Assembly (NCBI GenBank): GCA_900320185.1
Contig: ONRD01000015.1
Span: 1 to 49,535 of the forward strand
Origin: an uncultured Bacteroidales bacterium
GTDB taxonomy: Bacteria; Bacteroidota; Bacteroidia; Bacteroidales; UBA932
Length of the DNA: 49,535 bases
Direction of reading: 5' to 3'
Part shown: positions 1 to 49,535 of the stretch, piece by piece
How positions within the stretch are numbered: the stretch's first letter is position 1
How the letters are laid out: each line of letters opens with the position of its first letter
The notes under the pieces: model-generated
Database searches by the model: none
Told to the model about the DNA's origin: nothing
The model's input: only the letters and a program-made list of their open reading frames with translations
Position numbers and translations under genes: made by a program

Positions 1-82
1 GGTAAATTCAAATCGTTGCGCTCACAAAACCCTTGTAACTATCTAACAAACAATATTTTCAAAGAACTATTTTAAAGTTTTA

Positions 83-388
83 GTGGACACTAATGATACG
101 TATTACTTTTTGGGTAGAGATTTTATTCCAGAGGTAGGGCTCAAAGAGCATCTGAAATATTATTATCAAGGAGCAACTCTCAGGTTCATATTCGCCGACA
201 ATGTTCCGAACAGCCTATATCAGACAGGAGACAAAAAGGCGAGTATCGTTCTTACGGAGCCATCAAGTTCGACAATTCCTCCTGATTTGTTTTGCATAAA
301 GTATTTTAAAGATGGAGGAACCACGTATTTCGCAGGACAATTCAAAACCATATTGTCTTACAGACGAAAGCCAATCCCTATAGAGTAA
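83..388 (+). CDS. hypothetical protein, AT-rich edge gene
   Basis: A 101-codon reading frame with a GTG start; the frame is open back to a TAA at position 44 but offers no ATG, so the true start is uncertain. The product is small and soluble, with no signal peptide or membrane segment and no motif that I recognise. The middle has a run of Tyr (HLKYYYQG) and the C-terminal third is rich in Thr, Ser and Tyr. Base composition is clearly more AT-rich than the rest of the window, which hints at acquired DNA or a gene remnant. It could be the tail of a longer protein lost at the window edge or by decay. Existence as a real gene is only moderately likely. Confidence 0.4.
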   Translation: MDTNDTYYFLGRDFIPEVGLKEHLKYYYQGATLRFIFADNVPNSLYQTGDKKASIVLTEPSSSTIPPDLFCIKYFKDGGTTYFAGQFKTILSYRRKPIPIE

Positions 389-477
389 CGGAGGGTAAAC
401 TTTCATTAGGTTTTTGGGCTCACCTGCAATTATCCGTGGCTGACTATAATTAGTGTAGTTTGAAGATTTGATTGAGA

Positions 478-936
478 ATGGTTATCTTGCAGGTTGTAAA
501 CACTTGTTTTTTCATGAATCAAGATTGCAAACCCGTGCTGCACTTCACTTTTGGAATGATGCTTGCCTCCGTTGTAGCATTCCTTATGCATCCTCTGTTA
601 TGGGGGCCCGGTTTTGATTGGAGTTTCCTTTGGGTGGGCGTTTTGTACATTTTTGTTTATGGCGCCGTTGGCATGTTTATCCGGTGGAAATGGTGGAGGT
701 ATACCTGGAAGAAACAAGCAATTATCGTGTTCTTTATTGTCAATACAATCTTGGCTATCGCTCTTCTAATTGACCTTTATCGGCCTCGGTATATTGAGAT
801 TGACGGAGTCCGGGAGCGATGGTATATGGATGGACTGACAGGTATGGTGTTTTTGTTAATCAGTGCCGTGGCAGCCCTTTTTTCTGCCATACCGATATCC
901 CTTTGTTGCTACTGGTTTAAACGAAATCGGGAATAG
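478..936 (+). CDS. small integral membrane protein, unknown function
   Basis: About 152 residues from the ATG at 478 (a TTG at 472 is in frame; a further ATG lies at 514). Four hydrophobic segments are visible: around FGMMLASVVAFLMHPLL, FLWVGVLYIFVYGAVGMFI, AIIVFFIVNTILAIALLI and GMVFLLISAVAALFSAIPI. A short Arg/Tyr-rich loop (YRPRYIEIDGVRERWYMDG) lies between the last two segments, and Trp and aromatic residues cluster near the predicted membrane edges. I do not recognise a family. Like its left neighbour it is more AT-rich than the core genes of the window. It is separated from the next gene by a promoter and is probably transcribed alone. Confidence 0.6.
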   Translation: MVILQVVNTCFFMNQDCKPVLHFTFGMMLASVVAFLMHPLLWGPGFDWSFLWVGVLYIFVYGAVGMFIRWKWWRYTWKKQAIIVFFIVNTILAIALLIDLYRPRYIEIDGVRERWYMDGLTGMVFLLISAVAALFSAIPISLCCYWFKRNRE

Positions 937-950
937 TACGAAAAAAGTCT

Positions 951-958
951 TATCTTTG
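951..958 (+). promoter_or_regulatory. Bacteroidota -7 promoter box for the SGNH/GH127 pair
   Basis: TATCTTTG matches the TAnnTTTG consensus exactly and lies 29 bases before the ATG at 988. A purine-rich stretch (AAAAGGATAAGGG) sits just before the start. No good -33 TTTG is seen at the usual spacing. Confidence 0.6.
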
Positions 959-987
959 ATATTTGACAATCTTTAAAAGGATAAGGG

Positions 988-1866
988 ATGAAAAAGCGTT
1001 TCTTCGTGTTGGTCATACCGCTACTTGCCTTGTTGGCCCTCCTGGGCTTCCACGACGGCGAACCGGAGATCAAGAGTCAATGGAATGGAGCAAAGGTCGC
1101 ATTCCTCGGGGATTCCATCACCGATGAAGGCCAGCTCGGGGGCCAGGACATCTATTGGAACCAGCTCAGGACAATCCTCGGCATCAAGCCGTACTGCTAC
1201 GGGATCAGCGGCCATCGGACCACCCAGATCCTCGGACAGGCCAGGCAGCTGCTCTCCGAGCATGGACAGGATGTAGATGCCATAATCATATTCATAGGGA
1301 CCAATGATTTCAACGGGTCACGCCCATTGGGCGAATGGTTCGAAGAAGGAACCTCCGAGGTCAACCGTGACGGGGTCATGACGTCCCTGAGACACCGCAC
1401 CCCGGTCATGGAAGGGAACACTGTCAGGTCCGACATCAACATATTCATGTCTTTCCTGAAGCATAATTATCCCACCAAGCAGGTAATCCTGCTGACACCA
1501 ATCCACAGGGGCTATTTCAATTGCGCCGAAAACAACATCCAACCCGACGAGAACCACGCGAACAAACTCGGCCTGTACATCGATGACTATGTCCAAGTCA
1601 TCAAGGAAACCGCTGATGTCTGGGCTGTTCCGGTAATCGACCTGTCCAGCGTCTGCGGCCTTTATCCGATGGAACCCGAGCATGCCAGGTATTTCAGGGA
1701 AAACGAAAAGACTCTGAAATTCAGCGCAACCGAGGCCTCCTCCGGCAGTCCGGGATCGGAGAAAGGTCTTGAGCACCATGACCTTCTGCATCCCAACACG
1801 GAGGGACACCTCAGGATGGCTTATTCCCTGGCTTATCAGCTGCTTGGCTATCCGGCCCGTTTCTAG
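988..1866 (+). CDS. SGNH/GDSL-family hydrolase (probable secreted carbohydrate esterase)
   Basis: The 292-residue product starts with a signal peptide (MKKRFFVLVIPLLALLALLG). The SGNH signature follows: block I FLGDSIT with nucleophile Ser43, a GISGH glycine block, the IGTNDF block with the oxyanion Asn, and a C-terminal DLLHPN with Asp265 and His268 completing the triad. The family hydrolyses acyl esters, often acetyl groups on polysaccharides. The GH127 arabinofuranosidase follows 72 bases downstream on the same strand, so the pair probably works together on a decorated arabinose-containing glycan in the periplasm. The exact substrate cannot be read from the sequence; a lipase or arylesterase role is possible but less likely in this context. 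Confidence 0.85.
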   Translation: MKKRFFVLVIPLLALLALLGFHDGEPEIKSQWNGAKVAFLGDSITDEGQLGGQDIYWNQLRTILGIKPYCYGISGHRTTQILGQARQLLSEHGQDVDAIIIFIGTNDFNGSRPLGEWFEEGTSEVNRDGVMTSLRHRTPVMEGNTVRSDINIFMSFLKHNYPTKQVILLTPIHRGYFNCAENNIQPDENHANKLGLYIDDYVQVIKETADVWAVPVIDLSSVCGLYPMEPEHARYFRENEKTLKFSATEASSGSPGSEKGLEHHDLLHPNTEGHLRMAYSLAYQLLGYPARF

Positions 1867-1938
1867 GACCTGGCCATCGATGTTCGACAAAGGAACCCCG
1901 TAATCTTCAGGCACGAACAGATAATAACCGTAAATTAC

Positions 1939-3894
1939 ATGAAAGCCTCGATCCTCTTCCTTTCATCTGCCCTGCTGATGGCCTGCCTTGGCAGCCAGAC
2001 CATGGCGGAAACCGCTGTCGGGAACAAACTGTCGCCTGCCCGGACCCGTTTCGACGGCTATCTCGGGGGCAGGATAGACCTCTGCATCCAGAACCGCCTG
2101 ATGGCCCAGGACATCGAGAGGGTGGTACAGCCATTCCGTGACAAGTCCGACGGCAAGTGGGGCTTCAAGTGCGAGTTCTGGGGCAAGTGGTTTACTGCGG
2201 CAGCCATGGGCTACTCCTACTCCCCCACCGCCGCCCACCGGGAAATCATAGACAGGGCCGTCCGCGAACTGCTCCTGACACAGGGAGCCGACGGCTACAT
2301 CGGCACCTACCCGGACGAATTCCACCTTGGCGACTGGGACATCTGGGGCCGGAAATATGTTCTTCTCGGCCTCCTCGCCTATTATGATATTACTAAAGAT
2401 CCCAAGGTACTGGAGGCTGCCGCATCAGCGGCGGACCACCTGATAAGGGAGGCCGGACCGGAGAGCGGAGTCAACATCGCCGGCACGGGATGGATCGGCT
2501 GGAAGGGACTTGCCCCATGCTCTGTGCTCGAACCGGTAGTCCTGCTTTACCAAAGGACGGGAGAACAACGCTATCTTGACTTCGCCAGGCACATCGTAAA
2601 GTCCTGGGACAGTCCCAACGTGCTCACCCCTACCGGACTTCATCTCATTGAAGAAGCGCTGTCGGACAAGCCGATGTGGAAGATGAGCGGGGCACCTAAG
2701 GCCTATGAGATGATGTCCTGCTTCGAAGGCCTCTGCGAACTCTACCGCTGCACGGGCGAGAAAAGACTGCTTGACGCAGAGAAGAACCTTGTCCGGAAGA
2801 TAGAAAGGGATGAACTCATGATCGTGGGGTCGGGATCGGCCGCCGAGATCTGGTTCCATGGGAAGGAGCGCCAGTGCGAGCCTGTCTATCAAGGCATGGA
2901 AACCTGCGTGACTGCAACCTGGATGAAACTCCTCTACCAGCTCCTCCGCCTGACAGGAGACAGCCACTATGCTGACCTCCTGGAACAGACGCTGTACAAT
3001 GCCATGCTGGCGGCGATGTCGCCGCAAGGAGAATGGTGGGCTTATTACAGCGGACTCATGGGCGAGAGGACACACTCCCACCAGCAGTTTACGGACGTAG
3101 TGATGAGCTGCTGCGTCGCCAACGGCCCCAGAGGGCTGATGACGGTCCCCTCATGGGCGTTGATGACCTCGGACAAGGGGCCTGCCGTCAACCTGTACGC
3201 CTCCGGCACAGGAAGGTTCACCACCCCTTCCGGCAAGGATGCGGAACTCAGGATCGAGGGGGACTACCCTGCCGAAGGGAATGCCTCCGTAAGGCTGTCG
3301 CTCCCGGCCCCCGAGAGATTCACCCTCTCATTGAGGATCCCTTCGTGGAGCAGTCGGACCAGGGTTTCGGTGAACGGCAAAACTTACAAGGCGAAGAGCG
3401 GGAAATACCTGGAAATAAAGCGCTTCTGGAAAGACGGTGATCAGGTGACCTTGGATTTCGACATGACCGCCAAGGTGGTCGAAGACCCTGCCGGCTCTGG
3501 GGATGCGGCTATAGTCAGGGGCCCTGTCGTACTGTCCTTCGACACCAGGCTCATCCCGCGCAGGGACGGGGTCGATGTCCCTCCCATGTACAGGTTCGAA
3601 TTCGAGAAGGCGTCAGACGGAACCATAGCGCTTGAGGAAGCCACCACTCACGACCGGTCCATGTGGATGGTATTCAACGTGCCCTGCCTGGATGAAGGCG
3701 GGGGCAGGCATCTTCTGCCTCTTTGCGACTATGCTTCCGCCGGGAACACATGGGAGGAGGGCAACCTTTTCAGGGTATGGGCCCCTCAGCCCTTCGACTT
3801 CCGGCACCTCTACGTGAACAACCTCGACTGGCATGCCAACTGCACAGTGGGCGTGCCAAGGCCGGATATTCCTGAACTGTACAAGGTGCGCTGA
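1939..3894 (+). CDS. GH127 family beta-L-arabinofuranosidase-like glycoside hydrolase (DUF1680)
   Basis: The 651-residue product has an N-terminal export signal; LLMAC could be a lipobox (Cys16), or signal peptidase I could cut after TMA. The body is an (alpha/alpha)6 barrel followed by a beta-rich C-terminal half, as in GH127. The zinc/cysteine catalytic site of the family is visible: Glu321 and Cys323 in METCVTATW and the Cys391-Cys392 pair in MSCCVANGPRGL, equivalent to the metal ligands and nucleophile cysteine of HypBA1. Enzymes of this type release beta-L-arabinofuranose. The gene follows an SGNH esterase. Length is normal for the family and the frame is intact. Related families GH137, GH142 and GH146 are alternatives for the exact specificity. 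Confidence 0.88.
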   Translation: MKASILFLSSALLMACLGSQTMAETAVGNKLSPARTRFDGYLGGRIDLCIQNRLMAQDIERVVQPFRDKSDGKWGFKCEFWGKWFTAAAMGYSYSPTAAHREIIDRAVRELLLTQGADGYIGTYPDEFHLGDWDIWGRKYVLLGLLAYYDITKDPKVLEAAASAADHLIREAGPESGVNIAGTGWIGWKGLAPCSVLEPVVLLYQRTGEQRYLDFARHIVKSWDSPNVLTPTGLHLIEEALSDKPMWKMSGAPKAYEMMSCFEGLCELYRCTGEKRLLDAEKNLVRKIERDELMIVGSGSAAEIWFHGKERQCEPVYQGMETCVTATWMKLLYQLLRLTGDSHYADLLEQTLYNAMLAAMSPQGEWWAYYSGLMGERTHSHQQFTDVVMSCCVANGPRGLMTVPSWALMTSDKGPAVNLYASGTGRFTTPSGKDAELRIEGDYPAEGNASVRLSLPAPERFTLSLRIPSWSSRTRVSVNGKTYKAKSGKYLEIKRFWKDGDQVTLDFDMTAKVVEDPAGSGDAAIVRGPVVLSFDTRLIPRRDGVDVPPMYRFEFEKASDGTIALEEATTHDRSMWMVFNVPCLDEGGGRHLLPLCDYASAGNTWEEGNLFRVWAPQPFDFRHLYVNNLDWHANCTVGVPRPDIPELYKVR

Positions 3895-3922
3895 GTCACG
3901 CGGGGGCCCGCCGCAACGGATT

Positions 3923-5008
3923 TCACTTCCTGACTGTCTCGCTGATGTAGGAAACCCCTCCGCTGACAATCTGGGTGAGGGTCTGGGCTTCGTGGCTGAG
4001 TGTTGCGAAGATCATCCCGAAGCCGGCCGGGATGCCATAGACGAACGACATGGCCGAAGAGACCATGAAATGGTACGCACCGAACCCTCCCGGTACGGGC
4101 ACCAGCGACGCGATGTTGCCCACAAGCATGATGAACAGGGCATCGACGATGCCCAGGCCGGAGAGATTGGCTATGCCGGCGGCCATCTCCGGACTGGTCC
4201 CTGCAGGGGATATTCCCTGTACGGCTATGAGGATCAGCCAGGCCTCCAGCCAGTAGCATGCCCATATCCCTACGGTGAGGGCGAAGAACAACCATGCCCG
4301 CTTCATCTTCAGGCAGCTCAGGAACCCTCTGAATATTCCCTTGCAGAAATCGCCTGCCTTCCCGAGGAAGCCGCTGCTGCCGGAATAACGGATGGAAAGC
4401 CACACGAGAGCGGCGGCAAGCACAAGCGCCCCGGCGGCGAGGAGTATCTTTCCCGTACTGATCCCGCCTCCTGCCGCACCGAAGACCTTCTCGGAGAAGA
4501 ACGCTCCGAAGCGGTCCCACGTGAAGAAAAGGAACACGGCTATCAAAAGCCCTGAAAAGACCAGGTCGGCAGACCTCTCCAGAGCAGCTGTGCCCACAAC
4601 CTTGTCGAAGGAAGCCAGGCGTTTTCCCTCGCCGGACTCGCCTTCCCGTGCGGACCTGGCGGTGATGAAACCGCAGCGGGCCACTTCTCCGACCCTTGGA
4701 AGGACAAGGTTGATGGCATAGCTGATGTTCACGGCATTGAAACAGGTAAGGGTGCTTGTCGACGGATCGATCGGAAGGAGCAGCTCGCGCCACCTGATGC
4801 CACGCAGCAGGAACGAAAGCAGCCCCGACAGCATGGAAAGGATGACGAACTCCCACCTGCAGGACCTCAGTGCCATCATGAAATCCGACCAGTCAACCTT
4901 CCGGAAACAGAACCACAGAAGGATAACCGCCAGGATGATCGAAATGGAATATTTGAGAATATTTCCGACCTTCTTGTCCATTGGGACAAATTTAACTAAA
5001 ATATTCAT
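3923..5008 (-). CDS. UPF0104/lysylphosphatidylglycerol-synthase-like flippase-fold membrane protein
   Basis: A 361-residue polytopic protein with about eight membrane segments. The motif NLVLPRVGEVARC near residue 115 is typical of the Bacteroidota branch of the UPF0104 (YbhN/AglD/MprF N-terminal-like) family; a second block, GGFGAYHF, lies near the C-terminus, where family members have a PGGxGxxE-like turn. Family members are thought to move lipids or lipid-linked sugars across the membrane, but no substrate is established for this branch. An internal ATG at 4981 (MDKKVG) is an equally good start, because the first start lies only 31 bases from the divergent kinase gene. The gene is convergent with GH127 (28-base gap), so it is transcribed separately. 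Confidence 0.8.
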   Translation of the reverse strand: MNILVKFVPMDKKVGNILKYSISIILAVILLWFCFRKVDWSDFMMALRSCRWEFVILSMLSGLLSFLLRGIRWRELLLPIDPSTSTLTCFNAVNISYAINLVLPRVGEVARCGFITARSAREGESGEGKRLASFDKVVGTAALERSADLVFSGLLIAVFLFFTWDRFGAFFSEKVFGAAGGGISTGKILLAAGALVLAAALVWLSIRYSGSSGFLGKAGDFCKGIFRGFLSCLKMKRAWLFFALTVGIWACYWLEAWLILIAVQGISPAGTSPEMAAGIANLSGLGIVDALFIMLVGNIASLVPVPGGFGAYHFMVSSAMSFVYGIPAGFGMIFATLSHEAQTLTQIVSGGVSYISETVRK

Positions 5009-5016
5009 TAACTTTG
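5009..5016 (+). promoter_or_regulatory. Bacteroidota -7 promoter box for the kinase operon
   Basis: TAACTTTG matches TAnnTTTG and lies 22 bases before the ATG at 5039. It abuts the start codon of the divergent membrane-protein gene at 5008, so the two promoters must overlap. Confidence 0.6.
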
Positions 5017-5038
5017 TAAGTTAACACAGCAAAGCGAC

Positions 5039-6043
5039 ATGAAATCGATACTCGGCATAGGCAACGCCCTTACTGACATACTTGCGGTATTCCCGGACGA
5101 TTCGATGCTCCGCGAGTACCATCTTCCCCCGGGAAGCATGCAGCACGTGGACCTGGAGACCGGCGACAGGATCTGGTCCAAGCTCAAGGAGTGGGGCGTG
5201 AAATATGTACCCGGAGGATCCGCGGCCAACACGATTACCTGTACTTCGATCTTCGGCATGCCTTCCTGCTTCATAGGCAAGATCGGGAATGACGAACTGG
5301 GGCTTCTCTACAAGAGCACCCTCGAGCAGTTCGGAGTCAAGACCAACCTGATGACCGGCACCAAGGGATCGGGAAGGGCCATGTGCTTCATCACCGGGGC
5401 CAACGCGGAAAGGACCTTCGCCGACTACATGGGAGCAGCCCTCGAGCTGGTACCGGAAGACCTGAAGGAGGAGGATTTCCGAGGCTATGACTACTTCCAC
5501 ATCGAGGGCTACCTGGTCCAGAACCAGGACCTCATACGCAGGGCTGTCCAGATGGCCCGGGAAGCCGGATGCAAGATTTCCATAGACATGGCTTCCTACA
5601 ACGTCGTCGAGTCCAACGAAGCGTTCTTCCACAACCTGGTGGAGAAATATGTGGACATCGTCTTCGCCAACGAGAGCGAGGCGCGGGCGTACACCAAGCT
5701 CGAGCCGCGCGAAGCCCTGGACGTCCTGGCCGGCCAGTGCGAGATCGCCGTCGTGAAGGTGGGCAAGGACGGTTCCATGCTGAAACAGGGCGATGAATAC
5801 CACTACATCCCTGCATGGCCGGCCGCGACCATCGACGCAACCGGCGCAGGAGACACCTATGCGGCAGGTTTCCTCTACGCCCATTCGCTCGGAATGCCCC
5901 TGAAGGTATGCGGCGAGATAGGCTCGATAATTGCGGCGAAAGTCGTGGAAGTCGTCGGGACCAAGATCGACGTACCGCGCTGGAAAGCCGCCAAGCAGGA
6001 GATCAAGGAACTGATTGCCTCGGTCGGCAGGGACCTTCAGTGA
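5039..6043 (+). CDS. PfkB-family sugar/nucleoside kinase (adenosine kinase-like)
   Basis: The 334-residue product is a full-length ribokinase-fold enzyme. The N-terminal GIGNALTDI, the PGGSAANT substrate-binding loop and the ATP-site motif DATGAGDTYAAGF are all present; Asp272 of GAGD is the catalytic base. Bacteroidota members of this subgroup are usually annotated as adenosine kinase or PfkB carbohydrate kinase, phosphorylating the 5-hydroxyl of a ribosyl group. It is the first gene of a likely operon with the small protein at 6108 and the DUF368 transporter at 6645; that linkage does not obviously explain its substrate. Fructokinase or 2-keto-3-deoxygluconate kinase activity cannot be excluded. 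Confidence 0.85.
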   Translation: MKSILGIGNALTDILAVFPDDSMLREYHLPPGSMQHVDLETGDRIWSKLKEWGVKYVPGGSAANTITCTSIFGMPSCFIGKIGNDELGLLYKSTLEQFGVKTNLMTGTKGSGRAMCFITGANAERTFADYMGAALELVPEDLKEEDFRGYDYFHIEGYLVQNQDLIRRAVQMAREAGCKISIDMASYNVVESNEAFFHNLVEKYVDIVFANESEARAYTKLEPREALDVLAGQCEIAVVKVGKDGSMLKQGDEYHYIPAWPAATIDATGAGDTYAAGFLYAHSLGMPLKVCGEIGSIIAAKVVEVVGTKIDVPRWKAAKQEIKELIASVGRDLQ

Positions 6044-6107
6044 AGGAATGCGGACGGCACTTACACAGAACAATAATCCGGTCGACCCGGTCATTAACAG
6101 ATAGCGT

Positions 6108-6641
6108 ATGTTTGAATTCGCACAGGAATTTTTCAGGAAAAGGAGTCTGAAGAATGACGCCAGCACCGTCCCGACAGGCTTCCTTCCACTGAGCAAAATA
6201 CGGTCTTACGTTGCGATAATCGACGTGGAAGACATCACCTACGACTCTTGCAAAACGATGATCATGAATTATTTCCGCAAGAGCGAAATCAACGGCAGCG
6301 TGTTCTTCCAGGACTTCCGGAAAATCGGCAGCGAGGACCGTCTGATCACATCGATCCAGACGACCATCACGAAGAAGGACGTGAACTGGTACGGGAAGCC
6401 GTCCAAGTACAAGCTGAACGTGCTCCAGGAGCAGGACCCCGACGTGTTCATCTGCCTGATCAAGGATCCGGACTACTCTGTCGAGTACCTCGTACGTGCA
6501 TCCAGGGCCCGCTTCAAGATAGGCCGCAAGCAGCTCCCGGGCAACCCCTTCGACCTGGTCGTCAACGACCCGGAAGGAAAGACCATCTCCCAGCTGGAAA
6601 GCTTCAAGTTCATCTCCAGCTACATCTCCAAGATAAGGTAG
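6108..6641 (+). CDS. conserved Bacteroidota protein of unknown function (DUF6913-like)
   Basis: A 177-residue soluble protein without signal peptide. It begins MFEFAQEFFRKRSL and has an alternating alpha/beta pattern with the segments SYVAIIDVEDITY, VNWYGKP and DVFICLIKDPDYSVEYLVRAS. I associate this pattern with the DUF6913 family, found widely in Bacteroidota and without assigned function, but from memory only. It sits 64 bases after the kinase and only three bases before the DUF368 gene, so translation of the two is probably coupled. That position suggests a role connected with envelope lipid recycling, which is an inference. Confidence 0.65.
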   Translation: MFEFAQEFFRKRSLKNDASTVPTGFLPLSKIRSYVAIIDVEDITYDSCKTMIMNYFRKSEINGSVFFQDFRKIGSEDRLITSIQTTITKKDVNWYGKPSKYKLNVLQEQDPDVFICLIKDPDYSVEYLVRASRARFKIGRKQLPGNPFDLVVNDPEGKTISQLESFKFISSYISKIR

Positions 6642-6644
6642 CCC

Positions 6645-7610
6645 ATGCCCGGAACGATACACAACCTGACAGTCGCGCTCAAGGGCTTCGCCATGGGCGC
6701 GGCAAACGTTATACCCGGAGTTTCCGGCGGTACCATAGCCCTCCTTACAGGAATATTCAACGAGCTTGTGGAATCCTTGAACGCGATAATGTCGGTCGAG
6801 TCATGGAAGCTCCTGCTCAAGGGAAGGTTCAGCGAGTTCTGGAAGAACATACACGGGACCTTCCTCCTATGGCTGGCCATCGGTGTGGTCGTAAGCGTGT
6901 TCTCGCTGGCCAAGCTGATGGAATATGTGCTCCACTACCATCCCGTACAGACATGGTCATTCTTCTTCGGACTGATCGTGGTCTCCAGCATTTACCTGCT
7001 TCGCGGGATCGGGCGCTGGAAGGGTTCCTACTGGATCTGGCTCTCCCTGGGCATCGTCCTTGGCGCCGCGATCTGCCTCCTGTCACCCACCAGCACCACC
7101 GACGACCTCTGGTTCGTCGCCGTCTGCGGAGCCATCGCTGTCTGCACCATGATCCTCCCGGGCATCTCCGGCAGCTTCGTGCTCGTCCTCCTCGGCAAAT
7201 ATGACTACATAATGGGAGCCATCAGCGACCTGGACTGGCCGGTCCTGATCGTTTTCGGTATCGGATGCCTCCTGGGAATACTCGCCTTCTCCAAATTCCT
7301 TCACTGGCTCACCCGGAACTTCGAGAAACCGACCCTGCTGGTCCTGATAGGCTTCACCCTCGGCGCCCTCGTCAAGGTCTGGCCCTGGGGCGACAGGGCG
7401 AGTCTCGCCACAGCCGCCCTGATGCGCGGCGGGATGCCCATGGAAGAAGCCTCGTCCAAGATCGACACTCTTCTTGCCCAGGGAATAGACCTCGGCACTC
7501 TCTCCGTCCCCCTCCAGGTCGGCAGCGGAATCCTGTGGATGCTCGTCGGCGCCGTTTTCGTCATATTCCTCGAGTCCTTCGCAAAGGCCGGCAAGAAGGC
7601 CCGGTCCTGA
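6645..7610 (+). CDS. DUF368 membrane protein (PopT-type undecaprenyl-phosphate translocase)
   Basis: The 321-residue product has eight or more hydrophobic segments. It carries the two repeated DUF368 signatures, ANVIPGVSGGTIALLTGI near residue 22 and TMILPGISGSFVLVLLGKY near residue 168, which form an inverted-repeat re-entrant fold as in DedA relatives. DUF368 proteins were shown in 2022 to recycle undecaprenyl phosphate across the cytoplasmic membrane. Start at ATG 6645 leaves three bases after the preceding stop. The C-terminus ends in a basic tail (AKAGKKARS). The stop codon and the preceding codons are repeated once downstream (see the repeat at 7588). Confidence 0.85.
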   Translation: MPGTIHNLTVALKGFAMGAANVIPGVSGGTIALLTGIFNELVESLNAIMSVESWKLLLKGRFSEFWKNIHGTFLLWLAIGVVVSVFSLAKLMEYVLHYHPVQTWSFFFGLIVVSSIYLLRGIGRWKGSYWIWLSLGIVLGAAICLLSPTSTTDDLWFVAVCGAIAVCTMILPGISGSFVLVLLGKYDYIMGAISDLDWPVLIVFGIGCLLGILAFSKFLHWLTRNFEKPTLLVLIGFTLGALVKVWPWGDRASLATAALMRGGMPMEEASSKIDTLLAQGIDLGTLSVPLQVGSGILWMLVGAVFVIFLESFAKAGKKARS

Positions 7611-7652
7611 AACTGCGCCACCCCGGCAGGCCCCGGTCCTGAAACTGCGACC
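7588..7652. repeat. two-copy duplication spanning the DUF368 stop codon
   Basis: An exact 18-base segment, CCCGGTCCTGAAACTGCG, which contains the TGA stop, occurs at 7600-7617 and again at 7632-7649. Similar CCGGCA bases precede both copies, giving units of about 32-34 bases. Confidence 0.8.
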
Positions 7653-7716
7653 TCCGGAATGTGCAGGCAGGTCCACGGGAAAAAGAAAGAATTCCTGCTT
7701 AATCGAGAAATTTACG

Positions 7717-7724
7717 TATATTTG
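7717..7724 (+). promoter_or_regulatory. Bacteroidota -7 promoter box for tRNA-Arg
   Basis: TATATTTG fits TAnnTTTG and lies 35 bases before the tRNA. The surrounding 40 bases are AT-rich against a GC-rich background. Confidence 0.55.
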
Positions 7725-7759
7725 CAGTCCAGTTCCGGCAGGCGCCGGAAAAGGCGGAC

Positions 7760-7833
7760 GGTTCCGTAGCTCAGCTGGATAGAGCAACAGCCTTCTAAGC
7801 TGTGGGTCTTGGGTTCGAATCCCAACGGAATCA
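7760..7833 (+). tRNA. tRNA-Arg (anticodon TCT)
   Basis: A full cloverleaf of 74 bases. The acceptor stem GGTTCCG pairs with CGGAATC (one G-U) with discriminator A at 7833. The D arm is GCTC-AGCTGGAT-GAGC. The anticodon arm ACAGC-CTTCTAA-GCTGT has TCT at 7794-7796. The T arm is TTGGG-TTCGAAT-CCCAA. The 3' CCA is not encoded. The UCU anticodon reads AGA and AGG codons. Confidence 0.97.
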
Positions 7834-7903
7834 CTTTTCATAAGGCAATGACCATGTATCGAAGAATATGTGGTTTTTAACTTTCACTAAAACCAACAAA
7901 CAA

Positions 7904-8251
7904 ATGAAAAGATTACTTCTTATTCTGATCCCGGTGATCATGTGCTTTGCAGCATCCAGCTGTTCCACCCTTTCATCGCTCAACGCCATCGACACCGGTA
8001 CGGCGCTTTCTTCCGCCAACTTCCACTATGTAAAGACAGTCCAGGGAGAAGCCACCAGCACCTACATCTTCGGCTTCGCAGGAGGGAACGATGCCGGTAA
8101 AGCCATCGCAGACGCCAAGGCCAAGGCTGACCTGAAAGACAATCAGGCTCTCGCAAACGTAGCAATCGTAAACACCCAGAGGATAGTGCTGGGAATCATC
8201 ATACGGGTAAAGACCACAGTCTCCGCAGATGTCATAGAATTCGAGAAATAG
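7904..8251 (+). CDS. small lipoprotein, DUF6567-like
   Basis: About 115 residues from the ATG at 7904; the upstream in-frame start at 7868 would add an implausible leader before the signal peptide. MKRLLLILIPVIMCFAASSC is a lipoprotein signal with lipobox ASSC. The mature part has the pattern ALSSANFHYVKTVQGEATSTYIFG followed by an Ala/Lys/Asp-rich helix and a strand ending VIEFEK. This resembles the DUF6567 family of short Bacteroidota lipoproteins, which has no known function. It lies just after the tRNA gene and ends at a strong terminator, so it is monocistronic. Confidence 0.75.
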   Translation: MKRLLLILIPVIMCFAASSCSTLSSLNAIDTGTALSSANFHYVKTVQGEATSTYIFGFAGGNDAGKAIADAKAKADLKDNQALANVAIVNTQRIVLGIIIRVKTTVSADVIEFEK

Positions 8252-8277
8252 CCTCCGGCTTCATAGAAGATACAAGG

Positions 8278-8315
8278 AAACCTCCAAGCAGAGAAGCCTG
8301 GAGGTTTTCTTTTTT
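8278..8315 (+). terminator. Rho-independent terminator after the DUF6567-like gene
   Basis: Stem AAACCTCCAAGC (8278-8289) pairs imperfectly with GCCTGGAGGTTT (8296-8307), loop of six bases, followed by a T-rich run to 8315. The A-rich 5' side means it may also work for the convergent gene ending at 8359. Confidence 0.85.
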
Positions 8316-8358
8316 GTCAGTCACCGATCCGTGCCTTGCCGGCGACTTGAGGGCAGCG

Positions 8359-10365
8359 TCACTGCACCAGCACGTCCGTCCGGCCATCCAGGCGGCGGAG
8401 GGTCTCCAGGCGGAATGCGCCCGGCCAGGCGACCAGCCAGTCATTGATGCGCTTCCCCTGGTCCCTTGAAGAGAATCCCCAGCTGCACTCGAAACAAGCC
8501 TCGTTCTGTGACCCTGCGGGACGGATGTGTCCGTTCACTTCCAGGGTCCCGTCAGAGACCAGCTGGTTGCCACAGCGCCATATTGCCAGGGCCTTCTCCC
8601 TCCACTGCGGATCCCCTGTCAGGTCGGAGAGTTCGATCCATTCGGGAACCCAGTAAAGGGCATATGGATCCAGATGGTTGTGCTGGACCGAAACCGAGGT
8701 CGCCCCGAAAGTGTGGAAGCCGTATTCCGTGAAACCGTCGTCAGCAGGATAGATCCCGTCATAGTGCCAGAGCCATGTGGAGAGGTAATATGAGACCGCC
8801 AGGGCATCCTCTATGTACTCCTGCGACCCGGTCAGGCTGTGCAGGCGCATCGCCGACCGCAGCAGCGAGAGCGAAGACTCCTTGTCTATGCACCATGTGT
8901 CAAGGGCTCCGGCGGTTGTGAATCCGTTCTCCTTCAGTTCGGAAAGGTAGTGCCTGTAAGCCCTCAGGCCCGATTCAAGGTATCTCTCGTTCCCGCTCCT
9001 GCGGTAGGCCTCCACCATCGCCGGGACGAGGAAACATCCGATCGTCCCTTCCCTGTAGATGCTTTCCCCGTCGGGTTTCCAGCCCTTCGCATAGCAGCCG
9101 TTCTCCTGCTGGTCCGAAGCGACGAAATCGCAGATGGCATAGGCCACCCGCTCATATTCAGGCCTGTCAACTCCGCACTCCCGGGCCACGTCGAAGGCCT
9201 CGAAGAAATTTACGGCGGCGGTACCGAGGTTGCAGGCGTCGATGGAGCCGTCCGGGTTGCCGTAGAGGATGTTGTCATAGTTGGTGACGAAGAGTCCGTT
9301 GGGAAGGCTGCACTTGCTCCAGGTGTCAAGGGTGGCCACCGCCTTGTCGAGCGACTCCCTCGAACCGGTCTTCTGGTAATCCCTCATCAGCGAGATGGCA
9401 AGGGAGGCGTTCTGCCCGCACCAGCCGATCTCATATTTCCAGCCGGGCCGCTGCTGCCAGTTGCCCTCCGGGTCCAGGTTCAACCCGATGCTGAAGCCCT
9501 TGTAGGGGCCTTCCTCCGCCCAGAGCGACTCTTTGGCGTAGCGGATGCCGAGTTCCCAAAGCTTCTCGGGCGGAAAAACCTCCACCTCCGGCTTGGCGGA
9601 CAGTTCCCAGGCCTTCGCGAGGAAGGAACGCATGCCCTTGTGCCCTTCCCGGACGCGGCTGAGGTGTATGAATATCCTGAATTCGACCGTCTCCCCTTTG
9701 CGGAGCGGCCGGACATCCCTCCAGCCTCCCTCGAAACGGTCCCGGTTGGCATAAGTCACCGGCATCTCCTCTTCAGGCCAGAGGTAATGGTGGCCGGTCC
9801 GTTCCCCGTCCGGCCTCAACGAGCATGAGAAACTCTCTTTCAGGGAGCGCGGTGCCTCGGCCCATGTCGCCACGGCATAACGCTTTCCTTCCGAATACAT
9901 GGCCCCGGGTATCGGAGTTCGGCGGAACGACACGCTCCGCCACTGCCCGTCGGCCTTCGCACCCTTGGGTTCGAGGCCGCGTCCCCAGGCGTTGCCGTTG
10001 TAGCTGACAGCCGGGATCATCCACCAGCCGCATCCGGAATCCTGGACGAAACCGACCTCCAGGCGGACCGAATCCAGATCGGCCAGAGCCTTGAACGTCA
10101 CTTGTACCTTGAAGGTTGCCGAGTCCAGCCTCTCTATCCGCTCCTTATGGGAAATCCCCTGTACTTCAGGTATTTCCAACGTTCCCACAAGTTCTCCTCC
10201 TTCCGTAAGGACCATTCCTTCCGGCCTTCTCCCCCATCCGTAACGATCATTGTTCACGCACGATGCCAGTACCAGGGCCACGGCCGCCAGGGAGGCCGGC
10301 ACGACCGTCCTCAGGAAGCGTACGCCGTGATGAAAGCCCCGGCAAAAAAAGATTCCCTTCGCCAT
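8359..10365 (-). CDS. lipoprotein with alpha-toroid (six-hairpin glycosidase-like) domain
   Basis: The 668-residue product has a signal with lipobox LASC (Cys36), so it is probably membrane-anchored outside the cytoplasm. Residues about 40-240 look beta-rich; the rest is helical with repeated Trp-, Tyr- and Gly-rich turns (GWCGQNASLAISLM, CNLGTAAVNFFEAFD, DTWCIDKESSLSLL, HNHLDPYALYWVPEW). This spacing of paired helices is typical of (alpha/alpha)6 barrels in glycoside hydrolases and polysaccharide lyases. No CAZy family is obvious to me. It is convergent with the lipoprotein gene on its right end and divergent from the esterase at 10469. The closest alternative is an unsaturated-glucuronyl-hydrolase-like fold without activity. 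Confidence 0.7.
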   Translation of the reverse strand: MAKGIFFCRGFHHGVRFLRTVVPASLAAVALVLASCVNNDRYGWGRRPEGMVLTEGGELVGTLEIPEVQGISHKERIERLDSATFKVQVTFKALADLDSVRLEVGFVQDSGCGWWMIPAVSYNGNAWGRGLEPKGAKADGQWRSVSFRRTPIPGAMYSEGKRYAVATWAEAPRSLKESFSCSLRPDGERTGHHYLWPEEEMPVTYANRDRFEGGWRDVRPLRKGETVEFRIFIHLSRVREGHKGMRSFLAKAWELSAKPEVEVFPPEKLWELGIRYAKESLWAEEGPYKGFSIGLNLDPEGNWQQRPGWKYEIGWCGQNASLAISLMRDYQKTGSRESLDKAVATLDTWSKCSLPNGLFVTNYDNILYGNPDGSIDACNLGTAAVNFFEAFDVARECGVDRPEYERVAYAICDFVASDQQENGCYAKGWKPDGESIYREGTIGCFLVPAMVEAYRRSGNERYLESGLRAYRHYLSELKENGFTTAGALDTWCIDKESSLSLLRSAMRLHSLTGSQEYIEDALAVSYYLSTWLWHYDGIYPADDGFTEYGFHTFGATSVSVQHNHLDPYALYWVPEWIELSDLTGDPQWREKALAIWRCGNQLVSDGTLEVNGHIRPAGSQNEACFECSWGFSSRDQGKRINDWLVAWPGAFRLETLRRLDGRTDVLVQ

Positions 10366-10431
10366 AGAGTATTTTTTTCAAAAATAGCAATTATCGGGAA
10401 ACTCCAGCCATTGTCTTCCAATTGCCGGATA

Positions 10432-10467
10432 AAAGATTATCTTTACCGGAAAGATTATCTTTACCGG
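10432..10467. repeat. perfect 18-base tandem duplication carrying a promoter -7-like box
   Basis: Two identical units, AAAGATTATCTTTACCGG, at 10432-10449 and 10450-10467, end one base before the ATG at 10469. Each holds TATCTTTA, one base off TAnnTTTG. Confidence 0.9.
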
Positions 10468-10468
10468 C

Positions 10469-11293
10469 ATGAAACGTCTCGCCATATTACTCATTTCCGT
10501 GGCTGTGCTCTCGCAAGCCGCCTTCGCACAAGGTGCGTACAAGATCGAAAAGGACATCCCGTACCATTCCGATGCGGGCGACTATGCCGCCGACCGATGC
10601 TTCCTCGACTTCTACTACCCCACTGATGCCAAAGACTTTCCCACAGTCGTCTGGTTCCATGGGGGAGGGCTCACCGGAGGAAACAAGTCGATTCCGGACG
10701 GGCTCAAGGATTCCGGCCTGGGGATAATCGCCGTGAACTACAGGCTGCTTCCAAAGGCGACCGTCCAGGAATGCATCGACGATGCTGCGGCCGCCGTGGC
10801 CTGGGCGTTCAGGGAAGTGGCATCCCGGGGCGGCAGTACCGAAAGGATCTTCGTCGCCGGCCATTCCGCCGGAGGCTACCTGACCGACATGGTGGTACTC
10901 GACAAGCAATGGCTCGCGAAATACGGGATAGACGCTGACAGGATAGCCGGAGCCTTCCCTTACAGCGCCCAGAAGATCACCCACTACAACGTCCGCAAGG
11001 AGATGGGGCTCGGCCCCCTCCAGCCTCTTCTGGACCCGACCGCCCCTCTGTACCACGTCAGGAAACTTCCCATGCCGATGCTGGTCCTGTCAGGCGACCG
11101 CGAACTTGAGATGAACGGCCGCTACGAAGAACAGGCCTACTTCTGGAGGATGATGAAGCTGAACGGCAACGAGGAAGTCTTCCTCTACGAATTCGACGGC
11201 TATGACCATGGCTCGATGCCCCTTCCGGCCCACAGCGTCGTCAAGAGATACATCCGCGCCATCTGCAGCGGCGGACCGCTCCCCACGAGGTAA
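10469..11293 (+). CDS. alpha/beta-hydrolase esterase (BD-FAE/lipase-like), secreted
   Basis: The 274-residue product has a signal peptide ending AAFAQ. The esterase hallmarks are the oxyanion-hole motif FHGGG, the nucleophile elbow GHSAGG with Ser133, the acid Asp210 in LSGDRE and the base His247 in DGYDHGS. This arrangement fits the bifunctional feruloyl/acetylxylan esterase-like and HSL-type group. It is divergent from the alpha-toroid lipoprotein, and both would act on the same extracytoplasmic glycan pool. The start codon lies directly after a tandem promoter-like duplication, so the transcript may have an extremely short leader. No truncation or frameshift is seen. Confidence 0.85.
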   Translation: MKRLAILLISVAVLSQAAFAQGAYKIEKDIPYHSDAGDYAADRCFLDFYYPTDAKDFPTVVWFHGGGLTGGNKSIPDGLKDSGLGIIAVNYRLLPKATVQECIDDAAAAVAWAFREVASRGGSTERIFVAGHSAGGYLTDMVVLDKQWLAKYGIDADRIAGAFPYSAQKITHYNVRKEMGLGPLQPLLDPTAPLYHVRKLPMPMLVLSGDRELEMNGRYEEQAYFWRMMKLNGNEEVFLYEFDGYDHGSMPLPAHSVVKRYIRAICSGGPLPTR

Positions 11294-11308
11294 AAGTGCC
11301 TCTCCCGT

Positions 11309-11339
11309 TTTGCCCATTTCCCCATTTTGAGTACTTTTG
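11309..11339 (+). promoter_or_regulatory. Full Bacteroidota promoter (TTTG-N19-TAnnTTTG)
   Basis: TTTG at 11309-11312 and TACTTTTG at 11332-11339 are separated by exactly 19 bases, the canonical arrangement. It drives the TonB-receptor/HMA chimera and possibly the phytase gene. Confidence 0.8.
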
Positions 11340-11344
11340 TAGGA

Positions 11345-11380
11345 TGTAACCTGCCCGCTTCGGAAGGGGCGGCACGTTAC
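11345..11380 (+). promoter_or_regulatory. Structured 5' leader hairpin
   Basis: GTAAC (11345-11349) pairs with GTTAC (11376-11380), then TGCC with GGCA across a one-base mismatch, closing a GC-rich loop. It starts about six bases after the -7 box and ends 15 bases before the ATG at 11396. Because the gene keeps a metal-binding domain, a regulatory leader is conceivable, but nothing identifies a ligand. Confidence 0.4.
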
Positions 11381-11395
11381 TGGATCAGTATCTCC

Positions 11396-12031
11396 ATGCT
11401 CAAACGTTGCATAACAGCCTTCGTGATGGCCTCCATTGGGATCATTGCATATGCCCAGGTGGACACCACTGGCATCTATTCTGACCGGAGCGATTCACTG
11501 GAAGCCACCGTCTTCACCGCACGCCGGGAAGCGAACTACCTGTCCAGGAACAAAGACCTCCGCACGGAGGTGATCTCGTCGGCAGGCCTGATGAAAATGG
11601 CCTGCTGCAACCTTGCCGAGAGTTTCGAGAACTCGGCCAGCGTGACGGTGGACTATGCCGACGCCACCACCGGAGCCCGCCAGATCCGCCTGCTCGGCCT
11701 TTCGGGGATCTACACCCAGATGCTGGACGAGAACCGCCCCATGATGCGCGGCATCACGGCTTCCACTGCAGCCGCCTTGAAGGCCAAACCCAAGTCCAAG
11801 ACGGAGACCGTCACCTACGTGGTCAGCATGCACTGCAAGAACTGCGTCAACAAGATTACCGACAAGATCTCTTTCATGAAAGGAGTGAAAGACCTGAAGG
11901 TGTCGCTTAAAGACAAGACCGTGACCATCAAGTACGACCCGGCGGTGGTCCAGGAATCCACCCTCGAAAAGACGATCCGCGACCTTGGCTACTCTGCCGA
12001 CAAACAGTGTCCCGCCCCCGAGAAACAGTAG
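11396..12031 (+). CDS. chimeric protein: truncated TonB-dependent receptor plug fused to HMA metal-binding domain
   Basis: About 211 residues from ATG 11396 (signal peptide MLKRCITAFVMASIGIIAYAQ). Residues about 25-120 match the N-terminal plug of a Bacteroidota TonB-dependent receptor (VISSAGLMKMACCNLAESF, GARQIRLLGLSG, QMLDENRPMMRG). Right after MMRG the receptor stops and an Ala/Lys linker leads into a complete heavy-metal-associated domain with Cys147 and Cys150 in MHCKNC. In relatives, receptor and HMA protein are separate neighbouring genes, so an in-frame deletion of the whole barrel and of the HMA signal peptide (junction near 11753-11765) would produce this. The product could be exported and bind Cu or a similar soft metal ion, but cannot be a receptor. 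A misassembly is the main alternative. Confidence 0.75.
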   Translation: MLKRCITAFVMASIGIIAYAQVDTTGIYSDRSDSLEATVFTARREANYLSRNKDLRTEVISSAGLMKMACCNLAESFENSASVTVDYADATTGARQIRLLGLSGIYTQMLDENRPMMRGITASTAAALKAKPKSKTETVTYVVSMHCKNCVNKITDKISFMKGVKDLKVSLKDKTVTIKYDPAVVQESTLEKTIRDLGYSADKQCPAPEKQ

Positions 12032-12047
12032 ATGAGATAATTGCACG

Positions 12048-13325
12048 ATGACCAAACTCCACCTCTTAGATTCAGCTATCCTCCTTCTGGCCCTCGCCGC
12101 CCCTGCCGCCGCACAGCAGAGACAGGAGCCCTCGATTGCAGCAGCCCTGCAGGAGAACATACAGAGAGCCGGGATCAACACCCACTGCTACGAATTCGCG
12201 CCGATCCATGACACTAAGGCTCCCAAAGGATACAAGCCCTTCTATATCAGCCACTACGGACGGCACGGATCACGTTCCGACTGGGGAGCGTCCAACTACC
12301 GCGACGTAGCCTTGGCCCTCGACAAGGCCAAGGAAGCGGGAATACTCACTCCGGAAGGAGACTCCCTGCGCCAGGAGGCATGGAAGGTATTCCGTCTCCA
12401 CGACGGGATGGACGGCAGGCTGACCCAGAGGGGTGTCCGCGAGCATGCCCAACTGGCTGAGAATATGTACAAGCGCTTCCCGCAGGTGTTCAGGAAGGGG
12501 AACGGGATGATCCGGGCATATTCATCGACAGTACAGCGGTGCATCATCAGCATGACTTCGTTCACTAACCGCCTGAACGAGATGCAGCCTTCGCTGGAGT
12601 TCCAGTGGGACACGGGAGAACGCTTCATGGACTACATCAGCAACGGCTCGACGGAAGAGATCGACAAGGCCAGCGCGAAGATGCTCGACGAGCTCGACAG
12701 GTCCTATGTCCCAGACACCGCATCCATCATGCGCAGGCTCTTCACCGACCCGCAGAAGGCAAGGGAATTCGTCCCTGACGCCCTGGCTTTCGAGCATAAG
12801 GTCTTCCAAACCGCCAAGATTGCGGACTCCTTCGACGTGCCCGAGAACCTGTACAGGCACCTCCCTTTTGACGCCGTCTACAAATGGTCGGAGGGAATCA
12901 GCATGCTCATCTACATGAGGCAGTGCAATTCCGTCGAACTGGGTCCCCTGAGGATGGCGACGACCGAGCCGCTGGTACGCGATTTCGTGGAAAAAGCGGA
13001 TGAAGTGATCGAAAAGGGCAACTGGACGGCCGACCTTCGTTTCGGACACGACTTCCCACTTCTCGCCTTCGTCAACTACCTTGGCCTTGAAGGCGTGGGC
13101 GACCGCATGACCTTCGACGAAGCAAGGGTGCGCTGGCGCGGCTGGGAGAATATTCCCTTCGCCTCCAATTTCCAGGCGGTCTTCTACCGCAACAAGGGCG
13201 GCGACGTCCTGGTCAAGTTCCTCTACAACGAGAAAGAGACCCTGCTGCGCGGCCTGCAGCCCGTCGAAGGACCCTACTACCGCTGGAACGACGTCAAGGC
13301 CGGCATCAAAGGATACCTCCGGTAA
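12048..13325 (+). CDS. histidine-type phosphatase, MINPP/phytase-like
   Basis: The 425-residue product has a signal region (LLALAAPAAAQQ). The branch-2 histidine phosphatase signature is present: GRHGSR with nucleophile His73 early in the mature protein, and a C-terminal FGHDFPLLAF with His334-Asp335 as the HD proton-donor motif. Bacteroidota enzymes of this kind are multiple inositol polyphosphate phosphatases that degrade phytate in the periplasm or outer-membrane vesicles. It begins 16 bases after the chimera gene and is probably cotranscribed from 11309. The usual Pro after RHGxRx is not present here (RHGSRSD), which is within variation for the group. Other acid phosphatase activities are possible. 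Confidence 0.82.
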   Translation: MTKLHLLDSAILLLALAAPAAAQQRQEPSIAAALQENIQRAGINTHCYEFAPIHDTKAPKGYKPFYISHYGRHGSRSDWGASNYRDVALALDKAKEAGILTPEGDSLRQEAWKVFRLHDGMDGRLTQRGVREHAQLAENMYKRFPQVFRKGNGMIRAYSSTVQRCIISMTSFTNRLNEMQPSLEFQWDTGERFMDYISNGSTEEIDKASAKMLDELDRSYVPDTASIMRRLFTDPQKAREFVPDALAFEHKVFQTAKIADSFDVPENLYRHLPFDAVYKWSEGISMLIYMRQCNSVELGPLRMATTEPLVRDFVEKADEVIEKGNWTADLRFGHDFPLLAFVNYLGLEGVGDRMTFDEARVRWRGWENIPFASNFQAVFYRNKGGDVLVKFLYNEKETLLRGLQPVEGPYYRWNDVKAGIKGYLR

Positions 13326-13385
13326 GGGCGGCAATGTCGCCGGCGAGGCCCGAAAGCGAGTCGGCCTCTTGTCGGCCTTGAGATA

Positions 13386-13421
13386 TCCACAAAAACACGC
13401 TTGAAACGTGGATGACTCGGG
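13386..13421. repeat. interspersed intergenic repeat, copy 1
   Basis: TCCACAAAAAC followed by ACGTGGATGACTCGGG. The same two blocks with the same spacing occur at 45643-45678 (TCCACAAAAAC, GCGTGGATGGCTCGGG), and the second block alone at 45571-45589. A possible GAGGCC/GGCCTC hairpin lies just upstream at 13345-13368. Confidence 0.65.
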
Positions 13422-13481
13422 CTTACGGTAAGCGTGGTCTCCCTTGAACCCGGCTTACCTGCTTACGGTAAGCGTGGTCTC
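13421..13481. repeat. two-copy duplication of the 3' end of the MG2-like gene
   Basis: The exact 21-base segment starting GCTTACGGTAAGCG occurs at 13421-13441 and 13461-13481, 40 bases apart. The second copy is the last coding stretch (TTLTVS) of the minus-strand gene; the first lies beyond its stop. Confidence 0.85.
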
Positions 13482-15119
13482 GGTGCGGAAGGGTTTGCCT
13501 TCGGACGTGACGCCCTCGGCCACCACCCGGAAAGTCCCCGGGTACGAAGGAGTCTTGACCTCCACTTCCATCCTGCCGCCGGCGGCAATTGAAAGCGACG
13601 GATGCCAGTACAGGGTCCCGCGAAGGTCTGCGGCGGCATCCGAAGGAAGCAGCCCCTGGCAAGTGTACGCCACCGGATAGCTTGCTCCCTGCCATTCGAC
13701 GATCTCGACGTTCCTGTCAAACTTGAAGGAGGAGATGTCTCCCTTGGTCGTCACGAAGTCCACAACTCCCTGAAAGACTGCGCTTCCGAAGGAATATGTG
13801 TAAGGATACACCAGGATGTCGCCGAACAGCATGCAGTCGAAGTCCAGCAGGCTGGCGATGTCCTTGACCGGCACGCCGTCGATCAGGGTCAGGACGTTGG
13901 AGGAAAAGGCGTCCACATCCTTCAGGAGCATCTGCATCTGGAGCTTCCCGTCAGGACCCTTGCGGACCCTGAGGTTGGGCGTGATCTCGATCAATGTCTC
14001 CCGGACGGTAGGGAACCTGTCGTAGTCGTCCAGGTGGTAAGACACGCAATATGTGTCCGAAAGCAAGACGCTTTCACGCTTGGGGAGGAACTCGAACAAG
14101 GTGTCGGTTGCAGCGATCCTGTCGTTCTGGACGGCAAGGCTCCTGCGCACGAGAGCGTCTTCAAGGCCGGTGCACAGGCCGAGCGTGGGCAGTTCCGAGG
14201 GGGTCTTCCTCAGGAAAGGAGACTCGATCACCAGGCGGCAGTCGCTGTCTTCCTTCTGGCCAAGGATCTCGCAGACAAGGTCGTGGTTGCCATAGACGTT
14301 GAGAGTCTTGATGTCGACCGTGCCGTCAGGGTTGAACTTGCCCATGTAGATGTCGGTGGCACGGCCGGGGAAGGCAATCACAGCCGAACAGAACTGGTTG
14401 GCAAGCACGTCCGTCTTCTTGGTCCCGACCAGATGCCCGTGGAAAACCTCTCCGTCAAGGTCGACCGCATCGGCCGACCAGGAGGAACTCCCGGAGGCGA
14501 ACTTCACGATTGAAGCGTCTGAAGGCGAGACTATTCCGTCGTCGCAGAAGACAGAGAGGCTGAGGCTTGCCACGGAGGTTTCCCCATTCTCAAGGAGGAC
14601 TTTGACGGAAGAAGATGGGAGAGCTGAAGGGCACGAGACTGACACTCTCCCCTGCACGGCCTTGGCGGCCGCCGGAGTCCTTTGATATTCATCATCCGGG
14701 AGAAGGTCCACGCCCTTGGAGACCCTCCGGGCTGAAAGGGTGTTGAACACGGAAAGAGTCTTCCCGTCGGTCTCCAGGTCAGGCCTTCCTTTTCCGGAAG
14801 AAGTGTAGGCTATTATCCTGTAGTTGCCGGTCGGAGCCGACAGGGGGATGGCCACCGAGCCGGAACCACGCCCGTCGATGAGACCTATCTTGGCCGTGGC
14901 GACGACTCCCTCCACTGAGGCGACTTCGACATAGGCGATGCTGCTGGCCGAAGACAGGGACCCGGACCCGTCAAAACAGAAAGCCGAGCACCAGATTATG
15001 TCTCCGGCGACGTAGACGTCCTTGTCCGTCGAGAGGTAGACCCTCTCGGACACCTCCGCCGCCCAAGCCGGGACGGCAAGCAGGGTGAACAGTAGTGATA
15101 TTCCGAAAAACCTTTTCAT
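13455..15119 (-). CDS. exported MG2-like (macroglobulin-type) protein partnered with a TonB receptor
   Basis: The 554-residue product has a signal peptide ending AWAAEV. The mature N-terminus, ERVYLSTDKDVYVAGDIIW, is the classic start of Bacteroidota MG2/alpha-2-macroglobulin-like proteins. The rest is beta-rich, with a plug-like segment near residue 400 (VLTLIDGVPVKDIASLLDF) reminiscent of TonB-receptor plug domains and a C-terminal Ig-like sandwich. It is last in a five-gene run, three bases after the DUF4249 gene, so it probably acts at the outer membrane with that lipoprotein and the receptor. The function of such trios is not established. Its 3' end is duplicated downstream. Confidence 0.72.
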   Translation of the reverse strand: MKRFFGISLLFTLLAVPAWAAEVSERVYLSTDKDVYVAGDIIWCSAFCFDGSGSLSSASSIAYVEVASVEGVVATAKIGLIDGRGSGSVAIPLSAPTGNYRIIAYTSSGKGRPDLETDGKTLSVFNTLSARRVSKGVDLLPDDEYQRTPAAAKAVQGRVSVSCPSALPSSSVKVLLENGETSVASLSLSVFCDDGIVSPSDASIVKFASGSSSWSADAVDLDGEVFHGHLVGTKKTDVLANQFCSAVIAFPGRATDIYMGKFNPDGTVDIKTLNVYGNHDLVCEILGQKEDSDCRLVIESPFLRKTPSELPTLGLCTGLEDALVRRSLAVQNDRIAATDTLFEFLPKRESVLLSDTYCVSYHLDDYDRFPTVRETLIEITPNLRVRKGPDGKLQMQMLLKDVDAFSSNVLTLIDGVPVKDIASLLDFDCMLFGDILVYPYTYSFGSAVFQGVVDFVTTKGDISSFKFDRNVEIVEWQGASYPVAYTCQGLLPSDAAADLRGTLYWHPSLSIAAGGRMEVEVKTPSYPGTFRVVAEGVTSEGKPFRTETTLTVSR

Positions 15120-15122
15120 CTC

Positions 15123-16274
15123 TTACTGGTTGTTAGTCGGCCACCATGAGGGCTTGTCCTTCGTGCCGCCGGCCCTGGTGCAGTCGACGCACCTGTCGGT
15201 GACCCAATAGTAGTTCTCGCCTTCGTCTTCGCTGTAATAGGGACGGAACCCTATGTCGTAGTAGTGGTTCAGCACGGGGATGCTGTTGGCGTTGGGGATG
15301 ATGGTGTCGTAGCTCTCGTAGGACTTCCTATAAAGCGCGTTGCCGATGAACATCTCCTTGAAAGCCACCTGCGAAGCACCTACGTAACCATAGACCACCT
15401 CCAGGGGATCGGTGTCGGAACGCACGTTGCCGACCACCTGGCTCGGGTCCGGGGCCATGAGCGACCCCGTGGAATTGGAATTCTCCTGGATCGCGCGGAG
15501 GTACTCGTAGCACTCCTCGCTTATGTTCCTGGCTTTCACCTTGATGTAGTACATGCTCTGGATCTTCTTGCTGCTGCGGGGAATCCGGAGGACGTCGTGT
15601 CCGATGATCCTCTCCCCTCCCGTGCTCCTGGCGATCGCTATTCCGGCCTCATGGGATGCGGAATAGCTCCAGCACCAGTAATAGGGGTTCTTCCCGCCGT
15701 AGAGGTCGGAGAACAGGTAGATGCCGTCGTTGTAGCGGTACTCCGCGTAGGCATACAGGGCGGTGTGGAACTCCCAGATCTCGTCGTAGTCCCACCTGAA
15801 GCAGCCGTTGCCCCCGGCTGTGGAAAGGCTGAGCTTGACATCCAGGTCTTTGTCGTCGTAGGTGTAGTAGACAGAATCTATCTTCGGAGCCTTCTGCACG
15901 TCCTGCCATGAAGAATGGTAGCTGACCGAGGAAGATCCCTTCACCGGGGAATCAAGCTTGATGCCGATCCTGTATTTCCGGTCGGCGGGAGCCGTTGTCA
16001 TGTCGATGGCGAACGAACTGCCATGGGGGTTGACTGGATCCTCGTACCTGTCGCCCTTGTCATCCTCGATCCACACGGTACCTGTGACGCCTTCACTGGA
16101 GCGCACGCCCTTCAGGGGCTGCAGGGAACTCAGTTCAACCCTGGCCGTGTCCCCGATGAGGATGTCTCCGTCGACTACCAGTCCGGTCACGTCCTTCGAA
16201 ACATCCAGGCTGAACGGATAGACGCAGCCTGCAAGTGCCGAGGCCAGCGCAAGGAAAATCGGAAGCTTCTTCAT
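15123..16274 (-). CDS. DUF4249 family lipoprotein
   Basis: 383 residues from ATG 16274; a longer frame exists but would run inside the receptor gene, and this start is preceded by the receptor stop in a TGATG overlap. The lipobox is ALAGC (MKKLPIFLALASALAGCVYP). The mature part is beta-rich with the opening LVVDGDILIGDTARVELSSLQPLKGV, typical of DUF4249, and ends with a Cys pair (VTDRCVDCTRAGG). DUF4249 proteins in Bacteroidota nearly always accompany a TonB-dependent receptor with a carboxypeptidase-like domain, as here, and may be its surface substrate-capture lipoprotein, by analogy with SusD. The substrate is unknown. Confidence 0.85.
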   Translation of the reverse strand: MKKLPIFLALASALAGCVYPFSLDVSKDVTGLVVDGDILIGDTARVELSSLQPLKGVRSSEGVTGTVWIEDDKGDRYEDPVNPHGSSFAIDMTTAPADRKYRIGIKLDSPVKGSSSVSYHSSWQDVQKAPKIDSVYYTYDDKDLDVKLSLSTAGGNGCFRWDYDEIWEFHTALYAYAEYRYNDGIYLFSDLYGGKNPYYWCWSYSASHEAGIAIARSTGGERIIGHDVLRIPRSSKKIQSMYYIKVKARNISEECYEYLRAIQENSNSTGSLMAPDPSQVVGNVRSDTDPLEVVYGYVGASQVAFKEMFIGNALYRKSYESYDTIIPNANSIPVLNHYYDIGFRPYYSEDEGENYYWVTDRCVDCTRAGGTKDKPSWWPTNNQ

Positions 16275-19200
16275 CAGAACAGAATGTTTAAGTTGACATA
16301 AGGTATCGGGCGGGCAAAGACGGAGACCATGTAGCCGTTGAGGTTGGTCCCGCCGTTGGTGGTGTAGAAGACCGAATAGGGGTTCTTGCGGCCGGTCACG
16401 TTGTAGCATCCGAAAGTCAATGACATGTGGGTCAATTGCTTGAGGTAGTGACCGGGATCGATGTTGAACGCCAGGTCAAGGCGGAAGTAGTCCGGGATGC
16501 GGTAGCCGTTCCTTTCAGAGAACGCAAGGCGGTAGCCCCCGGCGTAGCGGAAATACCCGACAGGCACCGTAACCGGCCTTCCGGTGGAGTAGTCGATGTT
16601 GCAGGATATGCTGTAACGCGCAGTCAGGGCGTAGTTCCCTGCCAGTTTGAAGTCGTGGGGCTTGTCGTAGGCGGCCCTGTACCACTCGCCCCGGTTGATC
16701 GTGCTTATCCCCCTGTCCTCCATCTCCTTGAGAAGGGTCCGGGAATAGGTGTACGATACCCAGCCGGTAAGCTTGCCTACCGATTTCCTGGCCATGAACT
16801 CCACTCCGTAGGCTTTGCCTTTCGTGGGGACAAGGTCACCGGCCAGGTTCTCGTTCATCACAAGGGTGGCTCCGGACTTGTAGTCAAGCGAGTTGCGGGT
16901 GCTCTTCCAGTACCCTTCCACCGAAAGGTCGAGCTGGCCGTCCATCAAAGTCCGGTACAGTCCCGCCGCCGCCTGCCAGCCGTCCACCGGCTTGATCGAG
17001 GCGTCGCAGAGTTTCCAGGTGTCCATCGGGGAAATGGTCGTGGTGTTCGAGATAAGGTGGATGTACTGCCTGAGCGTGTTGAATCCCGCCTTGGCTGAGA
17101 AGTCAGGCGTGAAGGAATATTTCCCGGATAGCCTGAACTCTGGCCCGACATAGGCCTTGGAAGGATCCCGGGCGAAGAATGAAGACACCCTTACCCCGTA
17201 GTCGAATGACAGTTTCTCGTCCACCTTCCAGGAATCTCCGACGTAGACGGAAGGCTGAATGGCACGTTCAGTCTCGAGGTCCCTGGATATCACCAGGGAA
17301 GAATCGCTGAAAGGCCTGAGGTGGCCGCCTTCGAGTGCGTAGGCCACGGCTTCCGCCCCGAAAGTGACGGTGTGTCCGCCGGCCCTCTTCTCGAACTTCA
17401 GGCGAAGGAAAGCCTGGTTGATCGCAGTCTCCAGTGAATATGCCTCCGTGTAGTTGGGGAAATCCTCCAGGCGGTTGTCGTAGCGGTCGACACCGGCGCT
17501 TGCGGTCCAGGACAGGCCGTCGCCGACCCTGTGCCTCCACCTCAGCGCAGCGTTGGTACTGCGGTAGCGGAAGGTGGTGTCGCGGTTGAAGGAGAACTTG
17601 TCCCCCGACCTGTAGGCGAACAACTGCACCGTGTTGACACTGTCCACCCGGTGCGTGAGGCTGAGGTTGAGGTCGTTGAAAGACGCCTTCCCGTCGCGGT
17701 ACTCGCTGTTCTTCAGGCTCTTGAGCAGCCAGTCGGAATAGGTTGTACGCCCTCCTATGACAAAGGTCGTCTTGCCTCCGAGCGGGCCTTCGAGATGGAA
17801 GCGGCTGGTAAGGAGCCCGAGGCCCAGGGAACCCTTGACCTTCTCCTGGCTGCCCTCCTTGCTACGTATTTCCATCACGGATGAGATACGACCGCCGTAT
17901 TCGACAGGGATGGAGCTCTTGTAGAGTTCCAGACCCTCGACGATCCCGGGGTTGAAGGCCGAGAATATTCCGAACATGTGGCTCGGATTGTAGATCGTCC
18001 CCTCGTTGAACAGGATGAGGTTCTGGTCGGAGGAACCTCCGCGGACATTGAAGCCTCCGGATGCCTCGCCCACTGTCTTGACTCCCGGAAGGGTCAGGGT
18101 CGCCTTGAGCACGTCGCCTTCCCCGAAAGCGGTAGGTATCTTCCCAAGTGTCTTGACACCGATCGTCTCGACTCCCATGGCGGCGCTCCTGTGGTTCTTG
18201 CGGCTCTCGGCGGAGATCACCGCGCTGTTGAGCCTGGTGGCGCCCTCTCCGAGTGAGACATCAAGACCGCCGGCGCTGTAGATAACCACCCTCAGGTTCA
18301 GTTCCTGCTTGGTCAGTTCGCTGAAATTGACCACGTTCTCGCCGCGCGGAAGGGTCAGGGAATAGCGCCCCTCCCCATCGGTCCTGGTGTAGGTGTTCGT
18401 CTTGTCGTCCCAGACTGCGACCTCCGGGATAGGCTCCCCGGTTATCGCGTCCCTGACGATACCGCTCAGCACAACCTTCGTGTTTCCCGTATTGGCAGGG
18501 TCGCCGACGGTGTAGACCTTGTTCTGGTAAAGGACTTCAACCGACTCGCCTTCCAGTTCCGCAGAACCGCTGCGGGTGTCGGTCTTGCTGAAAAAGCCTG
18601 CAGGAAGGTCTTCTTTCACTGGAGGATTCATCTTCGGGGCATAGACCTGAGGGAAATCAGCATGGATGGCGGACGCAACCGTAGGATGCCAGACTGAAGC
18701 CTCCTTCTGCAGCCTCCTTTCCGGGACGGACACGCCTTCCGCCACGGCCATTGCCTTGGCATACCATTCATCCAGGTCGGCGGAGGCGACCTTCTTCATC
18801 TCCTTCTTCCTGTCGCGGTAATGGGACAGGAGGCCTCCCTTTCCCCTGATCCTCGACAGTTTCCCGTCCGAGAGGTACCAGTAGGACTGGCTGTAGTCAA
18901 AGTAGTTGATCACCCCGGGCTTGTAGTGAGGGTCCTTGTAGCCGATCATGTTGTAGTGGTCGCCAGGGGATGAGGCGAAGACTTTGTCGATCCGCTTCAG
19001 GACCGCGGCCTTGCCGTCATAGAGGATCTGGTAGAATCCTTCCTTGGATCCGGAGACGCCGAGATACCGCAGGTTGATGAAAGCCTTCCCGTCACGGGTG
19101 AAGAAAGGCACCTGGCTGCGGTCCGGGGAGACGGCGGCCAACTGGTCGGAGAATTTCACGCTCACCTCGCCCTGGGCGGCATCCAGGTTGACGAGCATGT

Positions 19201-19459
19201 CCTCGTAGAGCCTTCCGTTGAAGATCACTGTCCCTTTCTTGAAACCACAGGTGTCCCAGTACGGGGTGCCGTTGTACCTCATCGGGTACTGCTTCGCAAG
19301 CTTGGCCCGGTAGATAGCAGACATACCCTCCAGACTTGTCCTGAGGGTATCGTCCTGTTCTTCAAGGGCATTGCCGGAAAATTCGCCTGCCGTAGCATCC
19401 ATTCCCGCCAACATCAGGAAGAAGGACAGTACGGCAGCGATCAATGAAGGTCTTTTCAT
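16274..19459 (-). CDS. TonB-dependent outer-membrane receptor with carboxypeptidase-like domain
   Basis: The 1,061-residue product has a signal peptide (to about residue 24). An unusual region follows (residues 25-325, aromatic and charged, no family recognised), then a CarboxypepD_reg-like beta-sandwich at about 330-405 (VLSGIVRDAITGEPIPEV, DGEGRYSLTLPRG). The plug is at about 420-545 (GGFNVRGGSSDQNLILFNEG, GGRISSVMEI), then a barrel ending in the expected aromatic residue (VNLNILF). Receptors of this form import large or bound substrates using TonB energy. The gene starts two bases after the pheS stop and overlaps the DUF4249 start by one base, so expression is tied to both. It is intact. 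The substrate cannot be inferred, although the partners are not the Sus type. Confidence 0.88.
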   Translation of the reverse strand: MKRPSLIAAVLSFFLMLAGMDATAGEFSGNALEEQDDTLRTSLEGMSAIYRAKLAKQYPMRYNGTPYWDTCGFKKGTVIFNGRLYEDMLVNLDAAQGEVSVKFSDQLAAVSPDRSQVPFFTRDGKAFINLRYLGVSGSKEGFYQILYDGKAAVLKRIDKVFASSPGDHYNMIGYKDPHYKPGVINYFDYSQSYWYLSDGKLSRIRGKGGLLSHYRDRKKEMKKVASADLDEWYAKAMAVAEGVSVPERRLQKEASVWHPTVASAIHADFPQVYAPKMNPPVKEDLPAGFFSKTDTRSGSAELEGESVEVLYQNKVYTVGDPANTGNTKVVLSGIVRDAITGEPIPEVAVWDDKTNTYTRTDGEGRYSLTLPRGENVVNFSELTKQELNLRVVIYSAGGLDVSLGEGATRLNSAVISAESRKNHRSAAMGVETIGVKTLGKIPTAFGEGDVLKATLTLPGVKTVGEASGGFNVRGGSSDQNLILFNEGTIYNPSHMFGIFSAFNPGIVEGLELYKSSIPVEYGGRISSVMEIRSKEGSQEKVKGSLGLGLLTSRFHLEGPLGGKTTFVIGGRTTYSDWLLKSLKNSEYRDGKASFNDLNLSLTHRVDSVNTVQLFAYRSGDKFSFNRDTTFRYRSTNAALRWRHRVGDGLSWTASAGVDRYDNRLEDFPNYTEAYSLETAINQAFLRLKFEKRAGGHTVTFGAEAVAYALEGGHLRPFSDSSLVISRDLETERAIQPSVYVGDSWKVDEKLSFDYGVRVSSFFARDPSKAYVGPEFRLSGKYSFTPDFSAKAGFNTLRQYIHLISNTTTISPMDTWKLCDASIKPVDGWQAAAGLYRTLMDGQLDLSVEGYWKSTRNSLDYKSGATLVMNENLAGDLVPTKGKAYGVEFMARKSVGKLTGWVSYTYSRTLLKEMEDRGISTINRGEWYRAAYDKPHDFKLAGNYALTARYSISCNIDYSTGRPVTVPVGYFRYAGGYRLAFSERNGYRIPDYFRLDLAFNIDPGHYLKQLTHMSLTFGCYNVTGRKNPYSVFYTTNGGTNLNGYMVSVFARPIPYVNLNILF

Positions 19460-19461
19460 CG

Positions 19462-20499
19462 TCAGACTTCTATTGCCGTGTTGAATTCAGAGAGGAAACG
19501 AAGGTCGTTCTCGAAATAATGGCGCAAGTCATTCACCTGCCACTTGAGCATCGCAATGCGCTCAAGCCCCATTCCGAAGGCGAAACCGCTGTATTTCTTG
19601 CTGTCTATGCCGGAGGCCTCCAGGACGTTGGGGTCCACCATGCCGCAGCCCATGATCTCGAGCCAGCCGGTGCCCTTGCAGATGTTGCAGCCTTTGCCCT
19701 TGCAGATGTTGCAGCTCACATCGACCTCCGAGGAGGGCTCGGTGAACGGGAAATATGAAGGCCGCATCCGGATCGCAGTGTCGGGACCGAACATCTCGCG
19801 GGCGAAAAGGAGGATGGCCTGCTTGAGGTCGGCGAAGGTCACGTTCTCGTCGATATACAGGCCTTCGACCTGATGGAATATGCAATGCGCACGCGCGGAG
19901 ATGGCTTCGTTCCTGAAGACCCTGCCGGGGCATATCACCCTGATGGGAAGCTTCATGGTCTCCATGGCCCGCACCTGTACCGAAGACGTGTGGGTACGGA
20001 GGAGAAGCGGGTTGGGATGCCCGACGGAAACGAAGAAAGTGTCCTGCATGTCCCTCGCGGGATGGTTCAAAGGGAAGTTGAGCGCTTCGAAGACATGATA
20101 GTCATCCTCGATCTCCGGCCCTTCGGCGACGTCGTAGCCGAATTTCCGGAATATGTCCACGATCTCCTGGCGGACTATCGAAACAGGATGGCGGGAACCG
20201 AGGCTGAACGGGGTCCCGGGCATGGAGAGATCCTCCCTGGGACCTTCCGAGGCCGCCTCAACGGCGGTCTGCTCGCGAAGCTGGTCTATCTTGGCAAGCG
20301 CAGCCTGCTTGAGTTCGTTGATCTTGCGTCCGAACTCCTTCTTGAGGTCGGGACTGAAGGTCCTGAACTCTTCGAACAGGCCGGTGATCTCTCCCTTCTT
20401 TCCCAGCAGCTTCACCCTGGCCTCCTCGACCTCCTTGGCGTTCTTGCATTTCAGCCCGTCTATCTGGGCGAGCAGCTCTTCTATCCTTTCTTTCATCAT
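19462..20499 (-). CDS. pheS: phenylalanine--tRNA ligase alpha subunit
   Basis: 345 residues from the ATG at 20499 (the next codon, at 20496, is also ATG). The N-terminal coiled-coil arm (MKERIEELLAQIDGL to about residue 95) binds tRNA-Phe. The catalytic core carries class II motif 2 (RVFRNEAISARAHCIFHQVEG) and motif 3 (GFAFGMGLERIAML). The Cys-rich insertion CNICKGKGCNICKGTG before GCGMVDPNVL is the usual bacterial PheS zinc-like loop. The partner pheT is not in the window. A perfect -7 box lies 32 bases upstream, inside the end of the preceding gene. Finding pheS as the apparent lead gene of a TonB-receptor operon is unusual. Confidence 0.97.
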   Translation of the reverse strand: MMKERIEELLAQIDGLKCKNAKEVEEARVKLLGKKGEITGLFEEFRTFSPDLKKEFGRKINELKQAALAKIDQLREQTAVEAASEGPREDLSMPGTPFSLGSRHPVSIVRQEIVDIFRKFGYDVAEGPEIEDDYHVFEALNFPLNHPARDMQDTFFVSVGHPNPLLLRTHTSSVQVRAMETMKLPIRVICPGRVFRNEAISARAHCIFHQVEGLYIDENVTFADLKQAILLFAREMFGPDTAIRMRPSYFPFTEPSSEVDVSCNICKGKGCNICKGTGWLEIMGCGMVDPNVLEASGIDSKKYSGFAFGMGLERIAMLKWQVNDLRHYFENDLRFLSEFNTAIEV

Positions 20500-20530
20500 A
20501 TCTCTTGTACGGACATTAGGAACAAACGTA

Positions 20531-20538
20531 CAAAGATA
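20531..20538 (-). promoter_or_regulatory. Bacteroidota -7 promoter box for pheS
   Basis: On the minus strand TATCTTTG, a perfect TAnnTTTG, 32 bases before the pheS ATG and directly after the stop of the preceding gene. It may drive pheS and the receptor genes behind it. Confidence 0.6.
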
Positions 20539-20539
20539 A

Positions 20540-21001
20540 TCAATTTCCTTGATTTTTGGCCGCGGCGGCGGCAATCTTGGCCGCACGCTTGTCCCGGGCC
20601 TTCTTTTCCTTCCCGGCCCCGCTCTTGAGGAACTTCGCCCACTGCTCCTCGTTGAACACCTTCTTCATGGACACGAACATCTGTTCGGCCCACTTGTCGC
20701 GGGTCCTGATGTAGATGTCGGAATTGGCAACCCTGGCCTGGCCCATGGAATTCAGCTCGGCCTGGAGGGCACGGTAGTCGTTGTTGAGTATGGAGTCGAC
20801 GTAGAACACCTGCCAGTCCTCCAGCTTGAGGGTGCGGGTAAGCTTTTCAATCTCCCCATAGATGAATTCGTCCATCTTCTTCTCCTGCTCTGCGAGCTGC
20901 TCGGGGCTCGGTCCTCCTCCCTGCCCGACGGTGGTCTGCTGGCCTAACGCGGAGAGCATGGAAATAAGCAGGCACGTGGCCGTAAACAATAATTTTTTCA
21001 T
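20540..21001 (-). CDS. small secreted protein, unknown function
   Basis: About 153 residues from ATG 21001 (MKKLLFTATCLLISMLSALGQQ, a signal peptide); a start five codons upstream is possible. The mature protein is helical: a Gly/Gln-rich linker, then DEFIYGEIEKLTRTLKLEDWQVFYVDSIL and KKVFNEEQWAKFLK, ending in a Lys/Ala-rich tail (KEKKARDKRAAKIAAAAAKN). The FNEEQWAKF pattern recalls periplasmic Spy/CpxP-like helical proteins but lacks their LTxxQ repeats, so I do not assign it. It has its own promoter at 21036 and is followed after 40 bases by pheS. Confidence 0.7.
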   Translation of the reverse strand: MKKLLFTATCLLISMLSALGQQTTVGQGGGPSPEQLAEQEKKMDEFIYGEIEKLTRTLKLEDWQVFYVDSILNNDYRALQAELNSMGQARVANSDIYIRTRDKWAEQMFVSMKKVFNEEQWAKFLKSGAGKEKKARDKRAAKIAAAAAKNQGN

Positions 21002-21035
21002 ATATTTACGAATCATTATCCGGTATGGTTTCCGG

Positions 21036-21043
21036 CAAAAGTA
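21036..21043 (-). promoter_or_regulatory. Bacteroidota -7 promoter box for the small secreted protein
   Basis: On the minus strand TACTTTTG (TAnnTTTG), 34 bases before the ATG at 21001; a TTG lies 22 bases farther upstream. It shares the 59-base intergenic space with the divergent C69 peptidase gene. Confidence 0.6.
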
Positions 21044-21060
21044 GTGATTTTTAGAGTAAC

Positions 21061-22815
21061 ATGTTCAATATGACAAGAAAAACCATCCTCTGCGTGCTCC
21101 TCGCCGCGACCCTGCCTCTCGCGGGAGGTTTCAAGAGCAAAGCCTGTACCAATATCATCGTCACCAGGGGTGCCAGCGCCGACAATTCGTGCATGGTCTC
21201 CTATGCAGCCGACTCCCACTGGCTCTACGGTGAACTGTACTTCCACCCGGCGGCGGACTGGAAGGCCGGCTCGATGCTGCAGGTGACCGAATGGGACACC
21301 TACCGTCCCCTGGGGCAGATTCCCCAGGCCGGCCACACCTACAAGACCGTCGGCAACATGAACGAGCACCAGCTCATCATAGGGGAAACCACATGGGGAG
21401 GACGCATGGAGCAGGTCGACACGGCAGGGAAGATGGACTACGGCTCCCTGATTTACATAACCCTCCAGAGGGCCCGCACGGCAAGGGAGGCCATCGACGT
21501 GATCGTGGAGCTTGCCAATGAATATGGCTACGCATCCGAGGGCGAGACCTTCTCGATTGCGGACAAGGATGAAGCATGGGTGATGGACCTTGTCGGGAAA
21601 GGACCCGGCGAAAAGGGCATCGTCTGGGTCGCGATAAGGATCCCCGACGGCTATATCTGCTCCCATGCCAACCAGGCCAGGATCCAGAAATTCCCCATGG
21701 ACGACCCCGGGAACTGCCTCTGGTCTCCCGATGTCATCTCCTTCGCACGCAGCAAGGGCTACTTCTCCGGCAAGGACGAGGACTTCGACTTCAGCGCTGC
21801 CTACAACCCCGTGGATTTCGGAGGGGCGAGAGGCTGCGACGCCCGAGCATGGAGCGCCTTCAACCAGCTCTGTGACGGACAGTTCACCTACCTCAAGGAC
21901 GGAGTGGAAGTGACCGAGCCTGCTTCCGCCTGGCACGACTACATCACAGGGAAGGACCTGTCCCGCAGGATGCCCCTGTTCGTCAAGCCCGCGAGGAAGC
22001 TTTCCGTCAAGGACGTGGCCGACGCCATGAGGGACCACTTCGAAGGGACGCCCCTGGACATGACTACCGACATCGGAGCCGGCGGCAACGCCCTCCCCTA
22101 CAGGTGGAGGCCGATGACCTTCAAGCACAACGGCTGGACCTACACCAACGAAAGGGCGATAGCCACCCAGCAGACCGGATTCTGGTTCGTAGCCCAGGCC
22201 CGCCACGACCTTCCCGACGTGATAGGAGGCCTGATCTGGTTCGGCACCGACGACACCGCCACCTCCTACCTGACCCCCATCTACTCCAACACCGACGAGG
22301 TGCCGGAGTGCTTCAGGGTAGGCAACGGCAACATGCTCAAATATTCCCCGACCTCTTCCTTCTGGATCAACAACAGGGTGGCCAACCAATGCTACAAGGC
22401 CTACGACATGATGGCTCCCTTCGTAAGGAAAGCCATCGACGAGTTCGAGAACGCACAGATGGGCGGGAAAGTCGCCGAGATGGATGCCAGGGCGCTGGAG
22501 GCCTACAACGCCATCCTCCCGAAAGCGGAGAAGAAGGGGCTCGGCTCCAGGGACTGGTTCGCACCGGTGAAAAAGATGCTCACGCGCTACAGCGTCGAAA
22601 CCGCGCAGGAACAGTTCAGGGAGTGGGTAGCCCTCGAGGAGACCCTGACCGTGAAATTCATAGACGGGAACGTGAAGGCCCAGAACGAGGACGGCAGCTT
22701 CACCCACAGCAAGTATTACGAGGGCCAGCCTGAAGGACTCACCCAGCCCGGATACTCGAAGAAATGGAAGGAAGCCGTGGCAAATGACCACGGAGATGTC
22801 ATAAGGGTAAGATAA
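21061..22815 (+). CDS. C69 family dipeptidase
   Basis: 584 residues (a start three codons later at 21070 is equally possible). After the signal peptide comes ACTNIIV, in which Cys29 becomes the N-terminal nucleophile of this Ntn-hydrolase family (peptidase C69, formerly U34). Family blocks follow: GNMNEHQLIIGETTWGGR, LIYITLQRARTAREAI, EAWVMDLVGKGPG and YICSHANQARI. The enzyme cleaves dipeptides in the cell envelope. It is followed after four bases by the S46 dipeptidyl-peptidase gene, so the pair forms a simple pathway: S46 releases dipeptides from polypeptides and C69 splits them into amino acids. Length and motifs are normal. Confidence 0.9.
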   Translation: MFNMTRKTILCVLLAATLPLAGGFKSKACTNIIVTRGASADNSCMVSYAADSHWLYGELYFHPAADWKAGSMLQVTEWDTYRPLGQIPQAGHTYKTVGNMNEHQLIIGETTWGGRMEQVDTAGKMDYGSLIYITLQRARTAREAIDVIVELANEYGYASEGETFSIADKDEAWVMDLVGKGPGEKGIVWVAIRIPDGYICSHANQARIQKFPMDDPGNCLWSPDVISFARSKGYFSGKDEDFDFSAAYNPVDFGGARGCDARAWSAFNQLCDGQFTYLKDGVEVTEPASAWHDYITGKDLSRRMPLFVKPARKLSVKDVADAMRDHFEGTPLDMTTDIGAGGNALPYRWRPMTFKHNGWTYTNERAIATQQTGFWFVAQARHDLPDVIGGLIWFGTDDTATSYLTPIYSNTDEVPECFRVGNGNMLKYSPTSSFWINNRVANQCYKAYDMMAPFVRKAIDEFENAQMGGKVAEMDARALEAYNAILPKAEKKGLGSRDWFAPVKKMLTRYSVETAQEQFREWVALEETLTVKFIDGNVKAQNEDGSFTHSKYYEGQPEGLTQPGYSKKWKEAVANDHGDVIRVR

Positions 22816-22819
22816 CAAC

Positions 22820-24922
22820 ATGAGGATCAACTATTTCCTTAAGACGGTCGTTGCGGCGGCCACTATACTTGCGGCCTCACCGGTCCATGCCGACGAGGGC
22901 ATGTGGATGATACAGGACATCAACGAAGCCCTGGAAAAGAAGATGAAGGAAAGGGGCCTGCTGCTCGATGCCAGGGAAATCTACGACGCCGACGCTCCGG
23001 GGACTTCGGTCGCCGACGCCATAGTGTCATTGGGATTCTACTGCTCCGGCAGCCTCATCTCCGACAGGGGGCTCCTGATCACGAACCACCACTGCGCCTA
23101 TTCCAACATCGCCAAGATAAGCACTCCCGGGCACAACTACCTCGAAGAAGGCTTCTGGGCGATGACCGAGGACCAGGAAAGGCAGATTCCCGGCGAACAG
23201 GTGTACTTCCTCAAGAAGGTCATCGATGTCACCGGCGAAGTGGCCGCCCTGACCGAAGAGCTGAAGAGCAAGGGAGAGAACGCCGGAAGCCGCAGGGTGA
23301 ACGCCCTGATGGAGGAGAGGTACAAGAAGGAGACCGGCATGGAATGCATCATGAGCAGCATGTGGGCCGGGGAAAAGTACTACATGGCAGTCTACAAGGT
23401 CTACACAGACCTCCGCCTGGTTGCAGCTCCGCCGGTGTGCATCGGGTACTTCGGGGGCGACGAAGACAACTGGGAATGGCCACGCCACAACTGCGACTTC
23501 GCGATGTACAGGATCTACGAGGACGGCAAACCCGTCACTTCGGAGAGAAGCCTCAAGGTCTCCCTCGACGGCTACTGGCCGGGGGCCTTCACTATGGTCA
23601 TCGGCTATCCGGGAAGGACCGACCGGTACGCATCTTCCGCCGAGATCGACTATCAGCAGAAGGTCAACCTCCCGATTTCCAACGACATCCGTGGAAAGCA
23701 GATGGAAATCATCCGCAGATGGATGGACAAAGACCCGGAGATCCGCCTCAAGTACTCCGACTGGTTCTTCAGCCTGAGCAACGTCCAGGAAAACAACTCC
23801 GGGATGGAGGCCTGCTACAAGAGGTTCCACGTCAAGGCCGAGAAAGAGCGGCAGGAGGCCGAGATGCAGGAATGGATCGACTCCGACCCCGACTTGAAGA
23901 GGATGTGGGGAAGCCTGATCCCGGACCTGAAGAAGGCGTACTCCCAAACCGCCCGCGGTGAGAGGGACAAGGCCTATTTCCGCGAGAGCCTGTTCCGCGG
24001 AACCTTCATTTCCAGGTACTTCCTGCGCGCCGGGAACGCACGGGACCTTGAAGCGGCCAAGGCCGCCCTCCGCCAGGGGCTCAAGGACACGGACCCCGCT
24101 GTGGAGCGGGAACTGCTTGCATATTCAGCGATGGAGTTCTTCACCAACCTGGACAGCTACTATTTCGGGAATTTCCAGAAGAAACTGCTCTCGAGGTTCG
24201 GAACGGACTTCGAGGCCATGGCAGGATACCTCTGGGATAACAGCCTGATCGCCTCCGAGGACAGGATCGATGCCGTCACCGACCTGGAGCAGGTGCAGGA
24301 AGACCCCCTCAGGAAGTTCTTCACCGACTCCCCCGTGAGCCTCTACAACGAACGCAACGGCCACCTTGCCGCCAGGACCAAGGCCAACAACCTCGAAAGG
24401 GAATACAAGAAAGCACTCTACTGGATGAAGCTCCAGAAGGGGAGGCTCCAGTACCCTGACGCAAACTCCACGATGAGGATCACCTACGGCACCGTAGGCG
24501 GCTACTGGCCAAATGACGGGGTATGGTGCAACTGGTATTCGACACCAAGGGGAATCCTCCAGAAATACAACCCAGACGTGCATGACTTCAACCTTGACGA
24601 CAGGCAGAAGGCCCTCCTGGAGAAAGGCGACTGGGGCAAGTGGGGCTTCCCGGTCGGAGGGCAGTCCAAGGGCATGATCGTGGACTTCCTCACGGACAAT
24701 GACATCACCGGCGGCAATTCCGGCAGCCCGGTCCTGAACGCAAAAGGCGAGCTCATCGGACTTGCCTTCGACGGCAACCTCGAATCGCTCGCCTCGGACA
24801 CTTCATACACCCCGGGCTACAACATGTGCATCAACACCGACATCCGTTTCGTGATGTGGGTCCTGGACAAATACGCCGGGATGAAGAGGATCCTCAAGGA
24901 AATCAAGTTCGTCAAGTCGTGA
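22820..24922 (+). CDS. S46 family dipeptidyl-peptidase (DPP7-type)
   Basis: The 700-residue product has a signal peptide ending VHADEG, with the mature N-terminus GMWMIQDI typical of S46. The chymotrypsin-like triad is His91 (ITNHHCAYS), Asp226 (PRHNCDFAMY) and Ser634 (GGNSGSPV). Gly652 in AFDGN corresponds to the glycine that gives DPP7 its preference for hydrophobic penultimate residues, where DPP11 has Arg; this mapping is from memory. The all-helical lid inserted between the two barrel halves is present (about residues 270-560). Periplasmic dipeptide release supports peptide fermentation. The 3' end overlaps the convergent clpB stop by 11 bases. Confidence 0.92.
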   Translation: MRINYFLKTVVAAATILAASPVHADEGMWMIQDINEALEKKMKERGLLLDAREIYDADAPGTSVADAIVSLGFYCSGSLISDRGLLITNHHCAYSNIAKISTPGHNYLEEGFWAMTEDQERQIPGEQVYFLKKVIDVTGEVAALTEELKSKGENAGSRRVNALMEERYKKETGMECIMSSMWAGEKYYMAVYKVYTDLRLVAAPPVCIGYFGGDEDNWEWPRHNCDFAMYRIYEDGKPVTSERSLKVSLDGYWPGAFTMVIGYPGRTDRYASSAEIDYQQKVNLPISNDIRGKQMEIIRRWMDKDPEIRLKYSDWFFSLSNVQENNSGMEACYKRFHVKAEKERQEAEMQEWIDSDPDLKRMWGSLIPDLKKAYSQTARGERDKAYFRESLFRGTFISRYFLRAGNARDLEAAKAALRQGLKDTDPAVERELLAYSAMEFFTNLDSYYFGNFQKKLLSRFGTDFEAMAGYLWDNSLIASEDRIDAVTDLEQVQEDPLRKFFTDSPVSLYNERNGHLAARTKANNLEREYKKALYWMKLQKGRLQYPDANSTMRITYGTVGGYWPNDGVWCNWYSTPRGILQKYNPDVHDFNLDDRQKALLEKGDWGKWGFPVGGQSKGMIVDFLTDNDITGGNSGSPVLNAKGELIGLAFDGNLESLASDTSYTPGYNMCINTDIRFVMWVLDKYAGMKRILKEIKFVKS

Positions 24923-27104
24923 CGTTGCGCAGCACTATGCTGCCACCGACCACGTCGGCCTCGACCGCAGAATCCTTCCTGACCCTTCCGGAGAGTATCT
25001 CCTTGGCCAGGAGGTTGACCAGCTCGCGCTGCATCAGCCTCTTGACGGGTCTTGCGCCGTAAGCGGGATCGTAGCCGTTGGTGACCATGTAGTCCTCGAA
25101 ACCCTGCGTGAACCGGATGGTGACACCCTCCTCGGAAAGATGGTCCTGAAGCTGGTGCATCTGGATGTGGAGGATGTCCCGGATGTCATTCTGGGAAAGA
25201 GGATCGAACATTATGATTTCGTCGATCCTGTTGAGGAACTCAGGCCTCACCGTCGCCTTGAGGACTTCCATGACCTTGGACTTGCACTCGTCCAGGAGCT
25301 CCCGGCGCCTGGCTATCGCCTTCATCTCCTCCGAAGGGTCGGCACCGGGCTGCCCGACTGAAGGAAGCCTTTCCATGTAGGACGAGATGATGTCCGAACC
25401 GACGTTGGAAGTCATGATCAGGATGGTATTCTTGAAGTCTACCGTACGGCCCTTGTTGTCCGTCAGTCGGCCGTCGTCCAGGACCTGCAGGAGAACGTTG
25501 AAGACATCTGGATGCGCCTTTTCTATCTCGTCGAGAAGGATGACCGAATACGGTTTCCTCCTCACAGCCTCGGTCAGCTGGCCGCCCTCGTCGTAGCCCA
25601 CGTATCCCGGAGGAGCTCCGACCAGACGGCTGACCGTGTGACGCTCCTGGTACTCGCTCATGTCGATTCGCGTGATCATGTTCTCGTCATTGAACAGGAA
25701 CTCGGCCAGGGCCTTCGCCAGTTCGGTCTTTCCCACTCCGGTGGTACCCATGAACAAGAAGGAACCGATAGGCCGCTTCTCGTTGGAGAGGCCCGCCCTG
25801 GAGCGGCGTACCGCATCGGAGACTGCCTGTATGGCCTGGTCCTGGCCGACCACCCTCTTGTGAAGCTCGCTTTCGATGCGCAGGAGTTTCTCCTTCTCGC
25901 TCTCAAGCATCTTGTTGACAGGGATGCCGGTCCACTTGGCCACGACCTCGGCTATGTCCTGCGGGGTGACGGCCTCGGTGACTATCGGGTCCTTGATCGA
26001 GGCCTGCCTTGCAGTCAGCGAGTCGATGGTCTTCTGGGCCTCGGACATCTTTCCGTAGCGGAGTTCGGCCACCTTGCCGTAGTCGCCCGCCCTTTCGGCG
26101 GCCTGCGCCTCGATCTTGTAGTCCTCCATCTTCTGGCGGGCCTCCTGGAGGCCGGAAAGGATCTCTTTCTCGGAATTCCATCTCTCCATCAGCTCAGCCT
26201 TGCGGGCAAGCCTGTCGGAGAGATCCTTCTCGATCTTCTCGGTCTTCAGGGACGTCCCCTCGCGCTTGACGGCTTCCTTCTCTATCTCCAGCTGACGGAT
26301 CTCGCTGTTGAGTTCCGCTATGGGTTCGGGGACGGAATTCATCTCAAGACGCAGCTTGGAGGCAGCCTCGTCGACCAGGTCTATCGCCTTGTCGGGCAGG
26401 AAACGGTTTGTGATGTACCTGTGGGAAAGGTTGACCGCAGCGATCAGCGCATCGTCCTCGATGCGGACCCTGTGGTGGTTCTCGTACTTCTCCTTGAGCC
26501 CCCTGAGGATGGCGATGGACTCCGCCGGCGAAGGCTCGTCCACCAGGACCATCTGGAAACGCCTCTCCAGAGCCTTGTCGGTCTCGAAGTATTTCTGGTA
26601 CTCGTCGTGGGTTGTCGAGCCGATGGTCCTCAGCTCTCCCCTCGCCAGGGCCGGTTTGAGGATGTTGGACGCATCCATGGCCCCGGAAGTACGGCCCGCT
26701 CCCACCAGGGTGTGGATCTCATCGATGAAGAGGATGATCTCGCCTGCGCTGTCGACCACTTCCTTGACTACTCCCTTCAGGCGTTCCTCAAATTCTCCCT
26801 GGTACTTCGCGCCTGCGATCAGGGCTCCCATATCCAGGGAATATATCACCTTGCTCTTGAGGTTCTCCGGGACGTCGCCGTCGACGATCTTGCGGGCGAT
26901 TCCCTCCGAAATCGCCGTCTTGCCGACGCCTGGTTCACCAACGAGGATAGGGTTGTTCTTTGTCCTCCGGCTCAGTATCTGGAGGACACGACGGATCTCG
27001 TCATCCCTTCCGATGACGGGATCGAGTTTTCCCGCGGACGCCTGGGCGTTGAGGTTCACGGCGTACTTGGGAAGGAACTGCAGTTTGCTGTTCGTGTTTT
27101 CCAT
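24912..27104 (-). CDS. clpB: ClpB-type AAA+ disaggregase lacking the N-terminal domain
   Basis: 730 residues, against about 860 for usual ClpB. The first AAA domain begins almost at once (Walker A GEPGVGKT at 56-63, Walker B IILFIDEIH). The coiled-coil M-domain runs from about 295 to 400 (LNSEIRQLEIEKEAV onward). The second AAA domain has GTTGVGKTELAKALAE and SVILLDEIEKAHPD, then a ClpB C-terminal domain. There is no ClpP-binding IGF loop, so this is a disaggregase, not ClpA or ClpC. The two-repeat Clp_N domain is absent, and the 250 bases upstream do not encode it. A good ribosome site (AGGAGC) precedes the ATG. This equals the naturally short ClpB isoform of other bacteria as the only product. 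Confidence 0.92.
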   Translation of the reverse strand: MENTNSKLQFLPKYAVNLNAQASAGKLDPVIGRDDEIRRVLQILSRRTKNNPILVGEPGVGKTAISEGIARKIVDGDVPENLKSKVIYSLDMGALIAGAKYQGEFEERLKGVVKEVVDSAGEIILFIDEIHTLVGAGRTSGAMDASNILKPALARGELRTIGSTTHDEYQKYFETDKALERRFQMVLVDEPSPAESIAILRGLKEKYENHHRVRIEDDALIAAVNLSHRYITNRFLPDKAIDLVDEAASKLRLEMNSVPEPIAELNSEIRQLEIEKEAVKREGTSLKTEKIEKDLSDRLARKAELMERWNSEKEILSGLQEARQKMEDYKIEAQAAERAGDYGKVAELRYGKMSEAQKTIDSLTARQASIKDPIVTEAVTPQDIAEVVAKWTGIPVNKMLESEKEKLLRIESELHKRVVGQDQAIQAVSDAVRRSRAGLSNEKRPIGSFLFMGTTGVGKTELAKALAEFLFNDENMITRIDMSEYQERHTVSRLVGAPPGYVGYDEGGQLTEAVRRKPYSVILLDEIEKAHPDVFNVLLQVLDDGRLTDNKGRTVDFKNTILIMTSNVGSDIISSYMERLPSVGQPGADPSEEMKAIARRRELLDECKSKVMEVLKATVRPEFLNRIDEIIMFDPLSQNDIRDILHIQMHQLQDHLSEEGVTIRFTQGFEDYMVTNGYDPAYGARPVKRLMQRELVNLLAKEILSGRVRKDSAVEADVVGGSIVLRNVTT

Positions 27105-27255
27105 AATGTTGCTCCTTTTTTTAATATCGCCGCGCAGGAACTGCCCGCCCGGCCTTCAAATAATCGCAAGGCAGGCGCCAGCCTGCCCGTCTCTGCGGCC
27201 GCCCTCTGCAAACAGCTGCCGGACAGGACCTTGCCTGCCCCGGGAGCGGGTATCA

Positions 27256-27292
27256 CAAAAAAAGGATGCCCGGCGTGCGGCCAGACATCCTA
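27256..27292 (-). terminator. Rho-independent terminator of the secG operon
   Basis: On the minus strand AGGATG (27291-27286) pairs with CATCCT (27268-27263), with GCCG/CGGC-type pairs inside, followed by a run of seven T. It lies about 65 bases after the secG stop. The rest of 27105-27354 shows no gene. Confidence 0.85.
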
Positions 27293-27354
27293 AGGTCAAA
27301 TAATGTTCCAACTCCCGGAAACTGACAGATTGTCAGCAGGGCGGAACCAATCCT

Positions 27355-27750
27355 CTAGTTGGCGGGCTCTGCGGGAGCCTCGGCGGCGGGAGCTTCAGTT
27401 GCAGGAGCTTCAGTTGCAGGAGCTTCAGCAGCAGGAACTTCTGCGGGAGCCGCAGGGTTGACTATCGGCGAAGGAAGCTCGGTAGGCTCCTCGAGGTCGT
27501 AGGTCTCGGTTGCGCCCTTGTTCCCTGCGATGAGGGACGTGATGATGGAGACAACCAGGATGAAGGTCACAAGACCCCAGGAAACCTTCTCGAGGATATC
27601 CGCAGTCTGCCTTACGCCAAGGGTCTGATTAGCCGAAGTGAAGTTGCTGGCCATCCCCTCGCCCTTCCCGTTCTGGAGAAGCACGACGATGACAAGCAGG
27701 ATGCTGGCTATTACAATCAGTACTGTAAGGATTGTGAATAATGCGCTCAT
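27355..27750 (-). CDS. secG: preprotein translocase subunit SecG
   Basis: 131 residues. The N-terminal 75 residues are canonical SecG: a first membrane segment (FTILTVLIVIASILLVIVVLLQ), the conserved NGKGEGMASNF loop, and a second segment (WGLVTFILVVSIITSLIAG). It is a small integral component of SecYEG that assists SecA-driven export. The C-terminal tail is a low-complexity Ala/Pro/Glu repeat (APATEAPATEAPAAEAPAEP), common in Bacteroidota SecG and probably disordered. It is the last gene before a strong terminator and follows the TPR gene by 12 bases. Confidence 0.95.
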   Translation of the reverse strand: MSALFTILTVLIVIASILLVIVVLLQNGKGEGMASNFTSANQTLGVRQTADILEKVSWGLVTFILVVSIITSLIAGNKGATETYDLEEPTELPSPIVNPAAPAEVPAAEAPATEAPATEAPAAEAPAEPAN

Positions 27751-27762
27751 ATTCTTAACTTT

Positions 27763-28641
27763 TTAATTTTCCGTGTCCAATTTCCGAATAAGGGATGCAA
27801 AGTAAGCACTTTTTTCCGGATATCGCAACATTAGGCGGGAATAAATCTTCTTGGCTTCATCGAAATAACCCTGTTCGGCATAGATCCTTCCGAGGGTTTC
27901 AGTGCAGAATCCGAGTTCGGGATCCTTCCACTTTCCCTCCTCGTCCGCCTCGCTCCTGGCGGCCTTGAAGCGTGAGAACACCTTGTCGCTTTCGCGGGTC
28001 ACGCTGGCATATTCCTCCTTGCTGAAGAAATCGCCTCCCACGGGGACCACGGTCCTTCTGTACACCTGGCCGGAGGCGGCAGAGGCGCCGACCTCGCCGG
28101 CGGAAGCTACAGCAGGGGCGGCGGTGCGGGTGCCGGCGGAAGCGGCAGCGGCAGCCCGGACATGATCGACTCCGGCGGGGGCTCCTGCGGCAGCGGCAGC
28201 CCGGACAGGATCGACTCCGGCGGGGCCGGCGGCAGCGGCAACCCGGACAGGATCGACTCCGGCGAGGCCAGCGGAAGCGGCAGCAGAGGCGGCGGTGCGG
28301 GTGCCGGCGGCCATGGCACTGCCTGCCGGGGCGGACGGAGCGATATATTCCTTGATCACGGCGGCTGCGTCCCGGACCGCAGAACCATCCGCGGGGGCGG
28401 CCAGGACCATCTCAGCGATGAGTTCCCTGGAAGGGATGTACATCGCGGCATCGGCATACTGCACTGTTCCCCAGTCGTTTCCGCCGATGCCGGACATCCT
28501 GGCGCAGAGTTCCTTGCGGGCAGCCCCGAACCACGGATATTCCTTGATCAACTCCATAAGGTCGCCGAGGGAGAGCGTCCCGAGATCCGGCCGCTTCCCT
28601 TCCTTTGCCACTATATTATGCATCTCCTTCTGATTCGTCAT
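27763..28641 (-). CDS. TPR-like protein with Ala-rich VNTR linker
   Basis: 292 residues, cytoplasmic (no signal). The N-terminal part (residues 1-95, LMELIKEYPWFGAARKELCARM) is helical and the C-terminal part (from about 205) has a TPR-like helix pair (LGRIYAEQGYFDEAKKIYSRLM, YPEKSAYFASLIRKL). Between them lies a low-complexity linker built of 14-15-residue repeats of the form AGVDPVRAAAAAG, flanked by two GTRTAA blocks. Homologues at this position in Bacteroidota operons are annotated only as tetratricopeptide proteins. The constant neighbours LptE and SecG suggest an envelope-biogenesis context, but no role is known. Confidence 0.8.
   Translation of the reverse strand: MTNQKEMHNIVAKEGKRPDLGTLSLGDLMELIKEYPWFGAARKELCARMSGIGGNDWGTVQYADAAMYIPSRELIAEMVLAAPADGSAVRDAAAVIKEYIAPSAPAGSAMAAGTRTAASAAASAGLAGVDPVRVAAAAGPAGVDPVRAAAAAGAPAGVDHVRAAAAASAGTRTAAPAVASAGEVGASAASGQVYRRTVVPVGGDFFSKEEYASVTRESDKVFSRFKAARSEADEEGKWKDPELGFCTETLGRIYAEQGYFDEAKKIYSRLMLRYPEKSAYFASLIRKLDTEN
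28107..28319. repeat. in-frame 42-45-base tandem repeat (VNTR) in the TPR gene
   Basis: Three units with the core GATCGACTCCGGCG start at 28164, 28209 and 28251 (spacing 45 and 42), flanked by two copies of GGTGCGGGTGCCGGCGG near 28120 and 28292. All spacings are multiples of three, so length changes would keep the frame. Confidence 0.85.
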
Positions 28642-28663
28642 GAATATGCTTCCCTCACGGCAA

Positions 28664-29179
28664 CTACCACTGCGCCACGCAGGCGTTGAACATGTCCTCC
28701 ACGAGCTTCTCTACGATCTCGTCGCACAACTGGGCCTCGACGGCATCCAGGGAATTGGAGGAATCGAAGTCCGAATATGCCGAAAAACTCTTCTCGAAGT
28801 CCTCTTCGGGGTACTTCTTGTCCGTGAACTTGAGCTTTACCGACACCGTCAGGCGGTTCTGGGCAGCCACTTCGTTGGCCGTCACCGACGACGCCCTGAC
28901 CTCGTAGCCGGTCACCTCGCCCGTGAGTTCCATGTCGCCGTCCTCGTCGACCTGCTCGAGCTTGGTGAGCTTGCGGAACTTGTCCTTCATCGCCTCAGTG
29001 AGCAGGTTGCTGAGGCTGGGGTTGACCTTCAGCGCTTTGTAGCCGAAATAGTTGATGGTCACGGTCTTCACGTCCGGTTGGATGGAAGTGCCTGAAAACG
29101 AATAGTTCACCACGCTGCATCCACCGACCGCCAGGGCGGCCAGGACGACTGCGGCGAAAGTAATGAGCCTTTTGTTCAT
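28664..29179 (-). CDS. lptE: LptE-family LPS-assembly lipoprotein
   Basis: 171 residues from ATG 29179; a longer in-frame start would lie inside the upstream regulator gene. The lipobox is AVGGC (MNKRLITFAAVVLAALAVGGC). The mature start SVVNYSFSGTSIQPDVKTVTI and the NPSLSNLLTEAMKDKF helix are typical of the Bacteroidota LptE family. LptE plugs the LptD barrel and guides lipopolysaccharide to the outer leaflet. It lies 13 bases after the sigma-54-type regulator and 22 before the TPR gene, in the order seen in many Bacteroidales. Confidence 0.88.
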   Translation of the reverse strand: MNKRLITFAAVVLAALAVGGCSVVNYSFSGTSIQPDVKTVTINYFGYKALKVNPSLSNLLTEAMKDKFRKLTKLEQVDEDGDMELTGEVTGYEVRASSVTANEVAAQNRLTVSVKLKFTDKKYPEEDFEKSFSAYSDFDSSNSLDAVEAQLCDEIVEKLVEDMFNACVAQW

Positions 29180-29192
29180 CTGACGTGCAAAG

Positions 29193-30557
29193 CTAGTCTT
29201 CCCAATTGATGTTTTCAAGATTGAACTGCTTGATCTTCCGGTAGATGGTCCTGTCGGATATACCCAGCTGCCTGGAAGCAAGCTTACGGTTGCCCTTGTG
29301 GGCGCGGAGCGCCTCGTAGATGTTGTCCCGCTCGATCTCCCTGAGGGACTTGCCATGGTCGTTGCCGTGGATCTCGATGACGGTCCCGGAAGCCTGTGGC
29401 GTTTCGGAATATCCGCCGTACTTCTGGTCCTCCTGCAACTGCTCCTCGGGATCCTCCTGTCCGACTCCGGGACGCATCACGGAAGGTTCGCTCCCGGGGA
29501 AAGGGTTTTGCTCCGAGGGGTCCCGTTCCACTATGGGGCGGGCCACCGACGGACCCGGCTGCACGACCGCCCGTCCTGCGGGAGCCGCAGCCTGGACGGA
29601 GGCTCCGCCGGCCCCTACCACGGCCTTGAGGCGGTCCACCTCCTGCTTGAGGCGGTAGATGTAGCCAAGTATCTCCTGCTTGTCCGACTCGGACATGGAG
29701 CCGCCCTTCCCTTCACCGGGCACAAGTGCCGGAAGCATGGAGTCTTCCTTGGGCATGTACCTGGCCAGCGCGGATGCGTCCACGACGCATTTGTCGGAAC
29801 CGGGCACGAGCCTCTCCGACTCAAGGGCGGTGACTGTCTCGGCTACGTTCTTGAGCTGGCGGATATTCCCCGGCCAGCGGTAGTTTATCAGCATGGAGAC
29901 CGCATCGGAGGTCAGGGTCACCTTGCGCATGCCCCATTTCTCGGAAGCGTCGGTGGAGAACTTGCGGAAGAACAGATAGATGTCTTCCTTGCGCTCGCGA
30001 AGCGGCGGTACCGTGATCTGCACGGCGTTGAGCCTGTAGTACAGGTCTTCGCGGAACTTGCCCTGGCTCACCGCATGGAGCAGGTCCACATTGGTCGCCG
30101 CTATCACCCTCACGTCCGTCTTCTGGACCTTCGCGGAACCGACGCGGACGAATTCGCCGCTCTGGAGCACGCGGAGCAGCCGAGCCTGGGAAGCGAGCGG
30201 AAGCTCACCGACTTCGTCCAGGAAGAGGGTTCCCCCATCATATTCCTCGAAATACCCTTTCCTGGCCTCGATGGCGCCGGTGAAGGCTCCTTTCTCGTGG
30301 CCGAAGAGCTCCGAGTCCGCAGTCCCTTCGGGGATGGCCCCGCAGTTGACGGCGAAGTACTTGTTGTTCCTGCGGCGGCTGTTCTGGTGGATGATCTTGG
30401 GAATATTCTCCTTTCCGACTCCGCTCTCCCCCGTGACCAGCACAGTCAGGTCCGTGGGCGCTATGGCCACGGCCATCTCCAGCGCCCGGTTCAGGGCGGC
30501 GTCGTTGCCGATGATGTCGTATTTGTTCTTAAGAGTCTGTAATCTCTGTGAATCCAT
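29193..30557 (-). CDS. sigma-54-interaction-domain transcriptional activator (Fis-type HTH)
   Basis: 454 residues without an N-terminal receiver domain. The AAA+ core starts almost immediately: Walker A GESGVGKE (43-50), the sigma-54 contact loop GAFTGA (90-95), Walker B TLFLDEVGEL and the second-region RVIAATN. A Gly/Pro/Gln-rich linker (about 320-400) follows, then a C-terminal Fis-like helix-turn-helix (LASRQLGISDRTIYRKIKQF). Such proteins activate RpoN-dependent promoters. Lacking a sensor domain, it may be controlled by expression level or a partner protein. It heads the lptE-TPR-secG operon, and control of its own operon would be an inference. Confidence 0.93.
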   Translation of the reverse strand: MDSQRLQTLKNKYDIIGNDAALNRALEMAVAIAPTDLTVLVTGESGVGKENIPKIIHQNSRRRNNKYFAVNCGAIPEGTADSELFGHEKGAFTGAIEARKGYFEEYDGGTLFLDEVGELPLASQARLLRVLQSGEFVRVGSAKVQKTDVRVIAATNVDLLHAVSQGKFREDLYYRLNAVQITVPPLRERKEDIYLFFRKFSTDASEKWGMRKVTLTSDAVSMLINYRWPGNIRQLKNVAETVTALESERLVPGSDKCVVDASALARYMPKEDSMLPALVPGEGKGGSMSESDKQEILGYIYRLKQEVDRLKAVVGAGGASVQAAAPAGRAVVQPGPSVARPIVERDPSEQNPFPGSEPSVMRPGVGQEDPEEQLQEDQKYGGYSETPQASGTVIEIHGNDHGKSLREIERDNIYEALRAHKGNRKLASRQLGISDRTIYRKIKQFNLENINWED

Positions 30558-30655
30558 TTCCGTCAGTGCGGCCGGGCTTTAGGCAAATGTCGCGCCTTCC
30601 ACCGGCCGAATCCATTTTATTTGTCCCGGTTTGGCAAAGTTAACAAAATAATAGT

Positions 30656-30663
30656 TATCTTTG
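30656..30663 (+). promoter_or_regulatory. Bacteroidota -7 promoter box for the TPR/OmpA-like lipoprotein
   Basis: TATCTTTG (perfect TAnnTTTG) with TTTG at 30630-30633, 22 bases upstream. The ATG is 47 bases downstream. The AT-rich leader and strong boxes suggest high expression. Confidence 0.7.
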
Positions 30664-30709
30664 TATGATTGATAATTTTTACTGAAAGCTAATCGTTATT
30701 TTTATCAAT

Positions 30710-32359
30710 ATGAAAAAAGCATTCAAATTACTTGCTGTTGCGGCCGTCGGACTGGCAGCCGTAGCTTGCTCCTCAGCCCAGAAAATGGCTGACCTTGCCG
30801 AGAACGTCCTCGTCAAGTGCGACCCTACCGTTCTCGAGTGCATCGGTGGATCCATCGATCCTACCGTCACCGTGACCTATCCTGCCAACTACTTCCATCC
30901 CAAGGCCATCCTCGAGGTCACTCCCGTGATCGTCTATGATGGAGGAGAAGCCAAGATGAGCCCCCTGATGTTCCAGGGAGAGAAGGTCAAGGACAACTAC
31001 ACGGTCGTACCCAAGGCCGGCGGACAGGTCTCAAGGAAACTCCATTTCGACTATGTCGAGGGAATGGAGCAGTGCCACCTCGAACTCCGCGGTGTCGCCA
31101 AGTACAAGAACAAGTCCTACAAGCTCCCCACCAAGAAGGTCGCCGACGGACTGAACACCACCTACATGCTCGTCAAGGCCGGTGGCCAGGTGCCTCTCAA
31201 GGCTGACGGCTACGAGGCCATCATCAAGCAGACGGCTGAAGGCCAGATCATGTACAAGGTCAACTCCGCCGATGTCCGTTCCACCGAGCTCAAAGGCCAG
31301 TCCATCAAGAACTTCCAGAAGGCTCTCGATGAGATCAAGGCCAACGAGAGGAAGACCCTCACAGGGACCGAGATCGTAGCATACGCTTCCCCTGAAGGCG
31401 GACAGAGCCTCAACGCCAAGCTCTCCGACAAGCGTTCGAAGAGCGCCGACAAGGCTTGGGACAAGGTCATGAAGGGCAAGGACGTCGCAGATCCCGAGGT
31501 GAAGAGCATCGGTCAGGACTGGGAAGGCTTCCAGGAACTCGTCCAGAATTCCAATATCGAAGACAAGGACCTCATCCTCCGCGTCCTCTCCATGTACAGC
31601 GACCCTGCAGTGCGTGAGAGCGAGATCAAGAATATGTCCTCCGTCTACACCGAACTCAAGAGCGACATCCTTCCTGAGCTGCGTCGCGCAAGGTTCATCG
31701 CCAACGTCGAGTACAAGAACTACACCGCCGAGGAACTCCTCCAGCTGGTTGACGACAACATCGACGTTCTCGACGAGACCGCCCTCCTGCACGCTGCCAC
31801 CCTCGTCAAGGACACCGACAGCAAGGTCAAGCTCTACAACAAGGCCATCAGCAAGTTCGACAGCGACGCTGCAAGGTTCAACCTTGGCGCCACCTATCTC
31901 GCTGCCAACGACCTCGCAAAGGCAAAGAAGGCCTTCGACGCCGTCAGGACTAAGGACAGCGACCTCCAGAACGCCCTTGGCGTACTGGCCATGAGGGAAG
32001 GTGACTACACCACCGCAGCCAACTGCTTCAAGAAGGCCGGCACCGACATCGCCAAGACCAACCAGGGTGTCGTCGACATCCTCACCGGTGACTACGAGAA
32101 GGCAGTCCAGGACCTGAAGGATGCCAAGGGTTGCTGCAACAACACCGTCCTCGCCTACATCCTCACCGGACAGCTTGACAAGGCTGCCGCCAGCGCACAC
32201 TGCAAGGATGCAAGGGTCAATTACCTGAGGGCTATCATCGCTGCCCGCCAGGGCAACGACAGCGATGTCCAGAAATATCTCGCCGAGGTTGCCAAGCAGG
32301 ACAAGGCTCTTGCCGAAAGGGCTACCAAGGACGTCGAGTTCGCAGAGTACTACAAGTAG
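30710..32359 (+). CDS. outer-membrane lipoprotein with TPRs and an OmpA-like segment
   Basis: The 549-residue product has lipobox AVAC (Cys20). An N-terminal beta-rich part (ECIGGSIDPTVTVTYPANYFHPKA) precedes a segment like the OmpA-family peptidoglycan-binding motif (IVAYASPEGGQSLNAKLSDKRSKS, about 222-250). The C-terminal half (from about 365) is made of TPR-like helices (DAARFNLGATYLAANDLAKAKKAF, NALGVLAMREGDYTTAANCF). Such architecture suits a scaffold linking outer membrane and peptidoglycan, similar in layout to PorE-type proteins. Codons are strongly biased to a small set (AAG, CTC, GTC, AAC), consistent with high expression. A 37-base unit beginning at its stop codon is duplicated downstream. 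Confidence 0.8.
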   Translation: MKKAFKLLAVAAVGLAAVACSSAQKMADLAENVLVKCDPTVLECIGGSIDPTVTVTYPANYFHPKAILEVTPVIVYDGGEAKMSPLMFQGEKVKDNYTVVPKAGGQVSRKLHFDYVEGMEQCHLELRGVAKYKNKSYKLPTKKVADGLNTTYMLVKAGGQVPLKADGYEAIIKQTAEGQIMYKVNSADVRSTELKGQSIKNFQKALDEIKANERKTLTGTEIVAYASPEGGQSLNAKLSDKRSKSADKAWDKVMKGKDVADPEVKSIGQDWEGFQELVQNSNIEDKDLILRVLSMYSDPAVRESEIKNMSSVYTELKSDILPELRRARFIANVEYKNYTAEELLQLVDDNIDVLDETALLHAATLVKDTDSKVKLYNKAISKFDSDAARFNLGATYLAANDLAKAKKAFDAVRTKDSDLQNALGVLAMREGDYTTAANCFKKAGTDIAKTNQGVVDILTGDYEKAVQDLKDAKGCCNNTVLAYILTGQLDKAAASAHCKDARVNYLRAIIAARQGNDSDVQKYLAEVAKQDKALAERATKDVEFAEYYK

Positions 32360-32430
32360 TCACTCCGGCCTGCAGCCGCACAAGCACGGCATGTAGTCAT
32401 TCCGGCCTGTGGCCGCACAAGCACGGCATG
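32357..32430. repeat. 37-base tandem duplication beginning at the stop codon
   Basis: Units at 32357-32393 and 32394-32430 both begin TAGTCA and continue CTCCGGCCTG or TTCCGGCCTG, ending AAGCACGGCATG. The first TAG is the stop of the lipoprotein gene. Confidence 0.85.
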
Positions 32431-32470
32431 ATCGCTTGAGCGACTGGTGGTCAGACGAAGACCAAAAGAC

Positions 32471-32518
32471 AAGAGGGAGACCAAAAGTCACGTTGACTTG
32501 AAGTCTCCCTCTTTCTTT
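32471..32518 (+). terminator. Rho-independent terminator after the TPR/OmpA-like gene
   Basis: AAGAGGGAGAC (32471-32481) pairs perfectly with GTCTCCCTCTT (32503-32513) around a 21-base loop, followed by TCTTTG. Very stable 11-pair stem. Confidence 0.9.
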
Positions 32519-32529
32519 GTGTCCGATTG

Positions 32530-32770
32530 TTGACGGAGCATTTGTTACGTTTGATTATCGAGGGAACTTTGGTTGTGTTTGTTTGTTGTATTTGACTGTC
32601 GAGGTAACTTTGGTTGTGTTTGATTGTTGTGTTTGATTATCGAGGGAACTTTGGTTGTGTTTGATTATAGACGTAGCTTTCGATGTGTTCGATTGTTGAC
32701 GGAGCATTTGTTACGTTTGTGTATCGAGGGATCTTTGGTTGTGTTTGATTATAGACGTAGCTCGCTGTGC
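32530..32770. repeat. degenerate tandem repeat, about 28- or 41-base unit
   Basis: Seven or so units share the pattern CGAGGGAACTTTGGTTGTG then TTTGATTAT. Clear copies of the CGAGG core begin at 32559, 32600, 32641 and 32725, with degenerate versions (GACGGAGCATTTGTTACG) at 32532 and about 32696. T- and G-rich on this strand. No open gene fits. Confidence 0.75.
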
Positions 32771-32855
32771 TTGTGGATACCCTCTTATCTATCTTCCGGC
32801 ATGGAACCATACACCATCATACGGTTTAGGACCATCGGCTATCGCAGGGATAGCC

Positions 32856-33026
32856 TTTTTCAAATAGCTAACACGCCTCGAAAAGATAAGGGCTTCATTA
32901 TTAGCGTATTACAAATTGGCAGCGTGTGAAGGTAGCCCGAAATCAGCTCCACTTAACACGCTCGCAAAACCTAAAATATTGATTAGCAGTCGTTTCCGGA
33001 AACGAAGCGTGTGAGCTATTTGAAAA
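32856..33026 (+). repeat. terminal-inverted-repeat element, copy A (171 bases)
   Basis: Left end TTTTCAAATAGCTAACACGC and right end GCGTGTGAGCTATTTGAAAA are inverted copies with one mismatch. The interior contains AAAAGATA, GCTTCATTATTAGC, TATTACAAA and CAGCGTGTGAAGGT, which recur in the same order in copy B (45876-46045, opposite strand). Outward on the minus strand it carries TTTG-N23-TATCTTTT (32915 to 32881), promoter-like. No reading frame of note and no obvious target-site duplication. Confidence 0.8.
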
Positions 33027-33051
33027 CTGTAGTGCGCTGACTCGCCTTGAA

Positions 33052-33207
33052 ATAGGTTCACCGAATCCGTGAGTTGGAGGGTCAGGACTATAACGGTACT
33101 GGTATAGGTTTACCGATGCTGAACAATTAATAGTTAGGACATTGAACGTCCTGACATAGGTTTACTGATGCTGGACAATTAACAATCTGGGCATTGAAGT
33201 CTGAAAC
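33052..33207. repeat. three 52-base tandem units
   Basis: Units start at 33052, 33104 and 33156, each opening ATAGGTT(C/T)AC. Units 2 and 3 are closely similar (GATGCTG, ACAATTAA, GGCATTGAA-like blocks), unit 1 is diverged; a partial fourth (AGGTCTTC) follows at about 33208. Confidence 0.8.
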
Positions 33208-33294
33208 AGGTCTTCGATGATGTCGGAGAGATACAACTTTTCGTGACATTATTGTAGCCCGCACTGTGGATGACCTGGGCCCCCGGCGGGGGCA

Positions 33295-33420
33295 GAGTCA
33301 TTGATAAATCTGAGTTCCTGCGGTTGCCCTTGTCAACTTTTTCAAATAGCCAACACGTCCCGCCCTATAAAGATAAATAACCCTTTACTAATGCGTTACA
33401 ATCCATCAGCATATTAAAGG
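33295..33420 (+). repeat. terminal-inverted-repeat element, copy C (left half with flank)
   Basis: TTTTTCAAATAGCCAACACG at 33338 starts a region matching the left half of copy A through to about 33420 (GTTACAATCCATCAGC), where a 66-base tandem array begins. TTG-N23-TATCTTTA is kept on the minus strand (33401 to 33368). The 43 bases before it (GAGTCATTGATAAAT, CTGCGGTTGCCCTTGTCAAC) match the flank of copy B. Confidence 0.75.
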
Positions 33421-33421
33421 C

Positions 33422-33658
33422 GCAACTGGTACGGCCGGCTATTTCAATTCCACCTACAGGTCTTTCTGTGCCTTGGCTTTGGCTTCTGCAACTGGTAGTG
33501 GCGGCTATTTCAATTCCACCTGCAGGTCTTTCTGTGCCTTGGCTTTGGCTTCTGCAACTGGTAGTGGCGGCTATTTCAATTCCACCTGCAGGTCTTTCTA
33601 TGCCTAGGCTTTGGCTTCTGTAACTGGTACGGCCGGCTATTTCAATTCCACCTGCAGG
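33422..33658. repeat. 66-base tandem array (3.6 units) running into the 3' end of the propeller gene
   Basis: Units start at 33422, 33488, 33554 and 33620. Each contains CTATTTCAATTCCACCTGCA, which in the fourth unit is the stop codon and last codons (QVELK) of the minus-strand gene ending at 33637. Units 2 and 3 differ at only two positions. Confidence 0.92.
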
Positions 33659-35187
33659 GGGTTGAAGTACGTGTTCCAGAAGCAGAGCACGTCGCCGTAG
33701 GCGTAGCTTATGTACTGGGGCTTGGACGGGTCGAAGTGCCCGAGGGCGTCACCGCTGATCCCTAAGTTGTGGAGTTTGGGCATTATCGTACCCTTCCCCT
33801 GGATGCGCCCCGAGCGTTTGAACGAGATTCCGTCCGAAGACAGCCAGACCTCCATGTAGGAAGCATCGGTCCACCTTTGCGCGCAGTTGACAGCCACGAA
33901 CTTCTTGATGTCCGGGCAGTACTTGACATCACTGTGGTCGCAGCCCGCTATCCCGGCCTTGTCTATTGCCTTGCCCCGGATATTCAAGGATGCCGGCCAG
34001 TCGGGATCTGAAGCCGATGCAGTCGCCACCCTGGTCGTCATGGCACTTTCGTTCCATGAATAGTAGAAATACACCACGTCGTCCTTGACCACGAAGCAAG
34101 GTTCGCCGGCGCCGTAGTGGTCGGGACTGGCGTCGTAGTCGATGACAGGCGCCACCTTGTCCCCGCCCCATCCGGAGCCGTTCCATTTCTCCCACGGACC
34201 TTCCGGGGTCCTTCCCCTTGCCACATAGACGTCGTTGTCCGTCCCCCTCGGGTCCAGGGTCGAGGTGTAGCCGATGTAGTACCAACCTCCCCAGCAGGCG
34301 ACTCCTGGATCGCAGCAGGCCATCCCGTCCAGAGAACCGGTTGTCGGAAGAAGGGTCTTGACCTCCGGAGTCCAGTTCCTGCCCCCGTCGGTGCTGCGCC
34401 GGTGCGAGACGCAGTCCCAGAACAGCCCGCCTTCGGTCTCGACGGCATGGGTGAACACGTTTGCGAATATTCCCCCGGAGACCTCCTTACCGCCGATGAA
34501 CATCTTGCTGTCGACAGCGGCATCCCGTGAAGGTTCCTTATAACGCCACACTCCGGCGTCCGGAGTGCCGTCGCTCAGTACCAGCAGGTAGCGTCCCTCC
34601 TCGAAGAGCACTGCAGGGTCATCCTGGGCCTTGTCGTCGAGGAAGAGGCAGAGGTTGGCGTTGTCGTTGAACCTCTCGAACCTCTTGCTCCTTACGGGCG
34701 CGGCAGCGACCGACGTGCCGTAGTCGGTGTCCCAGCGATAGATGGAGATGGTGACGCTTTCGCTGCCTTGCTTCGCCCATGTCGGGCAGCAGACCTTCAC
34801 GCACCAGAAAGGCTCGGAGGCAGTGAACGCCTGGGCGATGTCGCCTCCACTCACCCGCACGGCATCACGGCTCGTGAAGTCGTCGTACAGAGGATAGACA
34901 CCTTCATAGAAGTCTCCGTTGGCAGAGAACCAGGCGTCGATGGAGCCGTCGTCATTGACTATTATCGACGGACCGTAGCGGTAATTGCCGCCGTCCCTGT
35001 CGTTTCCTGCCACATAGATGTCCCAGCCGGCCTTGGCTGTCAGCGACAGGGTGGTCTTGGCCGTTTCCTTGGATGGCTTGTCGGGCTCGCCGGCTGAAGG
35101 GTCGTCGGAAGGATGGCTGCAGGAAAGCGAGGCTGCTGCAAGGACGGCCGCAAAGGGCAAGGAGAAAAGACTGAGATGGTTTTTCAT
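33637..35187 (-). CDS. exported beta-propeller lipoprotein (GH43/sialidase-like)
   Basis: The 516-residue product has a lipoprotein signal (lipobox SLSC, Cys23) followed by a disordered Asp/Pro/Lys linker. The rest has regularly spaced Asp-box-like and GH43-like blades: GPSIIVNDDGSIDAWFS, HRRSTDGGRNWTPEV, CDPGVACWGGWYYIGYTS, AGEPCFVVKDDVVYFYY and YMEVWLSSDGISFKRSG. This suits a five- or six-bladed propeller glycoside hydrolase. I cannot place it in one family or name the acidic catalytic residues with confidence. It is alone in its orientation, divergent from the P1 peptidase gene. Its last codons form part of a tandem array downstream. Confidence 0.75.
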   Translation of the reverse strand: MKNHLSLFSLPFAAVLAAASLSCSHPSDDPSAGEPDKPSKETAKTTLSLTAKAGWDIYVAGNDRDGGNYRYGPSIIVNDDGSIDAWFSANGDFYEGVYPLYDDFTSRDAVRVSGGDIAQAFTASEPFWCVKVCCPTWAKQGSESVTISIYRWDTDYGTSVAAAPVRSKRFERFNDNANLCLFLDDKAQDDPAVLFEEGRYLLVLSDGTPDAGVWRYKEPSRDAAVDSKMFIGGKEVSGGIFANVFTHAVETEGGLFWDCVSHRRSTDGGRNWTPEVKTLLPTTGSLDGMACCDPGVACWGGWYYIGYTSTLDPRGTDNDVYVARGRTPEGPWEKWNGSGWGGDKVAPVIDYDASPDHYGAGEPCFVVKDDVVYFYYSWNESAMTTRVATASASDPDWPASLNIRGKAIDKAGIAGCDHSDVKYCPDIKKFVAVNCAQRWTDASYMEVWLSSDGISFKRSGRIQGKGTIMPKLHNLGISGDALGHFDPSKPQYISYAYGDVLCFWNTYFNPLQVELK

Positions 35188-35292
35188 GGCCGACGATTCA
35201 AAACATGTCCTTCAAAGATAGCTTAAAATCACGAAAGGAGGAAACATGACTGTCCGGCGGGGCGGGATGTTGCCATCCTTCCGGATAATTCT

Positions 35293-35300
35293 TATTTTTG
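35293..35300 (+). promoter_or_regulatory. Bacteroidota -7 promoter box for the P1 peptidase
   Basis: TATTTTTG fits TAnnTTTG and lies 25 bases before the first ATGGACAAG unit. Transcription would begin near 35307, so the in-frame codon at 35298 cannot be the start. Confidence 0.6.
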
Positions 35301-35324
35301 TTTTGTCACCAACAACAGTGCAAG

Positions 35325-35378
35325 ATGGACAAGTTGGACAAGTTGGACAAGATGGACAAGATGGACAAGATGGACAAG
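35325..35378. repeat. 9-base tandem repeat on the start codon (six units)
   Basis: Six units of (A/T)TGGACAAG, four of them beginning ATG and two TTG, encode repeated Met/Leu-Asp-Lys. The array gives four possible in-frame ATG starts before the signal peptide. Confidence 0.92.
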
Positions 35379-36524
35379 ATTCACAGGATCACGGTTGCCG
35401 CCGCCCTTCTTCTGGCTGCGGCCCTTCCGTGCCGGATGATGGCGCAGAAACGCCTTCGCGACTGGGGCATCTCCACCGGGGTCATGAAGACAGGCCCCTT
35501 GAATGCGATAACCGATGTCAAGGGAGTGCTCGTCGGCCATGTCACCCTCGACGACGGCAAGACCATCCACACCGGAGTCACGGCGATAGTCCCCCACGAG
35601 GGCAACGTGTTCCGGAAGAAATGTCCGGCGGGAGTCTACGTGGGGAACGGCTTCGGAAAACTGGCCGGCTTCACCCAGGTCAAGGAACTGGGCACCCTCG
35701 AGACCCCGGTTGTGCTGACCAACACCCTCAATGTGGCCGAAGGTATCCGGGGACTGGTAACCTACACCCTGGGCACCGAAGGCAATGAAGGCGTCCGGTC
35801 CGTCAATGCCGTGGTCGGCGAGACCAACGACGGAGGCGTCAACGACATCGCCGCCCGCTCCGTTACCGAAGGGCATGTCCTGCAGGCCATCGCTTCCGCC
35901 CATGGTGGCCCTGTCGAGGAGGGGAACGTCGGGGCTGGTACCGGCACGGTCGCCTTCGGCTATAAAGGCGGCATAGGAACGGCCTCCCGGGTACTGCCCT
36001 CTTCCATGGGCGGCTACACTGTCGGGGTCCTCGTCCAGACAAACTACGGCGGAGTGCTGAATATCGCCGGAGTCGAGGTCGGACAGCTTGCCGGGCAGTA
36101 TACGTTCAGGGACAACATCCTCCAGGACGTGGACGGATCATGCATGATCGTCGTCGCGACAGACGCTCCGGTGGACGCCCGCAACCTTGAAAGGATGGCG
36201 AAGAGGGCCATGCTCGGACTGGCACGCACCGGCGGCATCGCATCGAACGGGAGCGGCGACTACGTGATCGCATTCTCCAACTGCGAATCCAACCTGGTCG
36301 ACGAGTCCACAGGTGAATATTCACCCGTCCTCCTCCACAACGACGCCATGTCGGGCCTCTTCCTCGCGACCATAGAGGCTACCGCCGAAGCGGTGTGGAA
36401 CTCCCTTTTCGCCGCGGAGCCGGTCAACCTCCCCGACGGAAGGACGGTGAGGACCATCGACAAGGAATGGGTCGTCCGCAAGATAAAGGCGGCTCGCAAG
36501 GCGGTCGGGCTGAAGGATCGTTAA
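35325..36524 (+). CDS. P1 family peptidase (DmpA/BapA-like aminopeptidase)
   Basis: About 399 residues from the first repeat ATG; starts at 35352, 35361 or 35370 are equally possible. After the Met-Asp-Lys repeat comes a signal peptide (IHRITVAAALLLAAALPC). The mature part carries P1 family (DmpA) features: LRDWGISTGVMKTGPLNAITDVKGVLVGH, the NDGGVNDIAA block, the GYKGGIGTASRVLP segment, and YTVGVLVQTNYGG. These enzymes self-cleave into two chains and act as N-terminal nucleophile aminopeptidases on D- or beta-peptides and small amides. It is divergent from the propeller gene. I did not pin down the nucleophile residue. GNAT or GGT-type hydrolases are ruled out by the motif order. Confidence 0.85.
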   Translation: MDKLDKLDKMDKMDKMDKIHRITVAAALLLAAALPCRMMAQKRLRDWGISTGVMKTGPLNAITDVKGVLVGHVTLDDGKTIHTGVTAIVPHEGNVFRKKCPAGVYVGNGFGKLAGFTQVKELGTLETPVVLTNTLNVAEGIRGLVTYTLGTEGNEGVRSVNAVVGETNDGGVNDIAARSVTEGHVLQAIASAHGGPVEEGNVGAGTGTVAFGYKGGIGTASRVLPSSMGGYTVGVLVQTNYGGVLNIAGVEVGQLAGQYTFRDNILQDVDGSCMIVVATDAPVDARNLERMAKRAMLGLARTGGIASNGSGDYVIAFSNCESNLVDESTGEYSPVLLHNDAMSGLFLATIEATAEAVWNSLFAAEPVNLPDGRTVRTIDKEWVVRKIKAARKAVGLKDR

Positions 36525-36612
36525 TATTCTCGGAAAACGAGTGGTTTTCGCCGGAAAATGATTAAATTCGGCTTTCCTTTCGAAGACGGATTTAACATAT
36601 AAGAATTCAAGT

Positions 36613-38040
36613 ATGGGAGGTTTCTTCGGAACTATTTCAAAGCAGGAGTGTGCCACCGACCTTTTCTACGGCACCGACTACAACAGCCATCTCGGCACCC
36701 GCCGCGGCGGATTGGCCACTTACGATTCACAGCGTGGCTTCATGCGAGGCATCCACAGCCTTGAGAACAGCTATTTCCGCAGCCGCTTCGAAGACGAGCT
36801 CGGGAAGTTCACAGGCAACGCCGGAATCGGTGTCATCAGCGACACTGACGCACAGCCGATGCTGGTCAATTCCCACCTCGGCCGGTTCGCCCTTGTCACC
36901 GTTGCCCGCGTCAACAATGCGGAGACCCTGGCCAGGAAGTTCCTGGACGAGGGCATGTACCTCACCGAGTTCAGCAGCGGGAAGATCAACATCACCGAGC
37001 TGGTGAGCCTCCTGATCGTACGCGGGAGGACCTTCGTGGAAGGTATCGAGAACGTTTTCAGGGAAGTCAAGGGCTCCTGTTCGATGCTGATCCTCACCGA
37101 GGACGGGATAATCGTCGCCCGCGACACCTGGGGCCGCACGCCCGTCGCCATCGGTTCCCGCGACGGAGCCATGGCGGTCAGTTCGGAGAGCACTTCCTTC
37201 GCCAACCTTGGTTTCACCACGTCCGCCTTCCTCGGTCCGGGCGAGATCGTACGCCTGAGGGCGGACGGCATGGAACAGCTCCGCGCTCCCAATCCCCGGA
37301 AACAGGTCTGCTCCTTCCTTTGGATCTACTATGGATTCCCGACATCCTGCTACGACGGCAGGAATGTCGAGGAGGCACGGTTCCGGTGCGGCAAGGAAAT
37401 GGGCGAGAAAGACGACATAGAGGTCGACTGCGCCTGCGGGATCCCCGACAGCGGCATCGGAATGGCAGTAGGCTACGCAGCAGGCCACAAGGTGCCCTAC
37501 ATGCGCACCATAGCCAAATACACCCCCACCTGGTCCCGTTCCTTCATGCCTTCCTACCAGAGCATGCGCGACCTGGTGGCCAAGATGAAGCTGATCCACA
37601 ACGCCGACATGCTCAAAGGCCGCAGGGTGCTTTTCTGCGACGACAGCATCGTCCGCGGCACCCAGCTCCGCGACAACACCCGGCAGCTCCACGAGAGCGG
37701 CGCCACCCAAGTGCACATGCGCATCGCGTGCCCCCCGCTGGTGTTCGGCTGTCCCTTCCTCAACTTCTCCACCAGCAAGACGGAGCTGGAACTCATCACC
37801 CGCAGGATCATCAAGAAATTCGAAGGCGACATCGACAAGAACGTGGACAAGTACTGCGACTCCTCCACTCCTGAATATGCACGGATGGTCGACGAGATAG
37901 CCTCGGAACTCAACCTCGATTCCCTGAAGTTCAACAGCATCGAGACCCTTGTACGCAGCATCGGCCTCCCAAGGGAAGACCTGTGCCTCCATTGTTTCGA
38001 CGGGTCATCGGCCTTCACACTCGAAGAAGAGAACAAGTAG
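36613..38040 (+). CDS. PurF-like amidophosphoribosyltransferase without the glutaminase cysteine
   Basis: 475 residues. The fold is that of PurF: N-terminal class II glutamine amidotransferase (SHLGTRRGGLATYD, SDTDAQP) and a C-terminal phosphoribosyltransferase with the PRPP loop VLFCDDSIVRGTQL (339-352). The four cysteines equivalent to the iron-sulfur ligands of Bacillus PurF are kept (Cys233, Cys380, Cys458, Cys461). The residue after Met is Gly instead of the catalytic Cys1 (MGGFFGT), and the first Cys is at position 13. Bacteroidota carry this paralogue beside a normal PurF. It may use free ammonia or be regulatory. The PfkB kinase starts directly at its stop codon. Confidence 0.88.
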   Translation: MGGFFGTISKQECATDLFYGTDYNSHLGTRRGGLATYDSQRGFMRGIHSLENSYFRSRFEDELGKFTGNAGIGVISDTDAQPMLVNSHLGRFALVTVARVNNAETLARKFLDEGMYLTEFSSGKINITELVSLLIVRGRTFVEGIENVFREVKGSCSMLILTEDGIIVARDTWGRTPVAIGSRDGAMAVSSESTSFANLGFTTSAFLGPGEIVRLRADGMEQLRAPNPRKQVCSFLWIYYGFPTSCYDGRNVEEARFRCGKEMGEKDDIEVDCACGIPDSGIGMAVGYAAGHKVPYMRTIAKYTPTWSRSFMPSYQSMRDLVAKMKLIHNADMLKGRRVLFCDDSIVRGTQLRDNTRQLHESGATQVHMRIACPPLVFGCPFLNFSTSKTELELITRRIIKKFEGDIDKNVDKYCDSSTPEYARMVDEIASELNLDSLKFNSIETLVRSIGLPREDLCLHCFDGSSAFTLEEENK

Positions 38041-39021
38041 ATGCGCAAGATCATCGGAATAGGCGAGACCGTCTACGACATAGTGTTCAGGGACGGGCAG
38101 CCGCAGGCAGGAGTGCCAGGCGGCTCGACCTTCAACACGATGATCTCCGCCGGACGGTGCGGAGCCGACTCCTGCTTCCTTTCAGAAGTAGGGAGCGACC
38201 GGATAGGCAGCCTGATAAAGGAGTTCATGGCCGGGAACGGGGTGAGCACGGACTACATCAACACCCTTCCGGGCAAGTCGCCCGTCTCGCTGGCCTTCCT
38301 CAATGCAAGGAACGACGCCGAGTACAGCTTCTACCGTGATTCACGCGAGAGCCACCCCGACTTCAGGTACCCACAAATAGCCCCTGACGACATCGTGGTC
38401 TTCGGGTCTTTCTATGCCTTGAACAGGGTTGTCCGCCCCCAGGTCAAGGCCTTCCTTGAATATGCGAGGTCCCGGGGCGCCATCCTCTACTACGACGTCA
38501 ACTTCAGGCCCTCGCACAAGAAGGACCTTGGCGAGTGCATGGACAGCATATTCGAGAATTTCAGCCTCGCGCACATCCTCCGCGGCAGCCACGAGGATTT
38601 CATCACCCTCTTCGAGGAAGGAGATCCGGCGAGGGTCTACGACCGCTGGGTCGGGCCTCGCTGCAGCGAGTTCATCTGCACCTGCGGTGCCGACCCGCTT
38701 TCGGTCCGCTCCCCCGGATTCGTCAAGGAGTATCCGGTAAGGAAGGTCAGCACGGTCAGCACCATAGGGGCCGGAGACAGTTTCAACGCAGGGATAGCAT
38801 TCGCCCTCGTCAAGGAAGGAATCACCCGGAATCAGGTGGAGAAGGGCCTGGACGAGAGGCAGTGGGACGCCCTGGTCCAATGTGCCGTGGAATTCTCCTC
38901 CGACTGCTGCGCAAGCATGGAAAACTACGTGTCCCGGGAATTCGGTGCACGCATGGCCGGATCTCTCGGCCGCAGGGAGCCGCAGGATGAGGTCCCGGAA
39001 GCCGTGACCGGCCCATCGTAA
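38041..39021 (+). CDS. PfkB-family carbohydrate kinase (fructokinase-like)
   Basis: The 326-residue ribokinase-fold protein has N-terminal GIGETVYDIVF, the substrate loop GVPGGSTFNT, a YYDVNFRPSHK strand that in fructokinases contacts the sugar, and STIGAGDSFNAG with catalytic base Asp246. A short Cys-containing segment (SSDCCASMEN) is near the end. The ATG follows the PurF-like stop (TAG) with no gap, so the two are one transcriptional and probably translational unit; an aminated or phosphorylated ribosyl or nucleoside substrate is a reasonable guess, no more. The 3' end (EVPEAVTGPS plus the stop) is duplicated downstream. Confidence 0.85.
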   Translation: MRKIIGIGETVYDIVFRDGQPQAGVPGGSTFNTMISAGRCGADSCFLSEVGSDRIGSLIKEFMAGNGVSTDYINTLPGKSPVSLAFLNARNDAEYSFYRDSRESHPDFRYPQIAPDDIVVFGSFYALNRVVRPQVKAFLEYARSRGAILYYDVNFRPSHKKDLGECMDSIFENFSLAHILRGSHEDFITLFEEGDPARVYDRWVGPRCSEFICTCGADPLSVRSPGFVKEYPVRKVSTVSTIGAGDSFNAGIAFALVKEGITRNQVEKGLDERQWDALVQCAVEFSSDCCASMENYVSREFGARMAGSLGRREPQDEVPEAVTGPS

Positions 39022-39070
39022 GGTCCCGCGGCACATCGTAAGGTCCCGAAGCCATGACCGGCCCATCGTA
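38991..39070. repeat. three-copy duplication spanning the PfkB stop codon
   Basis: GGTCCCGGAAGCCGTGACCG then GCCCATCGTAA (38991-39021, the gene end), a shortened copy GGTCCCGCGGCACATCGTAA (39022-39041), and a near-full copy at 39042-39070 that ends CATCGTACG. Confidence 0.85.
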
Positions 39071-39101
39071 CGAAACCATTGAACACTTAATATCCAATAC
39101 A

Positions 39102-40844
39102 ATGAAAAAGTTTTTGACAGCCTGTCTCGGACTTGCCCTCTGCGCCCTGACCTTAGGTGCGCAGGTTCGCGAGAACATCTGGCCGAAAGGGAAGATGCCT
39201 CACCAGAGCGACCAGCAGATAGCGGCCATGCTCGACGAGGCTTCGGCCGAGGGTTTCAACCCCAAGAAACACCGTACCCCCTACCTGGAGTGGTTCGAGG
39301 CACCTGCTGAAGATGTCCGCAACGGCTCCTGCATGATCCTGATCTCGGGAGGAGGTTACTACACGACCTGCGACATGCACCTTATAGACCTCTGGCACAA
39401 GGAACTCACGAAAGCCGGCGTGCAGTGCGTCAACTTCGTCTACAGGACTCCGCGCCAGGAAGGCCTCGCCTTCTACCAGACAGCATGGGAAGACGGGCAG
39501 AGGGCTGTCAGGATGGTACGCAGCGAGGCGGCGAAGCGCGGCTTCGACCCCGAGAGGATCGGCGTGATCTCCATGTCGGCCGGTTCCCACCTTGCCCTCC
39601 TGCTGGCCACGAGCTCGCAGACTCCTGCTTACGAGAGGGTCGACAAGATCGACGACATTCCCTGCCATGTCAACATCGGAATCATAAACGCTCCGGCCTA
39701 TGTCACCACTGACGCCGACAAGGCTGGCACAGCGGCAACCCGCCAGGGCTACGGTACCGACGTCGCCCTGAGCCCCGTGTTCAAGTTCGACGCCAAGACC
39801 TGCCCCCTGAGCCTCCACCACGGAGGGAACGACCCGTATTCACCCAACGGATCGACCCAGGTGTACAGGCAGCTCCGCAGGATGAAGGTCCCCGCTGAGC
39901 TGCACCTCTATCCCGACAAGCCCCACGGGGCCTACGGCCTCGAGCGTGGGATAGAGTTCCTGCGCCAGATGGGCTTCCTTGGCGAGGTCGCTCCCGAGGT
40001 GGACATCATGTCCCGGTTCAACGATGACGGAAGGGCTGAAGTGATCCGCGAGAACGTCTGGCCCGAGGGCAAGATGCCCGACGCGAGCGACTCCCAGTGC
40101 CAGCCCTACATCGAGTGGCATATTCCCAAGGTCCTGAAGACCACGGCCATCCAGATCATCTATTCGGGCGGTGCCTACCAGGGCAACGATCCCGACGGCT
40201 TCGAAGTCGTCCCTGCACGCCGCTTCCTCAACGACAAGGGGATGACGGTGGTGACCATGAAGTACCGCACTCCTGCCACTCCCGACCTTTCGAAGCACAC
40301 CCGTGCATGGCAGGACCTCCAGCGTGCCGTGAGGATTGTCCGCAGCGAAGCGGCCTCACGCGGCCTCGACCCGGACCGGATCGGAATCATGGGCAGCTCG
40401 GCAGGAGGGCACCTCACCCTGATGGGAGTCACTTCTTCCATGCATATGCCCTATGAGCCGATCGACGACCTTGACAAACTGCCCTGCAACGTCCAGTGGG
40501 GAGTGGGTATCTATCCTGCCTACGCCCTTACCGACGGACTGGAGGCGCCCAACACAGGAGGCGGGAACGACGACTCAGCCGTCCTGGCTCCGGAGTTCTC
40601 GTTCGACCTTGCCACGGCCCCCATGCTCTTCGTCCATGGAGACGCCGACGGCTGGGCTTCGATGAACTCCGTGAAGACTTGGGAGAAACTCAGGAGCATG
40701 GGCATCCAGGGAGAACTGCACACCCTTGCCACAAGGCAGCACTGCTTCCAGAGGACAGCCAGCCCGGGCACCGGGAGCTACACCTACCTGGACCGCATCT
40801 GGGAGTTCCTTCTCGCCAAGGGCTTCCTGAAAGACTTGGAATAA
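39102..40844 (+). CDS. secreted double-domain alpha/beta-hydrolase esterase
   Basis: 580 residues from ATG 39102 (signal peptide MKKFLTACLGLALCALTLGAQ); an earlier in-frame ATG at 39054 lies in the repeat and is unlikely. The protein is a tandem duplication. Both halves open with the same block (REN(I/V)WP(K/E)GKMP, near residues 22 and 313) and hold an oxyanion motif (ISGGGYY and YSGGAYQ), a nucleophile elbow (SMSAGSH with Ser159; GSSAGGH with Ser433) and a terminal His (KPHGAYG, His275; RQHCFQR, His547). Both halves therefore look catalytic. This resembles BD-FAE-type acetyl/feruloyl esterases. Together with GH78 next door it suggests removal of acyl groups from pectin-like side chains. Confidence 0.85.
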   Translation: MKKFLTACLGLALCALTLGAQVRENIWPKGKMPHQSDQQIAAMLDEASAEGFNPKKHRTPYLEWFEAPAEDVRNGSCMILISGGGYYTTCDMHLIDLWHKELTKAGVQCVNFVYRTPRQEGLAFYQTAWEDGQRAVRMVRSEAAKRGFDPERIGVISMSAGSHLALLLATSSQTPAYERVDKIDDIPCHVNIGIINAPAYVTTDADKAGTAATRQGYGTDVALSPVFKFDAKTCPLSLHHGGNDPYSPNGSTQVYRQLRRMKVPAELHLYPDKPHGAYGLERGIEFLRQMGFLGEVAPEVDIMSRFNDDGRAEVIRENVWPEGKMPDASDSQCQPYIEWHIPKVLKTTAIQIIYSGGAYQGNDPDGFEVVPARRFLNDKGMTVVTMKYRTPATPDLSKHTRAWQDLQRAVRIVRSEAASRGLDPDRIGIMGSSAGGHLTLMGVTSSMHMPYEPIDDLDKLPCNVQWGVGIYPAYALTDGLEAPNTGGGNDDSAVLAPEFSFDLATAPMLFVHGDADGWASMNSVKTWEKLRSMGIQGELHTLATRQHCFQRTASPGTGSYTYLDRIWEFLLAKGFLKDLE

Positions 40845-40900
40845 AGGCTCGCGGAGGATGCGCCCCCCGGCGACGGGAATGACGACAAAGACTCGACATC

Positions 40901-41365
40901 ATGGAAACGGGACTGGACCTGCAGCACATACTTGAAATAGCCCTTCGCGCCCACAAGGGGCAGAAGGACCTGGACGGGAAGCCTTACATACTGCACCCCC
41001 TCGCCGTCGGCCTGATGGGCTCCGACGACCTGGAGATGGCAGTCGGTTTCCTTCACGACACGGTGGAGGACACCGCCATGACCTACGACGACCTGCGGGC
41101 GGGGGGCGTTCCGGAAGAGGTGATCGAAGCCCTGCGTCTTTGCACCCGGCCGAGGGAAATGCCTTATGACGACTATCTGACGAGGATCCTGGAGTCCGGC
41201 AACAGGACGGCGATCCGTGTGAAGATGAATGACCTGCGCCACAATCTGGAAAGGGGCAGGCTTTCAGAGCGCGACAACCCCGACCCGGAGCTCCGTGAAA
41301 GGCTCCACAGGATCAACGAAAAACACGAAAAAGCGATGAGACGCTTCGAGGGCGCGGAGGGCTAA
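40901..41365 (+). CDS. small alarmone hydrolase-like HD protein (MESH1/SpoT-N type)
   Basis: 154 residues, only an HD domain. The (p)ppGpp hydrolase pattern is clear: AHKGQKDLDGKPYILHPLAV with His32, FLHDTVEDT with His52-Asp53, and KMNDLRHNL with Asp111, the four manganese ligands of SpoT and MESH1. There is no synthetase, TGS or ACT domain. It would remove pyrophosphate from (p)ppGpp or a related nucleotide such as (p)ppApp in the cytoplasm. No paired small alarmone synthetase is adjacent, so this is not an obvious toxin-antitoxin pair. Its stop overlaps the convergent GH78 stop by four bases. Confidence 0.82.
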   Translation: METGLDLQHILEIALRAHKGQKDLDGKPYILHPLAVGLMGSDDLEMAVGFLHDTVEDTAMTYDDLRAGGVPEEVIEALRLCTRPREMPYDDYLTRILESGNRTAIRVKMNDLRHNLERGRLSERDNPDPELRERLHRINEKHEKAMRRFEGAEG

Positions 41366-43866
41366 AGAGCCTTGACGGATTTCATTTCGACCTCGTGCCT
41401 TCCGGGTGCGAGGTTTATTTTACTGCCTTCGGCAGGATTGCCGTCGAGAGCCACTATCTTCTGGCCTTCAGGAGCGACGAACTCGCACTCGGTCCCTTCG
41501 GGCACGGTGACAAGGCCCTTGACGTTGCCTTCGGCATCCTTCTCGAAGCAGACGTTGATGTCCCCCTTCACCGAGGCGACGCATGCCGAGACCATATTCA
41601 GGTCACACATCGACGGGGCGACACGGAACTTGGCAAAGCCAGGCTCCACGGGGCTGACTCCGGCAATATACTTTGAAAGGATAGTAAGCGGACCTCCGCT
41701 CCAGGCGTGGTTGTAGGAATCGGACTTGCCGCTTCCGTCTCCGAAGAGTTCCCAGAGCGTGGAGTAGTCGGAGGCTATCATCTCCGCGTAGCGCTTGCGC
41801 ATCCTGTCCAGGGCATCCTGGCAGTAGCCCATCTCGCAGAGCGCCCGGAGGACGTAATATTCCATGTACGGGCTTGAGTGCTCGTGCTTCTTGAAGAAGG
41901 GGCGCAGCGTCTCGAACTTCGATGAGTCCACGGCTCCGCCTATCACGGCCACGGCCTGGCCCCTGTCGTCAGGACAGCCTGAGTAGCCGTCAGACTGGTA
42001 CCACCCTCCTCTCCAGTACTTCTCATTGATCTTCGCTATCAAGGCTTCGCGCTTGAGGGCGGTCTCCTTGCTGAGATCTTCGTCGCCCATCAAGGCTGCA
42101 TATTCAGAGGCGGTACGGAGCAGGACGGTGTTCCAGGCGTTGTACAGAAGCATCAGGTCCTTGTTCTCGCCCCAGTCCCCCCAGTTGGCGATCGGGGTCT
42201 CGCTTTCTGCGGGATTGCGCTCCATGATCAGCCCGTCCGGACCGGTCTTCCACAGGGGCAGGTATTTCTTGAACTGCGGATAGACGTCCTGCAGGGGAGT
42301 GATGTCTCCGGTGTAGAGGTAATATTCAGGTATGGCAAGGCTGAGGAACGCCGTGGTCTGGGTGACCAGCTCCCCGTAGTTGTAGCCGGGCGTGGGTCCG
42401 TACATGGAGCCGTTCTCTTCCTGGAAGCCGGCAAGTTCGCGGATAGCCTTCCCGGTCAGGGGGAACGCCGAAGGGCTCAGGGCATAGAAGGTCTGGACCG
42501 CTTCGTTTGCGGCATCGCCTATCCATTGGCCGCGCTCGCGGTGGGGGCAGTCGAAGAAGTTGTCGCGCATGTTGACGTAAAGGGTCCTTGCAGCGCGTTC
42601 CCACAGGGTGTTGAGGAAAGGATCGCTGCATTTGAAGGAGCCTGCGAAGAAGGTGTCGTAGCCGCTCTCACGGAACTTTACCTCCAGCACCTCCACTCCT
42701 TCGGGGATGCTGTAATGGACCTCCATGCCGTTCATCCACATGGGCACCTCATGCTCCTGGACTCCTTCGCGGGTAGTGTACTGCGCGCGGGTGCACAACA
42801 GCGGGAACGACATGAACCGCTCCTGATACTGTTCCGGAGTCATGGCAAGGGTCTCGGAGATAGTCCTGTTGTGGTTGGGGTCCACTTTTTTCGGCTTCCT
42901 GCCCTCTTCCTTGGTAGCTTCGTCGATAAAGGTCTCCACACCGGCGTAGGGGTTGTACCGGGGGTCGTCAAGGGGCTCCACGCCTTCGATCACGGGCATG
43001 CCGTAAAGGTCGGTGTAGAAGTCGATGATCTTGCCTTCCGGAGCCTTCACCTTGATGTAGGGAGTGACCTGGCAGTCGTAAGGGAGGGTGCAGATGAGTT
43101 CGCGGCCCTCCATGCGGGTGGACACATATTCCTTGAGCCCGTAGTCTTTCCACTGAGGTATGGGGCGCCTGACGCTGCTGCCCCAGCCAGCCTGCTGACG
43201 TGTCAGCGCAACCGCCTGGCTCCAGGATGAATCGTCAAAGCCGACTTCGTAGAAAGGAATATCCTTCCGTGCGTCAAAGCCTACGTTCGATTCGGAGAGC
43301 CTGCTGTTGGGGCACCCACCTTCAGGAATATAGAAAGCCGGATGCCTGATCACCTTCCATGAGTCATCGCTCACCACACGCTCGCCCCTGGCCTTCGAAC
43401 CACCCCAGCCCTCCTGGGCGGCGGTGGCGACCTGGGACCGGGTGCGTAAGTCGAACATCAGACCGGCTGTCGGGGTGGTAATATGGTTGACGCTCTTCCT
43501 TCCGTGGAAGTTGACCAGCACGGCCACCTCGTTATGGCCCCGGACGAGTCCCGGAAGGGTGTCGAAATAGTCGAAATATCCATCCGTCGGGTTAGGTCCG
43601 CGCTTGAGGTTGCCTTCACGCACCACCAGCTCGCCGTTGACCCATAGCCAGTACTTTGTGTCCGCCTCGATGGTAAGGGTCGCCTCGGAAGGGTCTCCCT
43701 TCCATTCGAAAGCCTTGCGGAAGGCATACCAGGACCCTTCGCGGTAGTCCTCACCGGTGCATATTACGTAAGGTTCGACGCTTTTCGTGCAAGAAAGGAG
43801 TCCGGTCATCAAGGTCATGCATGCCAGGATGGAAGCGGCGGACAGGCGAAAGATAGATCGATTCAT
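41362..43866 (-). CDS. GH78 family alpha-L-rhamnosidase-like lipoprotein
   Basis: 834 residues from ATG 43866 (MNRSIFRLSAASILACMTLM); a longer frame to 43941 is unlikely. The lipobox LLSC anchors it outside the cytoplasm. Beta-sandwich domains fill the N-terminal half (YAFRKAFEWKGDPSEATLTI, YWLWVNGELV). An (alpha/alpha)6 catalytic barrel begins near 400 with the family signature DCPHRERGQWIGDA, holding acidic residues Asp439, Glu444 and Asp451; a C-terminal sandwich ends the protein. GH78 releases alpha-L-rhamnose from pectic side chains or glycosides. A one-mismatch -7 box (TATCTTTA, minus strand 43906-43899) precedes it. Close relatives of unknown specificity share the fold. Confidence 0.85.
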   Translation of the reverse strand: MNRSIFRLSAASILACMTLMTGLLSCTKSVEPYVICTGEDYREGSWYAFRKAFEWKGDPSEATLTIEADTKYWLWVNGELVVREGNLKRGPNPTDGYFDYFDTLPGLVRGHNEVAVLVNFHGRKSVNHITTPTAGLMFDLRTRSQVATAAQEGWGGSKARGERVVSDDSWKVIRHPAFYIPEGGCPNSRLSESNVGFDARKDIPFYEVGFDDSSWSQAVALTRQQAGWGSSVRRPIPQWKDYGLKEYVSTRMEGRELICTLPYDCQVTPYIKVKAPEGKIIDFYTDLYGMPVIEGVEPLDDPRYNPYAGVETFIDEATKEEGRKPKKVDPNHNRTISETLAMTPEQYQERFMSFPLLCTRAQYTTREGVQEHEVPMWMNGMEVHYSIPEGVEVLEVKFRESGYDTFFAGSFKCSDPFLNTLWERAARTLYVNMRDNFFDCPHRERGQWIGDAANEAVQTFYALSPSAFPLTGKAIRELAGFQEENGSMYGPTPGYNYGELVTQTTAFLSLAIPEYYLYTGDITPLQDVYPQFKKYLPLWKTGPDGLIMERNPAESETPIANWGDWGENKDLMLLYNAWNTVLLRTASEYAALMGDEDLSKETALKREALIAKINEKYWRGGWYQSDGYSGCPDDRGQAVAVIGGAVDSSKFETLRPFFKKHEHSSPYMEYYVLRALCEMGYCQDALDRMRKRYAEMIASDYSTLWELFGDGSGKSDSYNHAWSGGPLTILSKYIAGVSPVEPGFAKFRVAPSMCDLNMVSACVASVKGDINVCFEKDAEGNVKGLVTVPEGTECEFVAPEGQKIVALDGNPAEGSKINLAPGRHEVEMKSVKAL

Positions 43867-44095
43867 GTCAATCCAGGGTTGGTTGTTTGTTAATGGCATA
43901 AAGATAGCAAAAAAACGCCAACCTGCCGCATTCCCTCCCATGACACCTCACCGAACCGGCCGCAGCGGCTCCCCCTCCATCCTCATATTCAGCGTTCGAA
44001 GCTTTTCGGGCTGACCCTTTTTCCTTGGACCGGTTCGACGATGCTTGTATTCATCATTGTCCTGAGCCGCAGGTACGGGACAGTCGGCCGGAGAG

Positions 44096-45502
44096 CTACT
44101 GCACTGACAGGGAAATGGTTCCGACAACCTTCCGGTTGACGGTGTTGGAAATATTGCTCATCGCCTCGATGTCGATGGACAGAGGAGCGGCTCCCTCGTC
44201 CGCCTTGACGTACAAGTCGATGGTCAACGGAGCGGTCTGCATGATCCGGAGCTTTCCCTTGCACTCAAGCCCTCCGTTGAATACGATGTCGTTGGTCACG
44301 TCGGAGTCGTTGCTGTGGCGGACGAACTTGTAGTGCCATCCCTTCGCCTTGGTGTCCATCACGGCACGGAGGACAGGCGCCAGCTCGACGGAGGGGCAGT
44401 TGGAGTTGGAGAAAGTGAGGGTTATCTTCGTGGTCTCCCCTGCCTTGACTCCGACACTGGCCTGGCCCGACACCGCCTTGCCTTCGCAGTTGAGGGTCGG
44501 GAACTCACTAAGATGCTTGAGAAGCCACCATGCGACTCCGGTACCGGTACATGCCGGAGCGGCCGTGAACCCGGTGCCGGTGCACTCCGGGAAGAGGTCC
44601 ATCCCGTCAGCTCCGTACATCCACAGGGTCCAGAGTTCAGGCATCGCCCCTGCATCCTCGTGGCCCAGGACACAGTCTTTCGACACCTTGAGGAAATCGT
44701 TCCTGGACTTGTAGCCTGCCACTCCGGCATGGTAGGGAGCGAGCATGATCGCAGTCTCCTTCCCTATCTTCCACATATGCTTGACTATCGAGTAGCTGGT
44801 CTCCCTCATCTTGTTCTGGTTCGAGAACCAGAAACCGAGAGGGCCGTCGGTCTGGGTGCCGTCACCCCAGGTACACATCTCCATGGCATCCTTGTCCTTG
44901 GATATGTCTCCGCCGAAGCACCAGGGGCCGCACAGGTAGTAGCACTTGCGGTTTCCCCTGTAGGTCGCCACCAGTTTCATCCGTTCCTTGCAGTAGGCGG
45001 CATTCGCCACAGTCATGTAGTTGACCGAAGCGTAGTCCACGCTGAATCCGGCGTCGGTCAGAAGGTCGATCGTCCTCCTGTCAGTCTCTTCGTTGTTGTA
45101 GCCGACCTCGGAATCGTTCACCCTGGTCTCCATGGTAGCCTCGAAGAAGGCGCTCTTCCCTTCGAATGTTTCGTAGAGGGCCTTGCAAGTCTCGGCAGCG
45201 GACTTCGGGTTCTGATAGACCATGCACCACATATCGATGAAATTGGTATAGAACCCGGTCAGGTTCTCCCGCACGTAGTTCCACTTGTCCCTGTTCGCCT
45301 TGTCGGTAATCTCGTGCCAGCGGGTGTCCCAACCCCAATAGACCAAAGCCTTCCGTTCTTTCAGGGTCTTCACGGTCTTGCCGCTGTGGTCCTCAAATGT
45401 AACCTGCTCCTTCTGAGGAGTTTCTTTGGCTTCAGGATCCTTCTTGCCGCAGGCACAGGCGGCCAGGATGATGAATATGCAAGCCAATGTACTGCGTTTC
45501 AT
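44096..45502 (-). CDS. lipoprotein of unknown function, aromatic- and Cys-rich
   Basis: 468 residues from ATG 45502; an upstream frame to 45547 is less likely. The lipoprotein signal has two candidate cysteines (LAAC and ACAC, Cys16 or Cys18). The central part (about 60-340) is rich in Trp, Tyr and Cys with blocks LVYWGWDTRWHEI, FIDMWCMVYQNPKSAAE, CYYLCGPWCFGGD and LWTLWMYGADGMDLFPECTG. A repeating strand-helix pattern could be a TIM barrel of a glycan-active enzyme. The last 110 residues look like a beta-sandwich (VKAGETTKITLTFSNSNCPSVEL). I recognise no family. It lies 229 bases upstream of GH78 on the same strand, with a gene-free gap. Confidence 0.7.
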   Translation of the reverse strand: MKRSTLACIFIILAACACGKKDPEAKETPQKEQVTFEDHSGKTVKTLKERKALVYWGWDTRWHEITDKANRDKWNYVRENLTGFYTNFIDMWCMVYQNPKSAAETCKALYETFEGKSAFFEATMETRVNDSEVGYNNEETDRRTIDLLTDAGFSVDYASVNYMTVANAAYCKERMKLVATYRGNRKCYYLCGPWCFGGDISKDKDAMEMCTWGDGTQTDGPLGFWFSNQNKMRETSYSIVKHMWKIGKETAIMLAPYHAGVAGYKSRNDFLKVSKDCVLGHEDAGAMPELWTLWMYGADGMDLFPECTGTGFTAAPACTGTGVAWWLLKHLSEFPTLNCEGKAVSGQASVGVKAGETTKITLTFSNSNCPSVELAPVLRAVMDTKAKGWHYKFVRHSNDSDVTNDIVFNGGLECKGKLRIMQTAPLTIDLYVKADEGAAPLSIDIEAMSNISNTVNRKVVGTISLSVQ

Positions 45503-45544
45503 TGTTTCAGTATGGTTCCGAAATGAATATACGTTCGTAGCATA

Positions 45545-45552
45545 CAAATATA
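45545..45552 (-). promoter_or_regulatory. Bacteroidota -7 promoter box for the unknown lipoprotein
   Basis: On the minus strand TATATTTG (TAnnTTTG), 42 bases before the ATG at 45502. No clear -33 box is present because a GC-rich repeat begins directly upstream. Confidence 0.55.
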
Positions 45553-45570
45553 CTAATTTTTATTGCTCCC

Positions 45571-45745
45571 CCAGCGTGGATGGCTCGGGGGTTCAGCGGG
45601 GGCCCCAGGTAACGCTCTAGGCTCGGGCTCCAGGCGGGGCTGTCCACAAAAACCGGCCTCCAGCGTGGATGGCTCGGGCAGACCGTCACTGAGCGAAGGC
45701 AGTCATTCAGAGCGACCTTGTCATTCAGAGCGAAGCGAAGAATCT
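45571..45745. repeat. cluster of interspersed intergenic repeats
   Basis: CCAGCGTGGATGGCTCGGG occurs at 45571-45589 and, as part of the longer TCCACAAAAAC...GTGGATGGCTCGGG motif, at 45643-45678; a relative lies at 13386. Two copies of TCATTCAGAGCGA start at 45703 and 45721; the second extends through AGCGAAGAATCT, a motif known as an intergenic repeat in many bacteria. Confidence 0.7.
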
Positions 45746-45830
45746 ACCCGGCATGGGCCTGTTTGGCAAACATTCCTTGTACCGACCAACGAGGGGGGGC
45801 GAACTCTTTGATGAATCAACGACGGGAGCG

Positions 45831-46045
45831 GAGTCATCGATGAATATGGTATCTGCGGTTGCCCTGGTCAACTTTTTTTCAAATAGCTCACACGCTTGGT
45901 TTTTGCAATAGATTGTAAATCAATGTATTAATTTTCGTTAACGTGATAGGTGGGCCGTATTTTGAGGGACCTTCACACGCTGTCGTTTTGTAATATGCTA
46001 ATAATGAAGCATCTATCTTTTTAGGGTGTGTTAGCTATTTGAAAA
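45831..46045 (-). repeat. terminal-inverted-repeat element, copy B with flank
   Basis: The element proper is 45876-46045 (170 bases), bounded by TTTTCAAATAGCTCACACGC and its inverted copy ending TAGCTATTTGAAAA. Its interior is the reverse complement of copy A, with blocks GCTTCATTATTAGC, CAGCGTGTGAAGGT and AAGCGTGTGAGCTATTTG. TTTTG-N23-TATCTTTT (45986-46021) points right, toward 46756. The left flank (45831-45873, GAGTCATCGATGAAT, CTGCGGTTGCCC) matches that of copy C. Confidence 0.8.
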
Positions 46046-46164
46046 TGTGGGGTAAACAAAGGACGGCTTCTCCACCACCTCTTACCCCAAGGTGTGCATG
46101 GAAGCCGCTTATGTAGCCCTTTCAGGATGGCCCCGAAACACTTGGACATAAAACGAAAAGACTG

Positions 46165-46495
46165 GGGATTTGGCCGGTGGGGAATCTGGACGGCACTGGG
46201 GACTTCGGCAGGCAAGGGGAATTCAACCGGCTGGGGGACCTGGACGGCCAGGGGGACTTCGGCAGGCACGGGGGATTTGGCCGGCCTGGCAGGATTTGGC
46301 GGGGGCGGTATTCAGCCGGAGGGCCAGGGGGACTTCGGCCGGCAAGGGGAATTCAACCGGCTGAAGAATCTGTACGGCCAGGGGGACCTTGGCCGGCACG
46401 GGGGAATCTGGACGGCCAGGGGGACTTCGGCAGGCAAGGGGGATTCGGCCGGTCGAGCCGGGATTCGGCCGGCTAGGGGGATTTGGCCGTCCGGG
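46165..46495. repeat. 18-base minisatellite (about 16 degenerate units)
   Basis: Units follow a pattern like GACTTCGGCAGGCAAGGG, GAATTCAACCGGCTGGGG, GACCTGGACGGCCAGGGG. Because 18 is a multiple of three, several frames stay open and would read hexapeptides such as GDFGRQ, but no ribosome site or plausible N-terminus is seen, so I do not call a gene. Confidence 0.8.
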
Positions 46496-46524
46496 GGAAT
46501 ATCCCTAACTTAGCATCCGGCATC

Positions 46525-46690
46525 ACCGCGGCTTCCGAGCTACTGAGGCGGCATCGCTTCCATAATACGGCGGCGGCAGCGCTTCCGAACTGAGGCGGCA
46601 TCGCTTCCGAACTGAGGCGGCATCGCTTCCGAGCTACGGCGGCGGCATCGCTTCCGAACTGAGGCGGCGGCGCTTCCGAGCGGCGGCGGC
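46525..46690. repeat. 22-25-base minisatellite (seven units)
   Basis: Units begin CTTCCGA and run AACTGAGGCGGCATCG, with variants AGCTACGGCGGCGGCATCG. It lies directly after the 18-base array but has an unrelated sequence. Just beyond it (46700-46735) an AT-rich stretch repeats ATGTATCATAG. Confidence 0.8.
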
Positions 46691-46755
46691 AGCATTTTCA
46701 TGGATACATCATGGATGTATCATAGATGTATCATAGATATATAAACAAGGAAGAT

Positions 46756-47444
46756 ATGTTCTCTGTACTGACTGCACTTCTTGTCCCCTTCCTCGGGACC
46801 ACACTCGGATCGGCCTTTGTGTTTCGGTGTGGTCCCTCCTGATTCCGGCCATGAATATGGGCTCCGGGACATCGGCCGTGGTCGCGCCGACCATAGGCCT
46901 GCTGCTGGGATTCGCATTCCTCCTGCTGATCGACTACATCACCCCACATATTCACCCGACAGGTGACCAGGAAGGCCCGAGAAGCCGCCTGTCCCGCACC
47001 ACCAAACTTGCCCTGGCCGTCACGATCCACAATTTCCCCGAGGGGATGGCCGTCGGAGTGGCCATAGCCGGGGCGGCAACCGGAGACCTGAGCATCGCCG
47101 GGGCACTGGCCCTGTCGCTGGGAATCGCCATCCAGAACGTCCCAGAAGGGGCTATCATCTCGATGCCTCTCCGCGCCGAAGGGAACAGCCGGTGGAGGTC
47201 GTTCGGCATCGGCACCCTGAGCGGGATCGTCGAGCCGGTGGGCGGAGCGCTGGTGCTCCTGCTCACCACGGCCGTGACCGGGATGATGCCATATATGCTG
47301 GCATTTGCGGCAGGCGCCATGCTATACGTGGTGGTAGAGGAACTTGTGCCTGAATATTCCCAAGGAAGCCATTCTAACGTCGGCACCATCGGTTTCGCCC
47401 TGGGCTTCGCATTGATGATGGTCCTGGACGTGGTGCTGGGGTAG
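46756..47444 (+). pseudogene. ZIP-family metal transporter, disrupted by an internal frameshifting deletion
   Basis: The ATG at 46756 has a good ribosome site (AAGGAAG) and starts a normal ZIP first helix (MFSVLTALLVPFLGTTLGSA), but this frame stops at 46840-46842. The rest of the transporter continues from about 46827 in the +2 frame: VWSLLIPAMN, the metal-site helices HNFPEGMAVGVA and IQNVPEGAIISMPL, and the family ending. Compared with intact ZIP proteins, about 30 residues covering the second helix are missing between FVFR and VWSLL. Thus a deletion, not just a one-base slip, broke the gene. The 205-residue downstream piece could start at GTG 46827 but would lack two helices. Confidence 0.8.
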
Positions 47445-47483
47445 GGCGGCCCGACGGGGCGGCTTTATGGCCGGGGCCCGGAC

Positions 47484-47741
47484 CGGTGCCGGGCCCGGTG
47501 CATGTCAGCGGCAGGGCGCAGGCCGGAGCGGGACGCCTAGCGTGGGTCGTCTTCGGGCTCGGACGTGGTGCCAGGCGCGGGCTCGGTGCATGTCAGCGGC
47601 AGGGCGCAGGCCGGAGCGGGACGCCTAGCGTGGGTCGTCTTCGGGCTCGGACGTGGCACCGGGCGCGGGCTCAGTGCATGTCAGCGGCAGGGCGCAGGCC
47701 GGAGCGGGACGCCTAGCGTGGGTCGTCTTCGGGCTCGGGCG
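47484..47741. repeat. 88-base tandem array (three units) running into the 3' end of rmuC
   Basis: The block GCCTAGCGTGGGTCGTCTTC recurs with its CTA at 47537, 47625 and 47713, exactly 88 bases apart. The last CTA is the rmuC stop (TAG on the minus strand) and the following bases encode PEPEDDPR. Each unit also holds GTGCATGTCAGCGGCAGGGC. Confidence 0.93.
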
Positions 47742-49329
47742 CGGGAGGGGGCAGGGAGGGGATGTCGTCAACGTCCAGAAGGGCCTTGATGGGATGCTTG
47801 TCGCTGTTCCTGGCTCCGAGCTTGATGAGCTTGCTGGAAGTGTTGATGATGCTTTGGCCGCGCGGAGTGAGTTTCCTCCGGCCGTCTTCATATTCATCGG
47901 ACGCCTTCTTGAGCGCCTTTCCGACAGCTTCGTACTTCTCCATGAACAGCCCCACACGGTCGATCATCTCGTTGGCGAGTTCGTAGACCTTCTCATGGTT
48001 GTGGGCCTGGGAGACCTGCGTCCAGGTCATGCTGACTATCTTCAGGGCACCGTAGAGGCTCTGCTCGTCGGCGATGTACACGTTCATGTCCGCGGCCTTG
48101 CGCCAGAGGTCGGGCTCGGCGTTGAGAGCCGTCCAGAGCGCCCCCACGTTGGGTACGAACATGATCACATAGCCGGCACTCACCTTCGGGGACTTGACGT
48201 AGGCCGAGTAGTCCTTCTGGGAGAGTTCCTTCACGTGCTGCCTGACGCTCTCGACATGCGCTTTCAGGAAGGCCCGGCGGTCCGTCTCGTTCTCGGCATT
48301 GACATAGTCCACGTAGGCGGATAGCGACACCTTGGAGTCGATGATCACCTCGCGCCTCTCGTCGAGGTGGAGGATCACGTCCGGGCGCATGATGCTCCCG
48401 TCCTCGTTCTTCACCGGATGCCCTTCGGAATCGCGTATGACTGCCTGGGTGTCGAAATGGACGCCTTTAGTAAGTCCTTGGGTTGAAAGCAGTTCCTCAA
48501 GAATGGTCTCACCCCAGTCGCCTTGCATCTTGCTGCCGTGCTTGAACGCGGCCGCCAGCTCGTCGGCACTCTTTCGGGCCGCCTCGCTCTGCTCCATGAG
48601 GTTCTTTATGTGCTCACGCATCTGGCCGCTCCTCTCGGCCTGCTCCTCCCTGCCCTGCTCCATCGCCTTCCTGAGTTCGGCGATGTTCTCCTTCAGCGGA
48701 GTCACGATCTGGCCTAGGCTCAGGTTGCTGGCCTGTGAGAATTCCTGCTGGCGGGCCTTCAGCATGTCGGAGGTGTCGGACTTGACCTGCGCGCTGATTT
48801 TCGCCATGGTCTCGTCGAAACGGATCTGGAGGGCTGTCATCGCATCCTTGTGGGCTTTCTCGCGGGCGGCGATGTCTTCCTCACTGCGTTTGCGAAGGTC
48901 GGCCTTGGTCTCCTCCAGAAGCCTTGCAGCCTCTTCCCTGGTCCTCTGAAGCACGGCGGCGGCTTCGTCCTTGGACGCCTGGAGCGCGGCGGCCGCGGTA
49001 TCCCTGGCCTCATGCACTTGCTGCCTGGCTTCTTCCTTTGCTGAAAGCAGGGCGGCAGCAGCCTCGTCCTTGGCGGCCTGCAGGGCCGCAGCCTCCTCGG
49101 CCTTGGATTCCTCGAGCTTCGCAAGAAGTTCCGTGGCACGTTCCCTGGCATGCCCCAGGTCGGACTCAAGCCTGGCCTGCTCCACCTTGAAAGAGGATTC
49201 AGCCTGGAGACGTACGGACTTCTCCGTCTGGGCCACCCGTGACTTCACGATACTCCGCGAGATGAAAAAGGCCGTCAGCGCCGCGAGGACTATGCCTCCG
49301 AGAAAAGAAAGAAGGATATCCATGGTCAT
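47713..49329 (-). CDS. rmuC: DNA recombination protein RmuC
   Basis: 538 residues. A single N-terminal membrane anchor (ILLSFLGGIVLAALTAFFIS) is followed by a long Ala/Glu/Lys coiled coil to about residue 260. The RmuC nuclease-like domain follows (MQGDWGETILEELLSTQGLTKG, RPDVILHLDERREVIIDSKVSLSAY, VGALWTALNAEPDLWRKAADMNVY). The family limits inversions at short inverted repeats and belongs to the PD-(D/E)XK superfamily; DVILHL and IIDSKVS hold the usual acidic and lysine positions. The C-terminus is a Pro/Glu/Asp tail whose last codons belong to the 88-base array. ATG 49323, two codons later, is an equal start. Confidence 0.93.
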   Translation of the reverse strand: MTMDILLSFLGGIVLAALTAFFISRSIVKSRVAQTEKSVRLQAESSFKVEQARLESDLGHARERATELLAKLEESKAEEAAALQAAKDEAAAALLSAKEEARQQVHEARDTAAAALQASKDEAAAVLQRTREEAARLLEETKADLRKRSEEDIAAREKAHKDAMTALQIRFDETMAKISAQVKSDTSDMLKARQQEFSQASNLSLGQIVTPLKENIAELRKAMEQGREEQAERSGQMREHIKNLMEQSEAARKSADELAAAFKHGSKMQGDWGETILEELLSTQGLTKGVHFDTQAVIRDSEGHPVKNEDGSIMRPDVILHLDERREVIIDSKVSLSAYVDYVNAENETDRRAFLKAHVESVRQHVKELSQKDYSAYVKSPKVSAGYVIMFVPNVGALWTALNAEPDLWRKAADMNVYIADEQSLYGALKIVSMTWTQVSQAHNHEKVYELANEMIDRVGLFMEKYEAVGKALKKASDEYEDGRRKLTPRGQSIINTSSKLIKLGARNSDKHPIKALLDVDDIPSLPPPAPEPEDDPR

Positions 49330-49359
49330 AACCTATCTGTAGCAACTCCCTGCCGTTGT

Positions 49360-49495
49360 CTTGACTGTCCTGTTCCGGTCCGGCTTCGAGTGCGACTTCC
49401 GCCACCGCCCGGTCCAAACAAAGATTTGCCTTGACTGTACAGCTCCGACCCGGCTTTGCAACTTCCGCCGCCGGCCGGTCCTTACAAAGATAACG
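49360..49495. repeat. imperfect 70-base direct duplication of the rmuC promoter region
   Basis: CTTGACTGT occurs at 49360 and 49430, followed in both by CCGGCTT, ACTTCCGCC and CCGGTCC blocks and by ACAAAGAT. On the minus strand the far copy holds a perfect -7 box TATCTTTG (49492-49485), the near copy AATCTTTG (49426-49419). The sequence right of 49495 is AT-rich and holds no gene. Confidence 0.7.
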
Positions 49496-49535
49496 ACTTT
49501 TATTTGTATCTTAGCCTGTCCGGAATCCGGATTCA

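Follow-up and report, generated by a model that had tools for sequence, protein, structure and literature searches.

TIRtrons and TIRYTs are RAYT-like HUH/tyrosine genes with flanking long inverted repeats (PMC3733652; this and the other cited papers are drawn on as excerpts). Their repeats include some moderately abundant families, and are arranged singly, as dimers or in groups. The best-defined TIRYT group belongs to Acidobacteria; the same source names GGGGWSAS as a shared TIR motif and gives GTAG as the foot of canonical REPs (PMC3733652). Two subclasses of TnpA_REP are also relevant here. Subclass 2.1 (Bertels group 1) consists of long RAYTs with a C-terminal extension, and according to the excerpted text no REP-like sequences were found near its genes; subclass 2.6, from Bacteroidetes, has a median length of 179 aa and the tyrosine motif YIH[QN]NP, and its genes lie between unusual secondary structures that recur at other places in the genome (PMC6006769). 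TnpA_REP proteins are described as co-evolving with their cognate REPs in two groups (PMC8266576). BrickBuilt, an intergenic MITE of Porphyromonas gingivalis with inverted ends and 19 copies in one strain, is built on a 23-nt minisatellite, and promoter activity has been reported for it (PMC4596501).

The window, the whole 49,535-nucleotide stretch of DNA that was analysed, contains two complete copies (A and B) and one half copy (C) of an element that we interpret, with considerable confidence, as a REPIN-like non-autonomous element that a divergent RAYT would mobilise in trans. The computed basis for this interpretation comprises homology, the layout and number of the copies, their closeness to RAYT genes in relatives, conservation of HxH and tyrosine, and the lack of an excess of target-site duplications. 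In relatives, as in TIRtrons and TIRYTs, long inverted repeats belonging to families stand on either side of a RAYT-like gene, but a layout of four sites with conserved AT-rich cores and a changing motif is not described in the excerpts of PMC3733652. The elements resemble REPINs (PMC8049555, excerpted) in pairing inverted repeats, in being present in many copies and in their tie to a RAYT gene that occurs once. Like BrickBuilt, they are intergenic repeated elements with inverted ends, but the excerpts on BrickBuilt give it a minisatellite base and name no RAYT. In the literature searched (open-licence PMC papers), no description of the four-site layout was recognised.

A repeat family in the window's genome

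The window's genome is a 2.28-Mb draft in 49 contigs. A BLASTN search of it with copy A gave 88 pieces at E ≤ 1, of which 27 were at least 85 bases long. A 17-base word from the terminal inverted repeat (TIR) was found at 57 places with up to two mismatches, whereas the reversed control word was found at none, so the family is not a product of chance. Forty of these 57 sites pair into 20 complete copies, with 166 bp between motif ends in 17 pairs, 167 bp in two and 168 bp in one; of the sites left unpaired, several are located where a contig ends. The family is therefore larger than the three copies of the original prediction, which had proposed a search of the full genome. Its description of the copies in the window was borne out: A and B are real elements of 170 bp each, with inverted arms of 24 nt (92% complementary) in A and 18 nt (94%) in B, and C is a left half only (Table 1).

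Table 1. Features of the element copies and their flanks in the window
Feature	Position	Strand	Basis or remark
Copy A, complete element, 170 bp	32857..33026	+	BLASTN, inverted arms, TIR word, alignment
A, left terminal inverted repeat, holds S site 1	32857..32876	+	
A, stretch with the TTG-N23-TATCTTT pair	32881..32917	-	conserved, not above other motifs
A, blocks of the pair	32881-32890; 32909-32917		AAAAGATAAG; TTACAAATT (both given on +)
A, internal S site 2	32922..32932	+	GCGTGTGAAGG
A, internal S site 3, inverted	32949..32961	+	
A, right terminal inverted repeat, holds S site 4	33007..33026	+	
Alpha flank module beside A	32795..32856	.	borders by eye
Delta flank module beside A	33027..33090	.	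borders by eye
Copy C, left half only	33338..33420	+	match 33296-33401; TIR word, 1 mismatch, 33341
Beta flank module beside C	33296..33337	.	match 33296-33401
Copy B, complete element, 170 bp	45876..46045	-	BLASTN, inverted arms, TIR word, alignment
B, left terminal inverted repeat (element orientation)	46026..46045	-	
B, internal S site 2	45970..45980	-	
B, internal S site 3, inverted and decayed	45942..45953	-	
B, right terminal inverted repeat (element orientation)	45876..45895	-	
Beta flank module beside B	45817..45875	.	match 45817-45895
Gamma flank beside B	46048..46131	+	75% identity over 85 bases to TPR gene, contig C22 (L010:1673-1756)

Nineteen of the 20 complete copies were aligned (alignment A1, leaving out L019 and the contig-end and partial copies). 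The alignment is almost free of indels, with a mean column identity of 83%. In L019 (1508-1677, contig C14), the left half is replaced by what resembles an inverted right half, so the halves of the element seem exchangeable.

Phage and plasmid records contained no match. Elsewhere, the TIR word was found in three genome contigs, judged to be chance matches from the number expected alone, and in one viral contig, in whose last 590 bases no second site was seen.

Conserved blocks and the promoter question

The original prediction had stated that the pair TTG-N23-TATCTTT is preserved in all three copies, and had taken this to suggest selection on an outward promoter or a transcribed RNA. The pair is exact in A and B but in only 12 of the 19 A1 copies (C lies outside A1), and hence is not invariant in the family. 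Across these copies, conservation is 96% for the TATCTTTT block, equal to the TIRs (96%) and below the first internal motif (98%), and 87% for the TTTG block, compared with 86% for the spacer between the blocks. By the comparison that the prediction itself had put forward, of the blocks with the rest of the element, TTTG fares no better than its surroundings, and TATCTTTT is matched by several other conserved blocks. That 23 bases always separate the two is a consequence of the element as a whole being nearly indel-free, and in the seven aligned relatives TATCTTT is, by eye, not kept. Since the two blocks do not stand out from the other motifs, selection for a promoter was rejected; with TATCTTTT among the well-kept blocks, a promoter retains a small probability.

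A regulatory element maintained for the host, either as an outward promoter or as a transcribed structured RNA, would account for the near-constant length and the well-kept TATCTTTT block as well as for the copies with an exact pair. We consider it very unlikely, because the blocks are unremarkable among the motifs, Rfam gave no match at the elements, and double changes occurred in only 2 of 25 predicted base pairs. The only Rfam match in the window is a tRNA gene at 7760-7833.

The inverted ends could alternatively be the recombination sites of an invertible promoter segment, and the motif pair presumably resembles the Bacteroidetes promoter consensus. We give this virtually no credence, given the dozens of dispersed copies, the ends that belong to a four-site quasi-palindrome and the inexact pair in the remaining A1 copies. 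Neither the promoter nor the invertible-promoter reading is supported.

Element anatomy, folding and insertion sites

A motif S (GCGTGTKA in the window's genome) occurs four times per element in alternating orientation, at the left end, at two internal positions and at the right end; the internal pair was absent from the original prediction. With this alternation the element consists of two units, in each of which an AT-rich core is enclosed by inverted repeats. The spacing of the S sites is about 45-22-45 in the common register, with 24 instead of 22 in the window's genome.

Single-strand folding gave z-scores of −4.4 for A (0 of 200 dinucleotide shuffles as good), −3.9 for B (1 of 200) and −7.7 for an element of the relative G078 (0 of 200). 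As in a REPIN/RAYT system, the repeat is palindromic and is predicted to fold as single-stranded DNA. Examined by eye, the palindrome foot has GTGG at some sites, but GT[AG]G is inconstant, for which reason we call the elements REPIN-like and not canonical REPINs. They differ from REPINs also in having four S sites and AT-rich cores of about 45 bases. Canonical REPs are shorter than these elements.

No excess of target-site duplications was observed in 20 copies from the window's genome and 13 from G132. Matches of 4 bases between flanks occurred in at most 2 of the 20 own copies, compared with 1 in the control, and none reached 6 bases. Transposition by HUH enzymes is expected to leave no target duplication, and the result agrees with that expectation.

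A comparison of G078 stretches with G075 yielded no clean empty site. In the C32 dimer, a stop codon is followed after 3 bases by the element, and the G075 gene is without an element; the opposite side is rearranged. The flanks of the single units on C32 and C47 fail to align cleanly. Near a G078 element, blocks that have their syntenic counterparts in G075 are each inverted individually (L182 compared with L184).

Related elements in the same genus

Sequence A alone had no match in 60 relatives, and the TIR word, at one to two mismatches, matched in 6 of 40 same-genus genomes, which is chance level, as the reversed control matched in 10 of 40. With a sequence profile of A1, G075 and G078 each yielded several elements, and G019, G021, G045 and G056 one weak match apiece, of which only that in G021 was accepted as an element. 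A second profile, built from seven relatives and five own copies, matched in 26 of 151 same-genus genomes (25 besides our own), a count that includes unchecked weak, near-threshold matches in several genomes.

The relatives share the layout of four S sites that alternate in orientation and enclose AT-rich cores, at a spacing of about 45-22-45, but differ in the S word. The word is TGGAAGG in G078, G075 and the dispersed elements of G132, TGCGCAAA in G175, and GGTTCC-AAC in G189 and G104, with further words elsewhere. The likeness of the motifs is 6.9/8 within elements, compared with 2.3/8 between genomes; the four sites were picked by likeness within set distances, which inflates the former value and bounds the lengths. 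The picking gave a result in 27 of 28 regions, at lengths of 132-152 bases, with own_B, G021_5, G024_5 and G024_3 scoring at most 30 or falling in another register, and G130_RAYT (30) and G021_3 (30) likewise low-scoring or out of register. Single-unit forms are also present in G078.

A divergent RAYT transposase

The search for transposases in the window's genome covered RAYT homologues only, and by profile and homology search it revealed a single RAYT gene, located outside the window on contig C27:25481-26353 (-). Genes beside or between the elements of relatives encode proteins of about 285-300 aa with an HxH motif and a tyrosine in a Y..RN context. Both are invariant in 10 of 10 proteins, in keeping with a HUH motif and a catalytic tyrosine. 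Nine of the ten match NF047646 (REP_Tyr_transpos, NCBIfam; best 4.7e-8) and five match Pfam Y1_Tnp (best 0.015), in both cases below the curated cut-offs; our own RAYT matches neither family.

The own gene matches the G021 RAYT at 3.5e-22. Three relatives found with the profile were tested against the families. L186, from another family, passes the curated cut-offs of both Y1_Tnp and NF047646; L185, from the same genus, passes that of Y1_Tnp; and L188 passes neither, with an NF047646 match at 5.5e-14. At the level of sequence, a firm chain of homology leads from the predicted own protein to the RAYT families.

The RAYT profile matched in 12 of 198 genomes sampled across the order, the two same-genus matches over the full length and the other ten over the catalytic part, with one reaching further. 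A search of viral contigs with the profile gave 39 pattern stretches and no relative, and a PDB profile search gave one irrelevant match (E 0.48).

As in subclass 2.1, the proteins are long, with what would be a C-terminal extension; their C-terminal part, too, aligns with L186, which passes the RAYT cut-offs. No HTH family was matched, and for this reason we would place the own RAYT near subclass 2.1 only by inference. A further difference is the REP-like sequences, which the excerpts of PMC6006769 report as absent near subclass 2.1 genes. Subclass 2.6 is alike in its structured flanking repeats, but differs, as excerpted, from our longer proteins with their Y..RN context. The apparently subclass-2.1-like long RAYTs studied here accompany populous, regularly built repeat families, where PMC6006769 in its excerpted part reports none.

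Linkage of elements to RAYT genes

We examined 70 elements outside our own genome, all found by element sequence and blind to the RAYT gene. The distance to a RAYT is no more than 300 bp for at least 13 of them, spread over at least 10 of the 25 genomes (expected 0.37), and no more than 2.5 kb for at least 20 (expected 1.4). The expected numbers take every RAYT into account, and elements that pair up at the same gene are not independent of each other. In G021, G024 and G186, elements lie on both sides of the RAYT gene, so that relatives have the TIRtron/TIRYT arrangement of a RAYT-like gene flanked by family-forming long inverted repeats.

A RAYT gene linked to copies of the repeat, as in REPIN/RAYT systems, was found in our own genome as well as in relatives. 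On one side the nearest own copy is about 0.58 kb away from the end of the gene, and on the other side it is 1.05 kb away from where the profile match begins, looser than the 4-260 bp of relatives. These two copies, although quasi-palindromic, are in direct orientation and are near-identical to each other, so local duplication is a possible explanation for the pair.

The presence of RAYT genes beside elements bears on the MITE-like origin, one of the two that the original prediction had offered. The elements are indeed multicopy, non-autonomous and lineage-specific and have inverted ends, but the likely mobiliser is a HUH/tyrosine RAYT instead of a DDE enzyme, and the excess of target duplications is lacking. 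A classical MITE, derived by deletion from an insertion sequence whose DDE transposase acts on the 20-bp inverted ends, would suit those ends, the length of about 170 bp and the many dispersed copies. However, the ends of relatives vary with S while the inner layout is constant, and RAYT genes adjoin the elements; together with the insertion-site results, this leaves a classical MITE decidedly unlikely.

Pairs of sites were also counted around RAYT genes. Pairs of 65-69 bases numbered 23 within 350 bp of a RAYT, compared with 10 at 350-1500 bp. Shorter pairs (50-64 bases) numbered 17 and 22, respectively, although the nearer zone spans one-third as much sequence; part of the excess is therefore due to base composition. 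A pair of 62-76 bases lies near 21 of 30 RAYT loci, some by chance, and the own locus has none. Nine of the 30 loci reach 22/24, where shuffles reach at most 20.

In G132, the units on either side of the best RAYT are TGTTAACC-like, whereas the 15 dispersed elements of that genome carry TGGAAGGT; another of its five RAYTs may serve the dispersed elements. G013 has two weak element matches and no RAYT match. Across 16 cases, RAYT identity correlated with motif likeness (Mantel r 0.22, p 0.019; for G130, one of the S sites was blank), but r fell to −0.16 when pairs above 60% identity were left out. Co-evolution of RAYT and motif was rejected as a finding, as the correlation arises through close pairs only.

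We propose that the quasi-palindromic element would fold as single-stranded DNA into stems formed by the four S copies. The RAYT would recognise S plus the fold, its tyrosine would cut beside the foot, and the enzyme would move or copy the element to a new place without a target duplication. Cutting, copying and S recognition by the RAYT are what we infer here from the observations above. Different RAYT lineages would use different S words on one scaffold, of about 45-22-45 with AT-rich cores.

A wider proposal, to which we assign an even chance, is that RAYTs of about 290 aa diversified within one genus together with a modular element whose scaffold is constant and whose address word, about 8 bases long, is exchangeable, that they built private repeat populations, and that the elements of our genome carried a piece of a host gene. 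In this proposal the private population of each transposase follows from the exchangeable word. RAYT genes matching the profile are present in 126 of 151 same-genus genomes, at up to 14 each, and with the differing S words this makes the genus a series for studying joint change of transposase and word. It is also a ready case for the question of whether such elements move pieces of host genes.

Flank modules and a TPR gene piece

The own copies sit, by eye, among four recurring flank modules, designated alpha, beta, gamma and delta, in several combinations. The original prediction had not mentioned these modules, among them one that consists of part of a TPR gene. Assignment by pattern of 51 element ends gave 9 gamma, 9 beta, 8 alpha and 11 delta. 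Copies are also found in unshared flanks, for example in L012 and L021. In L029 (431-478, contig C31), two terminal repeats stand head to head without an interior, between flanks of delta and alpha type, an arrangement that resembles an internal deletion.

Such recurring flanks, together with the four regularly spaced sites, might be expected of static protein-binding or cruciform sites, similar to BIMEs, that spread by recombination and gene conversion along with repeat-rich surroundings. The copies in unshared flanks argue against this, and it leaves the linkage to RAYT in relatives unexplained; we regard it as highly improbable.

Gamma is a fragment of the reading frame of a TPR protein on contig C22. 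Eleven gamma ends, chosen for gamma likeness (the 9 assigned by pattern and 2 by eye), align with the C22 TPR gene at 75-89% identity, and 8 of the 11 align over 76-85 bases with recurring borders. The source seems to be positions ~628-712 of L196 (C22:52500-53900), within a predicted in-frame TPR gene. The TPR piece beside 11 element ends suggests that flanking DNA was carried along with a REPIN-like element. Recombination between copies could also have spread gamma, but carriage with the element is the likelier route.

The spacers around A, B and C are packed with tandem arrays (32550-32762, 33084-33211, 33422-33658, 46164-46691 and 47490-47738) having periods of 28-41, 52, 66, 18-130 and 88 bases. 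At 45702-45733, GTCATTCAGAGCGA occurs twice, 18 bases apart, and resembles a repeat in the beta flank modules.
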